Source of the DNA: Thermoguttaceae bacterium
GTDB lineage: Bacteria > Planctomycetota > Planctomycetia > Pirellulales > Thermoguttaceae
Reading direction: 5' to 3'
Assembly: GCA_029975295.1 (NCBI GenBank)
Contig: JARKPK010000083.1
Span: forward strand, 1-64,000
DNA length: 64,000 nucleotides
Shown piece by piece: positions 1-64,000 of this stretch. The translations under genes and the position numbers were made by a program. The stretch's first letter is position 1. Each line of letters opens with the position of its first letter. The notes under the pieces were generated by a model. It ran no database searches. It was not told where the DNA came from and worked only from the letters and a program-made list of their open reading frames with translations.

Positions 1-1118
1 AAGATCGCCGCGGCCTCGTCGGGAATGACGCCCTCGGCCGTCGGCCCGACGTTCAGCAGATAGTTCGCCCCGCGGGCCAAGTAGCGGTCGATGCTCCGCA
101 ACAGATGCCGGTCGGTGTAGTAGTCTTCGTCTTTCCGATAGCCCCAGCTTTCCATGCCCACCGATTGGCAAGCCTCGGTGGGCCGATCGAACGCCATCGC
201 CTCGGCCGCGGCGGTGTCGTAGTCGCGTTCGGGCGTGCCGAAATCGCCTTCGTCGAACCCGCGATTGTTGATCACCGCCTTGGGTTGCAACTGGCGAATC
301 ATGGCGTTGATCGACCGATCGACGTGATTCGGCACGTTCATGTCCCACCAAAAGCCGTGGATTTCGCCGTAGTTGGTGCATAGCTCGCGCACCTGGGCTT
401 TGAGGAACTCCAGATACTTGTTCCAATCGGGTTGGTCGTCGGGCTGCGGCGGCAATTCGTGGTGCCGACCTTGGTTGGGATAGTTCGGGTGGTTCCAATC
501 GGCAATCGAGTAATACAAGCACAGGGGCACGCCGCGGCGATGGCAGGCGTCGGCGACCATCCGCACGATGTCGCGGCCGTAGGGGGTGCGCATCGTGTTG
601 AAGTTGGTTTGCTTGGTGTCCCACAGGCAAAAGCCGTCGTGGTGCTTGGTTGTCAGGCAGAGGTACTTCATGCCCGTCCGCTCGAGCAAGTCGAGCCAGG
701 CGTTGGGATCGAACTGGACGGGGTTCCATTGCTCGGCCAGCTTGACGTACTGTTTCCGCGGCACGCGGGCCCGCCACTGATGCTGTTCGTGCCAACCGGG
801 AATCGCGTAAATCCCCCAATGGACGAACATGCCGAACCGTTTCTCGAAGAACCAGTCGCGGCCGTCGCCGAAACGAAACCGCCCGAGTGTCCGCACCACC
901 GAAGCGGCCGCCGAGCCGGCCTGTTCCGCGGCCGACCCGCCCGTCTGCGCGGCCGTGGCGGTCAGGTCGTCGGCTGTGGCCGCCGAGCTGGCCGGGGAAA
1001 CCATCGAACCGGCGGGGGCATCAGCCCAGCCGGCGCTCGACACCGCGGCCGACAACGAGCTGGCCGAGGCCACCGCCGCCCCAAGATGGCCCATGAACTG
1101 TCGTCGTTGCATCGTCAT
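1..1118 (-). CDS. Alpha-L-fucosidase, GH29, Tat-exported (C-terminus cut by window edge)
   Basis: Secreted glycoside hydrolase that would remove terminal alpha-L-fucose from sulfated or plain fucans and glycans. About 372 residues are visible before the reading frame runs off position 1. The N-terminus carries a twin-arginine-like signal (RRQF at residues 5-8, then an Ala-rich hydrophobic stretch), followed by an Ala/Ser linker to about residue 80. The catalytic TIM barrel shows FGMFVHWG, TTKHHDGFCLWD and YYSIADWNHP, all typical of GH29. The nucleophile Asp lies in GFWWDMN, near residue 259. The ATG at 1118 is preceded by a GGGGAACGAG Shine-Dalgarno-like stretch; a second ATG is two codons in. 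The acid/base residue would lie in the missing part. Family assignment is firm; the exact substrate is not known. Confidence 0.94.
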   Translation of the reverse strand, partial: MTMQRRQFMGHLGAAVASASSLSAAVSSAGWADAPAGSMVSPASSAATADDLTATAAQTGGSAAEQAGSAAASVVRTLGRFRFGDGRDWFFEKRFGMFVHWGIYAIPGWHEQHQWRARVPRKQYVKLAEQWNPVQFDPNAWLDLLERTGMKYLCLTTKHHDGFCLWDTKQTNFNTMRTPYGRDIVRMVADACHRRGVPLCLYYSIADWNHPNYPNQGRHHELPPQPDDQPDWNKYLEFLKAQVRELCTNYGEIHGFWWDMNVPNHVDRSINAMIRQLQPKAVINNRGFDEGDFGTPERDYDTAAAEAMAFDRPTEACQSVGMESWGYRKDEDYYTDRHLLRSIDRYLARGANYLLNVGPTAEGVIPDEAAAI

Positions 1119-1837
1119 CACTCGTTCCCCAAGTTTTTGATGCGAAAGAGCCGAGCAGGCGCCGAAGCTGCGGTCAATCAATCCGAAGGGCTTCGGGCGA
1201 TACCAATCGCACCGTTAAGTGGGTCGCGAGGGCACCGCATCGGGAGCAACGCATTGAAGGCCACTCATCGGCCGCAGCGTATCGGTCGCACGCTGCGTGT
1301 TTGCCCTTGGCCAAGTTCGCCCTCGGCCGGGGCATCGTCGCTTTCACTGCTTTCGCCTCACTCGACCGCGGCGCCCAAACGTCGCGACGATGCTGCCGCC
1401 CGAGGATTCTCTTTTCGCTCTTTGTTCACCAACGTTGTTCATCAATGGGTGATGGACGCCCATCGCGGCGGTCGTAACGCAGACTGCGATGACTAAATGC
1501 TCCATGTTTTGGCGACGGCGTCCGGGCATCATCGTACTGGCTGCCGGCGGGGCGGTCAAAGTACGACCCGTAGCGTATCCACAAGTCGGATACGGGCCGT
1601 TGAAGCACCCCGCCCAGGGAATTGACACTTCCAGGCATTTGTTCGACAATAGGCTGTTTGCGTTGTGGTTATCGCTTGGCCGCAGCTCTGGCCGCGTTGC
1701 CGCCATCACGGCAACATGGCGGCTGACCAGCCAGGGGAACCCCGCGGGGAGGGCTTTTCGCCCGGTCTTCGGCCGCCCGCGACGGACAAGAGAACAGGCA
1801 AAATCGTTCCGTTTTTGCGCGTTTTTGGTTAGAATGT
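1119..1837. other. Intergenic region, fucosidase to tRNA-Lys
   Basis: No convincing gene is seen. Open frames here lack recognisable domains. A 7-bp hairpin (CGTATCC, 7-nt loop, GGATACG) lies at 1574-1594. The region must hold the promoter of the divergent fucosidase and of the tRNA, but I find no clear -35/-10 pair. Confidence 0.5.
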
Positions 1838-1910
1838 GAGGCCGTAGCTCAGTCGGTAGAGCAACGGACTTTTAATCCGTGGGTCTCGGGTTCAAGTCCC
1901 GACGGCCTCA
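1838..1910 (+). tRNA. tRNA-Lys (anticodon UUU)
   Basis: A 73-nt cloverleaf. The acceptor arms GAGGCCG (1838-1844) and CGGCCTC (1903-1909) pair perfectly, with discriminator A1910. The D arm contains GCTCAGTCGGTAGAGC. The anticodon stem ACGGA/TCCGT (1864-1868, 1876-1880) encloses loop CTTTTAA with anticodon TTT at 1871-1873. The T arm has TTCAAGTC. The 3' CCA is not encoded, so it must be added after transcription. The tRNA stands alone, with no tRNA neighbour in the window. Confidence 0.97.
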
Positions 1911-1988
1911 CTTTCTCCAAAAACCGTGAAGCGAGAACGGCTTATCGGCCGTTGTGCTGAAGGCAAGCGGCGGATTCGCGTCGATTGG

Positions 1989-2011
1989 GGCCGTTTGGCC
2001 TGCTTTTTTTT
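1989..2011 (+). terminator. Possible intrinsic terminator after tRNA-Lys
   Basis: GGCC-GTTT-GGCC (1989-2000), then TGC and a run of eight T (2004-2011). The stem is only 4 bp, so this is weak as a structure, but the T-run is striking in such GC-rich DNA and lies about 80 nt after the tRNA. Confidence 0.35.
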
Positions 2012-2131
2012 GGACCTGTTTAGCAATCTTCTCTTGTTTCGAAAACGGCTCAGTCGGCTCGGGCAATAGGGCCGGGGCAGCGCGTTGGTCCTGCCGATTG
2101 CGCCGTTGAAACGCTGGTGGGGGACTTCCCG

Positions 2132-3100
2132 ATGCGTCGGCGCCGGCCTGGGTTCACGTTGGTCGAGCTTCTGGTGGTGATTGCGATCATTGCCATTCTG
2201 ATTGCCCTGCTGCTGCCGGCGGTGCAGCAAGTGCGCGAGGCGGCCCGCCGCTCGCAATGCACCAACAATCTCAAGCAAATCAGCTTGGCGTCGATCAATC
2301 ACGCCGACACGTTCGGCTTTCTGCCCAGTGGCGGCTGGGGCCACCGTTGGATGGGCGATCCCGATCGCGGGGCCGGCCCTTCGCAGCCGGGCGGCTGGTG
2401 CTTCAGCATTTTGCCCTTTGTCGAACAAGACCAGCTTTACAAGATGGCCGCCGGAAAGCCCGACGCACAGAAGCGCACCATTTTACTTCAGGTGGCGGCC
2501 TCGCCGTTGCCGTTGTACAACTGCCCCTCGCGGCGCGGGGCGATTGTTCATCCCTACGTGGGGAGCGGGGGGTTCAGGAATCTTGATAACCCGCAGCGGT
2601 TCGCGCGCACCGACTACGCGGGCAATGCCGGGTTTGTCGGCGTCGGCGACGAGGCCGGGCCCGACAGCTATGGCGCGGCCGTCGGTTGGCGCGGTCAATT
2701 TCAAGACGGCGGCACAAAAGCCAACAACGGCGTGATCTATCAAAAGAGCGCAATTCGGCTGTCGAAGATTAACGATGGAGCCAGCAACACGTATTTAATC
2801 GGCGAGCGGTATATCGACCCCGATCACTACTACTCCGGCCAATCGCCTAACGACAACGAAGGGATGTACGTCGGGCACGACAACGACAATCTGAGCTACG
2901 CGGCCGAAGTTCCGCGGCAAGATCAGAAGGGGGCCACGCTCAACTGGATTTTCGGCAGTTGCCACGCCCGCGTCTTCCAAATGTCGCTCTGCGACGGTTC
3001 CGTGCATCCGATCCCGCACGAAATCGACTTGGCCGTCCACAAGGCGCTGGCCGGGCGCAACGACCGCGTGCACGTCGATATCAAGACCGTCCTCGATTAA
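2132..3100 (+). CDS. DUF1559 prepilin-like protein with H-X9-DG motif
   Basis: A member of the large planctomycete-specific family of type IV pilin-like/pseudopilin proteins (DUF1559), probably exposed at the cell envelope; its molecular role is unknown. The N-terminus has a basic leader, then a prepilin peptidase site (PGFTLVE, with Glu at +5) and a hydrophobic helix of about 20 residues ending in [15 protein letters not shown]. The body contains the family motif NNLKQISLA. Near the C-terminus, His is followed by nine residues and then Asp-Gly ([12 protein letters not shown]), the H-X9-DG signature. The ATG at 2132 is chosen over an in-frame GTG at 2117 because it has GGTGGGGG just upstream and gives the usual short Arg-rich leader. 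The protein is 322 aa. It stands alone and is probably monocistronic. Confidence 0.93.
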
Positions 3101-3389
3101 GCCGCAGGGCGGCATCGCGTCTCTGCCGTTCCGCGTATTCTTTCCGCCCATTGCGTGTCCGTCGCCCCGGCGCCGCTCAACGGCCTCGGGCGGGCAGAAC
3201 GTGCCGGCAACGGGCGTGCATCACTGCCGGCGACAACGACTCCTGCGGCATCGCATCTTCCGATTGTAGCGGTTAGGCAGACTCGAAACGCTCGAACCTG
3301 CAACCCGTGCCGCCTGTTGCCGCGGGGCAATGTAGATTTCAAGGGTAGGGCGGGCTCTCCGTCCGCGGCGCAGGCAGTGCGGCATTCCG

Positions 3390-4616
3390 ATGGCCGACAT
3401 CGTGGAACTCAATCAGCTCGAAGCCCTTGCGCCCCATCGCCAGCGGTGGGAGAGTCTGCTGCTGCGCACGCCGGGGGCCACGTTCTTTCAGTCGCTCGAT
3501 TGGCTCGAAGCCTACTGGCGGCACTTCGGCCAAGGCCGCCGGCTGCGGGTGCTTCTGGTGTCCGATGGCGGCGAGATTCGCGCATTCGTACCATTGGTCG
3601 CGCGGCGCAGCGGCACCAAACTCGGCCCGATGCCAATGGTCGTTTGGCCGTTGGACGCCTGGGGAACATTCTTCGGCCCGATCGGGCACGATCCGACGTG
3701 GGCTCTGAAGATCGCCATCGACTACCTTCGCGGCGGCCCGCGCGATTGGGAGTTGATCGATCTGGCCCACCTGGGCAGCGCGGATTCGCGGGCGGATCAC
3801 TGGACCGCATCGCTTCGTGATGTTGCGCCGGGCTGTGTGCTGCGAGAGTATGACCGCTCGGCCGTCATCGACTTTGATGGAAGTTGGGACGAATACCTTC
3901 AGAGCAGATCCTCGCACTGGCGGCGCAACTTCCGGGCGGCCGAACGGCGTTTGATGTCGCGGGGCGACGTGCGGTTCGAGCGATTTCGGCCCGCGGCCCC
4001 GTGCGAGTCCGATCGATCGCCGTTGTGCATGGCCACGGTCGCCGCAGCCGTGGCCGCACCAGACGGCCCAGCAGCGCTGCCGGCTTGGTTTGAATCCGGC
4101 TTATCGGCTTATCCCGCCCCGCAAGCGGCCGACCCTCGCTGGGACTTGTTCGGCGCGTGCCAGCAGGTGGCTGCCGCCAGTTGGCAGGCGTCGGCCGAGC
4201 GCGGAACCACGCTGAGCAGCGAGAGCATTCGCGGATTCCTGCGAGACGTTCACCAGTCGGCCGTCGCGCGCGGAGCGGTTGACCTATGCCTGCTCTGGTG
4301 CGGCGATCAGCCCGTTGCATTTCAATACAACTACTGCTGGAACGGGTGTTTGTTCGGGCTGCGGCAAGGTTACGATCCGCAGTTCGCCCGCTACAGCGTG
4401 GGAATGGCGCTGATGGGCATGGCGATTCGCGACAGCTTCGAACGAGGCGACCGCCTGCTCGACCTGGGCACGGGATCGGGCGAATGCAAATCGCCGCTGG
4501 CGACGCGCACCGTGAGCGTCGGCCGCCTGACGTACTTCCGGCGCACCTCCCTCCGCGCGCAGTTGCTCCGCCTGGGCCGTTGGTGCCGTCGGCGGTGGAA
4601 GCCGGCCCGAGCCTAA
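3390..4616 (+). CDS. GNAT/FemAB-like acyltransferase (Acetyltransf_6 type)
   Basis: A 408-residue cytosolic protein related to the double-GNAT family that includes CelD/BioF2-like and FemAB aminoacyl- or acetyltransferases acting on polysaccharide or peptidoglycan precursors. Family traits visible are TPGATFFQSLDWLEAYWRHFG near residues 27-47, the RRNFRAAERRL stretch near residue 180, and a C-terminal half with QYNYCWNGCLFGLRQGYDPQFARYSVG followed by a strand ending in LLDLGTGSGECK. No signal peptide or membrane segment is present. The gap to each neighbour is at least 280 bp, so the gene appears monocistronic. The substrate cannot be told from sequence. Confidence 0.8.
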   Translation: MADIVELNQLEALAPHRQRWESLLLRTPGATFFQSLDWLEAYWRHFGQGRRLRVLLVSDGGEIRAFVPLVARRSGTKLGPMPMVVWPLDAWGTFFGPIGHDPTWALKIAIDYLRGGPRDWELIDLAHLGSADSRADHWTASLRDVAPGCVLREYDRSAVIDFDGSWDEYLQSRSSHWRRNFRAAERRLMSRGDVRFERFRPAAPCESDRSPLCMATVAAAVAAPDGPAALPAWFESGLSAYPAPQAADPRWDLFGACQQVAAASWQASAERGTTLSSESIRGFLRDVHQSAVARGAVDLCLLWCGDQPVAFQYNYCWNGCLFGLRQGYDPQFARYSVGMALMGMAIRDSFERGDRLLDLGTGSGECKSPLATRTVSVGRLTYFRRTSLRAQLLRLGRWCRRRWKPARA

Positions 4617-5093
4617 CGCCGCAAGCCGTGCTCAACCGGCCCTCGGGCGAGTTTCGCCCCTTGAGCCGCTGCGCGCGCACGGAGACGAACGGCGATCGCC
4701 CGCCCCGAGGACCAAGGGCATTCGCGCCGCGCGGAGCGATCGTCGCAGCCAAGGACGTCCGGCCCGACTGCACAACGTCAGCCGATCGTTCTCTGCGAAT
4801 CAACGGGCCCGTTCCGCGCCGAATCGGCGTCAAGGCCGATCTCAGCGACGGCACGGGCGCGAAGCGACTGTCGATCGCCGTAAACGCAACGCAGCCGGCA
4901 ATAGGCCTACTATCCGCTGGAACCGACCGCATGTCGGCCGGCCGCAGCGCATCGGCACCGAGAGCGTCAATCGGCGGGCGAATCGGGGCGGGCTATTCGC
5001 TCACCGCTGCCGGCAGTGATCAGGACGGCACGGCCGACAGGCGATGAGCCCAACGCGGAGGGTGTGTTGAGGGCGGCGTACGCGTCGGTTGAA
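4617..5093. other. Intergenic region
   Basis: This stretch lies between a plus-strand transferase and a convergent small lipoprotein gene. Open frames on both strands are continuous only because of high GC content and show no domain. I see no strong hairpin with a T-run. Confidence 0.5.
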
Positions 5094-5306
5094 TCAACTT
5101 CCGGTCGGGGCGATGTATCCGCAGGCCGGTGGGGCGCACGGCGCCGCGGCCGGCGCGGCACACGGGTCGCAGCCCGAAATCGGAGCGCCGTAAATGATCG
5201 GCGCCTCATTGGACGACGAGCCGCGCCACCAACGATCGCACCAGCGGCAACCCAACATGCCGCCGCACAGCGTCAGCACGACCGTCAAGATCAGCATCTT
5301 CTTCAT
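5094..5306 (-). CDS. Small Cys-rich lipoprotein-like envelope protein (70 aa)
   Basis: A 70-residue secreted or lipid-anchored protein of unknown function. It begins MKKMLILTVVLTLCGGMLGC, a compact signal peptide with a lipobox-like MLGC (Cys20). Trp/Cys-rich CRWCDRWWRG follows, then a short tail with four further Cys in a Pro/Ala context. The ATG at 5306 is preceded by GGGAGTTCGAGTC, a good ribosome site, which supports this start over a much longer upstream frame. No conserved enzymatic motif is visible. Similar tiny Cys-rich lipoproteins are frequent in planctomycete genomes. It stands alone between converging and diverging neighbours. Confidence 0.72.
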   Translation of the reverse strand: MKKMLILTVVLTLCGGMLGCRWCDRWWRGSSSNEAPIIYGAPISGCDPCAAPAAAPCAPPACGYIAPTGS

Positions 5307-5678
5307 GACTCGAACTCCCATCGATACAGAATCGTTCCATCGCAGGGCTCCTGCCCGAAGGAACTCTACACCACCATCGGCGATGAGCAAACGCAACATC
5401 GTTGTTTTTCCGCAACAATTCCGTGCCGGACTTGCCGAGCGAATCGCGCGCGCCGCTTGTGCGCGATATGCCAACCATATCGCCCGCTCACGGCCTTCGG
5501 ACGCAACGCAATCCCAAGCGAACCGCTCTTCTCCGCGACGCGAACGCCATAAGGGAGCGAAAGCGACCTTCATCAATCTGCGAATCTTTCCTTTCGCGCT
5601 GATGTTGAGCTACGCTTGTTCAGCCGCCGGCGAAAGCCGAGTTCGACACGACATCTCTCCCCAGTCGAGTCCCCGTCC
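5307..5678. other. Divergent intergenic region
   Basis: This segment separates the small lipoprotein gene (minus) from the hydrolase gene (plus) and should carry both promoters. I find no convincing consensus promoter or operator. Confidence 0.45.
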
Positions 5679-6695
5679 ATGTTCATTCGATCCCGCCTGC
5701 TTGCAATTGCGGTCGTGGCGGCATTGTCGGCGCCGGCCGCGCAGGCAAGCGCGGCTCGGCCCGACGCGCCGCTGGGCGACATCTGGCTGCTCAGCACGCG
5801 CCAAGCGGCATGCTGCGGCGAGCATCGCCTCGCCGAACAGCCCGTTCATCTCTGGCAGGTCGAGGGCGGACAATGGAACAGCCAGTCGCTCGACGCGCTG
5901 AGAACGATCGGACGCGACGATCCGCGGCGCACGTTCATCTTCATTCACGGCAATCGCGAATCGCTCCAGTCGGCCATCACCCACGCCGAGGCGGTCCGCA
6001 GCAAGCTCGAGCGAAGCGGTCGGAAGTACCGCCTGCTGATCTGGGCCTGGCCCTCCGACCGCGTAGGGCGCCGGCAGCGTCCCGACGTCCAACTCAAACA
6101 CGCCTACACCCCGACCCAAGCCGGATATCTATCCGATCTGTTGCGGCAGCTCGACCATCGCCAAGAGGTGTGCCTCATCGGATATAGCTTTGGGGCGCGA
6201 ATCGCCGTCGAGTCGGTTGCCCGATGGGCCGCGGCGGCCGGTGCCGCCAGTCCCATCGGCGGCCCAAGCGACGCTCCCGCCGCGCAAACAGCGCCGCTCC
6301 CGCCGATCCGGCTGATTCTCGTTGCCGCAGCCCTTGATGCCGGCGATCTCTCGCCGCAGGGCCGTTTCGCGGCAGCCGCCCGCGCGGCCGTCCAAATCAC
6401 CATTACGCGCAATCGATTCGACACGGCTTTGCGATTCTATCCGCGGATGTACGGGCGTCGCGGGCCGCAGGCGCTCGGCTTCGTCGGTCCGTGCGGCGGC
6501 GACGCCAAGCTGCGCGTCGTCGAACTCTCCTGCGCCGTGGGCAAGACGCACGCCTGGCTGTGCTACGCGGCTGCGATCGACCCGGCAATCTACATCGCGC
6601 CCGACCCGCAAGAGCGCGCGCCGCAAAAGCCCGATCCGCAAACGGCGGGCCGGGAAAAATCCGAACCGCACAAGCCCGAGCGGGCGGCGAATTAA
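5679..6695 (+). CDS. Secreted alpha/beta hydrolase (GYSFG serine hydrolase)
   Basis: A 338-residue exported protein with a classical signal peptide (MFIRSRLLAIAVVAALSA, cleavage near AQASA, residues 24-26). The alpha/beta hydrolase core shows RTFIFIHGNRES, which ends the first strand and forms the oxyanion region, and the nucleophile elbow GYSFGA near residue 170. The His of the triad is not obvious. The last 30 residues are a charged Pro/Lys/Glu tail. The ATG at 5679 was chosen because it begins the signal peptide; an upstream in-frame start at 5616 would bury it. The protein is probably an esterase or lipase-like enzyme in the periplasm or paryphoplasm; the substrate is unknown. Confidence 0.8.
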   Translation: MFIRSRLLAIAVVAALSAPAAQASAARPDAPLGDIWLLSTRQAACCGEHRLAEQPVHLWQVEGGQWNSQSLDALRTIGRDDPRRTFIFIHGNRESLQSAITHAEAVRSKLERSGRKYRLLIWAWPSDRVGRRQRPDVQLKHAYTPTQAGYLSDLLRQLDHRQEVCLIGYSFGARIAVESVARWAAAAGAASPIGGPSDAPAAQTAPLPPIRLILVAAALDAGDLSPQGRFAAAARAAVQITITRNRFDTALRFYPRMYGRRGPQALGFVGPCGGDAKLRVVELSCAVGKTHAWLCYAAAIDPAIYIAPDPQERAPQKPDPQTAGREKSEPHKPERAAN

Positions 6696-6811
6696 CCCCG
6701 GAAAGCGCGGCGCTCGGCGTTGCCGCCGCTAGGGTAAAGAGCGGGCGCGTGTCGCTCGGCTCAACCGCGACCTTGGCAAGAACGGTTCGTCTGGGCGATA
6801 ATGGTCCGACC

Positions 6812-7723
6812 ATGAACGAACTGGTGTTCTTGAACGATCGTTGGATTCCGGCCGCCGAGGCCGGCGTGCCGTTGATCGACGGCGGCTTCGTGCAAGGGGC
6901 GACGGCAGCCGAACAACTGCGGACCTTCTCGGGCCGCATCTTCCACTTCGACGAGCATATCGATCGCCTCGATCGATCGCTCGCTGTGTTAGGGTTGACA
7001 CTGCCCTTGGCCCGCGACAAACTCCGTGCCGCTGCCGAGCGGCTGGTCGCCCACAACCACGCCTTGCTGGCCGAGGGCGACGATCTGGGGCTGTCGATCT
7101 TCGTTACTCCGGGCGATTATCCGGCCTACGCAACCCGCCGGGAAACGCGCCCCCTGTTGGGCATGCACACTTACCCGTTGCCCTTCCGGCTTTGGGCGGC
7201 CAAGTATGCCGAAGGCCAGCCTTTGGCCGTTTCGACCGTGCGGCAAGTGCCGCCGGAGTGCTGGCCGCCGCAGGTCAAATGCCGCAGTCGATTGCACTAC
7301 TACTTGGCCGATCGCGAGGCGGCCGCACGGTTTCCCGGCGCCCGCGCGCTGTTGCTTGATTTGCACGGTTGGGTCAGTGAAGCTTCGACGGCCAATGTCA
7401 TGGTCTTCCGCCGCAACGAAGGCCTTCTCTCGCCGCCGCTGGAGCGCGTGTTGCCGGGCGTTAGTTTGGCATTCACCTTCGAATTGGCCCGGCGAATCGG
7501 CTGGAACGCGCGACACCGCGACCTGACGGTGGACGATGTTGCCACGGCCGACGAGGTGCTGCTCTCAAGCACGCCGTTCTGCCTGTTGCCGGTAACTCAG
7601 TTCGAGGGCCGGCCGGTGGGCAGCGGATCGCCCGGCCCCGTCTTCTCGCAACTTCTCGGCGAGTGGAGCCGCTTGGTCGCCCTCGACATCGCCGCTCAGG
7701 CCTTGCGGTTTGTCGAACGCTAA
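6812..7723 (+). CDS. Class IV PLP aminotransferase (BCAT / aminodeoxychorismate lyase-like)
   Basis: A 303-residue cytosolic fold-type IV PLP enzyme of the family that includes branched-chain amino acid aminotransferase, D-amino acid aminotransferase and 4-amino-4-deoxychorismate lyase (PabC). The N-terminus has the usual FLNDRWIPAAEAGVPLIDGGFVQG. The Schiff-base lysine is Lys156 in VKCRSRLHYYLA. The phosphate-binding region GWVSEASTANVMVF and the C-terminal VDDVATADEVLLSSTP fit the family. Which of the three reactions it performs cannot be decided. Start ATG 6812 gives the normal family N-terminus. The 116-bp gap from the hydrolase leaves co-transcription possible. Confidence 0.85.
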   Translation: MNELVFLNDRWIPAAEAGVPLIDGGFVQGATAAEQLRTFSGRIFHFDEHIDRLDRSLAVLGLTLPLARDKLRAAAERLVAHNHALLAEGDDLGLSIFVTPGDYPAYATRRETRPLLGMHTYPLPFRLWAAKYAEGQPLAVSTVRQVPPECWPPQVKCRSRLHYYLADREAAARFPGARALLLDLHGWVSEASTANVMVFRRNEGLLSPPLERVLPGVSLAFTFELARRIGWNARHRDLTVDDVATADEVLLSSTPFCLLPVTQFEGRPVGSGSPGPVFSQLLGEWSRLVALDIAAQALRFVER

Positions 7724-8262
7724 GGTCGAAGGGGCTTATCCATCGTGGCGGCCGCGGAGACGATCGAACGGACCATGTCGTTCGTCAAGCGCTGAAGGCA
7801 AATGGGCGTCGGCAGCCCGCCGCACCAACGGTCGTTTCGCCCCCCTCTGCCAACCGCCTGTTCGGGTTCCACGGAATGTGCCGGCGGCGCCGGTTCTGCG
7901 GGCCCGATGCGGCCTTTCCGCCCGGCTGTCCGCGGTTCGCCGCGGCAACCTCAACACGAACCGGTTTCGCCGCCATCTTCTCGATTTTACGCGCGCAACG
8001 GGGCAACTCGGTTCGTCGAAGCTGTTGACCTTTCCGTTTGACGGCCAACGGTTTGCAACCTAGATAGTTGGGGATGCTGTTCTCTCTCGGAATCGTCGCG
8101 GTGTCGGGAGCAGCCCGGCCCATCCTCGACGGGGTTGGCCGAACTGAGAGAAATAGCCGCCTGTGCGGCAGAACGCTCCCGAGCAGGCGTGTATCGAAGA
8201 GATCATCGGGCGTGCCGGCTCGTCGCCCGATCGTTGAATGTTGGGAAAGGCATGGTTAGCCA
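7724..8262. other. Intergenic region
   Basis: About 540 bp between two plus-strand genes. No ORF with recognisable features, no RNA gene and no clear terminator were found. Confidence 0.5.
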
Positions 8263-10221
8263 ATGCTGCGATTCCTGTCGCTGGTGACGAACAAACCTGC
8301 TTCCTTGCTCTGCGCGGGCCCGACGAACGGAGCGGACGGCCGCTCCCGAGCCGCCCATGCAAGGGGCGTGCCGGCCGGTTGGACGCGGAGCCGCAATGCG
8401 CGCACAGGCATTGCTCCTATTCTCTTGATCGGCGGACTGGTGGGGCTGATGCTTTCGGCCGCCTTCTTGGTCGATTTGGGGCTGTTGGTCGCCCGACGTG
8501 CGCAAATCCAGGCCGAGGCCGACGATGCCGCCGTGGCGCTGGCGTTGGGACGTTCGCCTGCTGAACAAAAGAAGCGACTGGCCCGAACCGAGGGTCGTCT
8601 TGCCGTCGATTCGATCGATCGCGGTCGCTGGGATTCGGCCCAACGGCAATTCGTTCCCAGCGGTTCGCGCGGCGACGCGGTGCGGATATCGCTCCGCGCG
8701 GCCGACAACTCGTGGACCGCGCACACCCTGCTGTTCGGTCGATGGTGGTCGCAGTTCGACTTTTCCGGCAAGGCGGCCGCGGTGGCCCGGGTGGTGCCGC
8801 GCGATCTCTGCTTCGTCGTCGATCTTTCGGGCGCAATGAATGATTTGAGTTCGCCGATGCGGGCATCGGCTGAGTTGAGTTCGCACGACCGCTGCACCGC
8901 GTTGCTCTACGACGATCTCCATCTGGGGAGCTTTCCGGGCGAGGAAGAACGGCTCGGCACGCTCGTGTTCGACGACAATCGGATCGAACCCGGCCGGTCG
9001 GACGATCCGCTGCACACCTTGTCGGCCCCAAATGGACCGCTCAGCCGCCGTGGTATTCCTCCGGCCTATCGGGTGCTGCCTGACGACTCGGCCGACGTGC
9101 GTCAGTCGAAGGCCTACGCAGCCCTGATCGACTTGCAACTGAGCCGCGTGCTGAGGCACGCGCAGCCATCGCCCTCGCTCGATCGGTTCGAGTTTTGGCG
9201 GTCGTATATCGACTACTTGCGGCACGGCGGCCGACTGAGCGAAATCTACGGCGCCGCGCGGCTCGGCCCTGCCGCTCCGTACCATGCTGTCGCTCCGTCC
9301 GGCGTTCAACTGCTCGACAGCTCGCCTGGGCTCCAAACCCCGTGGCCCGTCGGCAATCGCTCTTACGTTCAGTTTCTGCTCGATCTGGGGCGCGATCTGA
9401 AGCCCGACGGCATCGACTACTCGCCGCTTTCCGTGCATCATCCGGCCTGTCCGGCCCATTGGGAGCCCGTGGCGGATCGGCTGCTGAGCTTCCTGCCCCG
9501 CGAGCAACCGATGCATGCCGTGCGACGGGCGTTGGCGGCTGCGTTGATCGAACTCGATCGCCAGAACACCTGGCGCGCAGGCGGAACGGCACAAGATCGG
9601 ACGGCGCTGATCGGATTCGACTGCTTGCACAACGGCGGACCGATTGTCTGGCACGGGCTCGGGTCCGACCTCGCTGCGGCCACGGTCGCTGCCGGCCGCT
9701 TGCAGGCGGCCGGCGACACGCGCGCACCGCGCCCGCTCGACGCCGCACTTCAAACGGCCGCCGAAATGCTGACCAACGAACCCTCCGCAGCCGCGGCCGC
9801 GGCGCGCGAAAAGATCGTCGTGATCATTCTAGCCGGCGAGCCGCAAACGGCGCGGACAAGCGAGAGCTCCGTCGAAGCCTGGGCGGCAGGCAGTCTTTCG
9901 CCGGTCTGGCTCGAAGCGCCGATCGACCACCCGCAACGCGCCGCCCTGGCTCAAGTGGAACGAATGCGTCAACGCGGCTGGAAGGTTGCTGTGGCCAGCG
10001 TCTTGCCCGCGGCCGATCACTTCGCAAATCTGCTTGCGCGAATGGCTGGCCACGAACAGGCGCTGATCGCCGCAACAGAACCTGCCGGCAAGCCAGGGGC
10101 ACTATCCCCGCAGGCGTCGGCCGAGGGAAACCGGTCACTTGGGCCGCTAGAGATCGAACGACGACTCACGGCGATGCTCTTGGAAATCGTCGCGCGGCAA
10201 GAAGCGTTGATCGTTCAATAG
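8263..10221 (+). CDS. TadG-like Flp pilus/VWA-type membrane protein
   Basis: A 652-residue protein with an N-terminal TadE/TadG-like region. A short basic segment precedes a membrane helix at about residues 48-72, followed by LVARRAQIQAEADDAAVALAL, the typical alpha-helical start of TadG-like putative Flp pilus assembly proteins. A von Willebrand A-like domain seems to follow: FVVDLSGAM near residue 186 sits where the metal-site DxSxS motif should be, but it is altered to DxSGxM. The rest is large and lacks other clear motifs. No other tad genes (ATPase, TadB/C, pilin) are nearby. The ATG at 8263 precedes the helix at a sensible distance. It was likely placed in the envelope; function is uncertain. 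Confidence 0.7.
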   Translation: MLRFLSLVTNKPASLLCAGPTNGADGRSRAAHARGVPAGWTRSRNARTGIAPILLIGGLVGLMLSAAFLVDLGLLVARRAQIQAEADDAAVALALGRSPAEQKKRLARTEGRLAVDSIDRGRWDSAQRQFVPSGSRGDAVRISLRAADNSWTAHTLLFGRWWSQFDFSGKAAAVARVVPRDLCFVVDLSGAMNDLSSPMRASAELSSHDRCTALLYDDLHLGSFPGEEERLGTLVFDDNRIEPGRSDDPLHTLSAPNGPLSRRGIPPAYRVLPDDSADVRQSKAYAALIDLQLSRVLRHAQPSPSLDRFEFWRSYIDYLRHGGRLSEIYGAARLGPAAPYHAVAPSGVQLLDSSPGLQTPWPVGNRSYVQFLLDLGRDLKPDGIDYSPLSVHHPACPAHWEPVADRLLSFLPREQPMHAVRRALAAALIELDRQNTWRAGGTAQDRTALIGFDCLHNGGPIVWHGLGSDLAAATVAAGRLQAAGDTRAPRPLDAALQTAAEMLTNEPSAAAAAAREKIVVIILAGEPQTARTSESSVEAWAAGSLSPVWLEAPIDHPQRAALAQVERMRQRGWKVAVASVLPAADHFANLLARMAGHEQALIAATEPAGKPGALSPQASAEGNRSLGPLEIERRLTAMLLEIVARQEALIVQ

Positions 10222-10370
10222 ACCGGCGCGCTTGGCGCCCAACCGAGCCGCACGTTCGAGTTTGCCAACGCGTGCCGGCCCGCGCCTCGCCGGACCGACC
10301 GAACCCACACCGTCGGTAGGCGAGCGGCGACGTTCGGTTGGCGCATGTCGGTCGGCCGAAGCTCATTGCG

Positions 10371-11561
10371 TTATGCCGGCGCGTTTTTTCCGCCACGGTC
10401 CTCCAGTCGGGCGATCAGGGCTTCAAGCTCTAATCGCAATCGGGGGAGAATCTCGTCGTAGGAAAACGCTCCGACCAGTTCGCCCCCGCGCTTGAGATTG
10501 ACCCGCGACGGCCCGCACCAAAGCCCCAAGTCGGCCGAATCCGTTTCGCCCGGCCCGTTGACCCGGCAGCCCATCACGGCAATCGTAATCGGATACGACT
10601 CTGCAAACCGCGCCAGTCGGCGAACCTCTTCAGCCAGGGCGACAAAGGCTTCGTTTTCCACCCGAGCGCAGCTTGGGCAACTGACAATCGCCAGCCGCCC
10701 CAATTCGTCGGGCGGGGGTTCCACTCGGCGCCCGGCCGCGATGTCGTTCAGAATCTTCCGGGCCGCCTCAATCTCTTCGTGCTTGCGGTGCCCGGGCACG
10801 GTGAGCGACACCCGAATCGTGTCGCCAATCCCTTGGGGAATCAGTTCCTGCAACGCCCACTGGGTGCGCAAGACGCCCTCGGGCGGCATGCCCGCCTCCG
10901 TCACTCCCAAGTGAAGCGGCACATCGGGCCGCGCGGCGGCAAAGCGGCGATTGGCCTCGACAACCAGCCGCCAATCGGAGTCTTTCAACGAAACGCAATA
11001 CGGAACGAAGCCCAACCGATCAAGCAACTCGCAATGTTCCCAGGCACTGGCCAGCATCGGGCCCAGCCGATCGTCGAGCGCGAATTTCGCCCTCTGCGCC
11101 GGGTCGATCGAGCCGCAATTCACCCCAACCCGAATCGCACACCGATGCCGCGAAGCCACTTCGGCCAAATAGCGAACCTTGTCGGCCCAGGCAACGTCCG
11201 TCTGATGATGATAGAGATGCCCCGGGTTGTACCGAATCTTGTCCACATGCGGGGCGACGGCCTCGGCCAGCCGATAGTTCTCCTGCAAATCAACTGAAAG
11301 GTTGGCGCTGGTTCGGCTCCGCACCTCGGCCAACGCGGCCGCGTCGGCCCGGGTGTCGGCGGCCACGCGAATAATGTCGGCTCCGGCCCGTTGCAGTGCT
11401 TCGATTTGCGCCACCGTGGCCGACACATCGGTCGTCTTGGTCGCGCACATGCTCTGCACGGCGATCGGGCTGCCGGCGCCGATCGTGATCGACCCGATCG
11501 CTACCGCTCGGGTGGGGTTTCTCGGCCAATCCGCTCGTGCTGCCGTGCTCATCACGTTCAT
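10371..11561 (-). CDS. ispG: 4-hydroxy-3-methylbut-2-en-1-yl diphosphate synthase (IspG/GcpE)
   Basis: Catalyses the penultimate step of the MEP isoprenoid pathway, reducing MEcPP to HMBPP with a [4Fe-4S] cluster in the cytosol. The 396-aa length is normal for the short bacterial form. Motifs include [15 protein letters not shown], the barrel motif [17 protein letters not shown], and KIRYNPGHL. Cluster ligands are in SCPSCARVE (two Cys), [11 protein letters not shown] (Cys and the ligand Glu). The ATG at 11561 is followed by a second Met three codons later. A strong hairpin lies directly upstream (11586-11631), suggesting leader-based control. No other MEP gene is in the window. Confidence 0.97.
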
Positions 11562-11585
11562 TGTGCCGAAACGGCTTGGCGGTAC

Positions 11586-11631
11586 AAGTCGTTGGGGTTG
11601 CAGATTCCGGCTGGAGAATCTGCACCGACTT
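11586..11631 (-). promoter_or_regulatory. Nested hairpin in the ispG leader
   Basis: Inner arms TGCAGATTC (11599-11607) and GAATCTGCA (11616-11624) pair over 9 bp with an 8-nt loop. Outer arms AAGTCG (11586-11591) and CGACTT (11626-11631) add 6 bp. The structure ends 25 nt upstream of the ispG start, where a leader hairpin could affect translation. It could also belong to the plus strand, upstream of the lipoprotein gene at 11843. No T-run follows on either strand, so it is not a simple terminator. Confidence 0.5.
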
Positions 11632-11842
11632 TGCCGATAAAGTGGACACTAAGGGTTATTCCCTGCGTATCAACTGCTATGCCAGGGCCAGAGGGCCAAC
11701 GTCGGGATTCGACCGAGCCGCACCGGAATCGGCCGAACAGTCTCCGCGCGAAGCCAACTGCCCGATCGAGGGAAATTGACACCGCTCGACCGTTCAATCA
11801 GGAAATGTGGGAAAGATAGGGCTTTTACGGGAGCCTCGTTGC

Positions 11843-12904
11843 GTGAGTAGGGCCACGGCTGTGTTTCTGCTGATTGTGCTTGCCTCGGGCGGCGGTTGTT
11901 CGTTGTTGCCCGAAATCTCGCACCAGCCGACGTACCACAACCCCTTTCCCCAACTCTCGAAGGTGGCCGTAGCCCCGTTCTTCAACCTCAGTGGCGAAGC
12001 CACCTTAGACGGTCGGCGTGTCGCCCAAGCCTACTTCCACGAACTGCAAAGCGTGCCCGGTTTCGAAGTGGTGCCGGTTCATGTCGTTGAGACAGCCATG
12101 CGCGACTACCGCATCGAGCTTCGCGGGGCGGAAGACGCCCGACGGCTGGCGCAAATCCTCGAAGTCGACGCAATTCTCATCGGGGCAGTCACCGATTACT
12201 CGCCCTATTATCCGCCGCGGATGTCGATGCAAGTCGAGTGGTATGCAGCTAATCCGAACTTCCACGCCATACCGCCGGGCTACGGTCTGCCTTGGGGCAC
12301 GACGGAAGAAGACCAGATACCCGGCCCACTGATCTTCGAGGCGGAGTTTGCGCTGGCGAAGGCCCAAATGAAGACGCAAACCCCTTCGTATGAGCGACTT
12401 CCCGTTCAGCTTCCTGCGCCCGAGCCACCCAAAGAAGACCCCAAGGCGCTGCCCAATCGTCCGGCAGGGCCCAATGTTCCGGGCATTGAAGAGCCCAATC
12501 ACTGGCGCGACACCACGTCTGCCGACGGCGCGGTTCGCCCAGCAGGTCATCAACAGGTCGTTGGCGACGAGGCCATCGAACCGGGCCTGCCGCCCGACTG
12601 GCCCGACCCGCGGGGATTTATACCCCCTCCGCCGATGAAGCGTCCGCCCAGGGGCCAGCCGACCAATGAACCGGTCATCAAACACACCAAGGCGTATCAC
12701 GGACACGATTCCGATTTCACCGAGGCCCTTTCCAGCTACTACTACTTCCGCAACGACGCGCGGTTTGGCGGCTGGCAAAGCTATTTGCAACGCAGCGACG
12801 ATTTCGTGCGATTTTGCTGTCACATGCACATCGCCGAAACCCTGACGGCCCGAGGCGGCGCCGGCCAAACTAGAGTGGTTTGGCGCTGGCCCACTGTCCG
12901 ATAA
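11843..12904 (+). CDS. Lipoprotein of unknown function with LpoB/TolB-like N-domain pattern
   Basis: A 353-residue predicted lipoprotein. From the GTG at 11843 the signal is MSRATAVFLLIVLASGGGC, with the acceptor Cys at residue 19. CGGGAG at 11828-11833 is a good ribosome site and decides this start over the in-frame GTG at 11807. Residues 35-110 (KVAVAPFFNLSGEATLDG, then DAILIGAVTDYSPYYPP) follow the pattern of outer-membrane lipoproteins of the LpoB/CsgG-like fold, which begin with a strand and then an N-S-G turn. The middle (about 170-280) is Pro-rich and probably extended. The C-terminus has an FGGWQSYLQRSDDFVRFCC segment. Function is not assigned. Confidence 0.75.
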   Translation: MSRATAVFLLIVLASGGGCSLLPEISHQPTYHNPFPQLSKVAVAPFFNLSGEATLDGRRVAQAYFHELQSVPGFEVVPVHVVETAMRDYRIELRGAEDARRLAQILEVDAILIGAVTDYSPYYPPRMSMQVEWYAANPNFHAIPPGYGLPWGTTEEDQIPGPLIFEAEFALAKAQMKTQTPSYERLPVQLPAPEPPKEDPKALPNRPAGPNVPGIEEPNHWRDTTSADGAVRPAGHQQVVGDEAIEPGLPPDWPDPRGFIPPPPMKRPPRGQPTNEPVIKHTKAYHGHDSDFTEALSSYYYFRNDARFGGWQSYLQRSDDFVRFCCHMHIAETLTARGGAGQTRVVWRWPTVR

Positions 12905-13010
12905 GAACAATGGGTGATGTCGCGTGCCGGGCTGATTCACCCCCCCTCGAACGTCATGGATGAGACCGGCCGAGCCGGCTCGGGCTGCTGTCGCAAGGAG
13001 ATGCCCTGCC

Positions 13011-13262
13011 GTGAATCAAGAGATCAACGTGCTCGCACTGATCAAGGGCAACGAGCGCTACGTCTTCCTCTACGACGACGCCAGCCGCGCCGAAACGCTG
13101 CGCACGCTGGGCCGATTTGCGTCGAACCCCGAACTCAGCTTCACTTGGTACGACGCCGCCGTGCTGAGCCAGAAAATTCGTCAAGAGTCGCAACGTCACC
13201 TGAGGCAGTCGCGATTCGGCATGGCCCTGCCCGCCGACACGGAATCGGACGACGCCGCTTAG
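13011..13262 (+). CDS. Small conserved-looking hypothetical protein (83 aa)
   Basis: An 83-residue cytosolic protein without signal or membrane segment. It begins VNQEINVLALIKGNERYVFLYDD and has a central SNPELSFTWYDAAVLSQKIR, a balanced globular composition unlike the Arg/Ala/Pro-rich noise frames in this DNA. The GTG at 13011 has AAGGAG at 12995-13000. An in-frame ATG at 12960 would add an Arg/Ala tail that looks non-coding. An inverted repeat, GTCGGCC/GGCCGAC, lies immediately after the stop (13263-13285). It lies 231 bp before the recombinase gene. Function is unknown. Confidence 0.72.
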   Translation: MNQEINVLALIKGNERYVFLYDDASRAETLRTLGRFASNPELSFTWYDAAVLSQKIRQESQRHLRQSRFGMALPADTESDDAA

Positions 13263-13285
13263 GTCGGCCGCCTCAACGGGCCGAC
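13263..13285 (+). terminator. Hairpin after the small hypothetical gene
   Basis: GTCGGCC (13263-13269) and GGCCGAC (13279-13285) form a 7-bp stem directly after the stop codon. There is no T-run, so this may be an RNA 3' end stabiliser or a weak terminator. Confidence 0.35.
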
Positions 13286-13493
13286 TCTCCCGGCCTTGCA
13301 CCCCGCCCGCAACACAACACGCCCCGTACGCGATCACCCGCCTGCAACGCCCGCCCGCTTCCAACCGTTCTCGCTCGATGGTTGAATCCAAACGGTTCAC
13401 CATTACCAACCGACACTCAACAGGCGGCAAAACAATCAGCTTTGCAGCGGTCGCGACGGTTCGACCAACCGCCTTGTCGCCGATTTACCGCGC

Positions 13494-14420
13494 ATGCACT
13501 CGGCCATTGATCGATTCCTGAACTACTTGCGCGTCGAGCGCAACGCGTCCGAGCTCACCATCAAGAGCTATCGCGAAGACTTGTTGGCGCTGGCCGGCTG
13601 GCTGAACGAATCGCTTGGCCAGTCGCCCGAGCCCGGCGCGGTGACCCCCGTCGAGCTGCGCGCCTATGTGGCCGCTCTCCACGAAGCCGGCTACGCGAAA
13701 AGCAGCATCGCCCGACGTTTGGCGTCGCTGCGCAGCTTCTACCGTTTCGGCCAGCGCGAAGGATGGACCACGGACAATCCGGCCAAGCCGCTCCGCACGC
13801 CGCGCAAGTCGCGCAATTTGCCCCACGTCCTTTCGGTCGAAGAGATCGGCCGCCTGCTCGACGCGCCCAAGGCCAACGAGCCGCTGGGCCTCCGTGATCG
13901 GGCCATCCTCGAAACGATGTACTCCGCCGGGCTGCGCATCGCCGAAACAGTCGGCCTGTGTGACGGCGACCTCGACTTCGACGCCGGAATCGTTCGCGTC
14001 CGCGGCAAAGGCAAACGCGAACGCCTCGCTCCGTTGGGTTCCTACGCCGTTGCGGCCTTGCAGCGATGGCTCGCCGTTCGCCGGCTGAGCGCTCGAATCG
14101 CCCCCGGCCCCGAGGCGCCGGTGTTCGTCAATCGATTTGGCAAGCGGCTCACCACGCGCAGCGTTGCGCGCATGCTCGAGAAACACCTGAAGGTGGCCGG
14201 CCTCGATCGTCGCACCACGCCGCACTCGTTGCGGCATAGCTTCGCCACGCATCTGCTCGACCGCGGAGCCGACATCCGCAGCGTGCAGGAACTGCTCGGA
14301 CACAAAAGCCTAGTCACCACGCAAATCTACACCCACGTGAGCACCTCTACGTTGCGCGCAATCTACCAGCGTGCGCACCCGCGGGCCGAGGGAAAGCGGA
14401 ATCGCCCGGAAGACAACTAG
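13494..14420 (+). CDS. xerC: Tyrosine site-specific recombinase, XerC/XerD type
   Basis: A 308-residue integrase-family recombinase of the size and layout of the chromosome dimer resolution enzymes XerC and XerD, which act at dif. The N-terminal SAM-like core-binding domain spans about residues 1-90, and the catalytic domain about 105-300. The catalytic set is visible: Arg in SAGLRIAE (near 148), Lys in GKGKRE, His-x-x-Arg in HSLRHSFATHLL (near 244-247), His in LLGHKS (near 269) and the nucleophile Tyr in QIYTHV (near 278). XerC and XerD cannot be separated from sequence alone. No prophage or integron features flank it, which supports a housekeeping role. It is convergent with the LuxR-type regulator gene. 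Confidence 0.92.
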   Translation: MHSAIDRFLNYLRVERNASELTIKSYREDLLALAGWLNESLGQSPEPGAVTPVELRAYVAALHEAGYAKSSIARRLASLRSFYRFGQREGWTTDNPAKPLRTPRKSRNLPHVLSVEEIGRLLDAPKANEPLGLRDRAILETMYSAGLRIAETVGLCDGDLDFDAGIVRVRGKGKRERLAPLGSYAVAALQRWLAVRRLSARIAPGPEAPVFVNRFGKRLTTRSVARMLEKHLKVAGLDRRTTPHSLRHSFATHLLDRGADIRSVQELLGHKSLVTTQIYTHVSTSTLRAIYQRAHPRAEGKRNRPEDN

Positions 14421-14527
14421 AACCAAAGCGGGCGGCAGCACGCAACGCGCCGTCAGGAACAGCGCCGCGCCGAGGACGAGCTTCTTGTCATCCAAGAGCG
14501 GACGGAAAAAACCGCCCGGTGCAAAGC

Positions 14528-15160
14528 CTAAACCAGCCCCTTGCGCACCGCCCAAACGGCCGCTTGCGTGCGATCGGTCACGGCGATCTTCCGCAGAATG
14601 TTCTGAACGTGCTCTTTCACCGTCTCGACGCTAATGCCCAGCGAACGCCCGATCTCTTTGTTGCTCAATCCCAGAGCAACGTGCTTGAGCACCTGAGTTT
14701 CGCGCTGGGTCAAGGGCACCTCGTCGTCTTCGATCGCCTGCTTCACCTTCATGGCGTTGGCCACGCGCTTCAACTCGCCGGAGTGATACGGGCTTTCGCC
14801 CGCGGCCGCCGCCTTGATCACGCCCAGCAGATCGTCGCGACTGGAACCCTTGAGCACGTAGTCGGTGGCGCCCGAGGCAACTGCGCGGGCGATGTACGTG
14901 GGGTTGTCGTACGTTGAGAGTATCACCACTTTGGCCGAGGGAACCTTGGCGCGAATCTTGTCGAGCGCTTGCAGGCCGTCGCCGTCGGGCATGCGGATAT
15001 CTAGCAGGATCACATCGGGCTTGAGTTTGATTGCTTGCTTGAGGGCCTCTTTGCCGCTGGCCGCTTCGCCGACGACCTCGATGCCGGTTTCAGAAAGCAG
15101 GGCGGTCAGGCCGGAACGAATCACCTCATGATCGTCGCAAATCAACACTCGAATTCCCAT
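14528..15160 (-). CDS. NarL/FixJ-family response regulator
   Basis: A 210-residue two-component response regulator with an N-terminal receiver domain (about 1-120) and a C-terminal LuxR-type HTH (about 145-205). The acidic pair is in ICDDHE, the phosphoacceptor Asp is in VILLDIRMPDGDG, the conserved Thr/Ser is in VILSTYD, and the Lys is in YVLKGSS. The HTH contains LTQRETQVLKHVALGLSNKEIGRSLGISVETVKEHVQNILRK. No sensor kinase is adjacent, so its partner must be encoded elsewhere. It probably acts as a DNA-binding activator. The start ATG at 15160 gives the normal N-terminus. Confidence 0.95.
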   Translation of the reverse strand: MGIRVLICDDHEVIRSGLTALLSETGIEVVGEAASGKEALKQAIKLKPDVILLDIRMPDGDGLQALDKIRAKVPSAKVVILSTYDNPTYIARAVASGATDYVLKGSSRDDLLGVIKAAAAGESPYHSGELKRVANAMKVKQAIEDDEVPLTQRETQVLKHVALGLSNKEIGRSLGISVETVKEHVQNILRKIAVTDRTQAAVWAVRKGLV

Positions 15161-15833
15161 GACAACGCACTCCGCCGCGGCCGGCCGCGAACAAGAAGAA
15201 CCCAGTTACCGGAGAAGCCGTCCCCGCGAGCAGCCTCGCAATCCCCGTCTCACAGCGACGACCGAAACGGCGCGCTCAACCGCCCGTAAACGACCGAACT
15301 GATTTCACGAATCGCCCGAAGATTTTTCTGTTAGGCGATCATGCGCAAATCGCCCGTGGCGGCCTCGTCCCCCCCGTTGCCCGGCACTGCCGACCAACAC
15401 ACTCCCCCCTTTGATCCGCCGCGCCTCGAAGCGCACGACTTCTCCAAATTGTGCCGCGCCACGGGCGGAATCACCAGCGGCCCCCCCCAAACGCCCTAGC
15501 GTCGGCCGCATGCACGCGCAACTTTCTTTATGAATTAAGATAACCCCCCAAGCATGGAGAGTCAACGAAGAGGGGCCTCGTGAAGAATAGGCCGACAAGT
15601 CGGGACGCTCGAAGCTCATGTTGTTAACCACATCCCAACAGAGGCATAGCCTTGGCTATCGTTGGCCCCCACTGCCGTCGTTAGCCGCGGAAGTTCCGGT
15701 GCAACGCGCGCAATCGATCGAAGCTGCCCGAGGCCAAAGCGCGATCAGCCGGCACGATTTCCGCAGGTTGCCGCGGGGCGACTTGTAACGTAGATATTTC
15801 ACGACGCCCTTTGATGTTCCGCGAGCAACACTG
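15161..15833. other. Divergent intergenic region between two regulators
   Basis: This 673-bp spacer separates two regulator genes read outward. An AT-rich island is present around 15520-15545. A palindrome ATAGCC-TT-GGCTAT lies at 15646-15659, about 175 bp before the sigma-54 regulator, and could be an operator. No gene is supported. Confidence 0.4.
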
Positions 15834-17219
15834 ATGAAAACCCAAACCACTCTGTTGTTGGTTGACGACGACCGCCATGTTCTGGCCTCGATGGCCGATT
15901 GGCTTCGTGAGCAAGGCTATGCGACCGACACGGCATCGAACCTGGCCGACGGCAAGGCGGCCGTTGACCGCAAGAACTACGATGTCGCATTGGTCGATAT
16001 TCGGCTGGGCGAACACGACGGGTTCGAGTTGCTCGCTCATTGCCGTAGAGTTCGTCCCACGACCAGCGTGATCATGATCACCGGCTACGGCACGGTCGAA
16101 TCGGCCGTCGAGGCGATTCGCCTCGGCGCGTTCGATTTCCTCACCAAGCCGTTGATCGACGAAGAGTTGAAGATGGCCATCGAGCGCGCGCAAAGCCAGC
16201 GGCGCGTCATCGAGGAGAACCGCACTCTGAAGCAGCAGCTCGATCTCCGCTACGGCATGGAGAACGTGATCGGGCGCGACCACCGCATGCTGCGCATTTA
16301 CGATATGATCGACAGCGTGGCCGACACCCGCGCCACGGTGCTCATCACCGGTGAAAGCGGCACGGGCAAGTCGATGATCGCCCGAGCCATCCATCGGCGC
16401 AGCGGCCGCCGCGACAAAGCCTTCGTGGAAGTGGCCTGCGGCGCGTTGCCCGAAACGCTGTTGGAAAGCGAACTGTTCGGCCATGTGGCCGGCGCGTTCA
16501 CCGGAGCGGTCGGCGAAAAGATGGGCAAATTCCTTCAGGCCGACGGCGGCACGATCTTCCTCGACGAGATCGGCACGGCCAGTCCCGGCTTTCAAGTCAA
16601 GTTGCTGCGGGTGCTGCAAGACCTGGAATTCGAGCCGGTGGGCGGCACCAAAACCTATCGCATCGACACGCGCGTAATCTTGGCCACCAACGAAGACCTG
16701 GCGCAGAAGACCGCCGAAGGCCGATTTCGCCAAGACCTGTACTTCCGCATCAACGTGATCAACATCGAACTGCCGCCGCTGCGCGAACGGATTTCGGACA
16801 TCCCGCTGTTGGCCGAGCATTTCCTGCAACGCGTGACCGGCGAGACGGGCCGCAAGATCGAAGGCTTTTCGCCCGATGCCCTGACCGCCTTGCAACGCTA
16901 CCGCTGGCCCGGCAACGTCCGTGAGCTGCAAAACGTGATCGAGCGCGCCGTGCTGCTCGGGCGCGGCCCGAGAATCGTGCCCGAGGATTTCCCGCCCAAT
17001 GTCTTGACGGCGGCCCCGGTTGCTCTTGATACTACGGCCGGTTGCCTGAAAGACGCCCTTTCGGCGCCGGAACGGCAGATCATCCTGGAAGTGCTCGAAG
17101 CTCACCATTGGAATCGCCAAGCCACGGCCGCCGCGTTGGGCATCAATCGCACAACGCTTTACAAGAAGATGAAGCGGCTGGGCCTGGAAGAACCTCGCGG
17201 CGCCGCCGCTCGTTGCTAA
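15834..17219 (+). CDS. NtrC-family sigma-54-dependent response regulator
   Basis: A 461-residue activator with receiver (about 1-120), AAA+ (about 140-380) and Fis-type HTH (about 415-455) domains. The receiver shows LLVDDDRH, the phosphoacceptor in [13 protein letters not shown] and [25 protein letters not shown]. The AAA+ domain has Walker A GESGTGKS, the sigma-54 contact loop GAFTGA, Walker [11 protein letters not shown] and the arginine-finger region [11 protein letters not shown]. The C-terminus [16 protein letters not shown] is a Fis-like HTH. It would remodel RNA polymerase-sigma54 at -24/-12 promoters when phosphorylated. Its cognate kinase is not in the window. Confidence 0.97.
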
Positions 17220-17602
17220 GGCCGCACGGCTGGGCGCTCGTTAGCCCCGAAGCGATCGCCGCCGCCAGCGCGACAAGCGGCCGGGGCGCCAGCGGCGCGG
17301 GTCCGCGATTCTGTTCCGAGCGTTGAGCCCTTCCCGGTGCGTGGGCCATTTCGCGCGCAATCCGATCGGACGATCTTCGGGGCGCCGCGAAAGACAGAAC
17401 TCGATTCGGTCATCGGCATGCAAACCGCCCGAATGGCTCCGCCTGCAAACGGCCTCCTTTCTTGCGCAGCCCCGTTCCGCGATGCAACGGCGTTGGACGG
17501 ACCTTTTTAGAACGACCGGCCTTGCGCCGGTCGCCCCCGTTGCATCGCGTGCCTGAAAGCATCGCCGCAACAGAGTTTTTCTCATCGATCGGAGGATCAG
17601 TG
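17220..17602. other. Intergenic region with a nested inverted-repeat structure
   Basis: No gene is supported in this 383-bp spacer. It contains the structured element at 17478-17549, described separately, and the ribosome site GGAGG at 17591-17595 for the next gene. Confidence 0.6.
17478..17549 (+). promoter_or_regulatory. 72-nt nested stem structure (candidate leader RNA)
   Basis: Outer arms CGCGATGCAACGG (17478-17490) and CCGTTGCATCGCG (17537-17549) are perfectly complementary over 13 bp. Inside them an 8-bp hairpin, CGACCGGC-CTTGC-GCCGGTCG, spans 17513-17533. The unpaired side is 22 nt (with CTTTTT) on the left and 3 nt on the right. It ends 53 nt before the ATG of the isochorismatase-ThuA gene. 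No T-run follows, so it is unlikely to be a plain terminator. It could be a cis-regulatory RNA, a small RNA or a small palindromic element. I do not recognise it as a known riboswitch. Confidence 0.55.
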
Positions 17603-19354
17603 ATGATGCGTTTCCGATGGTTGTTCGCGGGCGGGCCGGCCGTGCTCGGGTATTTGCTCTGGTCGGCAGGTCCGGGGATCGGGCCATGGGCCGCGGCGGC
17701 TGATGAGCCGTCGGCTTCGCCGGCAGGCGCATCATCGAGTTCGCCGGGCGCGCTCGTCTTGCATTTGCGAGCGCGAACGCCGGCCGATGCGGCCGCGGCT
17801 CACGGATCGGAAGACTCATCGGCCGAGCCGAATCGGCCCGCCGCCAACGGCGCGGAATCGTCCCCGGGCGCAATCTCCCTCGACGAGGCCGCCGCGCGAT
17901 TGGTTTCGCCCGCGGCCAAAGTGGTCTTCGAGACCGTCGAGTGGCGCCCGAACGAAACGGCCGTCATCGTCTGCGACATGTGGGACGACCATTGGTGCAG
18001 CTCGGCGGCTGCGCGCGTGGCGGAGATGGCCCCGCACATGAATCGCTTTCTGACTCAGTTGCGCAACCGCGGCGTTTTGGTCGTCCATGCGCCCAGCGGC
18101 ACGATGGACCACTACAAAGATTGGCCGCAGCGACGAAGGACTTTGGACGCGCCAGCCGCCAAGCTCGACCCGCCCGCCCGCGGTTGGTGCAAACTCGATC
18201 CGCAGCGCGAGGCCCCGCTGCCGATCGACGATCGGGCCGGCGGCTGCGACACTCCGGGCTTGGAACAGCGACGGGCATGGCAGAAGCAGATCGAATCGCT
18301 GGAGATTGCTCCCGACGACGCGATCGGAGATGGAGCGGACATTCTCAACTTGCTCGAACACCGCGGCATTCGCAACGTGATGATCGTCGGCGTGCATACC
18401 AACATGTGCGTTTTAGGCCGCCCGTTCGGCATTCGGCAACTGGTCTATCAAGGCAAACGCGTGGCGCTGGTGCGCGACCTGACCGACGCCATGTACGACC
18501 CGGCCGCGGAGCCGAAGATCAGCCACTTCGGCGGCACGGCGCGGGTGATTGCACATATCGAACGCTACTGGTGCCCGACGATCGAAAGCAACGACATCCT
18601 CGGCGGCGCGCCGTTCCGCTTTCGCGGCGACCGCCGGCCGCGCGTCGTCTTTCTGATCAACGAAGACGAGTATCGAGCCGAAGAAACGGTGGCCCGCTGG
18701 GCGGCGGAGCTCGAGTTCCGCCGCGACTTCTGCACAACGGTGATTCAGGGGCGCGGCGCGTTTCGCCTCGACGGGATCGAAGCGTTGCAGCACGCCGACG
18801 CAACCGTCCTTTATGTCCGTCGCCGACCGATTCCGGCCGAGCAGCTCAACGTGCTTCGCCGTTACCTGGCCGACGGCCGACCTCTGCTGGCGCTGCGCAC
18901 CAGTTCGCATGCCTTCGCGGTTCGGGCCAACGTGCAACCGCCCGAGGGCGTGGAGAACTGGCCCGATTTCGACCGCGAAGTGCTTGGCTGCGAGTATCGC
19001 AATCACGCAGGCAACGCGTTGGGTTCCGACATCTTTCCGGCTGGCGCCATCGACGAACCGCTGCTGCACGGCGTTGAGCCGTTGCGTTGGCACAGCCGCG
19101 GCTCGCTCTACCTCAGCAAACTGCTCGATCCCAAGGCCCGCGTTCTGCTCGAAGGCAAGGCCGGCGAATGGACCGAGCCGGTTGCCTGGACGCGGACCTA
19201 TGGCCAAGCGAGGGTCTTTTACACTTCGTTGGGCCATCCCGACGATTTCGACCAGCCGCAGTTTCGGCAATTGCTCGACAACGCCCTGTGCTGGTTGTTG
19301 CAACACGGCCGTTTCGCACCGAGTCCCGCTCCGGCCGCGTCGCCCGGCGGTTGA
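17603..19354 (+). CDS. Isochorismatase-like cysteine hydrolase fused to a ThuA-like domain
   Basis: A 583-residue exported protein. The signal segment (MMRFRWLFAGGPAVLGYLLW) precedes an Ala/Ser/Pro linker to about residue 95. An isochorismatase/nicotinamidase-like domain follows at about 105-330: Asp in AVIVCDMWDDHWC (near 125) and the nucleophile Cys in VGVHTNMCVLGR (near 268) mark the active site; the third residue, Lys, is not obvious. Residues about 345-575 look ThuA-like (DJ-1/PfpI-type fold seen in trehalose-utilisation proteins), with VVFLINEDEYRAEETV, LRRYLADGRPLLALRTSSHAF and an FYTSLGHPDDF end. GGAGG at 17591-17595 fixes the start at 17603. Substrate unknown; the fusion suggests a secreted catabolic role. 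Confidence 0.82.
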   Translation: MMRFRWLFAGGPAVLGYLLWSAGPGIGPWAAAADEPSASPAGASSSSPGALVLHLRARTPADAAAAHGSEDSSAEPNRPAANGAESSPGAISLDEAAARLVSPAAKVVFETVEWRPNETAVIVCDMWDDHWCSSAAARVAEMAPHMNRFLTQLRNRGVLVVHAPSGTMDHYKDWPQRRRTLDAPAAKLDPPARGWCKLDPQREAPLPIDDRAGGCDTPGLEQRRAWQKQIESLEIAPDDAIGDGADILNLLEHRGIRNVMIVGVHTNMCVLGRPFGIRQLVYQGKRVALVRDLTDAMYDPAAEPKISHFGGTARVIAHIERYWCPTIESNDILGGAPFRFRGDRRPRVVFLINEDEYRAEETVARWAAELEFRRDFCTTVIQGRGAFRLDGIEALQHADATVLYVRRRPIPAEQLNVLRRYLADGRPLLALRTSSHAFAVRANVQPPEGVENWPDFDREVLGCEYRNHAGNALGSDIFPAGAIDEPLLHGVEPLRWHSRGSLYLSKLLDPKARVLLEGKAGEWTEPVAWTRTYGQARVFYTSLGHPDDFDQPQFRQLLDNALCWLLQHGRFAPSPAPAASPGG

Positions 19355-19462
19355 GCGCCGAGCGAACCCGAAGATTGATTCCATCGGCCGAAACCGCGAT
19401 TGCGATTCCGCGGTTCCGCTCCGGGTTCGTCTGCTGCAAGCGTTCACCGCCGCGCATGAAAA

Positions 19463-19500
19463 GAGCCGATGACCGTTGCGAGGTCACCGGCTCTCTGTTT
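19463..19500. terminator. Bidirectional intrinsic terminator
   Basis: Left arm GAGCCGATGACC (19463-19474) and right arm GGTCACCGGCTC (19482-19493) pair over 12 positions with one A-C mismatch and a 7-nt loop. TCTGTTT follows on the plus strand, and the minus strand reads GGCTCTTTTC. It sits between the convergent isochorismatase and DPF-repeat genes, so it can end transcription from both sides. Confidence 0.75.
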
Positions 19501-19600
19501 GTGATTGATCGGTTGGGACTCGCCCGCCGGCGCGAATAGCTGCAAGGCGGCTTGCGGGCGGCCAAGCAGTTCTTTCGGCAGACGGTCCGTTGGCGGACGC

Positions 19601-20827
19601 TCAGTTGGCGAATGGGTCGTCCGGATCAGCCGGCTTGCTCGATTGCGGCGGCTTTGGGGCGTCGGCCGGAGCGGGCATCGCCGCCGGTGGAGCGGCCGGC
19701 TTTTCGTCGGCTCCGAACGGATCGGCCGCGTCGCCACCCGGGGCAGCGCCCGGGGCAGCGCCCGGCGCCATGGCCGGCTCGCCCGGCATCGACCCGGCCT
19801 CGGGCTGCGGCAACGGCCCAAACGGCGTCGGCTGCGGCGCCGCGCCCGTGGCGTCTTGATCTCCGCCAATCGCCTTGGAGGCCGCCCGTTGGAACGCACG
19901 AAGGATGCCGCCCTTCGGCTTGGCTCCCGACGATGTCGTTGTTCCAGCGCCCGCCGCCGGGGTGCCGAACGGATCGTTCTCCGTCGGTTTCTCAGCCGGC
20001 TTCTCCGCGGGCATTTCACCCGCTTGTGCAGGGGTGGTTGCCGGGGCACCGAACGGATCATTCTCGGCCGGTTTCTCCGCAGGCTTCTCCGCGGGCATTT
20101 CACCCGGTTGTGCAGGGGTGGTTGCCGGGGTGCCGAACGGATCGTTCTCCGCCGGCTTCGGCGTCACTGCCGGCTCTGACGGCTGGGCAGCCGGCATGCC
20201 AAACGGGTCGTTCTCGGCCGGTTTCTCGGCCGGCTTCGGGGTCACCGCCGGTTCTTGCGGTGGCGACGCCGGCTCGCTTGCGCCCGCCGCTGGCGCGCCA
20301 AACGGATCGTTCGTCGACGTGTCGATCGGCTTGACCGGCTTGATCTCGTCGGGCTTGACGGTTTCGGGCGGGCCGGCCAGCACATGCCGCTCGGCTTCTC
20401 GCCGCTGCTCGTAGCGCGCTTGCATCACCCGTTGCGCTTCCTCCATGGCGGCAACCCGCGCATCGACTCGATGACGTTCCAACGCGACGCGATCGTTGCC
20501 CTGAACCCGCTCCAACGCCTTCGACACGTTGTAGAACTTGTTCAAGTCTTTCGCTTCGCGATCGGCCCCGGCCGAGAAGTCGGCCGCTGCGTCTTCAGGC
20601 CGCCCGAGGCGTTGCAGCGCCAGTCCGCGGAAATAGTACACCCGCGGATCGTTCGTGCCGCGATCAATCGCGCTGGAAAGCAGTTCGTGCGCCTTGACGA
20701 AGTCTTGGGCGAAATACGCATGAACGCCCTGGCCGTACAACTGAGCGAGCACCGCCTCTTGCGCGGCCGCAAACGTGCAGGCCGCAGCGGTGAGCAGTCC
20801 CGCCATCACCAAAGAATAGCGCATCAT
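19601..20827 (-). CDS. Secreted TPR-like protein with repeated NDPFG motifs
   Basis: A 408-residue exported protein: signal peptide MMRYSLVMAGLLTAAACTFAAA, a helical TPR-like region at about 25-105 (YFAQDFVKAHELLSSAIDRGTNDPRVYYFRGLALQRLGRPEDAAADFSAG), a charged helix to about 155, and then a Pro/Ala/Glu-rich disordered tail. The tail carries at least five NDPFG[AMT]PA repeats plus ADPFGAD and DDPFAN at the very end, spaced by KPAEKPAE-type segments. DNA in 19960-20170 is near-duplicated as a result. TPR proteins of this kind usually hold other proteins together; the role of the DPF motifs is unknown. The gene is monocistronic and convergent with its neighbour at a bidirectional terminator. 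Confidence 0.78.
   Translation of the reverse strand: MMRYSLVMAGLLTAAACTFAAAQEAVLAQLYGQGVHAYFAQDFVKAHELLSSAIDRGTNDPRVYYFRGLALQRLGRPEDAAADFSAGADREAKDLNKFYNVSKALERVQGNDRVALERHRVDARVAAMEEAQRVMQARYEQRREAERHVLAGPPETVKPDEIKPVKPIDTSTNDPFGAPAAGASEPASPPQEPAVTPKPAEKPAENDPFGMPAAQPSEPAVTPKPAENDPFGTPATTPAQPGEMPAEKPAEKPAENDPFGAPATTPAQAGEMPAEKPAEKPTENDPFGTPAAGAGTTTSSGAKPKGGILRAFQRAASKAIGGDQDATGAAPQPTPFGPLPQPEAGSMPGEPAMAPGAAPGAAPGGDAADPFGADEKPAAPPAAMPAPADAPKPPQSSKPADPDDPFAN
19960..20310 (-). repeat. Internal tandem repeats encoding NDPFG units
   Basis: Near-identical blocks of about 50-90 bp recur inside the gene above, for example the stretch reading GAACGGATC-NTTCTC with the following GGCTTCTCCGCGGGCATTTC at about 19969-20045 and again at about 20050-20135. 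They encode the NDPFG-Pro/Ala-Lys-Pro-Ala-Glu unit. Unequal crossing over would change the repeat number. Confidence 0.7.
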
Positions 20828-21381
20828 CTCGGATGGACTCCTATACGCGGATGACGTGTGCCGTAATCATTCACACGGATCGAAATCTTGCCCTTCGCGG
20901 TTCCGGGGATACGGCACAAACCCGAAGCCCATTGGGCGACATCAGCCGCCCCGAAGCCAATCCCCGAGTGCGACACCCAATGCCATTCCGCCCCCGCCTC
21001 GCAGCAATCCGGGCGGAAGATAGGCCCGTTTCCGCCACCGGGCGAAACACGCTGCCGATCGCCGTCGGAGAATTAAGAAACAGCCCTCAGCCTATGAATC
21101 GATCTTACCCGGCTCAACACCGGCTTTCAAGCAAAAGTCTTGCGCCGCGCGGGCCGACGCCGTTTCTCCATCGGCCGACACCCCGCGGTCTGCGGCCAAC
21201 CGACGCAGCAATCCCTTCCGGCGGGGGGCCGTCGTCACGAGCCGGGCTCGGCAACGCCAAGCCGCTTGCTGGGGCCAAAACGCCTTCAGAATCCCTTGCC
21301 CGGCCCGCGGCATCGTTCCCGACGCATTCCCCGCATTGCGACGGGCTTGCAAACCCGCCTCTTCGCGTTATGCTGACGCCC
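20828..21381. other. Divergent intergenic region
   Basis: An open frame continues upstream of the methyltransferase to 20833, but its sequence is Arg/Pro/Ser-rich and has no motif, so I treat the region as non-coding. CGTGTG and CACACG form a short inverted repeat near 20850-20876, close to the start of the divergent DPF-repeat gene. Confidence 0.45.
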
Positions 21382-22014
21382 ATGAAACAAACGGCCGTCT
21401 TCCTCCGCGAGTTTGTACGCAACTTCCACACCACCGGGGCGATTCTGCCCAGCGGGCGGTTCCTTGCTCGGGCGCTGGCGCAGAACGTGGCGCCCCAGCC
21501 CGACGGCCGTCGGATCTGCGAGGTCGGGCCCGGCACCGGGTCGGTTACCGAGCAGATCATCAAACGCCTTGGGCCGAACGACCGGCTCGATCTGGTCGAG
21601 CTGAACGACGCCTTTGTCGAGCGGTTGCGCCGCCGATTGGCCGACGATCCTCTTTTCCGGCCCGCGGCCGAACGGATCCGCATATTCCACTGCCCCGTGC
21701 AGGAAATGCTCGATCGGGCCGATGATCGCTACGACCTGATGATCTCGGGCCTGCCGCTGAACAACTTCTCGGCCGAGCTGGTAGCCGAAATCCTCGACGT
21801 GTTGCTGAAGCTGCTTCGGCCCGGGGGAGTGCTCTCGTTCTTCGAGTACATCGCCATCCGGCGGATGCGCGGCCTGGTGAGCGGCCCGAGCGAACGCCGC
21901 CGACTGCGCGGAATCGACGCGGCCCTGAAACGGCTCTTCGCCAATCGTCGCGTAAAACACGATCGCATTTGGCTCAACGTGCCGCCCGCCTGGGTGCATC
22001 ACGTGTGGCTGTAG
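21382..22014 (+). CDS. SAM-dependent methyltransferase, PmtA/phospholipid N-methyltransferase-like
   Basis: A 210-residue class I methyltransferase. The start FLREFVRNFHTTGAILPSGRFLARAL matches the beginning of PmtA-type phosphatidylethanolamine N-methyltransferases and relatives of rRNA adenine dimethyltransferases. The SAM motif I is EVGPGTGSVTEQI, motif II is DLVELNDAFVERL, and motif IV is DLMISGLPLNNFS; the NNF after a Leu-Pro is typical of this group. It likely acts on membrane lipid head groups in the cytosol. ATG 21382 is preferred; ATG 21370 (four codons earlier) is also possible, and neither has a strong ribosome site. Confidence 0.85.
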   Translation: MKQTAVFLREFVRNFHTTGAILPSGRFLARALAQNVAPQPDGRRICEVGPGTGSVTEQIIKRLGPNDRLDLVELNDAFVERLRRRLADDPLFRPAAERIRIFHCPVQEMLDRADDRYDLMISGLPLNNFSAELVAEILDVLLKLLRPGGVLSFFEYIAIRRMRGLVSGPSERRRLRGIDAALKRLFANRRVKHDRIWLNVPPAWVHHVWL

Positions 22015-22085
22015 CGGCCGCTCTGCGCATCGCGCGAAACGCGCAAGCCGCAGGCGCCGCGTCGCCGCGGGCCGTTCGGCCCGGT

Positions 22086-23636
22086 TCACTTTGCGGCCAT
22101 GATCCGCAGGGCAATGTCGTTGTCAAACGGCGGCGGGGCCAACTCGATCGTCCCGCCGGCGTGAGTGAGCCGCTGGTCGCGATTCACAGCGCCGTTGAGC
22201 ACGTCGATCCACTGCACTTGGTAGTCGCCCGCGGGCAGATCGAAGACCAGCACGGCCTCGATCCCATTGCGGAGATGGTCTTCGATCCGTTTGGGTTTGT
22301 TCGGCAACGGGTTCTGCACGTAAACGGCATATTGCGCGCCCGGCTGCGAAAGCACACGGGCCTCGACGCCGCCAGAGGCTTTTTTGAGCGACTTCGCATC
22401 GGGCGCCATCTTGACGAAATCGAAACCTTCGAGAAATCGCTTCAACACGCCCAACTGGCGGCGCAGTTCCGGGCTGCCGCCCCCGGGCGACTTGTAGTCG
22501 CGGAATGTTCCGTCGGGATGCTTCGTGGTGAACGAGTAGTCGAGGTTGTTGTAAAGCGCGCCGCCGGCCAGCAAAAAGTTCCAACCTTCGCTGCGGTAAA
22601 GGAAATCGTGGCGGCCGCGAAAGCCCGTCTCGTTCTCGCCGATCACCTTGTTCAAGTGGGAGTTCATCGCCACGGTGTCGGGCGGAACGCAGTAGTGGAA
22701 GTTGAAGATCGACACGGCCGGATGCGGATTCTCGACCTTCTTCTTGCCGTTGGCGATGTTCAGCGAAATCAAGTGCCGGTGGGGAAGGCCCTTCTCCGTC
22801 TCGACGATCACATCGACGATCCGATGCTGCCAAGCGTCGGTCACGCCGCCGAAGTACGGCTCGTTGCACACCTCGTAGTAGAGATTGTCGTAGCGATTCA
22901 ACTCCGCGACGATCTTCCGCGTAAGCGCCTCTTGAACGGCCGTGAGCTGCGGATGCTTCAGCGCATAGACTTCGGTTCGCGGGCAGTCGCCGATTCCGTT
23001 GATGTTGTTGCGGATGTTCATCGGCGAAATCTCCCACAAGTCGTCTTCATAGAGCGGGCAGAACAGGTTCATCTCGACGACGATGCCGTGCCGCGAAGCG
23101 GCGGCCATGAACTGGTGCAGGCGACGGAAATAGGCCTCGTCGAATCGGCTCAAGTCGAACTTGTTTCCGCCGTCGGCGCCGCCCGGCTGATCGCTCCGCG
23201 GCCAAGGGCAGGCGAACCGGTCGGGGCGGGGGGCCAGCGGGTTGTCGGTGATGCCGAACGACTTCGGGCTTTCGCGATAGACGCCGGAGAAGGTCCGCGT
23301 GTGGTTCAGCCCGTCGGCGGCCAAAGTGGCGAAGTAGCGCTCATAGTCGAAATCAAGATTCAACAGCGTCCCATAATGTTCGCCGGAAGTAACCAAGATC
23401 GTGGGCTTGCCGCGCCAGAGGAAGTAGCAGCCGTTCTCGGGATGCAGGGAGATCGGCCCATGTGTTTCGGCAGCGACGGCCCCCGCGGCCGAGCAAGCCA
23501 ACACACTGCCCGCCAGGCAGGCCCAAATGATCGTCGAAACGACCGAACGCCACGGCCAGCGCCCCACCGCAAACGCAGGACGATCAAGCCGCTTGGAAAA
23601 GTTCGTGGTTTTACCGAGCAAAGACCCGGATTTCAT
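22086..23636 (-). CDS. Secreted glycosidase-like TIM-barrel protein (GH5/clan GH-A-like)
   Basis: A 516-residue exported protein. A long N-region (about 30 residues) precedes the hydrophobic signal VVSTIIWACLAGSVLACSAAGAVAA. The TIM-barrel core resembles clan GH-A enzymes: TLAADGLNHTRTFSGVY, the His/Asn-containing strand VVEMNLFCPL, YYEVCNEPYFGG with a candidate acid/base Glu (near 258), and VIGENETGFRG with a candidate nucleophile Glu (near 334). The C-terminus is a beta-sandwich-like segment ending IALRIMAAK. No known family can be fixed by eye; the DUF4038/GH140-like apiosidases are another possibility. An imperfect hairpin lies upstream at 23759-23785. Confidence 0.72.
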   Translation of the reverse strand: MKSGSLLGKTTNFSKRLDRPAFAVGRWPWRSVVSTIIWACLAGSVLACSAAGAVAAETHGPISLHPENGCYFLWRGKPTILVTSGEHYGTLLNLDFDYERYFATLAADGLNHTRTFSGVYRESPKSFGITDNPLAPRPDRFACPWPRSDQPGGADGGNKFDLSRFDEAYFRRLHQFMAAASRHGIVVEMNLFCPLYEDDLWEISPMNIRNNINGIGDCPRTEVYALKHPQLTAVQEALTRKIVAELNRYDNLYYEVCNEPYFGGVTDAWQHRIVDVIVETEKGLPHRHLISLNIANGKKKVENPHPAVSIFNFHYCVPPDTVAMNSHLNKVIGENETGFRGRHDFLYRSEGWNFLLAGGALYNNLDYSFTTKHPDGTFRDYKSPGGGSPELRRQLGVLKRFLEGFDFVKMAPDAKSLKKASGGVEARVLSQPGAQYAVYVQNPLPNKPKRIEDHLRNGIEAVLVFDLPAGDYQVQWIDVLNGAVNRDQRLTHAGGTIELAPPPFDNDIALRIMAAK

Positions 23637-23758
23637 GGCTGTGTTCCCCCGTCGAGTTGATCCCTTTTGAACAGACCGTTCCGAACCCGCCGACCGCTTG
23701 GACGCACTGTTGTTGAACGTGCTGATGAAAACCCGTGCCTTGCCGGGAAGCCCGATTT

Positions 23759-23785
23759 ACCGTGCGCAATTAATCGCGCGACGGT
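23759..23785 (-). promoter_or_regulatory. Hairpin upstream of the glycosidase gene
   Basis: Arms ACCGTGCGC and GCGCGACGGT pair over 9 bp with one bulged G; the loop AATTAATC is AT-rich. It is 123 nt upstream of the start codon on the minus strand, so it could be an operator or a leader hairpin. Confidence 0.35.
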
Positions 23786-24040
23786 GAGCAATCAAGCCCT
23801 CCACAGCGGCGATTTCCCCTCAACAGATTAGCAAGGATGCTACCGGCTTGCCACAGAATCGCCCGGCATACGCCCGGCAGCCGAGCCGAACGCTGCGGCG
23901 AAGACGGGCCGCGGCCGACGGCCGGGCACCCGGCCGAATCAGCCCGAGGCTGTTGCATTCCCGCAGCCCGGAACGTGTCTCAATCTGTGCAAAAACTCGA
24001 TGTCTGTCGTTCGGGCAACCCCTTGGCCCGGTCGGTCCGC

Positions 24041-24060
24041 CATTGGGACCGTTCCCAATG
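24041..24060. repeat. Perfect 8-bp inverted repeat
   Basis: CATTGGGA (24041-24048) and TCCCAATG (24053-24060) with a 4-nt CCGT loop, in the middle of the gene-free spacer. No T-run follows on either strand. Confidence 0.5.
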
Positions 24061-24472
24061 CTTGGGCCAGCGGACGGATCGGTTTCGGTATCCGGCATAA
24101 CGACAGAGGGAACGTCCGAGAGCTGTGTGCCTTTCTGGGCCCGTTCTTGGTGCTTGGGCCGCGAGATCACGCATGGGCGAACAGCGAGAAAAAGGGTGCC
24201 GAATGCAAGGTCCGCGGGCCGAACGCCGCAAAATCGTGCAGTACAGCCCCTTGCCATTCCTCCCAGTTTATCGAATTGTCTCATTTTCCGTTTGCGCGGC
24301 CTGTGGGTTAGCTGGTACGTCCGGCAATTTCGTCAAAGTTTGCCTTTGTTCCTCAACTCTCATTGGCGGCTTGACCGATACTACCGACACAAACGATACG
24401 CACGCACTTCTCATGCAGAGAGGACGATGCGCCCTTCCGGTATCGTGCGCTAGATCAAAGGTGTACAGTGCC

Positions 24473-25651
24473 ATGATGTTCAACCGCACAAAACGACTGC
24501 TGGCCGCTGGAGTGCTGGTTTTGCTTGTCGGCAGCGCGGCAACGGCCGAAGACCAAGACCTCGCCGGTCTGCAACTATTCGGTCCGGCCGAAGTTAGCTC
24601 GTACGGGCGAGGTCCGATGCCCAACGAGGGCTACTTCGGCTCGATCGATGGCCTGTACTGGGGCATTTCGCAGCCGGAGACGGCCACGATCGGCCAGCCG
24701 TCGGTCATCACCCGAGAGGTTTGGTACGACGCGGTGATCTCGCGCGAGCAACGGAGCACGCTCGACACCAGCTCGATCGGCACCGTGTTCAGCGGCGGCA
24801 CCCGGGTGGAGTTCGGCCGAATCGTCGATCACCACGGCTGGATGCTCAGCACGCACCGGTTGGAAACGGCCTCCGTGGGCCGAACCTTCACCGACGTGGA
24901 CACGGTGTTCATCGACAACGTGCCGATCATCGGCATCGTCGATTACATTACCTTGCCCGACGATACGCAGGTACCGGTCATTCGCAGCCTCCCGATCACC
25001 TTCAATCAGTTGACCATCGAGAACAAGGTGCAAACCTGGGGCGTCGAGCTCATGCGGCTCTACCGTTCGCGGCAGTTGCACAACGGCGGTTTCATCGAGT
25101 TCATGTACGGGGCGCGCTACTTCGAGTTGAACGAAGACTTCACGGTATCGACCCAAGGCGGTTTCAGCAGCACCGGCGACAGCGGCGCGGGCGGCAGCTA
25201 CTGGTTCACTCGGGCCGAAAACCACATCGTCGGCCCGCAGATCGGCCTGCGGTATTTCCGCAAGTTCGATCGCTGGATGTTGAACCTGGAAGGGCGGTTC
25301 CTCGGCGGCGTGAACATCCAAAACGCGCGACAGGAAACGCAGTTGGCGGTCGGGCTAGCCGACACCTTCGGCGGCCTCGGCCTGCCCTATAGCTGGACGG
25401 GCTCCTCGTCGAGCTCGCGGCGCAGCTTCACCGAGTTCACCCCGTTGGTCGAATTCCGCGCCGAACTGCGATACCAAGTAACCCGCAGCGTGTCGATCCG
25501 CGGCGGCTGGACCGGCATGTGGATGGACAACACCATTCGCGGCGCCAACATGGTGGACTACACGCTGCCGAGCATGGGGATTCTCACCGCGGGCAATCGG
25601 CAAGACACCTTCATCCACGGCGTGACGGTCGGCGTCGATATCAACCGATGA
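24473..25651 (+). CDS. BBP7-type outer-membrane beta-barrel protein
   Basis: A 392-residue exported protein of the planctomycete BBP7 (formerly DUF1551) outer-membrane barrel family. The signal peptide MMFNRTKRLLAAGVLVLLVGSAATA is followed by a conserved opening, YFGSIDGLYWGISQPE. The body is rich in alternating hydrophobic strands with aromatic girdles: VEFGRIVDHHGWMLS, GGFIEFMYGARYFELNEDF, HIVGPQIGLRYFRKFDRWMLNLEGRFLGG, FRAELRYQVTRSVSIRGGWTGMWMDN, and a final VTVGVDINR. It is probably a structural or porin-like barrel; the cargo is unknown. The two adjacent ATGs (24473 and 24476) both fit the signal peptide. Confidence 0.88.
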   Translation: MMFNRTKRLLAAGVLVLLVGSAATAEDQDLAGLQLFGPAEVSSYGRGPMPNEGYFGSIDGLYWGISQPETATIGQPSVITREVWYDAVISREQRSTLDTSSIGTVFSGGTRVEFGRIVDHHGWMLSTHRLETASVGRTFTDVDTVFIDNVPIIGIVDYITLPDDTQVPVIRSLPITFNQLTIENKVQTWGVELMRLYRSRQLHNGGFIEFMYGARYFELNEDFTVSTQGGFSSTGDSGAGGSYWFTRAENHIVGPQIGLRYFRKFDRWMLNLEGRFLGGVNIQNARQETQLAVGLADTFGGLGLPYSWTGSSSSSRRSFTEFTPLVEFRAELRYQVTRSVSIRGGWTGMWMDNTIRGANMVDYTLPSMGILTAGNRQDTFIHGVTVGVDINR

Positions 25652-25937
25652 CCAGAAGACGGCTTGCCGAGCGATCATCGCCGCGCGAGCCGCAGATCAC
25701 AAGCAACCACGCATCGGCCCGCACTCGCCCGCCCGGCGACCGGGCCGATGGTCGTTTCTTGCGGCCGCCGCCAACGGTCGAACGGCTTGCGGCCCCGCGC
25801 CATTCAAAAGCGTGAAGGCGCGGTTGCACTCAAGAGAGATCGGCGCGCGTGCTTGCGTAGAAAACACTCGAAGCGCCCTTGCCCGACCGTGATCGGGAAG
25901 CAGAGAAGATCGTCAACCGCTAAGAGCGCCGACCGGC

Positions 25938-26192
25938 CTACTTCTTGGCCGTTTGGCGAGCGGGCTTTTTCGGAACGCCCGCCTGGCGCTTTTTCAGTTC
26001 ATCCAACTCGGCGCCCAAGCGATGACGCAAGGGGCTTTCCGGCCGAATCTGATCGAGCAGGGCCTCTGCCTTTTGGAATGTCTCCGGGCTAAGGTCCACC
26101 CCGCCGCGATGAAACAGGTTTCTCCAATGCCGCGCAATTTCCTGTTCGGTAAGCAAGACAACCACCTCTTGGGACAACGGAACGTTGACCAC
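25938..26192 (-). CDS. Small basic-tailed hypothetical protein (84 aa)
   Basis: An 84-residue cytosolic protein of unknown function. The sequence EQEIARHWRNLFHRGGVDLSPETFQKAEALLDQ is helical and balanced, and the tail KKRQAGVPKKPARQTAKK is Lys-rich in the manner of nucleic-acid-binding proteins. The GTG at 26192 is preceded by GGAGT; a later GTG at residue 10 is an alternative. It is on the same strand as the FAAL-ACP-AONS gene and 260 bp downstream of it, so read-through is possible. I do not recognise a family. Confidence 0.62.
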   Translation of the reverse strand: MVNVPLSQEVVVLLTEQEIARHWRNLFHRGGVDLSPETFQKAEALLDQIRPESPLRHRLGAELDELKKRQAGVPKKPARQTAKK

Positions 26193-26452
26193 TCCATCTT
26201 ATGCGAATTCCACGTTGAACGAGCGATCTGCCGCTTGCTCGCCTTGCGGATAGACACGCCGGCGTTCGCAACAGAACGCACCGGTTCAACGCACGGTCGG
26301 TATTCCTATTATGCTTGTCGATCGCCCGCAAGCAATGGCCGAATTCTATCTCCGATCGGCAATCGCCGTTCGGTCGGCTTCGGCCATCGGCTGTTCGATT
26401 CGTTCACCCTCGGCCCGTTTCGGGGGCCGCTGATCCGTCCTTCCGTATTGTT

Positions 26453-30286
<3,834 letters not shown>

Positions 30287-31000
30287 ATGTCAGAAACCAT
30301 CCCCATTGTTTGCCCCCATTGTTCGGCTCGGTTGAACGCCAAGGCGGCGTTGATCGGTCGGCGACGCCCCTGCCCGAAGTGCAAGAACGAAATCCTCATC
30401 GCTCCGGCGCCTGCCGCCGAGAGCGGCTCGGGCGCGGCGCAAGCGACCGTCGGCGCCGCGGCGAACAACGGGCGGTTGGGCAGTTCGGGCGAGGGCGGGC
30501 TGGCCAATCAGGTTGGCGGCGTTACGGCCGAAGGACTGCCGAGCCATCGGTTCCTGATCCGTCTGAACAGGCATCATCTCTATTACATCTGCGACCGCGC
30601 AAAGGTCTTCGCCTCGTGGGAGAACAACGGCCAGGGGTGGCAGGTTCGTGCCCAAAGCGGCATGGTCAGCGCGGTCCGCAATCAGCATCTTCTGCCTCAG
30701 CAGGGCGATTTCCGGCTTGTCGAAATCCATGCCGAGCACACGCCCGAAGGCGTGCGCCTTCGCGGACTGACCTGCTACCGGCTGGCCGACCGGTGGGCGC
30801 TGCGATCGCTCGCCCGCGGTGACGACGAAATCGTCGAAAAGATCGTCGATCACGCCGGGCTCAGTCGCGAGCAGAAGAACGCGGTTCGCGCGGCGCTCCG
30901 CGAACGCTTCATGCACGAAGTGTGGCAGCATGCCGGCCCGCTGGCCGAGTTCCTCGGCAACGCCGACTACCATTCGTACCAAGTGCTCTTCGGCAGTTGA
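30287..31000 (+). CDS. Zinc-ribbon protein with planctomycete C-domain
   Basis: A 237-residue cytosolic protein. A treble-clef type zinc ribbon is at the N-terminus: CPHC (Cys9, Cys12) and CPKC (Cys29, Cys32). A Gly/Ala/Ser-rich linker spans about 40-80. The C-terminal half (about 88-237) is globular, with LIRLNRHHLYYICDRAKVFASWENNGQGWQVRAQ and a helix-rich end SREQKNAVRAALRERFMHEVWQHA. No enzyme motif is visible. ATG 30287 begins right at the ribbon and has AAGG just upstream, so it is preferred to the longer open frame. Similar ribbon-start proteins are common in planctomycetes; the role is unknown. Confidence 0.75.
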   Translation: MSETIPIVCPHCSARLNAKAALIGRRRPCPKCKNEILIAPAPAAESGSGAAQATVGAAANNGRLGSSGEGGLANQVGGVTAEGLPSHRFLIRLNRHHLYYICDRAKVFASWENNGQGWQVRAQSGMVSAVRNQHLLPQQGDFRLVEIHAEHTPEGVRLRGLTCYRLADRWALRSLARGDDEIVEKIVDHAGLSREQKNAVRAALRERFMHEVWQHAGPLAEFLGNADYHSYQVLFGS

Positions 31001-31077
31001 CGTTCGTCCCAGCGGCCGACGCGTCTTATTCTTCCGCCGCCATTCGTTCCGCCGGCAGATCAGACGGATTCTTCCGC

Positions 31078-31094
31078 CGCCGTTTTTTACGGCG
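31078..31094. terminator. Possible hairpin between convergent genes
   Basis: CGCCGT (31078-31083), a T5 loop and ACGGCG (31089-31094) lie between the convergent zinc-ribbon and pyrophosphatase genes. The 14-bp direct repeat ATTCTTCCGCCGCC occurs at 31028-31041 and 31068-31081. It is a weak terminator candidate. Confidence 0.3.
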
Positions 31095-31294
31095 AACGGC
31101 GCAGCTCACCTTGGCCGCCGCTCTCCCGCGCCATCAGTCGCACATCGGCCCGCGCCATCCGACACAAGCGGGTCGCCGGTGACAAGAACGACAAACGGCG
31201 CGCCTTGGGGCCGAGCCCGCAAGGAGCGCCGTTGTCGATTGCGTCTCGGCTTGGGCGTCGCTAATCCGCCGCAAGCCGGTCGGGTCCCATCAGA

Positions 31295-33919
31295 CTATGC
31301 GTCGTCCAGGCTGCCGACGATTTCCCGCATTTCCGCCGTTTCGTGCTTGCTGCGCCAGACGGCCCACAGCACCAACGCCGCGCAAACGGCCGCTACCACC
31401 AAGCCGATCTTCCATTCGGTCGGCAGGTTCTTCGACCAGTTCTCCGGGCTGCCAAGAACGTCGGGGCGGATGCCCATCACGTTGTACGACAGAACCAGGC
31501 TCAGCCCCAACAGGCTGACCATGTTCATCACTTTGACCAGCGGGTTGACGGCCGGGCCGGCGGTGTCCTTCAACGGATCACCCACCGTATCGCCGGTGAC
31601 CGCGGCCTTGTGAGCCTCTGAACCTTTGCCGCCGTACACGCCGTCTTCAATCATCTTCTTGGCGTTGTCCCAAGCGCCGCCCGCGTTGGCCATGAACACG
31701 GCCAACAACTGACCGACGAGGATCATGCCGGCCAAGAAGCCGCCCAGCGCGTACGGGCCGAGCAAGAAGCCGACGAAGAACGGCGCCAAAATCGCCAACA
31801 GACCCGGGCCGATCAGCTCTTTCTGAGCGGTCGAGGTGCAAATATCGACCACGCGGCCGTAGTTGGGCTTCTTCGTGCCCGCCATGATCGCCGGATCTTT
31901 GAACTGCACGCGGCACTCTTTGACAATGTAGAACGCCGCGCGGCCCACAGCGCGAATCAACATCGAGCTAAACAGGAAGGGCACGGCGCCGCCGATCAGG
32001 AAACCGATCAGCACCAGCGGGTCGGCCACGGTCAGCTTGCCGGCGAAGAAATCGTACTGAGCCCGAGTCATCGAGCTCAACTTGTCTTCGCTGCCCACCG
32101 CGATCACCGCGATGAAGCTGGCGAACAACGAAACGGCGGCAATCACGGCCGAGCCGATGGCGATGCCCTTCGTTTCCGCCTTGGTGGTGTTGCCCACGGC
32201 GTCAAGGTCGGAAAGGATCTGCCGCGCCCGCTTGTACTTCTCTTCGCCCATCGCTTGGCGATCGTAGCCCATCTCGCCGATGCCGTTGGCGTTGTCGGCC
32301 ACCGGGCCGAACACGTCCATCGAGATCGTGTTGCCGGTGAGCGTCAACATGCCGATGCCCGCCATCGCCACGCCGTAGGCCACGAACACCGGCGGGGTGC
32401 CCAGATAGGTGAGCACCGAAAGGATGATGGCCCCCGCAATGACGAAGATTGCCGCCACCGTGCTTTCATAGCCCACGGCAAAGCCCTGGATGATGTTCGT
32501 CGCGTGACCCGTTTGGCAGGCGCGGGCGAGCGTTTTCACCGGGCTGTGCGACGTGTGCGTGTAGTAGCTGGTCACCTTGTTCAAGGCGATCGCCAGGAAC
32601 ACGCCGATCAAGCAGGTCAGCGCCGGGCGCATATCGAGGCCGGCCACACCGAAGTTGGCCCAAACGGGCAGCAATTTCGGATCATGAACCGTCACGCCGT
32701 CGCGCACGACTTCCGGAAAACCGGCCGCCGCCATCGGGTATTGCTTCAGGTATTCGTCGTCGAAGTGCAGATAGGTGAAACCAATGAGGAAGAAGCCCAC
32801 GATGGAAATGATCGAGCCGATCCAGAAACCGCGGTGAACGCTTTTCAGCGCGGTGTCCGAGGTGTCGTCGGCGCCGGCCTTGACCGTGTAGGTGCTGATG
32901 ATCGAGCCGAGCACGCCGATCGCGCGGACCAGCAACGGGAAGATCACGCCCTTGTGGCCGAAGCTGGCCAACCCCAAGATCATGGCCGCGACAATCGTCA
33001 CTTCGTAGCTCTCGAAGATGTCGGCCGCCATACCGGCGCAATCGCCCACGTTGTCGCCCACGTTGTCGGCGATCGTCGCGGCGTTGCGCGGATCGTCTTC
33101 AGGAATGCCGGCTTCGACCTTGCCCACCAGGTCGGCGCCCACGTCGGCAGCCTTCGTGTAGATGCCGCCGCCGACCCGCATGAACAGCGCCAACAACGTG
33201 CCGCCGAAGCCGAAGCCCAACAGGGCCTCGTAGGCTTGCTCGCCGTACACCAGGAAGATGCAGGTGCCGCCCAGCAGGCCCAACCCGTCGGTCAACATGC
33301 CGGTGATCGTGCCGGTGCGGTAGCCCAACTGCATCGCTTCGCCGTAGCTGCGCGTGGCGGCCGAGGCGACGCGGAGGTTGCCGATCGTGGCCAGGTTCAT
33401 GCCCACATAGCCGACCAACCACGAGAAGATCGAGCCAGCCAAAAACGCGCCGGCCCGTCCGTAGGCGAACACCGGGTCTTGGTATTTCGTCAGGTAGAGC
33501 AAGATGGTGATGAGCACGATCAACGGCCCGATCTTGCGGAATTGGGCGGCCAAGTAGGCCTTGGCGCCCTCGCGCACGGCCGCGGCGATCTCTTGCATAC
33601 GCGGGGTGCCCTGGTCGGCATCGACCACCTGTTTGACCAACATCACCGCATAAACCAACCCAGCGATGGCCACGGCGAGCACGCCGATCAGCGAGATTCG
33701 CTCCCACATCGGGTACTCGGTCAACGGCGCGAACAGATGAATGCTGTGGCCGCCGTGCGATTCCGCGGCCGGCGCCGCCGCGGCCGGCGCTGCAGTTGCC
33801 GGATCAGCCGACAGGCCGGGCAAGGCCAAAAACCCGCCGAGGAAGCACAACGCCAGAAGGCCGATAAACGCCTTCTGGGCCGTTGCGCTTCGCCACTGTT
33901 TTCTGAAGTGTCGAAACAT
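31295..33919 (-). CDS. hppA: H+-translocating membrane pyrophosphatase (K+-independent type)
   Basis: An 874-residue integral membrane enzyme that couples PPi hydrolysis to proton pumping. After a cleavable-looking first helix and an Ala-rich loop there are about 15-16 predicted membrane helices. The catalytic loop GIPEDDPRNAATIADNVGDNVGDCAGMAAD is near residues 268-297, and a second Asp-rich loop is near the C-terminus (GDTVGDPLKDTAGPA). The residue after GNTT is Lys (GNTTKA, near 575), the feature of K+-independent pumps. The start is the ATG at 33919, with AAAGGAG just upstream; an in-frame codon at 33946 was rejected. It is monocistronic. Confidence 0.97.
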   Translation of the reverse strand: MFRHFRKQWRSATAQKAFIGLLALCFLGGFLALPGLSADPATAAPAAAAPAAESHGGHSIHLFAPLTEYPMWERISLIGVLAVAIAGLVYAVMLVKQVVDADQGTPRMQEIAAAVREGAKAYLAAQFRKIGPLIVLITILLYLTKYQDPVFAYGRAGAFLAGSIFSWLVGYVGMNLATIGNLRVASAATRSYGEAMQLGYRTGTITGMLTDGLGLLGGTCIFLVYGEQAYEALLGFGFGGTLLALFMRVGGGIYTKAADVGADLVGKVEAGIPEDDPRNAATIADNVGDNVGDCAGMAADIFESYEVTIVAAMILGLASFGHKGVIFPLLVRAIGVLGSIISTYTVKAGADDTSDTALKSVHRGFWIGSIISIVGFFLIGFTYLHFDDEYLKQYPMAAAGFPEVVRDGVTVHDPKLLPVWANFGVAGLDMRPALTCLIGVFLAIALNKVTSYYTHTSHSPVKTLARACQTGHATNIIQGFAVGYESTVAAIFVIAGAIILSVLTYLGTPPVFVAYGVAMAGIGMLTLTGNTISMDVFGPVADNANGIGEMGYDRQAMGEEKYKRARQILSDLDAVGNTTKAETKGIAIGSAVIAAVSLFASFIAVIAVGSEDKLSSMTRAQYDFFAGKLTVADPLVLIGFLIGGAVPFLFSSMLIRAVGRAAFYIVKECRVQFKDPAIMAGTKKPNYGRVVDICTSTAQKELIGPGLLAILAPFFVGFLLGPYALGGFLAGMILVGQLLAVFMANAGGAWDNAKKMIEDGVYGGKGSEAHKAAVTGDTVGDPLKDTAGPAVNPLVKVMNMVSLLGLSLVLSYNVMGIRPDVLGSPENWSKNLPTEWKIGLVVAAVCAALVLWAVWRSKHETAEMREIVGSLDDA

Positions 33920-34002
33920 GCGAACTCCTTTAGGAATGAGACTCAACCTCTAATAACCATTTCACGTTGAAACAGCGTCTTGCCGCGCATACCCCCTGTG
34001 AA

Positions 34003-34018
34003 AGAACCCACGGGTTCT
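34003..34018. promoter_or_regulatory. 16-bp palindrome upstream of hppA
   Basis: AGAACCC-AC-GGGTTCT: two 7-bp arms with a 2-bp spacer, 84 nt upstream of the hppA start. The short spacer suits a dimeric repressor or activator rather than a terminator. Confidence 0.45.
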
Positions 34019-34690
34019 CGCGATCGAACGCGCCGTTTCAAAGTGCGAACCGTATAATGAAACTCCAACCCGGCGCCGATCGGTTCTCAGAAAAACAACG
34101 TCGAGAGACAAACCAACACAAGGCCGGATTTCGCCGGTCAAGTGTCTGCCGCACTCAACATTAACCTATCGGTGCATCAACGAGCCGTTCCGACCGAACG
34201 GTCCTCATTCGCTCCCCGCGAAATGTGAACAGCGCTCGGCCGAATCTTTGAACGCCGCCCAAGCCTTTTCACCCCGCTGCCAAGCCCAATGCGCAACGCT
34301 TTGCCAGGGCGCACACTCTGCGCCCGCCTCGCACCGCAGATCACTGCTACAACGCTGAGGATCGCCAGACTCGACCAATGGACCCCGGCGCTGCGGCCCA
34401 AGCGCAGATCACACTTATCGGACGCCCGTCCGCAGCCACACCAATCGCCCGAGCCTTGCCCACCAAAGCTTGCGTGTCGGCCGCCAAAGAATGAAACGGT
34501 AAGATTAGGAAAATGGGCATAGTTCGTCAAGGGTCTCGGCCCTATCCCCCCGATCGGTACCTATTAACAACAACTGCATCGGTGGTATAGGTCTTCGGCC
34601 CGGCAGGCGACACCCGCTGGCCCATTGTTCGCCCCCTGCACGATTGCGGGGCGCCCGCCCGGCGGCCGCCAGCGCCGCAGTGCCGCCGAA

Positions 34691-34725
34691 GTCGCTTATC
34701 ACACGGCCGATGTCGCTCATCACAC
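34691..34725. promoter_or_regulatory. Direct repeat GTCGCTYATCACAC, 21-bp period
   Basis: GTCGCTTATCACAC (34691-34704) and GTCGCTCATCACAC (34712-34725) differ at one base and are exactly 21 bp apart, two turns of DNA. They lie about 310-340 bp before the kinase start and look like a protein-binding site. Confidence 0.5.
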
Positions 34726-34771
34726 AACCGAACCGCCCTCGGATTTCCCCGGCACGGTTCCGCCTGGCCGC

Positions 34772-34805
34772 CCGGTTGAAAACCGGCCGTCGGGTTGAAA
34801 ACCGG
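34772..34805. promoter_or_regulatory. Tandem palindromic GGTTGAAAACCGG elements, 19-bp period
   Basis: GGTTGAAAACCGG occurs identically at 34774-34786 and 34793-34805. The first copy is a full palindrome, CCGGTT-GAA-AACCGG (34772-34786). They lie about 225-260 bp upstream of the kinase start, just downstream of the repeats at 34691-34725. Operator function is inferred. Confidence 0.5.
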
Positions 34806-35030
34806 TTGCTACCGTTGCCGTTAGGAGCTCGATTCAGTATTCTCCACTGGTACGGTCGCCCTGCTGGCTTGGGCTGTTTTGGCTGCTCTCGGCCGAAAGG
34901 CCGCAACCTCGCACGAGCGATCGGCGCCGTTGCCTACGCCCATCGAGGGGATGTCGCCGGGCGGAACGGTTGGCTAACGGACCACGAGCGCGGAGCGAAC
35001 TCGCTGGCTAAACGACACAATCGGGCTGCC

Positions 35031-37145
35031 ATGACGCGGCGTTCCCAGTCGCTGCAACAATCGCTGTCGGCCGCTCAATGGAGCGAGATCGATCGTCTTT
35101 GCGATCGTTACGAAGACGATTGGGGCCCTCATCGCAGCGGTGAATTGGCCGCATGGGTGCAGCAGGCGTCAAGCGATCTCCGCGCGGCGGCTGCCGAGGA
35201 ACTCATCGCCCTTGATCGCCAGCTGCGGTCGGCAGCGGGCTGCCCGGCCGAACCACCGTCGTACGCCGAGGCGTTGCGATTGGCGGCTCCCCCGTCGTCC
35301 GTCGCGGGCGAAGAAGCCGGCCAAACGAGCGTCGCTGTCTCCCATTCTTCGCCGAACGACGCGCACTTTTCGGCCGATTCGCTATCGACTCCCACGCCAG
35401 CAGCTAGCGCCTTGGCGGCCGAACACTCGACGCGAAGCACCGACGGCTCTGTCGGCAGTGTGTCCGCGGGCAGCCGGGCGTTTCGTCGGGCGGCTGCGAT
35501 ACCATCGCAGATCGGGCGCTACCGGATCACGGCCTACTTGAGCGGCGGCGGGCAGGGCGATGTATTCCGCGCTATTCATCCCACATTGAATCGCGAGGTG
35601 GTGATCAAATGGGGACGATGTTGCTTCGGCGACGGCTCGCCCGAAGTCGAGGCGCTGCTCCGCGAGGGCCGCATTTTGGCCCAGCTTGATCATCCCAATC
35701 TGGTCCGCGTTCACGACCTCGATTTCCACGAAGGCTGCCCATTCCTGGTGCTCGATTTCATCCCGGGCCGCAGCGTGCGCCAGCGGTGCGCCGCGGGCGA
35801 GGTCGCGCCGGCGCAAGCCGCGCGGTGGACCGCGCAGGCCGCCCGAGCGCTGGCCGAAGTCCATCGGCACGGTTTGATCCACCTCGACATCAAGCCCGAG
35901 AACATCTTGATCGACGATTCGGACGAAGCGCACGTGGTCGATTTCGGATTAGCACTAATGCCCGAACTATGGGCCGAGCAACAAGCGCTGCTGGGCTGTT
36001 TTCGGGGCACCCCGGCCTACGCCAGCCCCGAACAAGCTCGCGGGGCGGCTCAATGGGCCGACGCCCGCGCCGACGTTTTCGGCCTCGGGGCCCTGCTCTA
36101 CTGGCTGCTCACCTCGCGCACGCCTTATCAGGGCGACACCATCGACGAGGCACTCGCCCAGGCGGCCCAATGCCGCTTCGATCGCGATGCGTTGCGCGGC
36201 GTGCCGCGCGCCTTGGCCGAGATTGTGCTCCGCGCGATGAGCGCCTCGCCCGAAGATCGCCACCCTTCGGCCGACGCATTGGCCGACGACCTCGACGCCT
36301 GGATCGTTCGGCAAGCAGCCAGCGGCGATAAGCGACGACTGTTTCAGACCGCCGGGGCGCTTGCCCTTGCCGCGGCCGCGGTGATCGCTCTTGCCGCGTC
36401 GCCTTTGGGGCAGCAGGCGTGGCGTCGTTGGACGGGGACTTCGGCCATCGATCCGCAGGCCCGCCAAACCGGCATCCGCCCGCAGCCACCGCCCGCAAGC
36501 CAAAACAACGATCGCGACGGCGACAACGCCGCTTACGCTTCTCCCAATGCTAACGACGCCGCGGACAAACCAGCGGACAGTCCCCCCAGCTCGGCCGCTT
36601 TGCCGACGGAAGACTCGACGCCGGCAACGTCCCCAACCGGGCCGTCGCCAACTTCAGCGCCGCGCATCGCGCCCATGTCAACTGCCGAGTCTCCCACGGC
36701 CCAGGCTCCAACGGTGTCCTCTCCAACTGCGTCTTCGCCGGTTCTGCCTGGTGCGGGCCATTCGTCCCCTCGGCCGGCCGCCCCTTCACAAACGCCGGGC
36801 AAATCGCCGGGAGGTGTCGCCTCGGCAGAAGCAGAACGCACTCCCGCCGAGCCCGATGGTCGCCCGCCCTTGCGGTGGGATCGTCAGACCGGCGCGCTGC
36901 ATTGGGGTGATGAAGTCATCCGCCGCGTCCGGGTTTCGCAGGCCGGAAACATCGTGCGGATTCTCGACGCCTTCGAATCGCAGAAGTGGCCCAAACAAGT
37001 CGATCAACCGCTGGGCGAACAGGCCGATCGCAAAACACTGTTCGCCGCCTGCAATTCCCTGAACGAATCGCTCGGACGCATCCGCTTCCGTGTAGCCGGC
37101 GACGGCGTGGAATGGTTCGTGGTCGATCGCGCCGCGCCGCAGTGA
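35031..37145 (+). CDS. Membrane-anchored Ser/Thr protein kinase
   Basis: A 704-residue Hanks-type kinase. Residues 1-150 form the planctomycete N-terminal region (WSEIDRLCDRYEDDW, ELIALDRQLR) plus a Ser/Ala linker. The kinase domain spans about 162-425: glycine loop SGGGQGDVF, Lys in VVIKW (near 193), catalytic HLDIKPEN with Asp near 284, metal-binding DFG near 303, and TPAYASPEQARG. A single membrane helix (about 437-460) separates it from a Pro/Ser/Thr-rich outer tail and a small C-terminal domain rich in Trp/Arg (LRWDRQTGALHWGDEVIRRVRV). ATG 35031 is the first start downstream of the repeats. Downstream lies an ECF sigma gene that probably works with it. Confidence 0.93.
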   Translation: MTRRSQSLQQSLSAAQWSEIDRLCDRYEDDWGPHRSGELAAWVQQASSDLRAAAAEELIALDRQLRSAAGCPAEPPSYAEALRLAAPPSSVAGEEAGQTSVAVSHSSPNDAHFSADSLSTPTPAASALAAEHSTRSTDGSVGSVSAGSRAFRRAAAIPSQIGRYRITAYLSGGGQGDVFRAIHPTLNREVVIKWGRCCFGDGSPEVEALLREGRILAQLDHPNLVRVHDLDFHEGCPFLVLDFIPGRSVRQRCAAGEVAPAQAARWTAQAARALAEVHRHGLIHLDIKPENILIDDSDEAHVVDFGLALMPELWAEQQALLGCFRGTPAYASPEQARGAAQWADARADVFGLGALLYWLLTSRTPYQGDTIDEALAQAAQCRFDRDALRGVPRALAEIVLRAMSASPEDRHPSADALADDLDAWIVRQAASGDKRRLFQTAGALALAAAAVIALAASPLGQQAWRRWTGTSAIDPQARQTGIRPQPPPASQNNDRDGDNAAYASPNANDAADKPADSPPSSAALPTEDSTPATSPTGPSPTSAPRIAPMSTAESPTAQAPTVSSPTASSPVLPGAGHSSPRPAAPSQTPGKSPGGVASAEAERTPAEPDGRPPLRWDRQTGALHWGDEVIRRVRVSQAGNIVRILDAFESQKWPKQVDQPLGEQADRKTLFAACNSLNESLGRIRFRVAGDGVEWFVVDRAAPQ

Positions 37146-37363
37146 TCGCCGCCTATCGCGCGCCGCACATCGTTCGCCGCCGATTGGCCGGGCCGCTTTC
37201 CATCGGGCAAGCCCCGCAACGCAAGCCGCCGCAGCGCCCGCCCCGACGCAGTTGCCCCACGGGCCCGCGCGCCGATATGATCGTCGATAGGCGCGCGGTC
37301 GCGCCATCGGCGAAGCATGATTCTTCAAATGAGGCGACGGGGCCGGGCCGTTCGGGTTGTGCG

Positions 37364-37987
37364 ATGATGGGCGACACTCTCGGATCGGTTTCGCAGTGGC
37401 TTCTGAAGATTCGCAACGGCGACGAAGAGGCGGCGGCGGAACTCTGGAAAGCGTACTTCTCGCGGCTCACGTCGCTGGTCCGGGCGAGGTTGCGCGCCCG
37501 GCCCCGACGCGTGTGCGACGAAGAGGACATTGCCCTGAGCGCCTTCGACAGCTTTTTCCGAGCCGCCCGACAGGGCCGCTTTCCGAATCTGAACGATCGC
37601 CACGACCTTTGGCAAGTGCTGGTTTTGCTGGCCGTGCGGAAGACAGCATTGGCCGGGCGGCGCGAAACCCGCCGTAAACGCGGCGGCGGAAAGGTGCGCG
37701 GACACTCGGCGTTCATCAACATCGACGGGCGAACTGATCCCGATGCGCTGCTCGACGGCGTCGCTGCCGAGCCTTCGCCGGAACTGGCCGCCGTGCTGGC
37801 CGAAGACTTCTCCGCGCTTATCGTTCGGCTTAACGACGACACGCTGCAACGAATCGCCCTGTGGAAGCTCGAAGGCTACTCGAATTCGGAGATCGCCCAC
37901 CGTTTGGGCCGGCAACCGCGGACGGTTGAACGCAAGCTGCATTTGATTCGCACCATTTGGTTGGAAACCCCGGCCGAAACCGCGTGA
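37364..37987 (+). CDS. ECF RNA polymerase sigma factor, kinase-associated type
   Basis: A 207-residue group IV sigma factor. Sigma region 2 is at about 5-80 (GDEEAAAELWKAYFSRLTSLVRARLRA, then DEEDIALSAFDSFFRAARQGRF, typical of the planctomycete STK-linked ECF group). Sigma region 4 is at about 150-200, with LEGYSNSEIAHRLGRQPRTVERKLHLIR as the HTH. No anti-sigma gene adjoins. In planctomycetes such sigma genes usually precede the kinase; here it follows the kinase by 218 bp on the same strand. Start ATG 37364 (or 37367) gives the usual N-terminus. Its stop is 10 bp before the dus start, so the two are probably co-transcribed. Confidence 0.92.
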   Translation: MMGDTLGSVSQWLLKIRNGDEEAAAELWKAYFSRLTSLVRARLRARPRRVCDEEDIALSAFDSFFRAARQGRFPNLNDRHDLWQVLVLLAVRKTALAGRRETRRKRGGGKVRGHSAFINIDGRTDPDALLDGVAAEPSPELAAVLAEDFSALIVRLNDDTLQRIALWKLEGYSNSEIAHRLGRQPRTVERKLHLIRTIWLETPAETA

Positions 37988-37997
37988 ACTCGGGCAA

Positions 37998-39065
37998 ATG
38001 ATGATGGTAGAACCCTGCGACCACACGCCGTCGGCGCCTCGGCCGCTCACCATCGGCCCGATCAGCTTGGCAACGCCGCTGTTGATGGCCCCGATGGCCG
38101 GCTTTACCGACTGGGCGTTCCGCCAGGTGGTCCGTCGTGCGGGAGGCTGCGGGCTGCCGGTCACCGAGATGATCAGCGCCCGCGGCATGTTCGAAATGTT
38201 GCGGCGCGACCGCGCGCCGCCCGAACGGCTTTGGGGAGTGGCCGACGAGCCCCGCCCTTTGGCCGTGCAAATCTGGGATAACGATCCGGTGCTGCTGGCC
38301 GAGATTGCCGATCGGCTCGTCCGCCAATTCGCTCCCACCGTGATCGACTTGAACTTCGGTTGCCCGGCGCCCGACGTGGCCGGCAAGGCCGAAAGCGGCG
38401 CACACCTGCTCCGCTTTCCCGATCGCATCGGGCGGATCGTCGAACGCGTGGCGGCCGCCTGCGGCTCGACGCCCGTAACTGCCAAAGTGCGTCTCGGGCC
38501 CGACCGTCGGCAAATAACCATCCTCGACGTGGCCCAAGCCGTCGAGGGCGCCGGCGGCGCCGCGATTACGGTCCACGGGCGAACCGCGGCCGACTTCTAC
38601 CGCGGCAAGGCGGATTGGGAGTTGATCGCGCAAACCAAGTCGGTGTTGCGGCGCATTCCGCTGATCGGAAACGGAGATCTCGCTACGGCCGAAGGCATCG
38701 CGGCCGCCGCGCGCCGTTACCCGGTCGATGGCGTGATGATCGGACGGGCGGCGCTGAACGACCCCTGGCTGTTCGCCCAAGGTTGGGCCGCGCTGCGGAA
38801 CCTGCCTTGGGCCCCGCCCACCCTCGCCGATCGCCGCGACGCATTGCTGGAACACCTTCAGCTTCGACTGCTGCAATACGGACCCGACCGCGCCTTGGGC
38901 CAAATGCGAAAAGTGGCGGCTTGCTACACGCACGGCCTGCCCGGCGCCCGCGTTTTTCGACAGGGCTTGAACCAGTTGCAGTCGATCGATGAGTTCCGCT
39001 CGGCGGTCGAACGATTTTTCGCCGCGGTCCCAACCGGTGAGCCCCCGCGGGAAACCGGCAAATAG
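37998..39065 (+). CDS. dus: tRNA-dihydrouridine synthase
   Basis: A 355-residue flavoenzyme that reduces uridine to dihydrouridine in tRNA D-loops. The TIM barrel begins LMAPMAGFTDWAFR; the catalytic Cys is in LNFGCPAPDVAGK. The FMN/tRNA region contains VTAKVRLG, AITVHGRTAADFY, IPLIGNGDLATAEG and DGVMIGRAALNDPWLF. The C-terminal helical tRNA-binding domain follows to residue 355. Three Met codons at 37998, 38001 and 38004 could start it; 37998 is used. It sits 10 bp after the sigma factor stop. Which D position it modifies is not known. Confidence 0.95.
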   Translation: MMMVEPCDHTPSAPRPLTIGPISLATPLLMAPMAGFTDWAFRQVVRRAGGCGLPVTEMISARGMFEMLRRDRAPPERLWGVADEPRPLAVQIWDNDPVLLAEIADRLVRQFAPTVIDLNFGCPAPDVAGKAESGAHLLRFPDRIGRIVERVAAACGSTPVTAKVRLGPDRRQITILDVAQAVEGAGGAAITVHGRTAADFYRGKADWELIAQTKSVLRRIPLIGNGDLATAEGIAAAARRYPVDGVMIGRAALNDPWLFAQGWAALRNLPWAPPTLADRRDALLEHLQLRLLQYGPDRALGQMRKVAACYTHGLPGARVFRQGLNQLQSIDEFRSAVERFFAAVPTGEPPRETGK

Positions 39066-39611
39066 CTCGGTGCGATTCTTTGCTGCAACATAGAGCCAAG
39101 CAATCATTTAGAGCACAAGCACGCCATCGGTGGGCGACACGGGACCACTCGGCTGCCTACCCCGGCGCTCATTAATCTTCTCGGTGATCGAGCCGGAGGG
39201 CGCTCGAATCAGACCGCCTTGCGACAATCAACCCGATAAAGCGGCTTGCCGATATTGTTTTTCTCATTTTATCCTGCTACAATTACCACAAAGGCTGCTG
39301 TCGCGTTGATCCGAGCGGGTGCGAAGACCGCCGAGCGTTTGGTGCAGCAGCACGGCACGGACCGCAGTCAGCCGGCTCAGCGGTTGTTCGAAAAATACGC
39401 GGCGCCATGTTGGGTCCGTTTTCGGCGACCGTGCGAAAAATCATCGGCTGTTGGTTGGGCGCGGTCGTCAGCGGGGCAGCGATGGGCTCCGGCTGCGGGC
39501 GGTTTGGGCGGGGCGTTGGCCTGGCCTGCGCTGCCGGCCCCAACAGCCGCGTGCGTCAATAGAGCGTGATCGGTACGAGAGAGAACCGGCCGACATCGAG
39601 GAGTTGGAGCG
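39066..39611. other. suf promoter region and long leader
   Basis: No gene is supported here. The spacer contains the promoter at 39255-39283 and thus a leader of about 320 nt before the SufR-like gene. The leader is GC-rich, and I see no standard riboswitch motif in it. Confidence 0.5.
39255..39283 (+). promoter_or_regulatory. Predicted promoter of the suf cluster
   Basis: TTGTTT (39255-39260), a 17-nt spacer and TACAAT (39278-39283), with an extended -10 TG (TGCTACAAT). The surrounding AT-rich stretch stands out from the GC-rich background. It is the best sigma70-like promoter in the window and would drive the SufR-like gene and the genes that follow. Confidence 0.65.
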
Positions 39612-40229
39612 ATGAGTATTCAGGCCCCGCATTCCGACGGAGATTTGCTTGATCTGCTGCGCATCGCCGGCCCGCTTCGGGTGACGGAGATGTCGCAGGC
39701 CATGGAAGTTACGCCAACGGCGATTCGCCAAAGGCTGGTTCGTCTGCTTCGGCGGGGGATGATCCAGCGCGAGGCCGTGCGTAGCGGCCGCGGCCGACCG
39801 CGGCACAACTATTCGCTTACGGAGAAAGGGCTGCGGGAAACCGGCTCGAACTTCACCGATCTGGCCATGGCCTTGTGGAGCGAGATCGGCGTTTCGGCCG
39901 ATCCAGCGCTGAAGGCCGACTTGCTCCGCCGTGTTGCCCGAGCGCTGGCGGGCGGCTATGCCCGCGAAATCCGCGGGGTGACGCCGGCCGAGCGTCTCGA
40001 ATCGTTGCGCGAACTGTTGATGCAGCGGCGCATTCCGGTGAGCGTGGACGATTCGGCCGGACGGATGACCCTGACGACGCACGCCTGCCCCTACCCCACG
40101 TTGGCCGAAAACGATCGTGATGTGTGCCGCATGGAGCAAATGCTGTTTTCGGAACTGCTCGGCGCAGACGTGAATTTGGTGCGCTGCCGGCTCGATGGCC
40201 GCGGCGACTGCCAATTCCAACTCGACTAG
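39612..40229 (+). CDS. SufR-like Fe-S transcriptional regulator
   Basis: A 205-residue winged-helix repressor of the DeoR/ArsR-like SufR type. The N-terminal HTH (about 10-65) reads [43 protein letters not shown]. The C-terminal domain carries four conserved-style Cys (Cys159, Cys172, Cys192, Cys200) spaced as in Fe-S sensing SufR proteins. It would repress suf genes when iron-sulfur supply is good, a role fitting its place at the head of the suf cluster. GGAG just before the ATG at 39612 supports the start. Autoregulation is likely but not shown. Confidence 0.85.
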
Positions 40230-40303
40230 CATCCCTTTATACTGAGGCGTTTCACCACACCGGGCAACGAGCCCGGAAACCCCTCGGTTTCGGGGATAAA
40301 GCG

Positions 40304-40945
40304 ATGTCGCAGCCGTGGATTGAAGGACGATTTCCGGATTGTGTGTTGACCACTACGCTCGAACAAGGAATCAACTGGGCGCGGCAGAGCAGCCTCTGGC
40401 CGATGACCTTCGGAATTGCCTGCTGCGCGATTGAAATGATGTCGGCCGGCGCCGGGCGGTTCGATCTCGATCGGTTCGGGGCCGGGGCGTTTCGGGCCAG
40501 CCCGCGACAGTCGGACCTGATGATCGTCGCCGGCACGATCACCTACAAGATGGCCAGCCGCGTTCGGCGGCTTTACGACCAAATGCCCGAGCCGAAATAT
40601 GTGATCGCCATGGGCGCATGCACGATTGCCGGCGGCCCCTATTACCAATGGGGTTACAGTGTGGTGCGTGGGGCCGACTTGATCGTGCCGGTCGATGTGT
40701 ACATCCCCGGCTGCCCGCCGCGGCCCGAATCGCTGCTGGAAGGCCTGATGCGGCTGCAAGAGAAAATCGCCGGGCACCGGATTGCACGGGCGCCGATCGC
40801 GCCGGTCGGCCCGGCGGCCGGCGCAAAAGTGGAAGATGAATTGCCGGTGCCGCATCATTGCGGCTACGTCGATATTGTCGAACCGACCCTGGTGTTCGAA
40901 CACCAACAGAACGTCAAGAAACGGGACAACCCGGTGAAGCCATGA
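40304..40945 (+). CDS. nuoB: NADH-quinone oxidoreductase subunit B (NuoB/NdhK-like)
   Basis: A 213-residue homologue of the complex I subunit that carries cluster N2 next to quinone. The four ligand Cys are all present: Cys40-Cys41 in ACCAIEMM, Cys106 in GACTIAGG and Cys137 in PGCPPRPE, with the NdhK-like spacing between the last two. Other family motifs are [16 protein letters not shown] and [12 protein letters not shown]. No other complex I gene is in the window. GGGGATAAAGCG precedes the ATG at 40304. The stop overlaps the sufC start as ATGA (40942-40945), so translation of the two is coupled. Its place inside suf is unusual. Confidence 0.93.
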
Positions 40946-41778
40946 TCGATAGAACGCCTGAAACGCTCCGCATTGTCAATCTCCATGTGTCGGTGGCCGG
41001 CAAGGAGATTCTGCGCGGCGTTTCGCTCGAGATACGTCGCGGTGAAATCCACGCCCTGATGGGTCCCAACGGTTCGGGAAAGACCACGCTGGGGTTGGCC
41101 GTCATGGGGCATCCGGGATACGAGGCCACCGCGGGGCAAGTGTTGCTCGACGATGTCAATTTGCTCGAGTTGGAACCGCACGAGCGGGCCCGCGCTGGCG
41201 TGTTCATGGCCTTTCAGCGGCCGGTGACGATTCCCGGCGTGAAGATGGCCGACTTCCTCCGCCACGCCGTCAGCAACGTCCGCAACCCGAACCGCAAGGA
41301 AGGCGAAGAGCTGCTGCCGATGCGCGAGTTCCGCAAGGAGCTTACTGAGCAGATGAAGGCGCTGCGAATCGACGCGGAGTTCGCGCGGCGGTATGTCAAC
41401 GACGGCTTCTCCGGCGGGGAAATGAAACGCGCCGAGATTTTGCAACTAGCCATGCTCCGACCGCGCTTCGCCATCTTGGACGAAACGGACAGCGGGCTCG
41501 ATGTCGACGCCGTCCGATTGGCCAGCCAAAGCATTGCCCAAATCGGCGGGCACGAAATGGGAATCCTGATCATCACGCACCACGAACAATTGCTCGAACA
41601 CAATCAGCCGCACTTCACGCACGTGATGCTCGGCGGCCGAATCGTGGAAACCGGCGGGCCCGAACTGGCCCGCGAACTGCACAAACGCGGCTACGATCGG
41701 CTGCGCGCCGATTACCCCGACGCCGCGGCGGTGGAGCGCGAGATGATGGCCGTCGGCCCGAAGCCGGCCGTCGGCTGA
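40942..41778 (+). CDS. sufC: Fe-S cluster assembly ATPase SufC
   Basis: A 278-residue cytosolic ABC-type ATPase, the motor of the SufBCD scaffold that assembles iron-sulfur clusters. Walker [10 protein letters not shown], signature FSGGEMKR, Walker [13 protein letters not shown] and the H-loop IITHHEQLL are intact. DETDSGLD and the preceding [10 protein letters not shown]-like stretch are typical of SufC. Its ATG overlaps the nuoB stop by four bases, so the two are translationally coupled. sufB follows after 128 bp. Confidence 0.97.
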
Positions 41779-41906
41779 GATGGTCGGGCTTTTTTCGATA
41801 GTTCAGCGGCTTCTTGAAACAAGCAACGCCGGGGCGGGCCGAACAAGCCCCCGAACAGCGCGCAGCCGTTGCGTTGTCCAACCGGCGTTAGAATAGGCAG
41901 GGCGTC

Positions 41907-43334
41907 ATGGCAACCGATTTGAACGCGCGTGCCGACGAGCCGAGGGCGGCCGATCCGATCGGCGAGATCAACAAGTACGATTTCCGCGTGGACGAGCGAT
42001 TCGTCTTCAAGGCGCGAAAGGGGCTCGACGCTCAGATCGTCGCCGAAATCTCCGAGATGAAGCGCGAGCCGCCGTGGATGCGCGAGTTCCGCCTCCGTGC
42101 GCTCGACGTATTCCTTTCGAAACCGATGCCCCGATGGGGCGGCGCGATCAACGTCAATTTCGACGACATCTACTACTACCTCAAACCGGTCGATCACCAG
42201 GCCACCAGTTGGGACGACGTGCCCGAGGAAATCAAAACCACCTTCGACAAATTGGGCATTCCCGACGCGGAGAAGAAGTACCTCGCCGGCGTGAAAGCCC
42301 AGTACGAGAGCGAGGTGGTGTACGGCTCGCTGAAAGAGGACTTGTCGCGGCAGGGTGTGATCTTCACCGACACCGACTCGGCCGTGCGCGAATATCCCGA
42401 CTTGGTCCGCGAGCACTTCGGCACAATCATCCCACCGACCGACAATAAGTTCGCCGCGCTGAATTCGGCCGTTTGGTCGGGCGGTTCGTTCATATACGTT
42501 CCGCCTGGAGTGAAAGTCGAGTTCCCTTTGCAGGCCTATTTCCGCATCAATGCGGCCAACATGGGTCAGTTCGAGCGAACGCTGATCATCGTGGACGAGG
42601 GTGCGCAGATGCACTACGTCGAGGGCTGCACCGCCCCGATGTACAGCACCGAAAGCCTGCACTCGGCCGTCGTCGAGGTGATCGCCAAGCGCGGCTCCCG
42701 CGTGCGGTACACCACGATCCAAAATTGGGCCAACAACATCTACAACTTGGTCACCAAGCGGGCCGTCGCCTACGGCGACTCGCTGGTGGAATGGGTCGAC
42801 GGCAACCTGGGCAGCCGATTGACGATGAAATACCCGGCGATCTATCTGATCGAGCCCGGCGCTCGCGGCGAGGTGCTTTCGGTGGCGTTCGCCTCGGCCG
42901 GTCAGCATCAAGACGCCGGCGCCAAGGCGGTGCATGCCGCTCCCCACACATCGAGCCGCATCGTCTCGAAATCGATCTCCAAGAACGGCGGGCGTTCGAG
43001 CTACCGCGGGCTGGTGAAAATCAACAAGGGCGCCGCCAAGTCGAAGGCCAACGTGGTGTGCGACGCCCTGATCCTCGACGACCGCAGCCGCAGCGACACC
43101 TACCCCTACATCGAGATCGAAGAGCAAGACGTGGCGATCGGCCACGAGGCGAGCGTGTCGCGGATCGGCGAGGAGCAGCTCTTCTACTTGTGCAGCCGGG
43201 GGCTGAGCGAGCCTGAGGCGGCGGCAATGATCGTCAGCGGGTTCGTCGAGCCGCTGGTGAAAGAACTGCCCATGGAGTACGCCGTCGAAATGAACCGGCT
43301 GATTCAATTGCAAATGGAAGGCACGGTAGGGTGA
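41907..43334 (+). CDS. sufB: Fe-S cluster assembly protein SufB
   Basis: A 475-residue scaffold subunit on which clusters are built. Family motifs include [18 protein letters not shown] at the start, [69 protein letters not shown], and [20 protein letters not shown], all typical of SufB rather than SufD. The Cys in EGCTAP and downstream His/Glu residues are retained. It precedes sufD by 7 bp. Confidence 0.97.
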
Positions 43335-43341
43335 TTTCGAG

Positions 43342-44688
43342 ATGAGCGTCTCTGTAGCCGACGGGTTCTGTGCCGAATCGTTCGAGCGGTTTCTCTTAGC
43401 GCGCGACGAGCCGGGCTGGCAGCGCGACGCGCGGCGCGAGGCCTGGTCGCTTTTCGAATCGCTGCCCATGCCCGATCGTTCGCAAGAGGAATGGGCCCGC
43501 ACCGAAGTTCGCGGCTTCCGCTGGGAGCAGTTCACGGCGTTGCCCGGATTCGGCCGCTCGGAAAACACAACCGCCGCGAACCGCCCGCAACCGCCGGCCG
43601 ATTCGCTCGGCCGCGGACTGCTGGGCGACGGCGTGGAGCTTTCCGGCCGCATGGCGTCGCTCGACGGCGCGACGCTCGAATGCGTCGGCTCCGGCGCGCT
43701 GGCCGAACGCGGCATCGCCTTCGGGCCGCTCGACGAATTGCTCAACCAACGGCCCGGCCTGTTTCGCCCGCACCTCTTCGGCCCGACGTTCGATCCGCGC
43801 GCCGACAAGTTCTCGGCCTATCATGCCGCCTGCTGGCACGGCGGCGGCGCGCTCTACGTTCCGCCGTACGCCTCGGCTGGAACGGTGCATCTGCTCACGC
43901 GGCTCTCGCCCGGCGGCGTCGATCTTACGCATCAACTGATCGTACTCGGCGAGGGGGCGGAAGCCACGGTGTTGGTGGAAACCGCCGGCCCCGACGACGG
44001 CGCCGCGGCGCTGCATTGCGGCGCGGTCGAAATGGTCGTCGGACGCGGGGCCAAGCTCACCTATGTCAATCTTCAGAACTGGGGCTCGGGCGTATGGCAC
44101 TTCGCCCAGCAAAAAGCCCGCGTCGCCCGCGAGGGCTCGATCCAATGGACCGTCGGCGCGCTGGGCGCACGGCTCGCTCATGTCAGTCAGCACGTCGTTC
44201 TGGCCGAGCCCGACGCGGCGGCGCAGGTCAACGGCGTCATGTTCACCGAAGGACGGCAGCAACTCAGCTATCTGACGCTGCAACACCATCAGGCCCCCGG
44301 CGGGCGAAGCGATCTGCTCTACAAGGGCGCGCTGCAAGATCGTTCGCGGATCGTCTGGCGCGGGATGATTCGCGTTGATCTCGACGCCCAGAAGACTGAC
44401 GGATACCAGCGGAACGACAATCTGATCTTGTCCAACGACGCTCGGGCCGACTCGATCCCCGGATTGGAAATCCTCGCCGACGACGTAAAATGCACCCATG
44501 GCGCAACGGCGGGCCGCGTGGAAGACGAAATGATCTTCTACTTGGGCACTCGCGGACTGACGCGGAAGGAAGCGGCGCGGATGGTCGTCGCCGGCTTCTT
44601 CCAACAGGTGTTCGATCGAATCACCATCGAATCCGTCCGCCACGCGTTGGCCGAGGCCATCGGCCGCCGCGTCCGCGAGTATCGCTGA
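43342..44688 (+). CDS. sufD: Fe-S cluster assembly protein SufD
   Basis: A 448-residue SufB paralogue that pairs with SufB and SufC to form the SufBCD complex. Motifs include the beta-helix segments ADKFSAYHAACWHGGGALYVPPYAS and SYLTLQHHQAPGGRSDLLYKGALQDRSRIVWRGMIRVD, and the C-terminal HGATAGRVEDEMIFYLGTRGLTRKEAARMVVAGF, the usual SufD C-region. It begins 7 bp after the sufB stop, so the genes are co-transcribed. It ends 203 bp before the Rieske ferredoxin. Confidence 0.95.
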   Translation: MSVSVADGFCAESFERFLLARDEPGWQRDARREAWSLFESLPMPDRSQEEWARTEVRGFRWEQFTALPGFGRSENTTAANRPQPPADSLGRGLLGDGVELSGRMASLDGATLECVGSGALAERGIAFGPLDELLNQRPGLFRPHLFGPTFDPRADKFSAYHAACWHGGGALYVPPYASAGTVHLLTRLSPGGVDLTHQLIVLGEGAEATVLVETAGPDDGAAALHCGAVEMVVGRGAKLTYVNLQNWGSGVWHFAQQKARVAREGSIQWTVGALGARLAHVSQHVVLAEPDAAAQVNGVMFTEGRQQLSYLTLQHHQAPGGRSDLLYKGALQDRSRIVWRGMIRVDLDAQKTDGYQRNDNLILSNDARADSIPGLEILADDVKCTHGATAGRVEDEMIFYLGTRGLTRKEAARMVVAGFFQQVFDRITIESVRHALAEAIGRRVREYR

Positions 44689-44891
44689 GGCCGGCGCCGT
44701 CGCTGCGCCGCCGGGCGTCGGCCGGTTCGGCGCCAAAGCCCTCGGAGCCGAAACCCTCAACGCCGCAGAGCAGTCGGCGCTGCATTTCGCGCCGAGACGC
44801 GATGCGAAGACCCCATAAACGGGTTTCCCCGAATTGCGATGGAACCTGAGCCGCGGTGTGATCGAGCAACCCCAGACAACGAGCAGCAGAC

Positions 44892-45212
44892 ATGGCAGCC
44901 GATTTCGTCCGAGTGTGTTCCGCCGACGAGATTCCCGACCCGGGCAAGAAGGTGTTCGAGATCGACGATTGTTTCGTACTGGTCGCTCACTTGGACCGCC
45001 AGTGGTACGCGCTGGACGACCGCTGCACGCACGACGGCGGTCCGCTGGGCGAAGGACGATTCGACGGACGTTGCATTGTCTGCCCGCGGCACGGGGCCAA
45101 GTTCGACTTGGAAACCGGCGCGGCCATGACCATGCCCGCAGTCACCGCCACCACGCGGCACGAAATCAAAGTGGAGCAAGGTTCGGTGTTTGTGCGGCTG
45201 CGTGACCGCTGA
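44892..45212 (+). CDS. Rieske-type [2Fe-2S] ferredoxin
   Basis: A 106-residue soluble ferredoxin. The cluster is held by Cys45/His47 (CTHDGG) and Cys64/His67 (CPRHGAKFD), the full Rieske pattern. The order of strands resembles the small ferredoxins of oxygenase systems and the one-domain Rieske proteins that occur in suf clusters of many bacteria. It lacks a signal peptide. It may be an electron donor for Fe-S assembly or the partner of another oxidoreductase. The ATG at 44892 is the first start that gives a compact N-terminus. Confidence 0.9.
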   Translation: MAADFVRVCSADEIPDPGKKVFEIDDCFVLVAHLDRQWYALDDRCTHDGGPLGEGRFDGRCIVCPRHGAKFDLETGAAMTMPAVTATTRHEIKVEQGSVFVRLRDR

Positions 45213-45586
45213 GCCGATTGGCGGCGTTCGCCGAAGCGAGCGGCAAGTTCACGCCCGACAACGCGGCCGATGCGCGTCGCCGCGGAATTCGGCGATCGAT
45301 CAGCCGCCGCGGCAGATGTTCGGGCCCCGGGCTGCGGCCGAATTCGGCCGCGTGCGGACCCGTCGGCCTGTTCGTGCGCAACTGCCGGTTGCCCGCGGCG
45401 AGAACACGCCTTCGGCGCAATACGAACACACTTGGGATCGCCGCCTTCCCTAGGAAGCCGCAGCAAACGGCGAACGGCCGAAACGGGCACAACGCCCCAC
45501 GGGGCGATTCGCTGCACAGCCGGCCGCCGGCTAATTGCGTGAACGTGTTTCGCCAAGAACAAGCGTTTTTCGGGGAGCTTTCCGCC
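45213..45586. other. Intergenic region inside the suf cluster
   Basis: About 370 bp between the ferredoxin and the SufT-like gene. No believable gene or strong structure was found; the reading frames present are shadows of high-GC DNA. Confidence 0.45.
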
Positions 45587-45901
45587 ATGCCGCTGACCGA
45601 AGAAAAGATCTTGGAAACGATGAAGCAAGTGATCGACCCGGAACTGAAGGTTAATGTGGTCGATCTGGGGCTGATCTACGGGGTGGGCATGGAGGAGGTC
45701 GAGGGCAAGACCGATCTGCGGATCGTGATGACGATGACCACCCCCGCCTGTCCGTACGGCCCGGAGCTGGTCCAAGATTTGAAAGACGCCCTGGCGGCCT
45801 TGCCCGAGGCTGGCCGCGTGGAGGTCGAAGTCACCCTTTCGCCCCCCTGGACGCCCGACCGAATGACCGACGACGCCCGCGACGAGTTGGGGTTGTTCTG
45901 A
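45587..45901 (+). CDS. SufT/MIP18-family (DUF59) Fe-S assembly factor
   Basis: A 104-residue soluble protein of the DUF59/MIP18 family (SufT, PaaD-like), which helps mature Fe-S proteins. Visible motifs are ILETMKQVIDPELKVNVVDLGLIYGV, MTMTTPACPYGPELVQDL with the conserved Cys, and VEVTLSPPWTPDRMTDDARDELG. GGGGAG stands before the ATG at 45587, which fixes this start rather than an upstream frame. Its place 3' of sufD and the ferredoxin supports a role in the suf pathway. Confidence 0.9.
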   Translation: MPLTEEKILETMKQVIDPELKVNVVDLGLIYGVGMEEVEGKTDLRIVMTMTTPACPYGPELVQDLKDALAALPEAGRVEVEVTLSPPWTPDRMTDDARDELGLF

Positions 45902-46165
45902 TCGGCCCGGCGACGAACCCCAACGCATGCGCCGCGCGCAAAGCCGTGCATCTGAGCACGCGCGGGATCGGCAGCCTCGGCAAGCGTGCAATGCTCGGCC
46001 CCTATGGCGCGGTTGCCCAACCGGCGTCATCGCAGGCTTTCGCTCCCGCCGGCGCTTTGCATCCCCTCGGCGATCGGGCAGAATAGGTTCATCGCCCCGG
46101 CGCTGTCGCCGGGCGAGCGAAGATGTCGATCGTTTCCGCCCATTCATCAACAACGGTCTGCGGCC

Positions 46166-46411
46166 ATGACTCCCACCGATCCGTACCCACAGCAGTCCGA
46201 TCGCCAATTGCTCGTCGAGTTGCGCCGCCGCGTCGGCTGGCTCAACGTGCTCGTGGTGATTCTCATTCTGGCCGTGGTAATGCTCGCCTCGTCGGTTTAC
46301 GGCTATCTTCTGAACTTCTTCGGCAGCGATGCCCAACTGCACGTCGCGGCAACGATCGTTGCGGCTGTTCTGGGGTTCCTCTTCGGCTGGATGGCGCGCG
46401 GCAAACGATGA
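46166..46411 (+). CDS. Small two-helix membrane protein (81 aa)
   Basis: An 81-residue predicted integral membrane protein: an N-terminal polar segment (about 1-22), helix 1 (about 23-48, WLNVLVVILILAVVMLASSVYG) and helix 2 (about 57-76, ending GFLFGWMARGKR). No catalytic residues. The stop lies 34 bp before the next gene, so it is probably the first gene of the group with the reductase and ferrochelatase. Function unknown. Confidence 0.68.
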   Translation: MTPTDPYPQQSDRQLLVELRRRVGWLNVLVVILILAVVMLASSVYGYLLNFFGSDAQLHVAATIVAAVLGFLFGWMARGKR

Positions 46412-46445
46412 TTGGCGGGAACACCCTCGCAGAAACGTGGCGGCC

Positions 46446-47480
46446 ATGATGCATGCCCTGGTGACCGGAGCGACGGGCTTCCTCGGGCGCGCGATCGCCG
46501 AGCAATTGGCCGCCCGCGGCGACCGGGTGCGCGCCCTTTGCCGCCGCGACGACGCTCGCCTGCGGGCGCTGGGCGTCGAACTGGTCTTCGGGGACCTGAA
46601 CGCCCCTGAAGCCGTGGCCGAGGCCTGTCGCGGCGTCGACTGCGTGTTCCACGCCGCGGCCGTGGCCGGCATTTGGGGGCGATGGTCCGACTATTGGAAG
46701 ACGAACGTCTTGGGCACGCAAGCGGTGACGGCCGGGTGTCTGCGGCACTCGGTCGGCCGACTGGTGTACACCAGCAGTCCCAGCGTCACCTTCGACGGCC
46801 GCGATCAGATCAACGTGGACGAATCCGCCCCTTACAGCCGGCGGTGGCTGGCGCACTACCCCCGTTCCAAAGCGATGGCCGAACAGCACGTGCTGAGCCT
46901 TCACGATCCGCAGCGTTTGGCCGTTTGCGCGCTGCGGCCGCATTTGATCTGGGGGCCGGGCGATCGCCACCTCGTGCCGCGACTGCTGGCCCGCGCCCGC
47001 GCCGGGCGTTTGCGAATGATCGGCTCGGGCCGGAATCTGATCGACATGGTTTATATCGACAACGCCGCGGCGGCGCATCTGGCCGCTGCCGATCGGCTGC
47101 TTGGCTCGAACGCGCCTGCGGCTCCGGGCGGGCGAGCCTATTTCATTTCGCAAGGCGAGCCGGCGCCCTGCTGGCCGTGGATCAATGAGATTCTCGCCCT
47201 GGTCCATTTGCCGCCGGTGCGACGCCGATTGCCGTTGGCGGTTGCCTGGGTTCTGGGCGCGTTGTGCGAAACAATCTATGCCTCGCTCGGCCTGCGGCGC
47301 GAACCGCCCATGACGCGGTTCGTCGCCCTGCAATTGGGGCGATCGCACTATTTCGACATTTCGGCGGCGCGGCGCGATTTGGGCTATCGGCCCGCCGTCG
47401 ATACGGCCGAAGGAATGCGGCGTTTGGCCCTTTGGCTCAACGAACCCGGCGTTGCCGGCGCGGAAACCGGCGGCCATTAA
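46446..47480 (+). CDS. NAD(P)-dependent SDR, 3-beta-HSD/OleD-like
   Basis: A 344-residue extended short-chain dehydrogenase. The Rossmann motif GATGFLGRAIAEQL is at the N-terminus, and the active-site Tyr and Lys are in YPRSKAMAEQ (usual YxxxK is here read as Y-P-R-S-K). VYTSSPSVTFDG holds the Ser. VYIDNAAAAHLAAADRL and GRAYFISQGEP are typical of 3-beta-hydroxysteroid dehydrogenase/OleD-like proteins, which reduce beta-keto groups on long alkyl or sterol-like substrates. It follows the membrane protein by 34 bp and is followed by hemH after 13 bp, so a joint operon is likely. Confidence 0.85.
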   Translation: MMHALVTGATGFLGRAIAEQLAARGDRVRALCRRDDARLRALGVELVFGDLNAPEAVAEACRGVDCVFHAAAVAGIWGRWSDYWKTNVLGTQAVTAGCLRHSVGRLVYTSSPSVTFDGRDQINVDESAPYSRRWLAHYPRSKAMAEQHVLSLHDPQRLAVCALRPHLIWGPGDRHLVPRLLARARAGRLRMIGSGRNLIDMVYIDNAAAAHLAAADRLLGSNAPAAPGGRAYFISQGEPAPCWPWINEILALVHLPPVRRRLPLAVAWVLGALCETIYASLGLRREPPMTRFVALQLGRSHYFDISAARRDLGYRPAVDTAEGMRRLALWLNEPGVAGAETGGH

Positions 47481-47493
47481 TTGGAAGCGAGCG

Positions 47494-48513
47494 ATGGACG
47501 ACCAACAGCCTTTTGACGCCCTGCTGCTCTTTTCGTTTGGCGGTCCGGAGGGCCCCGACGAAGTGATGCCCTTCCTCGAGAACGTCACTCGCGGGAAGAA
47601 CATCCCCCGCGCGCGGCTCGAAGCCGTGGCCGAACATTACATGCTTTTCGACGGCGTCAGTCCGATCAACGAGCATCTTCGGGCGCTGTTGGTGGCGGTG
47701 ATCGGCGAGCTGAACGAGCGAGGACCGGCGATTCCCGTCTTCTGGGCGAATCGCTTCTGGCGCCCGCTGTTGCCCGAGGTTCTGGCCGAGATGGCCGAAC
47801 AAGGCGTCGGCCGGGCGCTGGCGTTTGTCACCTCGGCCTTCGGTTCTTATCCCGGCTGCCGCGCCTACCGCGAAGCGATCGACGAAGCGCGCGCGTCGCT
47901 GGGCTCGGGCGCGCCGCAGGTCGACAAAATCCGCTTGTTCTACGACCATCCCGACTTCATCGCCGCCCAGGCCGATCGGGTTCGCCGCGCGGCCGAGGCG
48001 TTCGGGAACGATCGCCAGCGGGTTCTCTTCACCGCCCATAGCATCCCGCAGGCGATGGCGGCCGTATCGCCCTACGAGAGGCAACTGCACGAGGCATGCC
48101 GCTGGACGGCCGAGCAAGCGGGCCTAAGCGATTGGCGCTTGGCCTACCAAAGCCGCAGCGGCCCGCCGAACGAACCTTGGCTGGAGCCCAGCGTCGAAGA
48201 CACGTTGGCGCAATGGGCCGCCGAAGGCTGCCGCCGCGTGGTGCTCGCGCCCATCGGCTTCTTGGTCGAACACATGGAGGTGGCCTACGATCTGGATATC
48301 GAGGCGGCCGGCCACTGCCGACGGTTGGGCATCGAGATGGTCCGCGCCGGAACGGTCGGGGGCCATCCGCGGCTGACAACGATGATCCGCAAACTCATCG
48401 CCGAACGGTTCGACCCGCGCGTGCCGCGCGAGTCGCTTCGGCCCGAAGGCCCGGGCGACGACCTCTGCCCGCCCTATTGCTGCCGCACCAATGTTGCGAA
48501 CACGGCGCGATGA
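47494..48513 (+). CDS. hemH: Ferrochelatase with [2Fe-2S]-type cysteines
   Basis: A 339-residue enzyme that inserts Fe2+ into the porphyrin, the last or near-last step of haem synthesis. Catalytic His is in FTAHSIP (near 183) and Glu in LAPIGFLVEHMEVAYDLD. Unlike most Gram-negative ferrochelatases, Cys is present in SYPGCRAYRE (Cys122), and the C-terminus has Cys325, Cys329 and Cys330, the layout of actinobacterial-type enzymes with a [2Fe-2S] cluster. The enzyme may use coproporphyrin III rather than protoporphyrin. GGAAGCGAGCG precedes the ATG at 47494. It is downstream of the iron-sulfur block. Confidence 0.92.
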   Translation: MDDQQPFDALLLFSFGGPEGPDEVMPFLENVTRGKNIPRARLEAVAEHYMLFDGVSPINEHLRALLVAVIGELNERGPAIPVFWANRFWRPLLPEVLAEMAEQGVGRALAFVTSAFGSYPGCRAYREAIDEARASLGSGAPQVDKIRLFYDHPDFIAAQADRVRRAAEAFGNDRQRVLFTAHSIPQAMAAVSPYERQLHEACRWTAEQAGLSDWRLAYQSRSGPPNEPWLEPSVEDTLAQWAAEGCRRVVLAPIGFLVEHMEVAYDLDIEAAGHCRRLGIEMVRAGTVGGHPRLTTMIRKLIAERFDPRVPRESLRPEGPGDDLCPPYCCRTNVANTAR

Positions 48514-48793
48514 CCATGCCGGTTGCATAAAGTTTGCCGCCGGCCCTGCCAATGCATTCGTCCGTCGCGTTTTCGCTAATCCGACTTTCCGGCCCCGAGC
48601 CGCGCAGAGTTTTCAAAGAACCCGCTTCGCCCAACTTGCCCGGCGGGTTTTGTCGGTTAGTGTTGAAATGAATGGTTCCCCTCGGCGCACAAGGCCGCGG
48701 ATGAGTTGTGCGGGCCGAACGGCCGCCGCGTTTCCGCAACCGCAGGGTGATGCCCGATAGCCTGCGGCTCGGGGAAAGACGGATCGCACCGCC

Positions 48794-49972
48794 ATGCAAC
48801 GATTGCTGACTGTTACCGGCACGGCTGCGCTGATCATTGCGGCAATCGTCTTTAACGCCGTCCGCTATCCGCGCGTTTCCGAGCAACTCTGGCGCGCCTC
48901 GCAGGCAGCACACGGACCGCCGAGCGACCAGACTTTGGCGGCCGAAGCTCCGACCGCTTCATCGTCATCTCAACGGTCCGAACGCGGCAGCCCAGCCGAA
49001 AACGGCCCGATGAACGGGCTTGGTCGGCATTCGGCGACATCGGCATCAGGCTTTTCCGACCGCGAACCGTCCGATCGCGTCGGCGAAGCGGTCGCGGGCG
49101 CAGCGCCGCCCAGCGGAACCCCGCCGCGCTCCACCGCCGAAGGCCGTTCTACGCCCGAGGCCGCCGGCTCGCCAAGCGCAGCACAGCCAACCGGGGCCGA
49201 ACGAGCGGTTTGGCCCACCTGGCGATCCGATTCGGCCGCTTCGAAAGGTGTTGAATCAACGCCGACACCGCCACAGCCTTTCGGGCTCGCGCCGCGGCCC
49301 GGTGACGCCACGGCGGGCGAATCGTCGCGCCCCGGCCTGTCGCCGGCTGCGGCCGGGGCGTCCGGCCTCGGCAACATGCCTTGGCCGCCAACGGCTCCAT
49401 CCACCACCGCTCCGCCCGCCGGCATGAGGTCAACCACAAACGAGGCGCTAGCGCCGGGCGTTCCGCCGTTGCCAAACACCATGCCCCGCACACCCAGCGC
49501 ACCTTTGCCGGTGACAAACCCCGCCGATTTGGTGCCCATCGCCGACCCTCCGCCCAACAGCGAGCGAACGGCCGAACGAACCGCCGAGCCAGCCGCCCCC
49601 TCTCGTCCGAGGGCCGGGGCAAGCCAAGTGGCGCCTTGGTCGTCGGCCGCACCGCGCCCAGCACCGGGCGGCCCAACGGCAGAGTCGCCGACAACGTCGC
49701 CGCCATTGCCGACAACGTCGCTGCCATCGCCGCCGGCCGGTTCGTCCCTGAGCACCGCGGCGCCGCCGCCGGCGCCGATCCCCGACAACCACCGACACGA
49801 GCTAGTTGCCGTTGCAAGTGCGCCACCGCCAACCGCCGCCGCCAACCAGGGGCCGGCCGAACCAAAGCCTCAATGGCGACGACTTCCGCCGGTTGACGAC
49901 CTGCCGCCCGCCCCGATCAACCCTCAAACAACGGCCAACCTGCCGGCCTATCCCTCAACGCGAACCCCTTAG
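48794..49972 (+). CDS. Membrane-anchored Pro/Ala/Ser-rich protein
   Basis: A 392-residue protein with one N-terminal hydrophobic segment (MQRLLTVTGTAALIIAAIVFNAV), then a long low-complexity Pro/Ala/Ser/Thr tail without any domain. The first segment can act as a signal anchor, so the tail would be in the periplasm or outside. A 16-bp direct repeat, CCCTCAACGCGAACCC, covers its end (49952-49967) and recurs at 50026-50041. No function can be given. It resembles in design the N-half of the LysM/YkuD protein at 58235. Confidence 0.55.
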   Translation: MQRLLTVTGTAALIIAAIVFNAVRYPRVSEQLWRASQAAHGPPSDQTLAAEAPTASSSSQRSERGSPAENGPMNGLGRHSATSASGFSDREPSDRVGEAVAGAAPPSGTPPRSTAEGRSTPEAAGSPSAAQPTGAERAVWPTWRSDSAASKGVESTPTPPQPFGLAPRPGDATAGESSRPGLSPAAAGASGLGNMPWPPTAPSTTAPPAGMRSTTNEALAPGVPPLPNTMPRTPSAPLPVTNPADLVPIADPPPNSERTAERTAEPAAPSRPRAGASQVAPWSSAAPRPAPGGPTAESPTTSPPLPTTSLPSPPAGSSLSTAAPPPAPIPDNHRHELVAVASAPPPTAAANQGPAEPKPQWRRLPPVDDLPPAPINPQTTANLPAYPSTRTP

Positions 49973-50041
49973 AACATAACCCCCGCCGCGACGGTTTCCG
50001 ATTCGCAGAGTACGCAACGAAGCCCCCCTCAACGCGAACCC
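49952..50041. repeat. 16-bp direct repeat
   Basis: CCCTCAACGCGAACCC occurs at 49952-49967 and 50026-50041, 74 bp apart. The similarity extends weakly beyond it (CTTAGAACATAA versus GCTAAAACGAAA). The first copy encodes the C-terminal SLNANP-frame end of the upstream gene, the second is non-coding, so it may be a duplicated tail. Confidence 0.5.
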
Positions 50042-50231
50042 GCTAAAACGAAACGTCCGCCGGAGCGCACCGAGCGTTTTTCGCATTCCTTTCGAAAAGC
50101 GCCGGTTTTCGCAGGGCGCGCGCAACGCCCACGGCGCGCAACTGCTGATTGATGCTCCGAACGAGAATGCAATCAGACTGAGCAACGGTTGGCTGCCGCT
50201 CGCAGGCGGACGGAAAGAAAACGTTCCGCAA

Positions 50232-50867
50232 TCACTTGCTTTTGAGCACCGGCCGTCGCATCAAGCACGACCAACCGGGATAGCCTTCGGGGCGCGTCAC
50301 CGCCTCGGTGCGGATCGGCCGAAGCTCGATAATCTCGAACAGCCGCCCCAATTCGTTGCGGATCTGGTCTTCGGTCACCTGAGGCGGGCCGTCGTCGGTG
50401 TCCTCGCGCGGCGCGCCGCTTAGCGAAAGATAGATTGTCCCCGGGCGAGTGATCCGCCAAAGCATGTCGAGAAAGCCCGTGATGTTCGTCTGCCGAATCG
50501 CGTGGTAGAAACCGCGATCGAAGACGAAATCGAATGTGCCGGCCGTTTGGCCGAACTTCAGGGCGTCGCCCAAGACGAAACGGATGAGCGCGTCGTGTTG
50601 CTCGGCGCGGCCGCGCGCCCGTTCAATGGCGATCGGCGACACGTCCACCGCGGTGACGTCGAAACCGCGTTTGGCGAGAAAGACGGAATCGGCGCCGGTG
50701 CCGCACCCCAAGTCGATAGCCGAGCCGCGCGGCACGATCCGCTCGTCGATCAGCCGGACCAACTCCGGCGAAGGACGACCGATATCCCAAGGCGGCGTGC
50801 CCTGACGGTAACGCTCATCCCAATCGGTCGGCTCTTTCGGCTTCGGGTTCGAGACGGATGGATTCAT
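50232..50867 (-). CDS. SAM-dependent methyltransferase, TPMT-like
   Basis: A 211-residue class I methyltransferase of the thiopurine methyltransferase/TehB-like type. WDERYRQGTPPWDIGRPSPELVRLI at the start, motif I AIDLGCGTGADSVFLAKRGFDVTAVD and DRGFYHAIRQTN are visible. It has no signal or membrane segment. The start at 50867 has GGGAG shortly upstream; a longer frame to 51011 was rejected. The substrate is unknown, perhaps a small thiol, selenium or tellurium compound. Confidence 0.85.
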   Translation of the reverse strand: MNPSVSNPKPKEPTDWDERYRQGTPPWDIGRPSPELVRLIDERIVPRGSAIDLGCGTGADSVFLAKRGFDVTAVDVSPIAIERARGRAEQHDALIRFVLGDALKFGQTAGTFDFVFDRGFYHAIRQTNITGFLDMLWRITRPGTIYLSLSGAPREDTDDGPPQVTEDQIRNELGRLFEIIELRPIRTEAVTRPEGYPGWSCLMRRPVLKSK

Positions 50868-51264
50868 CGCTAACACTCCCGGGCATGCTCTTCGCCGCCG
50901 CGCGGCCATCGTGCCACAGAAAGACAATGCTGACAGGCCGGCCAACGGGAGGCCGAGGCGCGCCGACAGAACGCGGGCCGCGCCGGCCGATGCCTGTTCG
51001 AGGATCCACAATCCGGCCGCCCTTGAGCGGAACCGATGCGAACGGATTTCCCCACCAAGAAAGTTTCAGCAATCGGCCGATCCGTTGCAAGGGCCGTCTT
51101 CGACCAAGTTCGGCTTTTTCTCGGCCGAAAGCCGACCCTCTTGCCCCCTGGGGCCGGCAATGCAACGATGCTTATGGGCCCAGGGCGGGTGCGGCCGGAG
51201 TTGCAACGCCGCCGCAGCGTTGCTTGCCGTGCCCATCCACAAACATCCCGATCGATTCGCTTTG
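50868..51264. other. Divergent spacer with hairpin
   Basis: 397 bp between the methyltransferase and the metallophosphoesterase. It holds the 7-bp hairpin at 51203-51223. The open frame reaching back from the phosphoesterase has no believable sequence and is not annotated. Confidence 0.5.
51203..51223 (+). promoter_or_regulatory. 7-bp hairpin upstream of the metallophosphoesterase
   Basis: GCAACGC (51203-51209), a 7-nt loop and GCGTTGC (51217-51223) pair perfectly. It lies 41 nt upstream of the start codon, where it could be an operator or a leader hairpin. Confidence 0.4.
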
Positions 51265-51936
51265 ATGATCAAACTGCTTTGCATTACCGACCTGCACGGC
51301 GAAGCCGTTCAACTGGCCAAGATCGGCCGCGCCGCCGGGGCCTGCCACGCCGTTCTCTTCGGCGGCGACATCACCCATTTCGGCTCGCCCGACGAAGCCG
51401 TCGCGTTGATCGAAACCGCCCGGCAGTTCGCGCCCCATGTGTGGGCGGTGGCGGGCAACTGCGACTCGGCCGCCATCGACGAAGCGTTGAGCCGACAGGG
51501 CGCGGGATTGCACGGCCGCGCGGTGGAGAACGGCGGGTTGGGCTTCTACGGGCTTTCCGGCGCGCCGCCGTGGCAGAGCCGCATGTACGAATTCACTGAA
51601 GACGAGCTTTCCGCGGCGCTCGACGCCGGCCGGGCCGCGCTGAACGGCACGCCGCTTCGCACCGTGCTGCTTGCCCATGTTCCGCCCTATGGATGCCGCT
51701 GCGATCGGACGCTGCTGTTGCAACACATCGGCAGCCGCGCGCTGCGCCGCCATATCGACGCCCACCCGCCGACGCTGGTCGTTTGCGGTCACGTTCATGA
51801 AGCCCGCGGCGAAGACACCCTCGGCCCAACCCGCGTGGTCAACTGCGGCCCGGCGCGAAAGGGCTGTTATGCCGTCGTGGAACTCGACCCGCTCGACCTT
51901 GCCGCGCCGCTGAAAATTCGGCTGGAACGGGCGTAG
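51265..51936 (+). CDS. Metallophosphoesterase (calcineurin-like)
   Basis: A 223-residue cytosolic phosphoesterase. The dimetal site is visible in order: TDLHG (Asp/His near 9-11), FGGDITH, VAGNCDS and the HVPPYG and VVCGHVHEARG stretches. It resembles the YfcE/MJ0936-like phosphodiesterase group, and the natural substrate is not known. The ATG at 51265 starts right at the first strand. It is convergent with pheT. Confidence 0.9.
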   Translation: MIKLLCITDLHGEAVQLAKIGRAAGACHAVLFGGDITHFGSPDEAVALIETARQFAPHVWAVAGNCDSAAIDEALSRQGAGLHGRAVENGGLGFYGLSGAPPWQSRMYEFTEDELSAALDAGRAALNGTPLRTVLLAHVPPYGCRCDRTLLLQHIGSRALRRHIDAHPPTLVVCGHVHEARGEDTLGPTRVVNCGPARKGCYAVVELDPLDLAAPLKIRLERA

Positions 51937-52047
51937 CGGCATTTTCGCTGGATGAAATCGCGATCTCTTCCCGTTGGAGACAACGCGCACTTCTGCGAGA
52001 ACCGTTGCGCTCTTCCAAGGAACAGTCGCCAGCCAGGTCGTTGCCGC

Positions 52048-54063
52048 CTATTGCGCCCGAAGCACTGCTCCGAAGCGCCGGCCGCAGGCCTCGACGATCC
52101 GCTGGCGGATTTCGTCGGCCTGTTGGTTGGTCAGCGTGGCCTCGCGGCTGCGCAGCACAACAGAGAACAGCAGGCTTTTCTTCTCGGGTCCAAGCCGCTG
52201 GGCGTCGCGGTAGGTGTCGCGATAGAGCACCTCCTCGGCGAACGGTCCGCACTGCTCGGCCGCCACCGTCGCCACTTCGGCCCAACGCACCTTTTCATCG
52301 ACCACCAAGTTGATGTCGCGGCAAACCGCCGGATAGTTCGACAGCGGCGCATACTGCGGCACGAGCTGGGCCGCCTCGACCAACGGCGCCAAATGCAACT
52401 CGGCAACCACGGTCGGCCCGCGCAAATCGAAGCGGGCTTGCGCCTCGGCCGAGAGCCGACCGGCATAGCCCACCAGCGCATCGCCGCGCCGCCAGCAACA
52501 CGATTCCGCCGGATCGAGCAGATCGATCGCCGCCTCGGCCGCCGCGATGCCCGCGATCCGCACGGAGTCGAACACCGCCTCGACCGCGCCGCGGACTTCA
52601 GCGAAGCCTCGCCCGCTGACAACGCCCAACATCTTCTCCTCGCGCGGAAGCTCGGCCCCTTGGGGCAAATACACGCGCGCGATCTCGAACAACTCAATCT
52701 CTTCGTTGGCCAGCGACTCGTTGGTTCGCCGCGCCGCCAACAGGCTGGGAACCAAGCTCCGCCGCAAATGGTCGGCCCCGCGAAGCACCGGCGTCAGCGA
52801 GCGGAGCGCCGGCTGGTCGGTCCACGGGCTCAACGCTTCGGAAAGCGCCGGCTCAACCACGCTCAGCGTCACCGCTTCGTCGAAGCCCGAAGCCGTCAGC
52901 ACCCCGCGCACCTTGTCGAGTACGCGGTCTTCACGGGTGCGGTGCGAAGGAAACATCGGCACCGAAGCGTCTTCGGGGATCTTCTCGTAGCCCCAGATGC
53001 GGGCCACTTCCTCGATCAGGTCGATCTCGCGCGTCAGGTCGCGCCGCCAACTGGGGGCCACCACTGCGATCGCCTCGGCCGACCGCTCCACCACTTGGCA
53101 GCCCAACGCCGAAAGGATGCGAACAATCGCCTCGGCGGGCACGTCGATCCCCAGCACTTGCGGCACGCGGCGGAGCCGCAAGGCGATCGGTTTGCGGGCG
53201 GGCGGCGGCGCTCCGACGTCGATCACCCCTTCGGCCAGTTCGCCGCCGCACAACTCCAAAATCAACTCGCAACAGCGGCGGCTCGCCCAATCCACGCCCT
53301 CGGAATCGATCCGCCGCTCGAAACGGTACGAGGAATCGCTGTGCAAGTTCAGCGCGCGGGCGGTGGCGCGAATCGAAATCGGGTCGAACTCGGCGGCCTC
53401 GACCAGCACATGGCGGGTTTGCGGCGAGATCTCGGTGCTCGCGCCGCCCATCACGCCGCCGATGGCTACGGGCCGCTCGGCGTCGGCAATCACGCACATT
53501 TGCGGCCCCAGCGGATAAACGCGGTGGTCGATCGCCTCGATCGTCTCCCCGGCTGCCGCGCGACGCACGATGATCTCGCCGCCGGCAAGCCGCTCGAAAT
53601 CGAACGTGTGCAGCGGCTGTCCGCACTCCATCAACACGTAATTGCTGATGTCCACCACGTTGTTGATCGGCGTCAGCCCGATCGTCTCCAGCCGCCGAGC
53701 CAACCAGCGCGGACTGGGGCCGACGCGAATGTTGCGCACCAAACGCGCCGTGTAGCGAGGGCAAAGGTCCGGGCAATCGACGCGCACGCGCGTCAGCCGG
53801 CCCACCGGCGTTGGCGACTGAGCCGGGCGCGCCGGCGGCACCGTCAGCGTTCGATCGTAGAGAACGGCGATTTCGCGGGCAATGCCCAAATGCCCAAGGC
53901 AATCGGGCCGGTTGCTGGTCACCTCCAAATCAATCGCCAAATCGCCGCCCACCTCGCGCGTGCTCTCATGATTCAATCCCGCCATCATCAGCCGCGAGGT
54001 CAACTGCTCGACCGGCATGTCGAGGGCGACGTATTCCTTCAGCCAATTCCAAGATACGAGCAT
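52048..54063 (-). CDS. pheT: Phenylalanyl-tRNA synthetase beta subunit, short form without EMAP domain
   Basis: A 671-residue PheRS beta chain; the E. coli protein has about 795 residues. The N-terminus MLVSWNWLKEYV reaches MMAGLNHESTREVGGD and then continues directly to the LEVTSNRPDCLGHLGIAREIAVL segment. Thus the OB-fold tRNA-binding (EMAP-like) insert that normally lies between them is missing. The B3/B4 editing region (SYRFERRIDSEGVDWASRR), B5 and the C-terminal FDX-ACB (anticodon-binding) domain (PLSNYPAVCRDINLVVDE) are present. It follows pheS after 157 bp on the same strand. Confidence 0.96.
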   Translation of the reverse strand: MLVSWNWLKEYVALDMPVEQLTSRLMMAGLNHESTREVGGDLAIDLEVTSNRPDCLGHLGIAREIAVLYDRTLTVPPARPAQSPTPVGRLTRVRVDCPDLCPRYTARLVRNIRVGPSPRWLARRLETIGLTPINNVVDISNYVLMECGQPLHTFDFERLAGGEIIVRRAAAGETIEAIDHRVYPLGPQMCVIADAERPVAIGGVMGGASTEISPQTRHVLVEAAEFDPISIRATARALNLHSDSSYRFERRIDSEGVDWASRRCCELILELCGGELAEGVIDVGAPPPARKPIALRLRRVPQVLGIDVPAEAIVRILSALGCQVVERSAEAIAVVAPSWRRDLTREIDLIEEVARIWGYEKIPEDASVPMFPSHRTREDRVLDKVRGVLTASGFDEAVTLSVVEPALSEALSPWTDQPALRSLTPVLRGADHLRRSLVPSLLAARRTNESLANEEIELFEIARVYLPQGAELPREEKMLGVVSGRGFAEVRGAVEAVFDSVRIAGIAAAEAAIDLLDPAESCCWRRGDALVGYAGRLSAEAQARFDLRGPTVVAELHLAPLVEAAQLVPQYAPLSNYPAVCRDINLVVDEKVRWAEVATVAAEQCGPFAEEVLYRDTYRDAQRLGPEKKSLLFSVVLRSREATLTNQQADEIRQRIVEACGRRFGAVLRAQ

Positions 54064-54197
54064 GGCGTTGGATCGCTTGGGTTGAATAAAGTGGGATACG
54101 ACTGGCAGATCGAAACGGACCGTTCCATCGCGAAAACCGGCACGTTCTCCCGCCGGGCCAACGCGCGGCCGAACGACCGCTCAGCCCGACCGAAACG

Positions 54198-54215
54198 TTG
54201 GGGCCCCCGCCCCAA
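54198..54215 (-). terminator. Strong GC hairpin between pheS and pheT
   Basis: TTGGGGC (54198-54204), four C and GCCCCAA (54209-54215) form a 7-bp stem. On the minus strand it begins about 6 nt after the pheS stop and is followed by CGTTTC. It may lower read-through into pheT or protect the pheS mRNA end. Confidence 0.4.
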
Positions 54216-54220
54216 GGCGG

Positions 54221-55261
54221 TCAGCCGAATTGCCGCAGGAACCGCACGTCGTTCTTGAAGAACTCGCGAATGTCGGTAACACCATGCCGGCGCGCGCAAA
54301 CCCGCTCGATGCCCAACCCGAAGGCGAACCCGCTATACTCCTCCGGATCGTAGCCGACGGCCTGAAGCACGTTCGGATCGACCATGCCCGCCCCGCCCAT
54401 CTCGATCCAGCCGTCGCGCCAGCTCATATCGACTTCGACGCTCGGTTCGGTGAACGGAAAGAACGAGGGGCGAAAACGGATATGCACATCGTCGGCGAAA
54501 AAGCTCCTAGCGAACAGCCGCAACACGCTTTTCAGGTCGGCCATGGTCACATGGCGATCGATCAACAGCCCTTCGATCTGATGGAACATCGGGTAATGGG
54601 TCGCGTCGGCCGTGTCGGGCCGATACACCCGGCCGCACGAAATGATGCGAATCGGCGGAGTGGTTTGCTCCATGACCCGAATCTGAACCGTGCTGGTTTG
54701 CGACCGAAGCAACCGCGCCTTCGCGCCCGGCGAGGCCGCCCCAGCCGTCGTCTCGGCCGCGGCCAGATAGAAGTTGTCCAGCGCGTCGCGCGCCGGGTGT
54801 TCGGGCGGGATGTTCAGCGCCTCGAAGTTGTGCCGCTCGTCTTCGACCTCCGGACCGTCGGCGGCCGTAAACCCCAACCGGCCCATGATGTCTTTCAACT
54901 CGGCAATCGTCTGCGTGAGCGGATGCAGGCAGCCGATTCGCCGCCGCGTGCCGGGAATCGTCGGATCGAAATGCTGCGCGCGGGGGCCGGCGGCCGAGCC
55001 TTGCTTGAGCCGCGCGGTCGCCTGCCGCAACGCTTCCTCGATGCCGACCTTCAGCTCGTTGAATCGCTTTCCCGCGGCCGGGCGATCGGCGGGGGCGATC
55101 TGTCCCAAGCCCTTCTGAAGGTCTTTCAGTTGCCCGCTCCGCGCGCCGAGGTACTTCACGCGCGCCGCCTCGAGCGACTCCTCATTTTCCGCCGACGCGA
55201 AAGCGGCCGCCGCCTCGCGCGAAAAGGCATCGAGCGCCGCGATGAACGATTCCAGCGACAT
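54221..55261 (-). CDS. pheS: Phenylalanyl-tRNA synthetase alpha subunit
   Basis: A 346-residue catalytic subunit that joins Phe to its tRNA together with PheT. An N-terminal coiled coil (about 5-90) precedes the class II core: motif 1 region [17 protein letters not shown], motif 2 [36 protein letters not shown] and motif 3 [25 protein letters not shown]. The start at 55261 is supported by GGGCG just upstream; the longer frame to 55342 lacks this. It lies 346 bp downstream of rplT, and its product completes the PheRS heterotetramer with PheT. Confidence 0.96.
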
Positions 55262-55607
55262 GTTTCGCCCTTGCTGACGCGACTGACACGGTTCGCACTG
55301 AGAAATCCAGCGTTCTTCCGCAAACGCCTTTGCCGATGCCACGCGGGGCGATCATGCAGTGGATCGCCGCCTCAACGTGAAAGGGCCGCGAGAAGGAGCG
55401 CCGTCTTGTTCCGACCGCCGGGCTCGGCTCGCCCGCCGGCCGCGCCCTTTCGCGCCCGCAACCGATTCGGCGCCGCGTGCGTCAACCGGCGCGACGACGG
55501 TCCCGCCGGCCGCCACCCGCGCAAGTTCGCTTCCTGCCGGCCGACAGCCCGCACAGGCTGCGGCGCGGCATGGGCCGGCGCGGTATGGGCGGGCTCGGCC
55601 ATCCGCC
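55262..55607. other. Intergenic region rplT-pheS
   Basis: 346 bp with no believable gene. GC-rich inverted repeats such as CAGCC-GGCTG are short. An internal promoter for pheST could be here, but I find no consensus. Confidence 0.4.
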
Positions 55608-55964
55608 TTACTGAGGCAGCGCCGCTTTGACCAAGTCGAAAACCCGGTCGAAGGCTTGCGGATCACGAACGGCCAGCTCGGCCAGCGTCTTCCGATCGAG
55701 TTCGATCTGCGCCGCCTTCAGCCCGGCAACAAACTGGCTGTAGCGCATGCCGCGTTGGCGCACGGCGGCATTGATGCGGATGATCCACAAGCTGCGGAAC
55801 TCGCGCTTGCGATTGCGGCGGTCGCGAAACGCGAACACGCCGGCGCGCATCAACGTTTCTTTGGCGGTGCGCAGCAGGCGGCGCCGACCGCCCACGTAGC
55901 CTTTCACCTTCTTGAACAAACGCTTCTTGGCCCGAGTTCGGGCAGCACCCTTGGTCGTTCGCAT
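55608..55964 (-). CDS. rplT: Large-subunit ribosomal protein bL20
   Basis: A 118-residue 23S rRNA-binding protein needed early in 50S assembly. Basic N-terminus [30 protein letters not shown], then [33 protein letters not shown], typical of L20. It follows rpmI after 181 bp, in the usual order. A 12-bp palindrome, GCTGCGCGCAGC, lies in that spacer (56103-56114). Confidence 0.98.
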
Positions 55965-56145
55965 GACGATCTCCGATGAACGCCGCGGCCTTGCCCGCCC
56001 TTTGGGCGCGAGCGCCGTTCGGCCGTTCTCGTCTGGGCGGAATCGAGGCCCTCGCCGCACCAGTGCGGCAAGCGTTGTTCTGCCCGTCCCGCATCATGGG
56101 CCGCTGCGCGCAGCAGGCGGCTGCGCCGACCGGCCCCCCTTGGCC

Positions 56146-56340
56146 CTATTTGCCCAGCGCCCAGCGAATACGCTTGGCTTCAACGCCGTCGAGCACCGCG
56201 GTGCCCCGAAGCTGACGCTTCTGCTTCTGGGTTTTTCGAGTGGCCAAATGGCTCGTGCCGGCCTGCCGGTGCTTCACCTTGCCTTTGGCCGTAACTTTGA
56301 ACCGCTTTTTCGTCCCTTTGTGGGTTTTCATTTTCGGCAT
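56146..56340 (-). CDS. rpmI: Large-subunit ribosomal protein bL35
   Basis: A 64-residue basic protein; [20 protein letters not shown] and the [11 protein letters not shown] stretch are characteristic. It is the first gene of the rpmI-rplT-pheS-pheT group. The usual infC partner is not upstream: pyrE is found instead, on the same strand. A TATAAT-type promoter is seen about 53 nt before its start. Confidence 0.98.
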
Positions 56341-56392
56341 GACTGCCTCGCTCGACGTGGGCCGGAGAGTGTATCCTTGGCAAAGACCCGTC

Positions 56393-56420
56393 ATTATAAA
56401 CGACTTCGCGCCCACGCAAA
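56393..56420 (-). promoter_or_regulatory. Predicted rpmI promoter
   Basis: On the minus strand, TATAAT occupies 56398-56393, with TTTGCG as a weak -35 at 56420-56415 (16-nt spacer). The start of rpmI is at 56340, so the leader is about 45 nt, too short for a long L20-binding leader. Confidence 0.5.
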
Positions 56421-56596
56421 GGGGGATTCTTTCCCGGCCCAACGTCGCGCGCCGCCCCGGTTGACCCAGTCGCCCGATCGCCGACCAATTCGGCCGTCGA
56501 TCGTTCGTCTGCCGACGCCCGTCGCCAGCACTAGTGTGCCGTTCACCCCGACCGCCCACTACGGGCCGAAGCTGCCCGCGGTTGGAGCAACGGTGC

Positions 56597-57154
56597 TCAA
56601 ACGGCCGGGGGCGCGATGCCGAAATCGCGGATAGTCAGCAGGCTTTCAAAAGGATATCCCTTGGCGGCGAAGGCACCCGCTCCGCCTTCCATGCGATCGA
56701 TAACGGCTAGCACACCAACAACTTTCAGCCCAAACGCCTCGACCCGTTCGATGGCCTGAAGTGACGAGCCCCCCGTAGTAACCACATCCTCAACGATCAC
56801 CACTTGCTGGCCGGGCGAAACGGGCCCCTCGACGTATTGCTTGGTGCCGTGCCCTTTAGGTTCTTTCCGCACCATGAATCCCCGCAGTTCGAGCCCTCGG
56901 ACGCCGGCAATGGTTACGATTGCGGCGGCAATCGGGTCGGCACCGATCGACATGCCGCCGACGGCGTCGGGCAGTCCCCGCGAGGCCATCAGGTCGAGCA
57001 GCCCTTCCCCGATCAGTCGCGCGCCGGCGGCGTCGAGCGTAACCTGTTTGCCATCAAGGTAGTATGTTGCCTTGCGTCCCGAGGCCAATGTGAAGTCGCC
57101 GAACTTCAACGCGCGGCTGCGAACCAGATCGATCAATGCTTGACGGTCGTACAT
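56597..57154 (-). CDS. pyrE: Orotate phosphoribosyltransferase
   Basis: A 185-residue enzyme of pyrimidine synthesis that joins orotate and PRPP to OMP. It shows [38 protein letters not shown], and the PRPP-binding motif [19 protein letters not shown]. The length fits the short planctomycete form. The gene is 256 bp upstream of rpmI on the same strand. Confidence 0.96.
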
Positions 57155-57747
57155 GGGCGATTACCTAATGCCTTGGCTAGAGAATGGATCGGAACGATTG
57201 CACTGGGCAGGCCGCAAACCGCCGAACGGAGCGAAGGCCTTCCGCGATCGAGTTGTTCGATTCGCAGAGCAGCCCGTCATGCGTTGCCTCGCCAGCCCCG
57301 GAAGTGCAGCGTTGCCAGGCCGCCACCCGTTGAAAAGGCTCGCCGGCCCGTTGATCTTCGGCAGAGACTACCGCGCCCTCTGGCAGCGGAAAAGGGGTGC
57401 GATGAGATTCGCGTCTTGCCAGCGCCTTACGCGCGCCCCAGTTCGGTGAATTGGCCGAGCCGGTGTGCGTGCTGAGCCTCGGCAACCGCCACGAGCGCCA
57501 CATTTTTCTGATGCCGAATTGGCATGGCGTCGGCCAAGGGATTCGATTATGATCGCGCGGCAATGCAGAAATCCGTCGGTGCGGGATTCTCGGGGCGCCG
57601 GGGCGATCCGCGTCGGACTGTGCCTGCGCGTTGCCGAACGAAGACGCGTGATCGGCCGTTCGCCGTCGCGGCGTCGGGCGAAGGCATACGCAGAATTCGG
57701 CTGGTTGGGCAAACCGCCGACCGACAGAGGATCTCCGTTCCGGCGGA
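57155..57747. other. Intergenic region
   Basis: About 590 bp between pyrE and the zinc-ribbon membrane protein gene. Several shadow frames are open, but none contains a family motif. No terminator was seen. Confidence 0.45.
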
Positions 57748-58002
57748 CTAGGAAGCGAGCAGCACGACCACCACGACGGCCACGATGAACCCGAGCAAGA
57801 TCACCCACAACGCGCCTTCGGCTTTCGCATCGCCGCTGTCGGTGTGCAGCCACGAGCCGCAGTGGGGGCAGCGTTCGGCGTCGTCGTAGATTTCGGCGTC
57901 GCATTCCGGGCAGTGGTCGAGGGTTTCGTCCACGTCGTCGGGCGGCTCGATCCAGTCGTCGGGTTCGTCGTCCGGCGGATCGTCGAAGTGGCGTCGCGGC
58001 AT
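57748..58002 (-). CDS. Small zinc-ribbon, single-helix membrane protein (84 aa)
   Basis: An 84-residue protein: an acidic Asp/Pro-rich N-terminus (about 5-28), a zinc ribbon CPECDAEIYDDAERCPHCGSW (about 30-51) and a C-terminal membrane helix (ALWVILLGFIVAVVVVVLLAS). The topology suggests a tail-anchored protein with a cytosolic ribbon. The ATG at 58002 has only a weak ribosome site. Similar ribbon/helix proteins are common in planctomycetes; the role is unknown. Confidence 0.78.
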   Translation of the reverse strand: MPRRHFDDPPDDEPDDWIEPPDDVDETLDHCPECDAEIYDDAERCPHCGSWLHTDSGDAKAEGALWVILLGFIVAVVVVVLLAS

Positions 58003-58234
58003 AAGGACCAACCTAAGGAAGAACAACAAGGAACACGGCAAGCCGCGTTTGTTCCTCGGCTGCCCACGAAGGGCCAACCGGACAAACGCTGCCGGAAAAA
58101 GCGCACTTTCATTGTGAACGGCCGAAGGCGCGCTGGGAAGATGCAGCCGCTCGGCAGGTTTGATGCGTTTCGCGAACCACGGTCGAGGTCGGCCACGGAA
58201 CCGACCTTGCAACAGTTCGTCAAGGAGGACGAAC

Positions 58235-59806
58235 GTGAACGCGCTTAAAACACTGGTGATGTTGTTGTTTCTCGGCGGGGTGGGCTACGTGGTCTATCTG
58301 TCGATCACTAAGAGCCCCAGACGGCCCCACGAACCGACAACAGCGGCTGTTTGGCCCACGACTCCTAAGAGCCAACTGCCCGCTCCGGGCGGATTGATGC
58401 CGCGGATGAGTGGCGAGACAGGCGATGGACAATCCCCGTCGCCCAACGGCTGGCCTGGCCCGAACGCCTTGCCCAGCCCGGCCCATCCGACCATCCCCGG
58501 CCCTCCCACAGCCGCCGCATCGGGCGCCGCGACCGAAATGCCCGGCCCGCTGCCCTCACCCGGCCTGCCTGCGGAACCGACAACCGACTCGGCCGTGCGC
58601 ACTCTGCCGCCGCGTCCCAGTGCAACGCCGGCGGCGCCGGTATATGGTTCGCCCGCCGGAGGGGCGCCCGAGCGGCCGCCCGTTGCCGCAACGACTGAAG
58701 GCGGTTACTCGCCACCGATGCCCTCGGCGTCGGCGGCCTCGCCTGCGTCGCCTGCGATTGCCAACGACTTGGCTTCTGCGCGGCCGCCGACCGCCTCGCC
58801 CGAATGGAGCCCCGCGGGCACGCACCCGTTGCCGAGCGGCGCTGCCGCGTCCGATCCTTGGAATCGCGCGCCGGCCGAAGCAGCGCATCCGGCCGCGACT
58901 CATCCGGCCGCAACCCATCCCACGGCCGCCGCCGACGATCGCTCGATGCCCGCCGCGCCGTCGGCCGATGCCGCGGGCGCAACCGCCCCATTGGGCCGCG
59001 ACCCGCTGCAATGGGCAGGCGACGTGGGCGGACAAACGCCTGCGCCGCCGCACAACCCCGCCCGAGCGGCAGCCAACGCCCACGGCGATTCCGAGCTGGT
59101 CGCTCAGTTTCGAGCGATCATGGAAACGATTCGGCATCGGCTTGACGAAGGCAAACTCGACGAAGGTCTGCAAACGCTGACGCAGTTGTACGAGATGCCG
59201 TCGTTGCCCGAACAACAACGGATGGAAGTTGTGGATTTGATGGGTCAGGTGGCCGGCACGGTGATCTATTCGAAACAAAGCATCGTGCAAGCGCCGCACC
59301 GCGTCGAGCCGGGCGAATCGCTGGAGATGATCGCCGCTCGATATCAGCTTACGCCCGAGCTGTTGATGAAGATCAACGGGCTGCCCGATCGATCGGCCGT
59401 GCGCCCGGGCGACATGCTGAAGGTTCTGCCCGGTCCGTTCAGCGCGGCCGTCTCGCTCGAACGCCGCGAGTTGGTGCTCTATCTGAGCGGCATGTATGCA
59501 GGCCGGTTCCCCATCGGCATCGGCCGCGATCAGCCGCGTTTGGAAGGTGTTTACGGCGTCCGCGACAAGGTGCGGATGCCCGCCTACGTCGGGCCCGATC
59601 AGACGAGCGTCGCCGCGGGCGATCCGCGCAATCCCCTGGGGCGCGCCGCGCTCGACCTGGGCAACGGCATCGCCTTGCACGGGTGCGATTCGCCTTCGGC
59701 CGTCGGCCGCGACGACAATCGGGGCACGATCTGCCTGGGCGACCGCGACTTGGCCGATCTGTTCGACATCTTGACGATCGGATCGAAGGTCACCATTCAG
59801 CGCTGA
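58235..59806 (+). CDS. LysM protein with degenerate L,D-transpeptidase (YkuD) domain
   Basis: A 523-residue envelope protein. Membrane anchor at about 5-22, then a Pro/Ala/Ser/Thr-rich tail to about 290 with an AATHPAATHPTAA repeat, a helical segment near 290-350, a LysM domain at about 356-400 (VEPGESLEMIAARYQLTPELL) and a YkuD domain from about 400. Typical YkuD sites read HG-x(13)-S-H-G-C-I-R; here His482-Gly is followed at the right distance by N-R-G-T498-I-C500-L, so the catalytic Cys position is Thr and the preceding His is Arg. It may be an inactive cell-wall binder, or use Cys500. AAGGAGG (58222-58228) decides the GTG start at 58235. Confidence 0.85.
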   Translation: MNALKTLVMLLFLGGVGYVVYLSITKSPRRPHEPTTAAVWPTTPKSQLPAPGGLMPRMSGETGDGQSPSPNGWPGPNALPSPAHPTIPGPPTAAASGAATEMPGPLPSPGLPAEPTTDSAVRTLPPRPSATPAAPVYGSPAGGAPERPPVAATTEGGYSPPMPSASAASPASPAIANDLASARPPTASPEWSPAGTHPLPSGAAASDPWNRAPAEAAHPAATHPAATHPTAAADDRSMPAAPSADAAGATAPLGRDPLQWAGDVGGQTPAPPHNPARAAANAHGDSELVAQFRAIMETIRHRLDEGKLDEGLQTLTQLYEMPSLPEQQRMEVVDLMGQVAGTVIYSKQSIVQAPHRVEPGESLEMIAARYQLTPELLMKINGLPDRSAVRPGDMLKVLPGPFSAAVSLERRELVLYLSGMYAGRFPIGIGRDQPRLEGVYGVRDKVRMPAYVGPDQTSVAAGDPRNPLGRAALDLGNGIALHGCDSPSAVGRDDNRGTICLGDRDLADLFDILTIGSKVTIQR

Positions 59807-60366
59807 CGGCATCTTGAAGATCGGCTCGGGGGCGCCCTTGACTGCTGATGGCCGACCGAAACCGAATCGCGCCGGCGCGCGTTCCGCCCGATCCGATCGC
59901 CGCGGCCAATTCTGTTCTCATCGCACAAAGCTTCGCTGCGCGGCTCGACAAGAACCCGTTCGAAGCGGTGCGGCTGAAGCGAGGCTCCCGTCCGGCAAGC
60001 CGGCGGCCCAACGCTCCGGCAGATGAATGCCTGTTGCGGCAGCCGGCTTTGCAGCAACTCGGCCTGCGGCGCGAATCGTTGGGGCTGCAACGCCGTTCTC
60101 TTGATTGCCGCGCGGCGAGAAGCTATGGTGCATCAGCAGTCTGATGCCGAACCGCCAACCAAGAGAGGCCGGCTTCCGCAGACACGACGCCGGCCATCAT
60201 CGACATTGCTTGGTTGCGCTGAGAAGCCCTTGCGCACAACCGTTCTTCGTGAAAAGAGGAACGCAACGACCGATTCCGATTCTTCTTTGCGTTGGGGCCT
60301 GCCCCGGGCGGGCCTTGTGCTGTCGGCGATTCGATCGCCCAAGAAAGGCGAACGGAGGGGGATGCA
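59807..60366. other. Intergenic region with two hairpins
   Basis: No gene is supported. GCATCAG-CAGT-CTGATGC (60130-60147) and GGCCGGC/GCCGGCC (60167-60173, 60189-60195) are perfect 7-bp inverted repeats in series. GGAGGGGG at 60353-60360 is the ribosome site of the next gene. Confidence 0.5.
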
Positions 60367-61755
60367 ATGACACGATTCGTCGCGGCGGTTCTCTTGGCGG
60401 TCATCGTTGCGGCGGCTCCTCGGGCCGGCGCCGACGAAACGCGCCGCCCGCTTCAATACGCCCCGGCCGCGGTGGACAATCCGCTCAAGGGCCTGGTGCC
60501 CTATCAGGGCGACAAACGCGGCGTCTTCCCGCATAGCATGGAGTTCAATTACTTGCCCTATTCGGCCCTGGTCAAAGGCTACGACGAGTTCGACTGGCGA
60601 CCGCTGGAAAAGATGCTCGACGAGATCGCCGGCCGAGGGAATCAGGCCGTGTTCCGTGTGTATCTCGAATACCCGAAGCGGCGCGGCGTCATTCCCGAGT
60701 TCCTCCGCCGCGACGGATTAAAGATCCATCAGTACCTGAACACCAACACCCAGCCGCTGCCGCCGGCTGATGTGGAAACGCCCGACTACGAAGACAAGAA
60801 CCTGCGCCGATCGCTCAAGAGTTTCATTGCCGCGTTGGGCAAGAAGTACGACGGCGACCCGCGGATCGGGTTCATCACCGCGGGCTTGCTGGGCACCTGG
60901 GGCGAATGGCACAACCACCCCCGAAACGACTTGTTCGCCAGCAAGGCGGTGCAGCAAGAGGTGATGGATGCCTATGAAGCCGCCTTCAAAGTTACGCCCG
61001 TGCTGCTGCGATACCCGGCCGGCGAGAATAACGATCGGCAGAAGGCGAAGAATGCCGACCGACCCTTCGGCTACCACGACGACTCGTTCGCCTGGGCCAC
61101 GCTCGATACCGGAAAGAAAAGTGATTCGTGGTTCTATATGAGTCTGCTCAAGGCGGCCGGCCCGCAGGCCGAGGACAAGTGGAAAACGCATCCCATCGGC
61201 GGCGAGATCCGGCCCGAGGCGTGGGGCATGGTGTTTGACGAACAGCCGGAGGAGAAGCGCATTCAGAACTTCCGGCAATGCGTCGAGGCCACCCATGTCA
61301 CCTGGCTGATGGACAGCGGCATGTTCAAGAAGGGCCAACCGGCCGAACGCATCGAGCGGGCGAAGCGGGAAGTGCAACGGATGGGCTACGAGTTCCACGC
61401 GCCGGCCGTGACCATCGGCCCGGTGAGCGACGGAAAATTGAAGGTGAGTCTCGAGGTCGAGAACCGCGGCGTCGCCCCGTTCTATTACGACTGGAAACCG
61501 GAATACGGGCTGCTGGCCGGCGGCCGAGCGGTGAAAACCGCGGCAGGCGCCGGCCGACTGACGGGGCTGTTGCCGGGCGATCGGCCGCGGGTGTGGGCCG
61601 ACACGCTCGATGTCCGCGGCCTGCCACCCGGCGTCTACACCCTAGCCATGCGTGTGCCGAACCCATTGCCCAACGGCAAACCGATCCGCTTTGCCAACGC
61701 CACTCAAGATGCCGCCACCGGCTGGCTTGCGCTGGGCGAAGTGCAAATTCGATAA
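60367..61755 (+). CDS. Secreted DUF4832-type TIM-barrel protein, possible glycosidase
   Basis: A 462-residue exported protein: signal peptide MTRFVAAVLLAVIVAAAPRAGA, then the family opening VDNPLKGLVPYQGD and GLLGTWGEWHNHPRND, followed by FAWATLDTG and a C-terminal beta-sandwich (LKVSLEVENRGVAPFYYDWKPEYGL). These features are those of DUF4832/DUF4874 proteins, presumed glycoside hydrolases or binding proteins. GGAGGGGG just before ATG 60367 supports the start. Function unproven. A hairpin follows the stop. Confidence 0.75.
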   Translation: MTRFVAAVLLAVIVAAAPRAGADETRRPLQYAPAAVDNPLKGLVPYQGDKRGVFPHSMEFNYLPYSALVKGYDEFDWRPLEKMLDEIAGRGNQAVFRVYLEYPKRRGVIPEFLRRDGLKIHQYLNTNTQPLPPADVETPDYEDKNLRRSLKSFIAALGKKYDGDPRIGFITAGLLGTWGEWHNHPRNDLFASKAVQQEVMDAYEAAFKVTPVLLRYPAGENNDRQKAKNADRPFGYHDDSFAWATLDTGKKSDSWFYMSLLKAAGPQAEDKWKTHPIGGEIRPEAWGMVFDEQPEEKRIQNFRQCVEATHVTWLMDSGMFKKGQPAERIERAKREVQRMGYEFHAPAVTIGPVSDGKLKVSLEVENRGVAPFYYDWKPEYGLLAGGRAVKTAAGAGRLTGLLPGDRPRVWADTLDVRGLPPGVYTLAMRVPNPLPNGKPIRFANATQDAATGWLALGEVQIR

Positions 61756-61763
61756 CTCGGGCC

Positions 61764-61783
61764 GGGCGACGCGGCCGTCGCCC
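61764..61783 (+). terminator. Hairpin after the DUF4832 gene
   Basis: GGGCGAC (61764-61770), loop GCGGCC and GTCGCCC (61777-61783) lie right after the stop and between convergent genes. There is no T-run. A second inverted repeat ACCCC/GGGGT (61900-61913) overlaps the end of the opposite gene. Confidence 0.35.
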
Positions 61784-61912
61784 CGCGCGGTGCACATGCC
61801 GCGATAAGATCGGCCGAAATCACTCCGTCCTCGGCCAGATGCTTTGGAGATGCGCCCCACGGAGGAAGACTCGTCCCGCGGACCGCGTCGAATCCTCTCA
61901 CCCCGCCCGGGG

Positions 61913-62803
61913 TCACACCTTCTCTTTGCCCGCGCTGCCGCGACGAAGGAAAAACGCCCCAAAGGCCATCGTCGCCATCAGGACCAAAGCCAAGGCGGCC
62001 GGTTCGGGCACGGGCACCACGTCGGAGAATGCGGTGCCGACGGTGACATTGTCGATGTAGTACCAATCCAGCCCGGTTTCGTGACGGGCGGTGCGGAAGA
62101 TCAGGTCGCTCAGGCTCGATATCCCACTGGCGCCCGTGTAGGTTGCCGTCGGCAAATGGTCGCCCTCGACATCGGACGTCGGATTAATGAACACATCGGC
62201 CCGGTTGTAGCCGCCCGAGAACTTCAGCACTACCAAATAGGTTGATGTCGGGCTGACATTGGCCCCGTAGGTGGTGCTGCCCGAGTTGACGGTAGTGCGG
62301 GCGAAAAAGCGCGTGGGAACGCCGGCCACGCCGCCGCTGATTCGCGGGTTGGCGAACGAAGTATCCATGCCGATCTGAAGGAAATCGTCGGTGGTGTTTC
62401 CGCCGGTTGACTCGAGAACGGTCGGCGCCTCCAGCAGGAAACTGAGGTACACCGTCCCCGTCTGGGAGGCAATCGTCCGCCCGAGAAGCAGCATGCCGCC
62501 GGTATCGTTGCCGGGCAACAGTTGCAATGCCCGAGAACCGCCATCGACCTGCACGCTGCCCGCACTGTAAACCATCGAACGGGCCACGACCTGCACGCGC
62601 GCACGATCGCTGTCGAGCACGTTCCAGGAATTGCTCCAGCCGCTACCGCCGTAGGGCGCCAAACCGCTTACCGGCTCAAGCTGCCCGAGGGCATACGACT
62701 CGAAGTCGTCGGCCGCGATAATGCCGGCGGAAAGTGGGCGGGGCGGGCCGGCCAACACGGCCGCCGTCAAGAAAGCAGAGAGTATCCAACGTGTAGCACG
62801 CAT
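61913..62803 (-). CDS. PEP-CTERM exosortase substrate protein
   Basis: A 296-residue exported protein. It has a signal peptide (about 1-26) and a beta-rich body of concanavalin-like type (FESYALGQLEPVSGLAPYGGSGWSNSWNV, then VYLSFLLEAP and LDWYYIDNVTVG). The C-terminus is a sorting signal: VPVPEP, a hydrophobic helix (AALALVLMATMAFGAFFL) and a basic end RRGSAGKEKV, the PEP-CTERM pattern. It should be processed by an exosortase encoded elsewhere. The body suggests binding to polysaccharide, but no function is established. Confidence 0.9.
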   Translation of the reverse strand: MRATRWILSAFLTAAVLAGPPRPLSAGIIAADDFESYALGQLEPVSGLAPYGGSGWSNSWNVLDSDRARVQVVARSMVYSAGSVQVDGGSRALQLLPGNDTGGMLLLGRTIASQTGTVYLSFLLEAPTVLESTGGNTTDDFLQIGMDTSFANPRISGGVAGVPTRFFARTTVNSGSTTYGANVSPTSTYLVVLKFSGGYNRADVFINPTSDVEGDHLPTATYTGASGISSLSDLIFRTARHETGLDWYYIDNVTVGTAFSDVVPVPEPAALALVLMATMAFGAFFLRRGSAGKEKV

Positions 62804-63299
62804 GAGAAAAGGCTCTCCCGCGAGCGAACGGCCCCCGCCGCGATGCCGCCGCCCGACCAGAAAGGAAACGATGAGCCGAAAACCGAGAAGATGCCTCTTC
62901 GAGGAAGAGCGCGAAACAAACCTAAACGACTAGTCCGACGAGTCCAACTGCAACAGCGCCCTGATCGGGCGGCCCAACGACGCCTCGGGGGCTGCTGGGC
63001 CATGGCGGCTAGGGCGCCCCAAAACGGTCCATTCTAATAATGACTTCCGCCCCGCCAGACTAAGCTACAGTATAATTCCGGTTGCCGCCAACGCAAGCGT
63101 TTGGCGCGTTTCTTTTCTCTTTTCCTTGGCCCGCGCCGTCGCTCAGCGGCGAACCAAGGCTTCGATCAGAAGTCTCTAATAATGTGAGACTTGCTGCCGA
63201 CGCCAACGCGTCCGTTGCCATCGGTGGAACGCCGTCGGGGGCAGGGCGGGGCTATTTGCCTTCCAACGAAAGCTGCGGGAACTTGCCGTGCGGCTCGTT
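62804..63299. other. Intergenic region
   Basis: About 500 bp upstream of the PEP-CTERM gene and downstream of the GH172 gene. A TATAAT at 63071-63076 on the plus strand has no -35 and no plus-strand gene beyond it. No gene is supported. Confidence 0.45.
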
Positions 63300-64000
63300 C
63301 TAATACCAGAAGGCCACAGAGGCAATGTCGTCTTCCAGTTGCAGGTAGCGGCCGCCCTGCTGCCAGCCCAACGCTTGGATCGTCACGCGCAGATCTTTCT
63401 GGAAACGGATCGGATCGGCAATATGCCAGCGGTAGAGGCCGAATCGCTGGCCCGGCTTGTAGATCTCGTCGGGCGGCAAAACCTGCGCCAGGCCGGCATA
63501 GGGCGTGCAGAACACCTGGTACTTCTTCGTTTCGCGGTTTTCAAAATTGTACGAGCCGCAGAAGTAGTCTTCCGTCCCGGTGCCGCAGATGGTGGGAAAC
63601 TCGCGATCGCCGTCGATGTAGAACTTGATTTCGCCCTCGCCCCACCAACCCGGGCTGCGAACCTCCCAGGCCATGTAGGTGCCGACGTAGTGCCCCTGGC
63701 CCTCAACGCCGTCGAGGATGGTGTATAGGCCTTTGTTCTTCAGCGGGTTCTCGCGGCGGAACTGGGCATGCAAATAGGCCGCCTCGGCCGGCACTTGCCC
63801 CAAGGCATAGTCGATTTGGTAATACAACGTCATCGGCTGCGCGGCGGTGTTCTCCATGGTGATCTTCGCCTTGCGGCGGAAGGGCATGGGCCAATAGCAA
63901 TTGAACGCGCTGCCCGGATTGACGCACACCGCCAGCGACGTTACTTGGCAATACTTGCCCCAGCCGCAGGCGAAGAAGTCGCCCACCGGGCACTCGATCG
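63300..64000 (-). CDS. DUF2961/GH172-family glycosidase (N-terminus beyond window)
   Basis: The C-terminal part (at least 232 residues) of a GH172/DUF2961 enzyme; this family includes alpha-D-arabinofuranosidases and difructose-anhydride-forming enzymes. Visible motifs are PVGDFFACGWGKY, NCYWPMPFRRKAKITMENTA, WWGEGEIKFYIDGDREFPTICGTGTEDYFCGSYNF and RFGLYRWHIADPIRF, characteristic of the family. The reading frame continues past 64000, so a signal peptide cannot be seen. The catalytic Glu pair in the missing and present halves cannot be fully judged. It is the third carbohydrate-active enzyme in the window. Confidence 0.88.
   Translation of the reverse strand, partial: IECPVGDFFACGWGKYCQVTSLAVCVNPGSAFNCYWPMPFRRKAKITMENTAAQPMTLYYQIDYALGQVPAEAAYLHAQFRRENPLKNKGLYTILDGVEGQGHYVGTYMAWEVRSPGWWGEGEIKFYIDGDREFPTICGTGTEDYFCGSYNFENRETKKYQVFCTPYAGLAQVLPPDEIYKPGQRFGLYRWHIADPIRFQKDLRVTIQALGWQQGGRYLQLEDDIASVAFWY

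Follow-up and report, generated by a model that had tools for sequence, protein, structure and literature searches.

The nested stems that precede the isochorismatase-ThuA gene are very probably an old, worn minus-strand copy of an IS630-type, RUP-like MITE of about 106 bp, and not a device for riboswitch-like gene control. They lie within a 383-nt gap that leads from an NtrC-type response regulator gene to the isochorismatase-ThuA gene, in the window that was analysed here, by which we mean the whole stretch of 64,000 nucleotides (64% GC; Table 1). Judged by protein relatives, the host would be a planctomycete. The two outer arms are 100% complementary over 13 nt and enclose 46 nt, within which an inner hairpin (17513-17520/17526-17533) is formed by 8 nt on each side, again 100% paired, around a loop of 5. 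From the nested stems it is 53 nt to the ATG at 17603, with a GGAGG at 17591-17595. An earlier note, made from the letters of this DNA, had described just such a perfect 13-bp stem around a perfect 8-bp hairpin at this distance from the start codon, and both coordinates and pairing proved correct on checking. It had gone on to make three guesses, namely a leader RNA, a small RNA or a small palindromic mobile element: it is the third that our analysis supports, in that the stems align in register with a palindromic repeat whose dispersed copies end in TA.

Table 1. Position of the nested stems, their neighbouring genes and the further repeat copies in the window (bit scores and E-values refer to the repeat profile built from this genome).
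Feature	Position	Strand	Remarks
NtrC-type response regulator gene, upstream	15834..17219	+	Pfam
Outer arm, right-hand half on the sense strand of the repeat family	17478..17490	-	CGCGATGCAACGG; counterpart of the right inner arm in the repeat; 13/14 identical to own-genome consensus
Stretch aligned to the repeat profile	17481..17556	-	model 11-86 of 106; 14.9 bits, E 0.01 in 864 kb, finding masked during profile building; outer ends of the repeat unrecognisable
Inner 8-bp hairpin	17513..17533	-	at the place of the core hairpin of the repeat (alignments)
Outer arm, left-hand half on the sense strand of the repeat family	17537..17549	-	CCGTTGCATCGCG; left arm and core 27/33 identical to own-genome consensus
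Isochorismatase-ThuA gene, downstream	17603..19354	+	Pfam: Isochorismatase and ThuA
Further repeat copy	4869..4972	-	38.6 bits, E 4e-10; outside predicted genes
Further repeat copy	34078..34180	+	30.8 bits, E 1e-7; outside predicted genes
Further repeat copy, partial	50147..50211	+	31.5 bits, E 7e-8; outside predicted genes
Further repeat copy	50908..51010	+	38.9 bits, E 3.5e-10; outside predicted genes
Possible further repeat copy, marginal	60145..60213	+	14.7 bits, E 0.012

The earlier note had also judged arms of this length to be unlikely by chance, which stands for the nested pair and falls for the 13-bp stem taken alone. Perfect 13-bp inverted repeats arose at 0.5 per 64 kb in order-3 Markov versions of the window, and three such stems are present in 464 kb of real sequence from this genome (window included; simulated rate 8.1 per Mb): a lone 13-bp stem is thus not remarkable. 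The nested combination of 13 and 8 bp appeared in 1 of 40 simulated windows (2.56 Mb) and in none of a further 11.05 Mb of simulated sequence, which amounts to one per 13.6 Mb. Another perfect 13-bp inverted repeat within 100 nt occurs in the window at 27806-27888, with 57 nt between its arms; it falls inside a long open frame of the minus strand (26453-29929) and is in line with chance. RNA-fold z-scores of the stretch with the nested stems are -2.1 for the plus strand and -4.9 for the minus strand. A DNA similarity search of the genome with the finding as query returned a single copy, the finding itself, and of 396 genomes in the order, this one alone contains the two arms together. With at most one mismatch allowed, the genome has 37 occurrences of a single arm and 12 of the reversed pattern, and the partner arm is absent at every examined single-arm site except the finding.

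It is highly improbable that the stems serve the isochorismatase-ThuA gene or its neighbour as a dedicated riboswitch, leader RNA or small RNA. Such a reading could draw on the stable fold of both strands and on the leader position ahead of the ATG, and with riboswitches and other Rfam families the finding does share that it is a structured stretch in a 5' leader; unlike them, however, it has no Rfam match. The statement of the earlier note that no known riboswitch is matched was borne out by an Rfam search, which returned nothing either at gathering score or at E <= 5, and members of the repeat in related genomes were likewise unmatched at the element. The best relatives of the isochorismatase-ThuA protein are at most 56% identical to it, and the arms were present upstream of none of the 37 gene relatives examined (loci L038-L060 and L061-L074; the 37 include L050, which comes without upstream sequence), so that a leader RNA common to the gene family finds no support; mean fold scores of the leaders of these relatives were not consistently low. 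The likeness of the finding to a dispersed repeat, set out below, speaks against a dedicated RNA as well. Upstream of one distant relative of the gene (L066) there is a 14-bp plus 8-bp palindrome of different sequence, which extends from 125 to 59 nt before the chosen ThuA start and follows a terminator-like repeat; it is unrelated to the finding and presumably a known type of repeat. Two further candidates were rejected. In case of an intrinsic terminator, a T-run is absent after both stems, and the sole scan hit in 17150-17700 falls elsewhere. An integron attC site was considered because the arms contain GTTGCAT and GCAAC: its geometry, with 22 unpaired bases between arm and inner hairpin on one side and 3 on the other, makes it unlikely by comparison with the attC consensus.

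The repeat family was reached by way of covariance models. A model of the finding alone (R2) gave matches at E <= 1 in 25 of 119 genomes of the taxonomic family, our own included, which is about chance level. One of them, in genome G015 (contig C16, 6766-6836; E 0.04), exhibits the same arms (ATGCAACG/CGTTGCAT), a similar core and a nearly equal length, and sits between tRNA genes of an 18-tRNA cluster. A second model, built from the finding together with the G015 element (R3), matched sites in G035 (48.9 bits) and G055 (45.9 bits) as well as two more sites in this genome (32.5 and 31.5 bits). As the G015 element had been picked for its likeness to the finding, the link was then tested from the other side. 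DNA searches with the G015 element matched 33 of the 119 family genomes at E <= 0.05 (own genome included), the weakest of which may be chance; in most genomes, up to seven candidates were scored each. In the G015 tRNA locus (L180, 5700-8316, 18 tRNA genes) the repeat copy proper spans 6749-6853 and begins one base after the end of tRNA-Ala (tgc).

Several matches were set aside on the way. The R2 match in G085 (E 1.6e-4) is located inside a 338-aa open frame, and in G031 and G106 the stems are broken; all three were treated as chance. R3 matches in G158 and G364, together with those of E > 0.003, were left out of membership, as were the matches in genus g21 (L302-L305), which fall in other repeats that do not exhibit TA ends. 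A palindrome on a viral contig (L142) scored weakly with both models (E 0.045 for R2 and 0.12 for R3) and was treated as chance too: at 2160-2240 of this IMG/VR contig the same 11 inner arm bases are found on both sides of a different middle, adjoining an HTH gene, which is probably a coincidence. The G015 element gave no match in a DNA search of phages and plasmids; in viral contigs the pattern of arm plus core was not found, and the pattern of the core was found in one contig. A further IMG/VR contig, filed as viral (L215), carries at 2959-3091 an element that agrees with the repeat in ends and core but measures 133 nt.

The repeat takes the form of palindromes about 106 nt long, with the ends YTATTGA...TCAATAR and the core GGCCGACCAACGGGAGGCCGG; beyond this genome, copies with lengths near 106 were found in 11 other genomes of the taxonomic family. 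TA is present at both ends in most aligned copies, and the AATA columns at the right end are invariant in 29/29. In the same alignment (A6), nine letters of the core are invariant in 29/29 copies, with arms that differ between genomes; the core hairpin itself has a GGCC/GGCC or GGGC/GCCC stem and the nearly invariant loop GACCAACGGGA. In G010 (L293-L298) and G044 (L299) there is also a form in which two cores stand face to face, as in REPINs, with stems of GGCC and GGGC.

In order to count the copies in this genome, as the earlier note had proposed, we used an iterated profile of the trimmed element, seeded from the genome's own copies and holding 54 of them, with the finding masked: at E < 1e-4, 864 kb yielded 47 copies, or 54 when the extra loci are counted, and reversed sequence yielded none. 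By extrapolation from these 47, the genome would hold about 270 copies, a figure that is to be read with the sampled contigs not being strictly random. None of the 47 copies lies mostly inside a predicted gene, versus 79.8% of 5,000 random places, as judged with a purpose-made gene caller that predicted 80% of the sequence as coding. The copies avoid gaps between convergent genes (2/44 copies vs 66/388 gaps, p 0.029, uncorrected) and favour divergent gaps (16/44 vs 86/388, p 0.041, uncorrected). No description of this repeat was recognised in searches of a library of open papers.

Comparison of the finding with the profile from its own genome gave 14.9 bits in structural register, next to 13.8 for the best hit in reversed sequence. 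When 30,000 randomised nested stems of the same design and composition were scored, none reached the score of the finding (15.1 when scored alone; best random stem 12.9). Identity to the own-genome consensus is 27/33 in the left arm and core and 13/14 in the right arm, and here it must be considered that the consensus could lean toward the finding, because the family was reached through likeness to it. With other profiles the finding was matched at E 0.86 (first sub-family) and E 0.14 (untrimmed own-genome profile); the all-family profile missed it at E < 10, it scores far below the other repeat copies, and as a lone query it found no repeat copy. Its terminal TA-TTGA...TCAA-TA ends are unrecognisable and the profile match spans model positions 11-86 only. 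Owing to this loss of recognisable ends, the finding is classed as a worn relic by descent and not as an intact element. It would thus be a far-diverged copy of the repeat whose ends are gone, and the support that the sequence lends to this membership is moderate.

A palindrome arisen by chance, with no kinship to the repeat family, is very unlikely as an explanation. What can be said for it is that perfect 13-bp stems are to be expected at about 8 per Mb and that membership is only moderately supported by sequence (E 0.01, and E 0.86 and 0.14 with the other profiles); against this, nested stems of such size turned up once in 13.6 Mb of simulated sequence, agreement with the consensus is in register, and not one of the 30,000 randomised nested stems scores as high.

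We analysed whether the pairing of the repeat is maintained, decaying or co-opted using two alignments. Alignment A6 contains 29 copies from 11 genomes: 49 loci were examined, of which 16 lacked recognised ends and the core of one was too weak, and 27 of the 32 end-recognised copies were taken together with L180 and L188, whereby L261, L272, L289, L292 and L215 were dropped. In A6, 73.8% of cells are paired versus 68.3% in shuffles, and there are 79 double-change cells versus 55; both measures, as well as the covariation score, were above all 500 shuffles and all slid controls, although these excess figures are inflated to some degree, since copies of one genome are related. Two further measures did not rise above the shuffles, namely double-change pairs (18 vs 19.0) and further pair types (48 vs 51.9). 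Our reading of this pattern is that the founders were palindromes with different arms in different genomes. Alignment A5 contains 40 of the 41 listed copies of this genome together with the finding, the longest copy (in L319) having been dropped. Here, pairing is at 60.2% compared with 59.8% predicted from the columns alone (154 of 500 shuffles), with a covariation score at 69 of 500: pairing is what the columns predict, and hence the copies of this genome decay with no visible selection on pairing.

Within A5, the finding stands out with a longest outer stem that reaches 13 bp, where the 40 other copies do not exceed 9 bp, and relative to the own-genome consensus it has two arm pairs that are changed on both sides with pairing retained. 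These two observations, together with the distance of 53 nt to the start codon, are what would be expected if the finding were a repeat relic of which the stem has been kept, whether as a hairpin that works in the 5' leader of isochorismatase-ThuA or as a site for a protein. Such co-option is nevertheless unlikely: with some 270 copies in which 60-64% of arm cells are paired, luck alone should, by rough estimate, yield about one stem of this kind, this would be the very stem to catch the eye of a reader, and covariation is absent among the copies of this genome. A wider proposal, which we regard as doubtful, combines two parts: that the core hairpin is a structure bound as RNA or single-stranded DNA and is kept between genera more strictly than the transposon arms, and that the isochorismatase-ThuA gene has recruited the copy at 17478-17549 as a hairpin of its leader, compensatory changes having preserved the stem once the transposon ends were gone.

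Returning to the worn copy of a mobile repeat as the preferred reading, TA ends point to a transposase of the IS630 (Tc1/mariner-like) kind. The copies of the repeat end in TA, and therefore a transposase of IS630 type is suggested. A search with PF13358 gave matches in 11 of 12 genomes, at 20 loci. At one of these loci (L328, 954-2057 of contig C36 in G026) lies an IS630-type insertion sequence whose inverted repeats (TTGACCTTCGCAGAAGTAGTGA) are perfect over 22 bp, with TA outside; DDE_3 and winged-HTH models match here in two frames, with the HTH and DDE parts in different frames. The right end of a second one (L329, in G010) is TATTGACTCTCGCAGAAGTAGTGA. The L328 repeat is identical at 20 of 22 positions to the element ends in L263 (G055) and L287 (G033), compared with at most 15/22 for 20,000 random pieces; with other first ends it agrees at 9-17 of 22 positions, and with the consensus end of our genome at 13/22 (manual count). 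The one IS630-type match of this genome (L326) is situated at a contig edge, with no inverted repeats visible. A good link to a transposase thus exists in some genera; for this genome it is inferred. By its build, i.e. a length within 70-300 bp, terminal inverted repeats, TA ends and many intergenic copies, the repeat family would be an IS630-type MITE, with IS630 repeats shared in the relatives only.

From these features a course of events can be proposed. The alignment of copies shows a founder whose imperfect terminal inverted repeats form one long stem, with the core hairpin placed about midway and a TA at either end. To judge from these ends, spread was most likely the work of an IS630-type transposase that used the inverted repeats in trans and inserted the copies at TA. 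Copies would settle in intergenic DNA and then decay, as is seen for this genome. At the finding, the outer ends would have worn away to leave the inner arms and the core hairpin, and it may have been by luck that this copy became the best-paired stem among those aligned. A regulatory role for the isochorismatase-ThuA gene would be unnecessary to explain the nested stems. What appeared to be a unique leader structure thereby becomes a worn member of a large family of palindromic repeats, for which there is a plausible transposase, and it follows as a caution that isolated nested stems in such genomes should not be taken for riboswitches. The repeat itself offers an unusually conserved internal hairpin with a testable role.

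Amongst known systems, REP/REPIN elements with their RAYT resemble this repeat as short, dispersed extragenic palindromes, and the G010 form with its two inverted cores is REPIN-like; unlike them, the repeat ends in TA and its consensus, as read by eye, does not contain GTAG. That the family consists of REPs or REPINs spread by a RAYT (Y1 tyrosine transposase) is extremely improbable. Three Y1_Tnp (HUH) matches above the Pfam cut-off do exist in this genome (L163, L164 and L165), and two cores stand face to face in the G010 copies. However, the REP reading is disfavoured because the consensus lacks a GTAG tag at its stem base; in addition, the ends are TA, identity to IS630-type inverted repeats reaches 20/22 in some relatives, and the inverted repeats of at least 9 bp listed around the three Y1_Tnp genes differ from this repeat. 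GTAG and CGTC repeats have been reported from deep phyla including Planctomycetes, and the portion of that account accessible to us does not describe the present repeat (PMC3733652).

ERIC and Correia/NEMIS are short palindromic MITEs with TA termini, according to the available part of a study of RUP (PMC2229807); they and the repeat described here would be of the same broad kind, likened by their short palindromic build and TA termini. The RUP element of Streptococcus pneumoniae, as far as the same portion of that study extends, has 107 bp, 108 intergenic copies, TA ends and inverted repeats like those of IS630-Spn1 (PMC2229807). Both RUP, at about 107 bp, and our repeat thus occur in many, mainly intergenic copies and combine TA termini with short inverted repeats shared with an IS630-type element, this sharing being seen for our repeat in relatives only. 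The two differ in sequence and hosts, and the present repeat departs from RUP in its core hairpin with nearly invariant loop letters and in arms that differ between genomes while still pairing. On the strength of these likenesses, RUP is the closest analogue of the repeat in build and likely mechanism.
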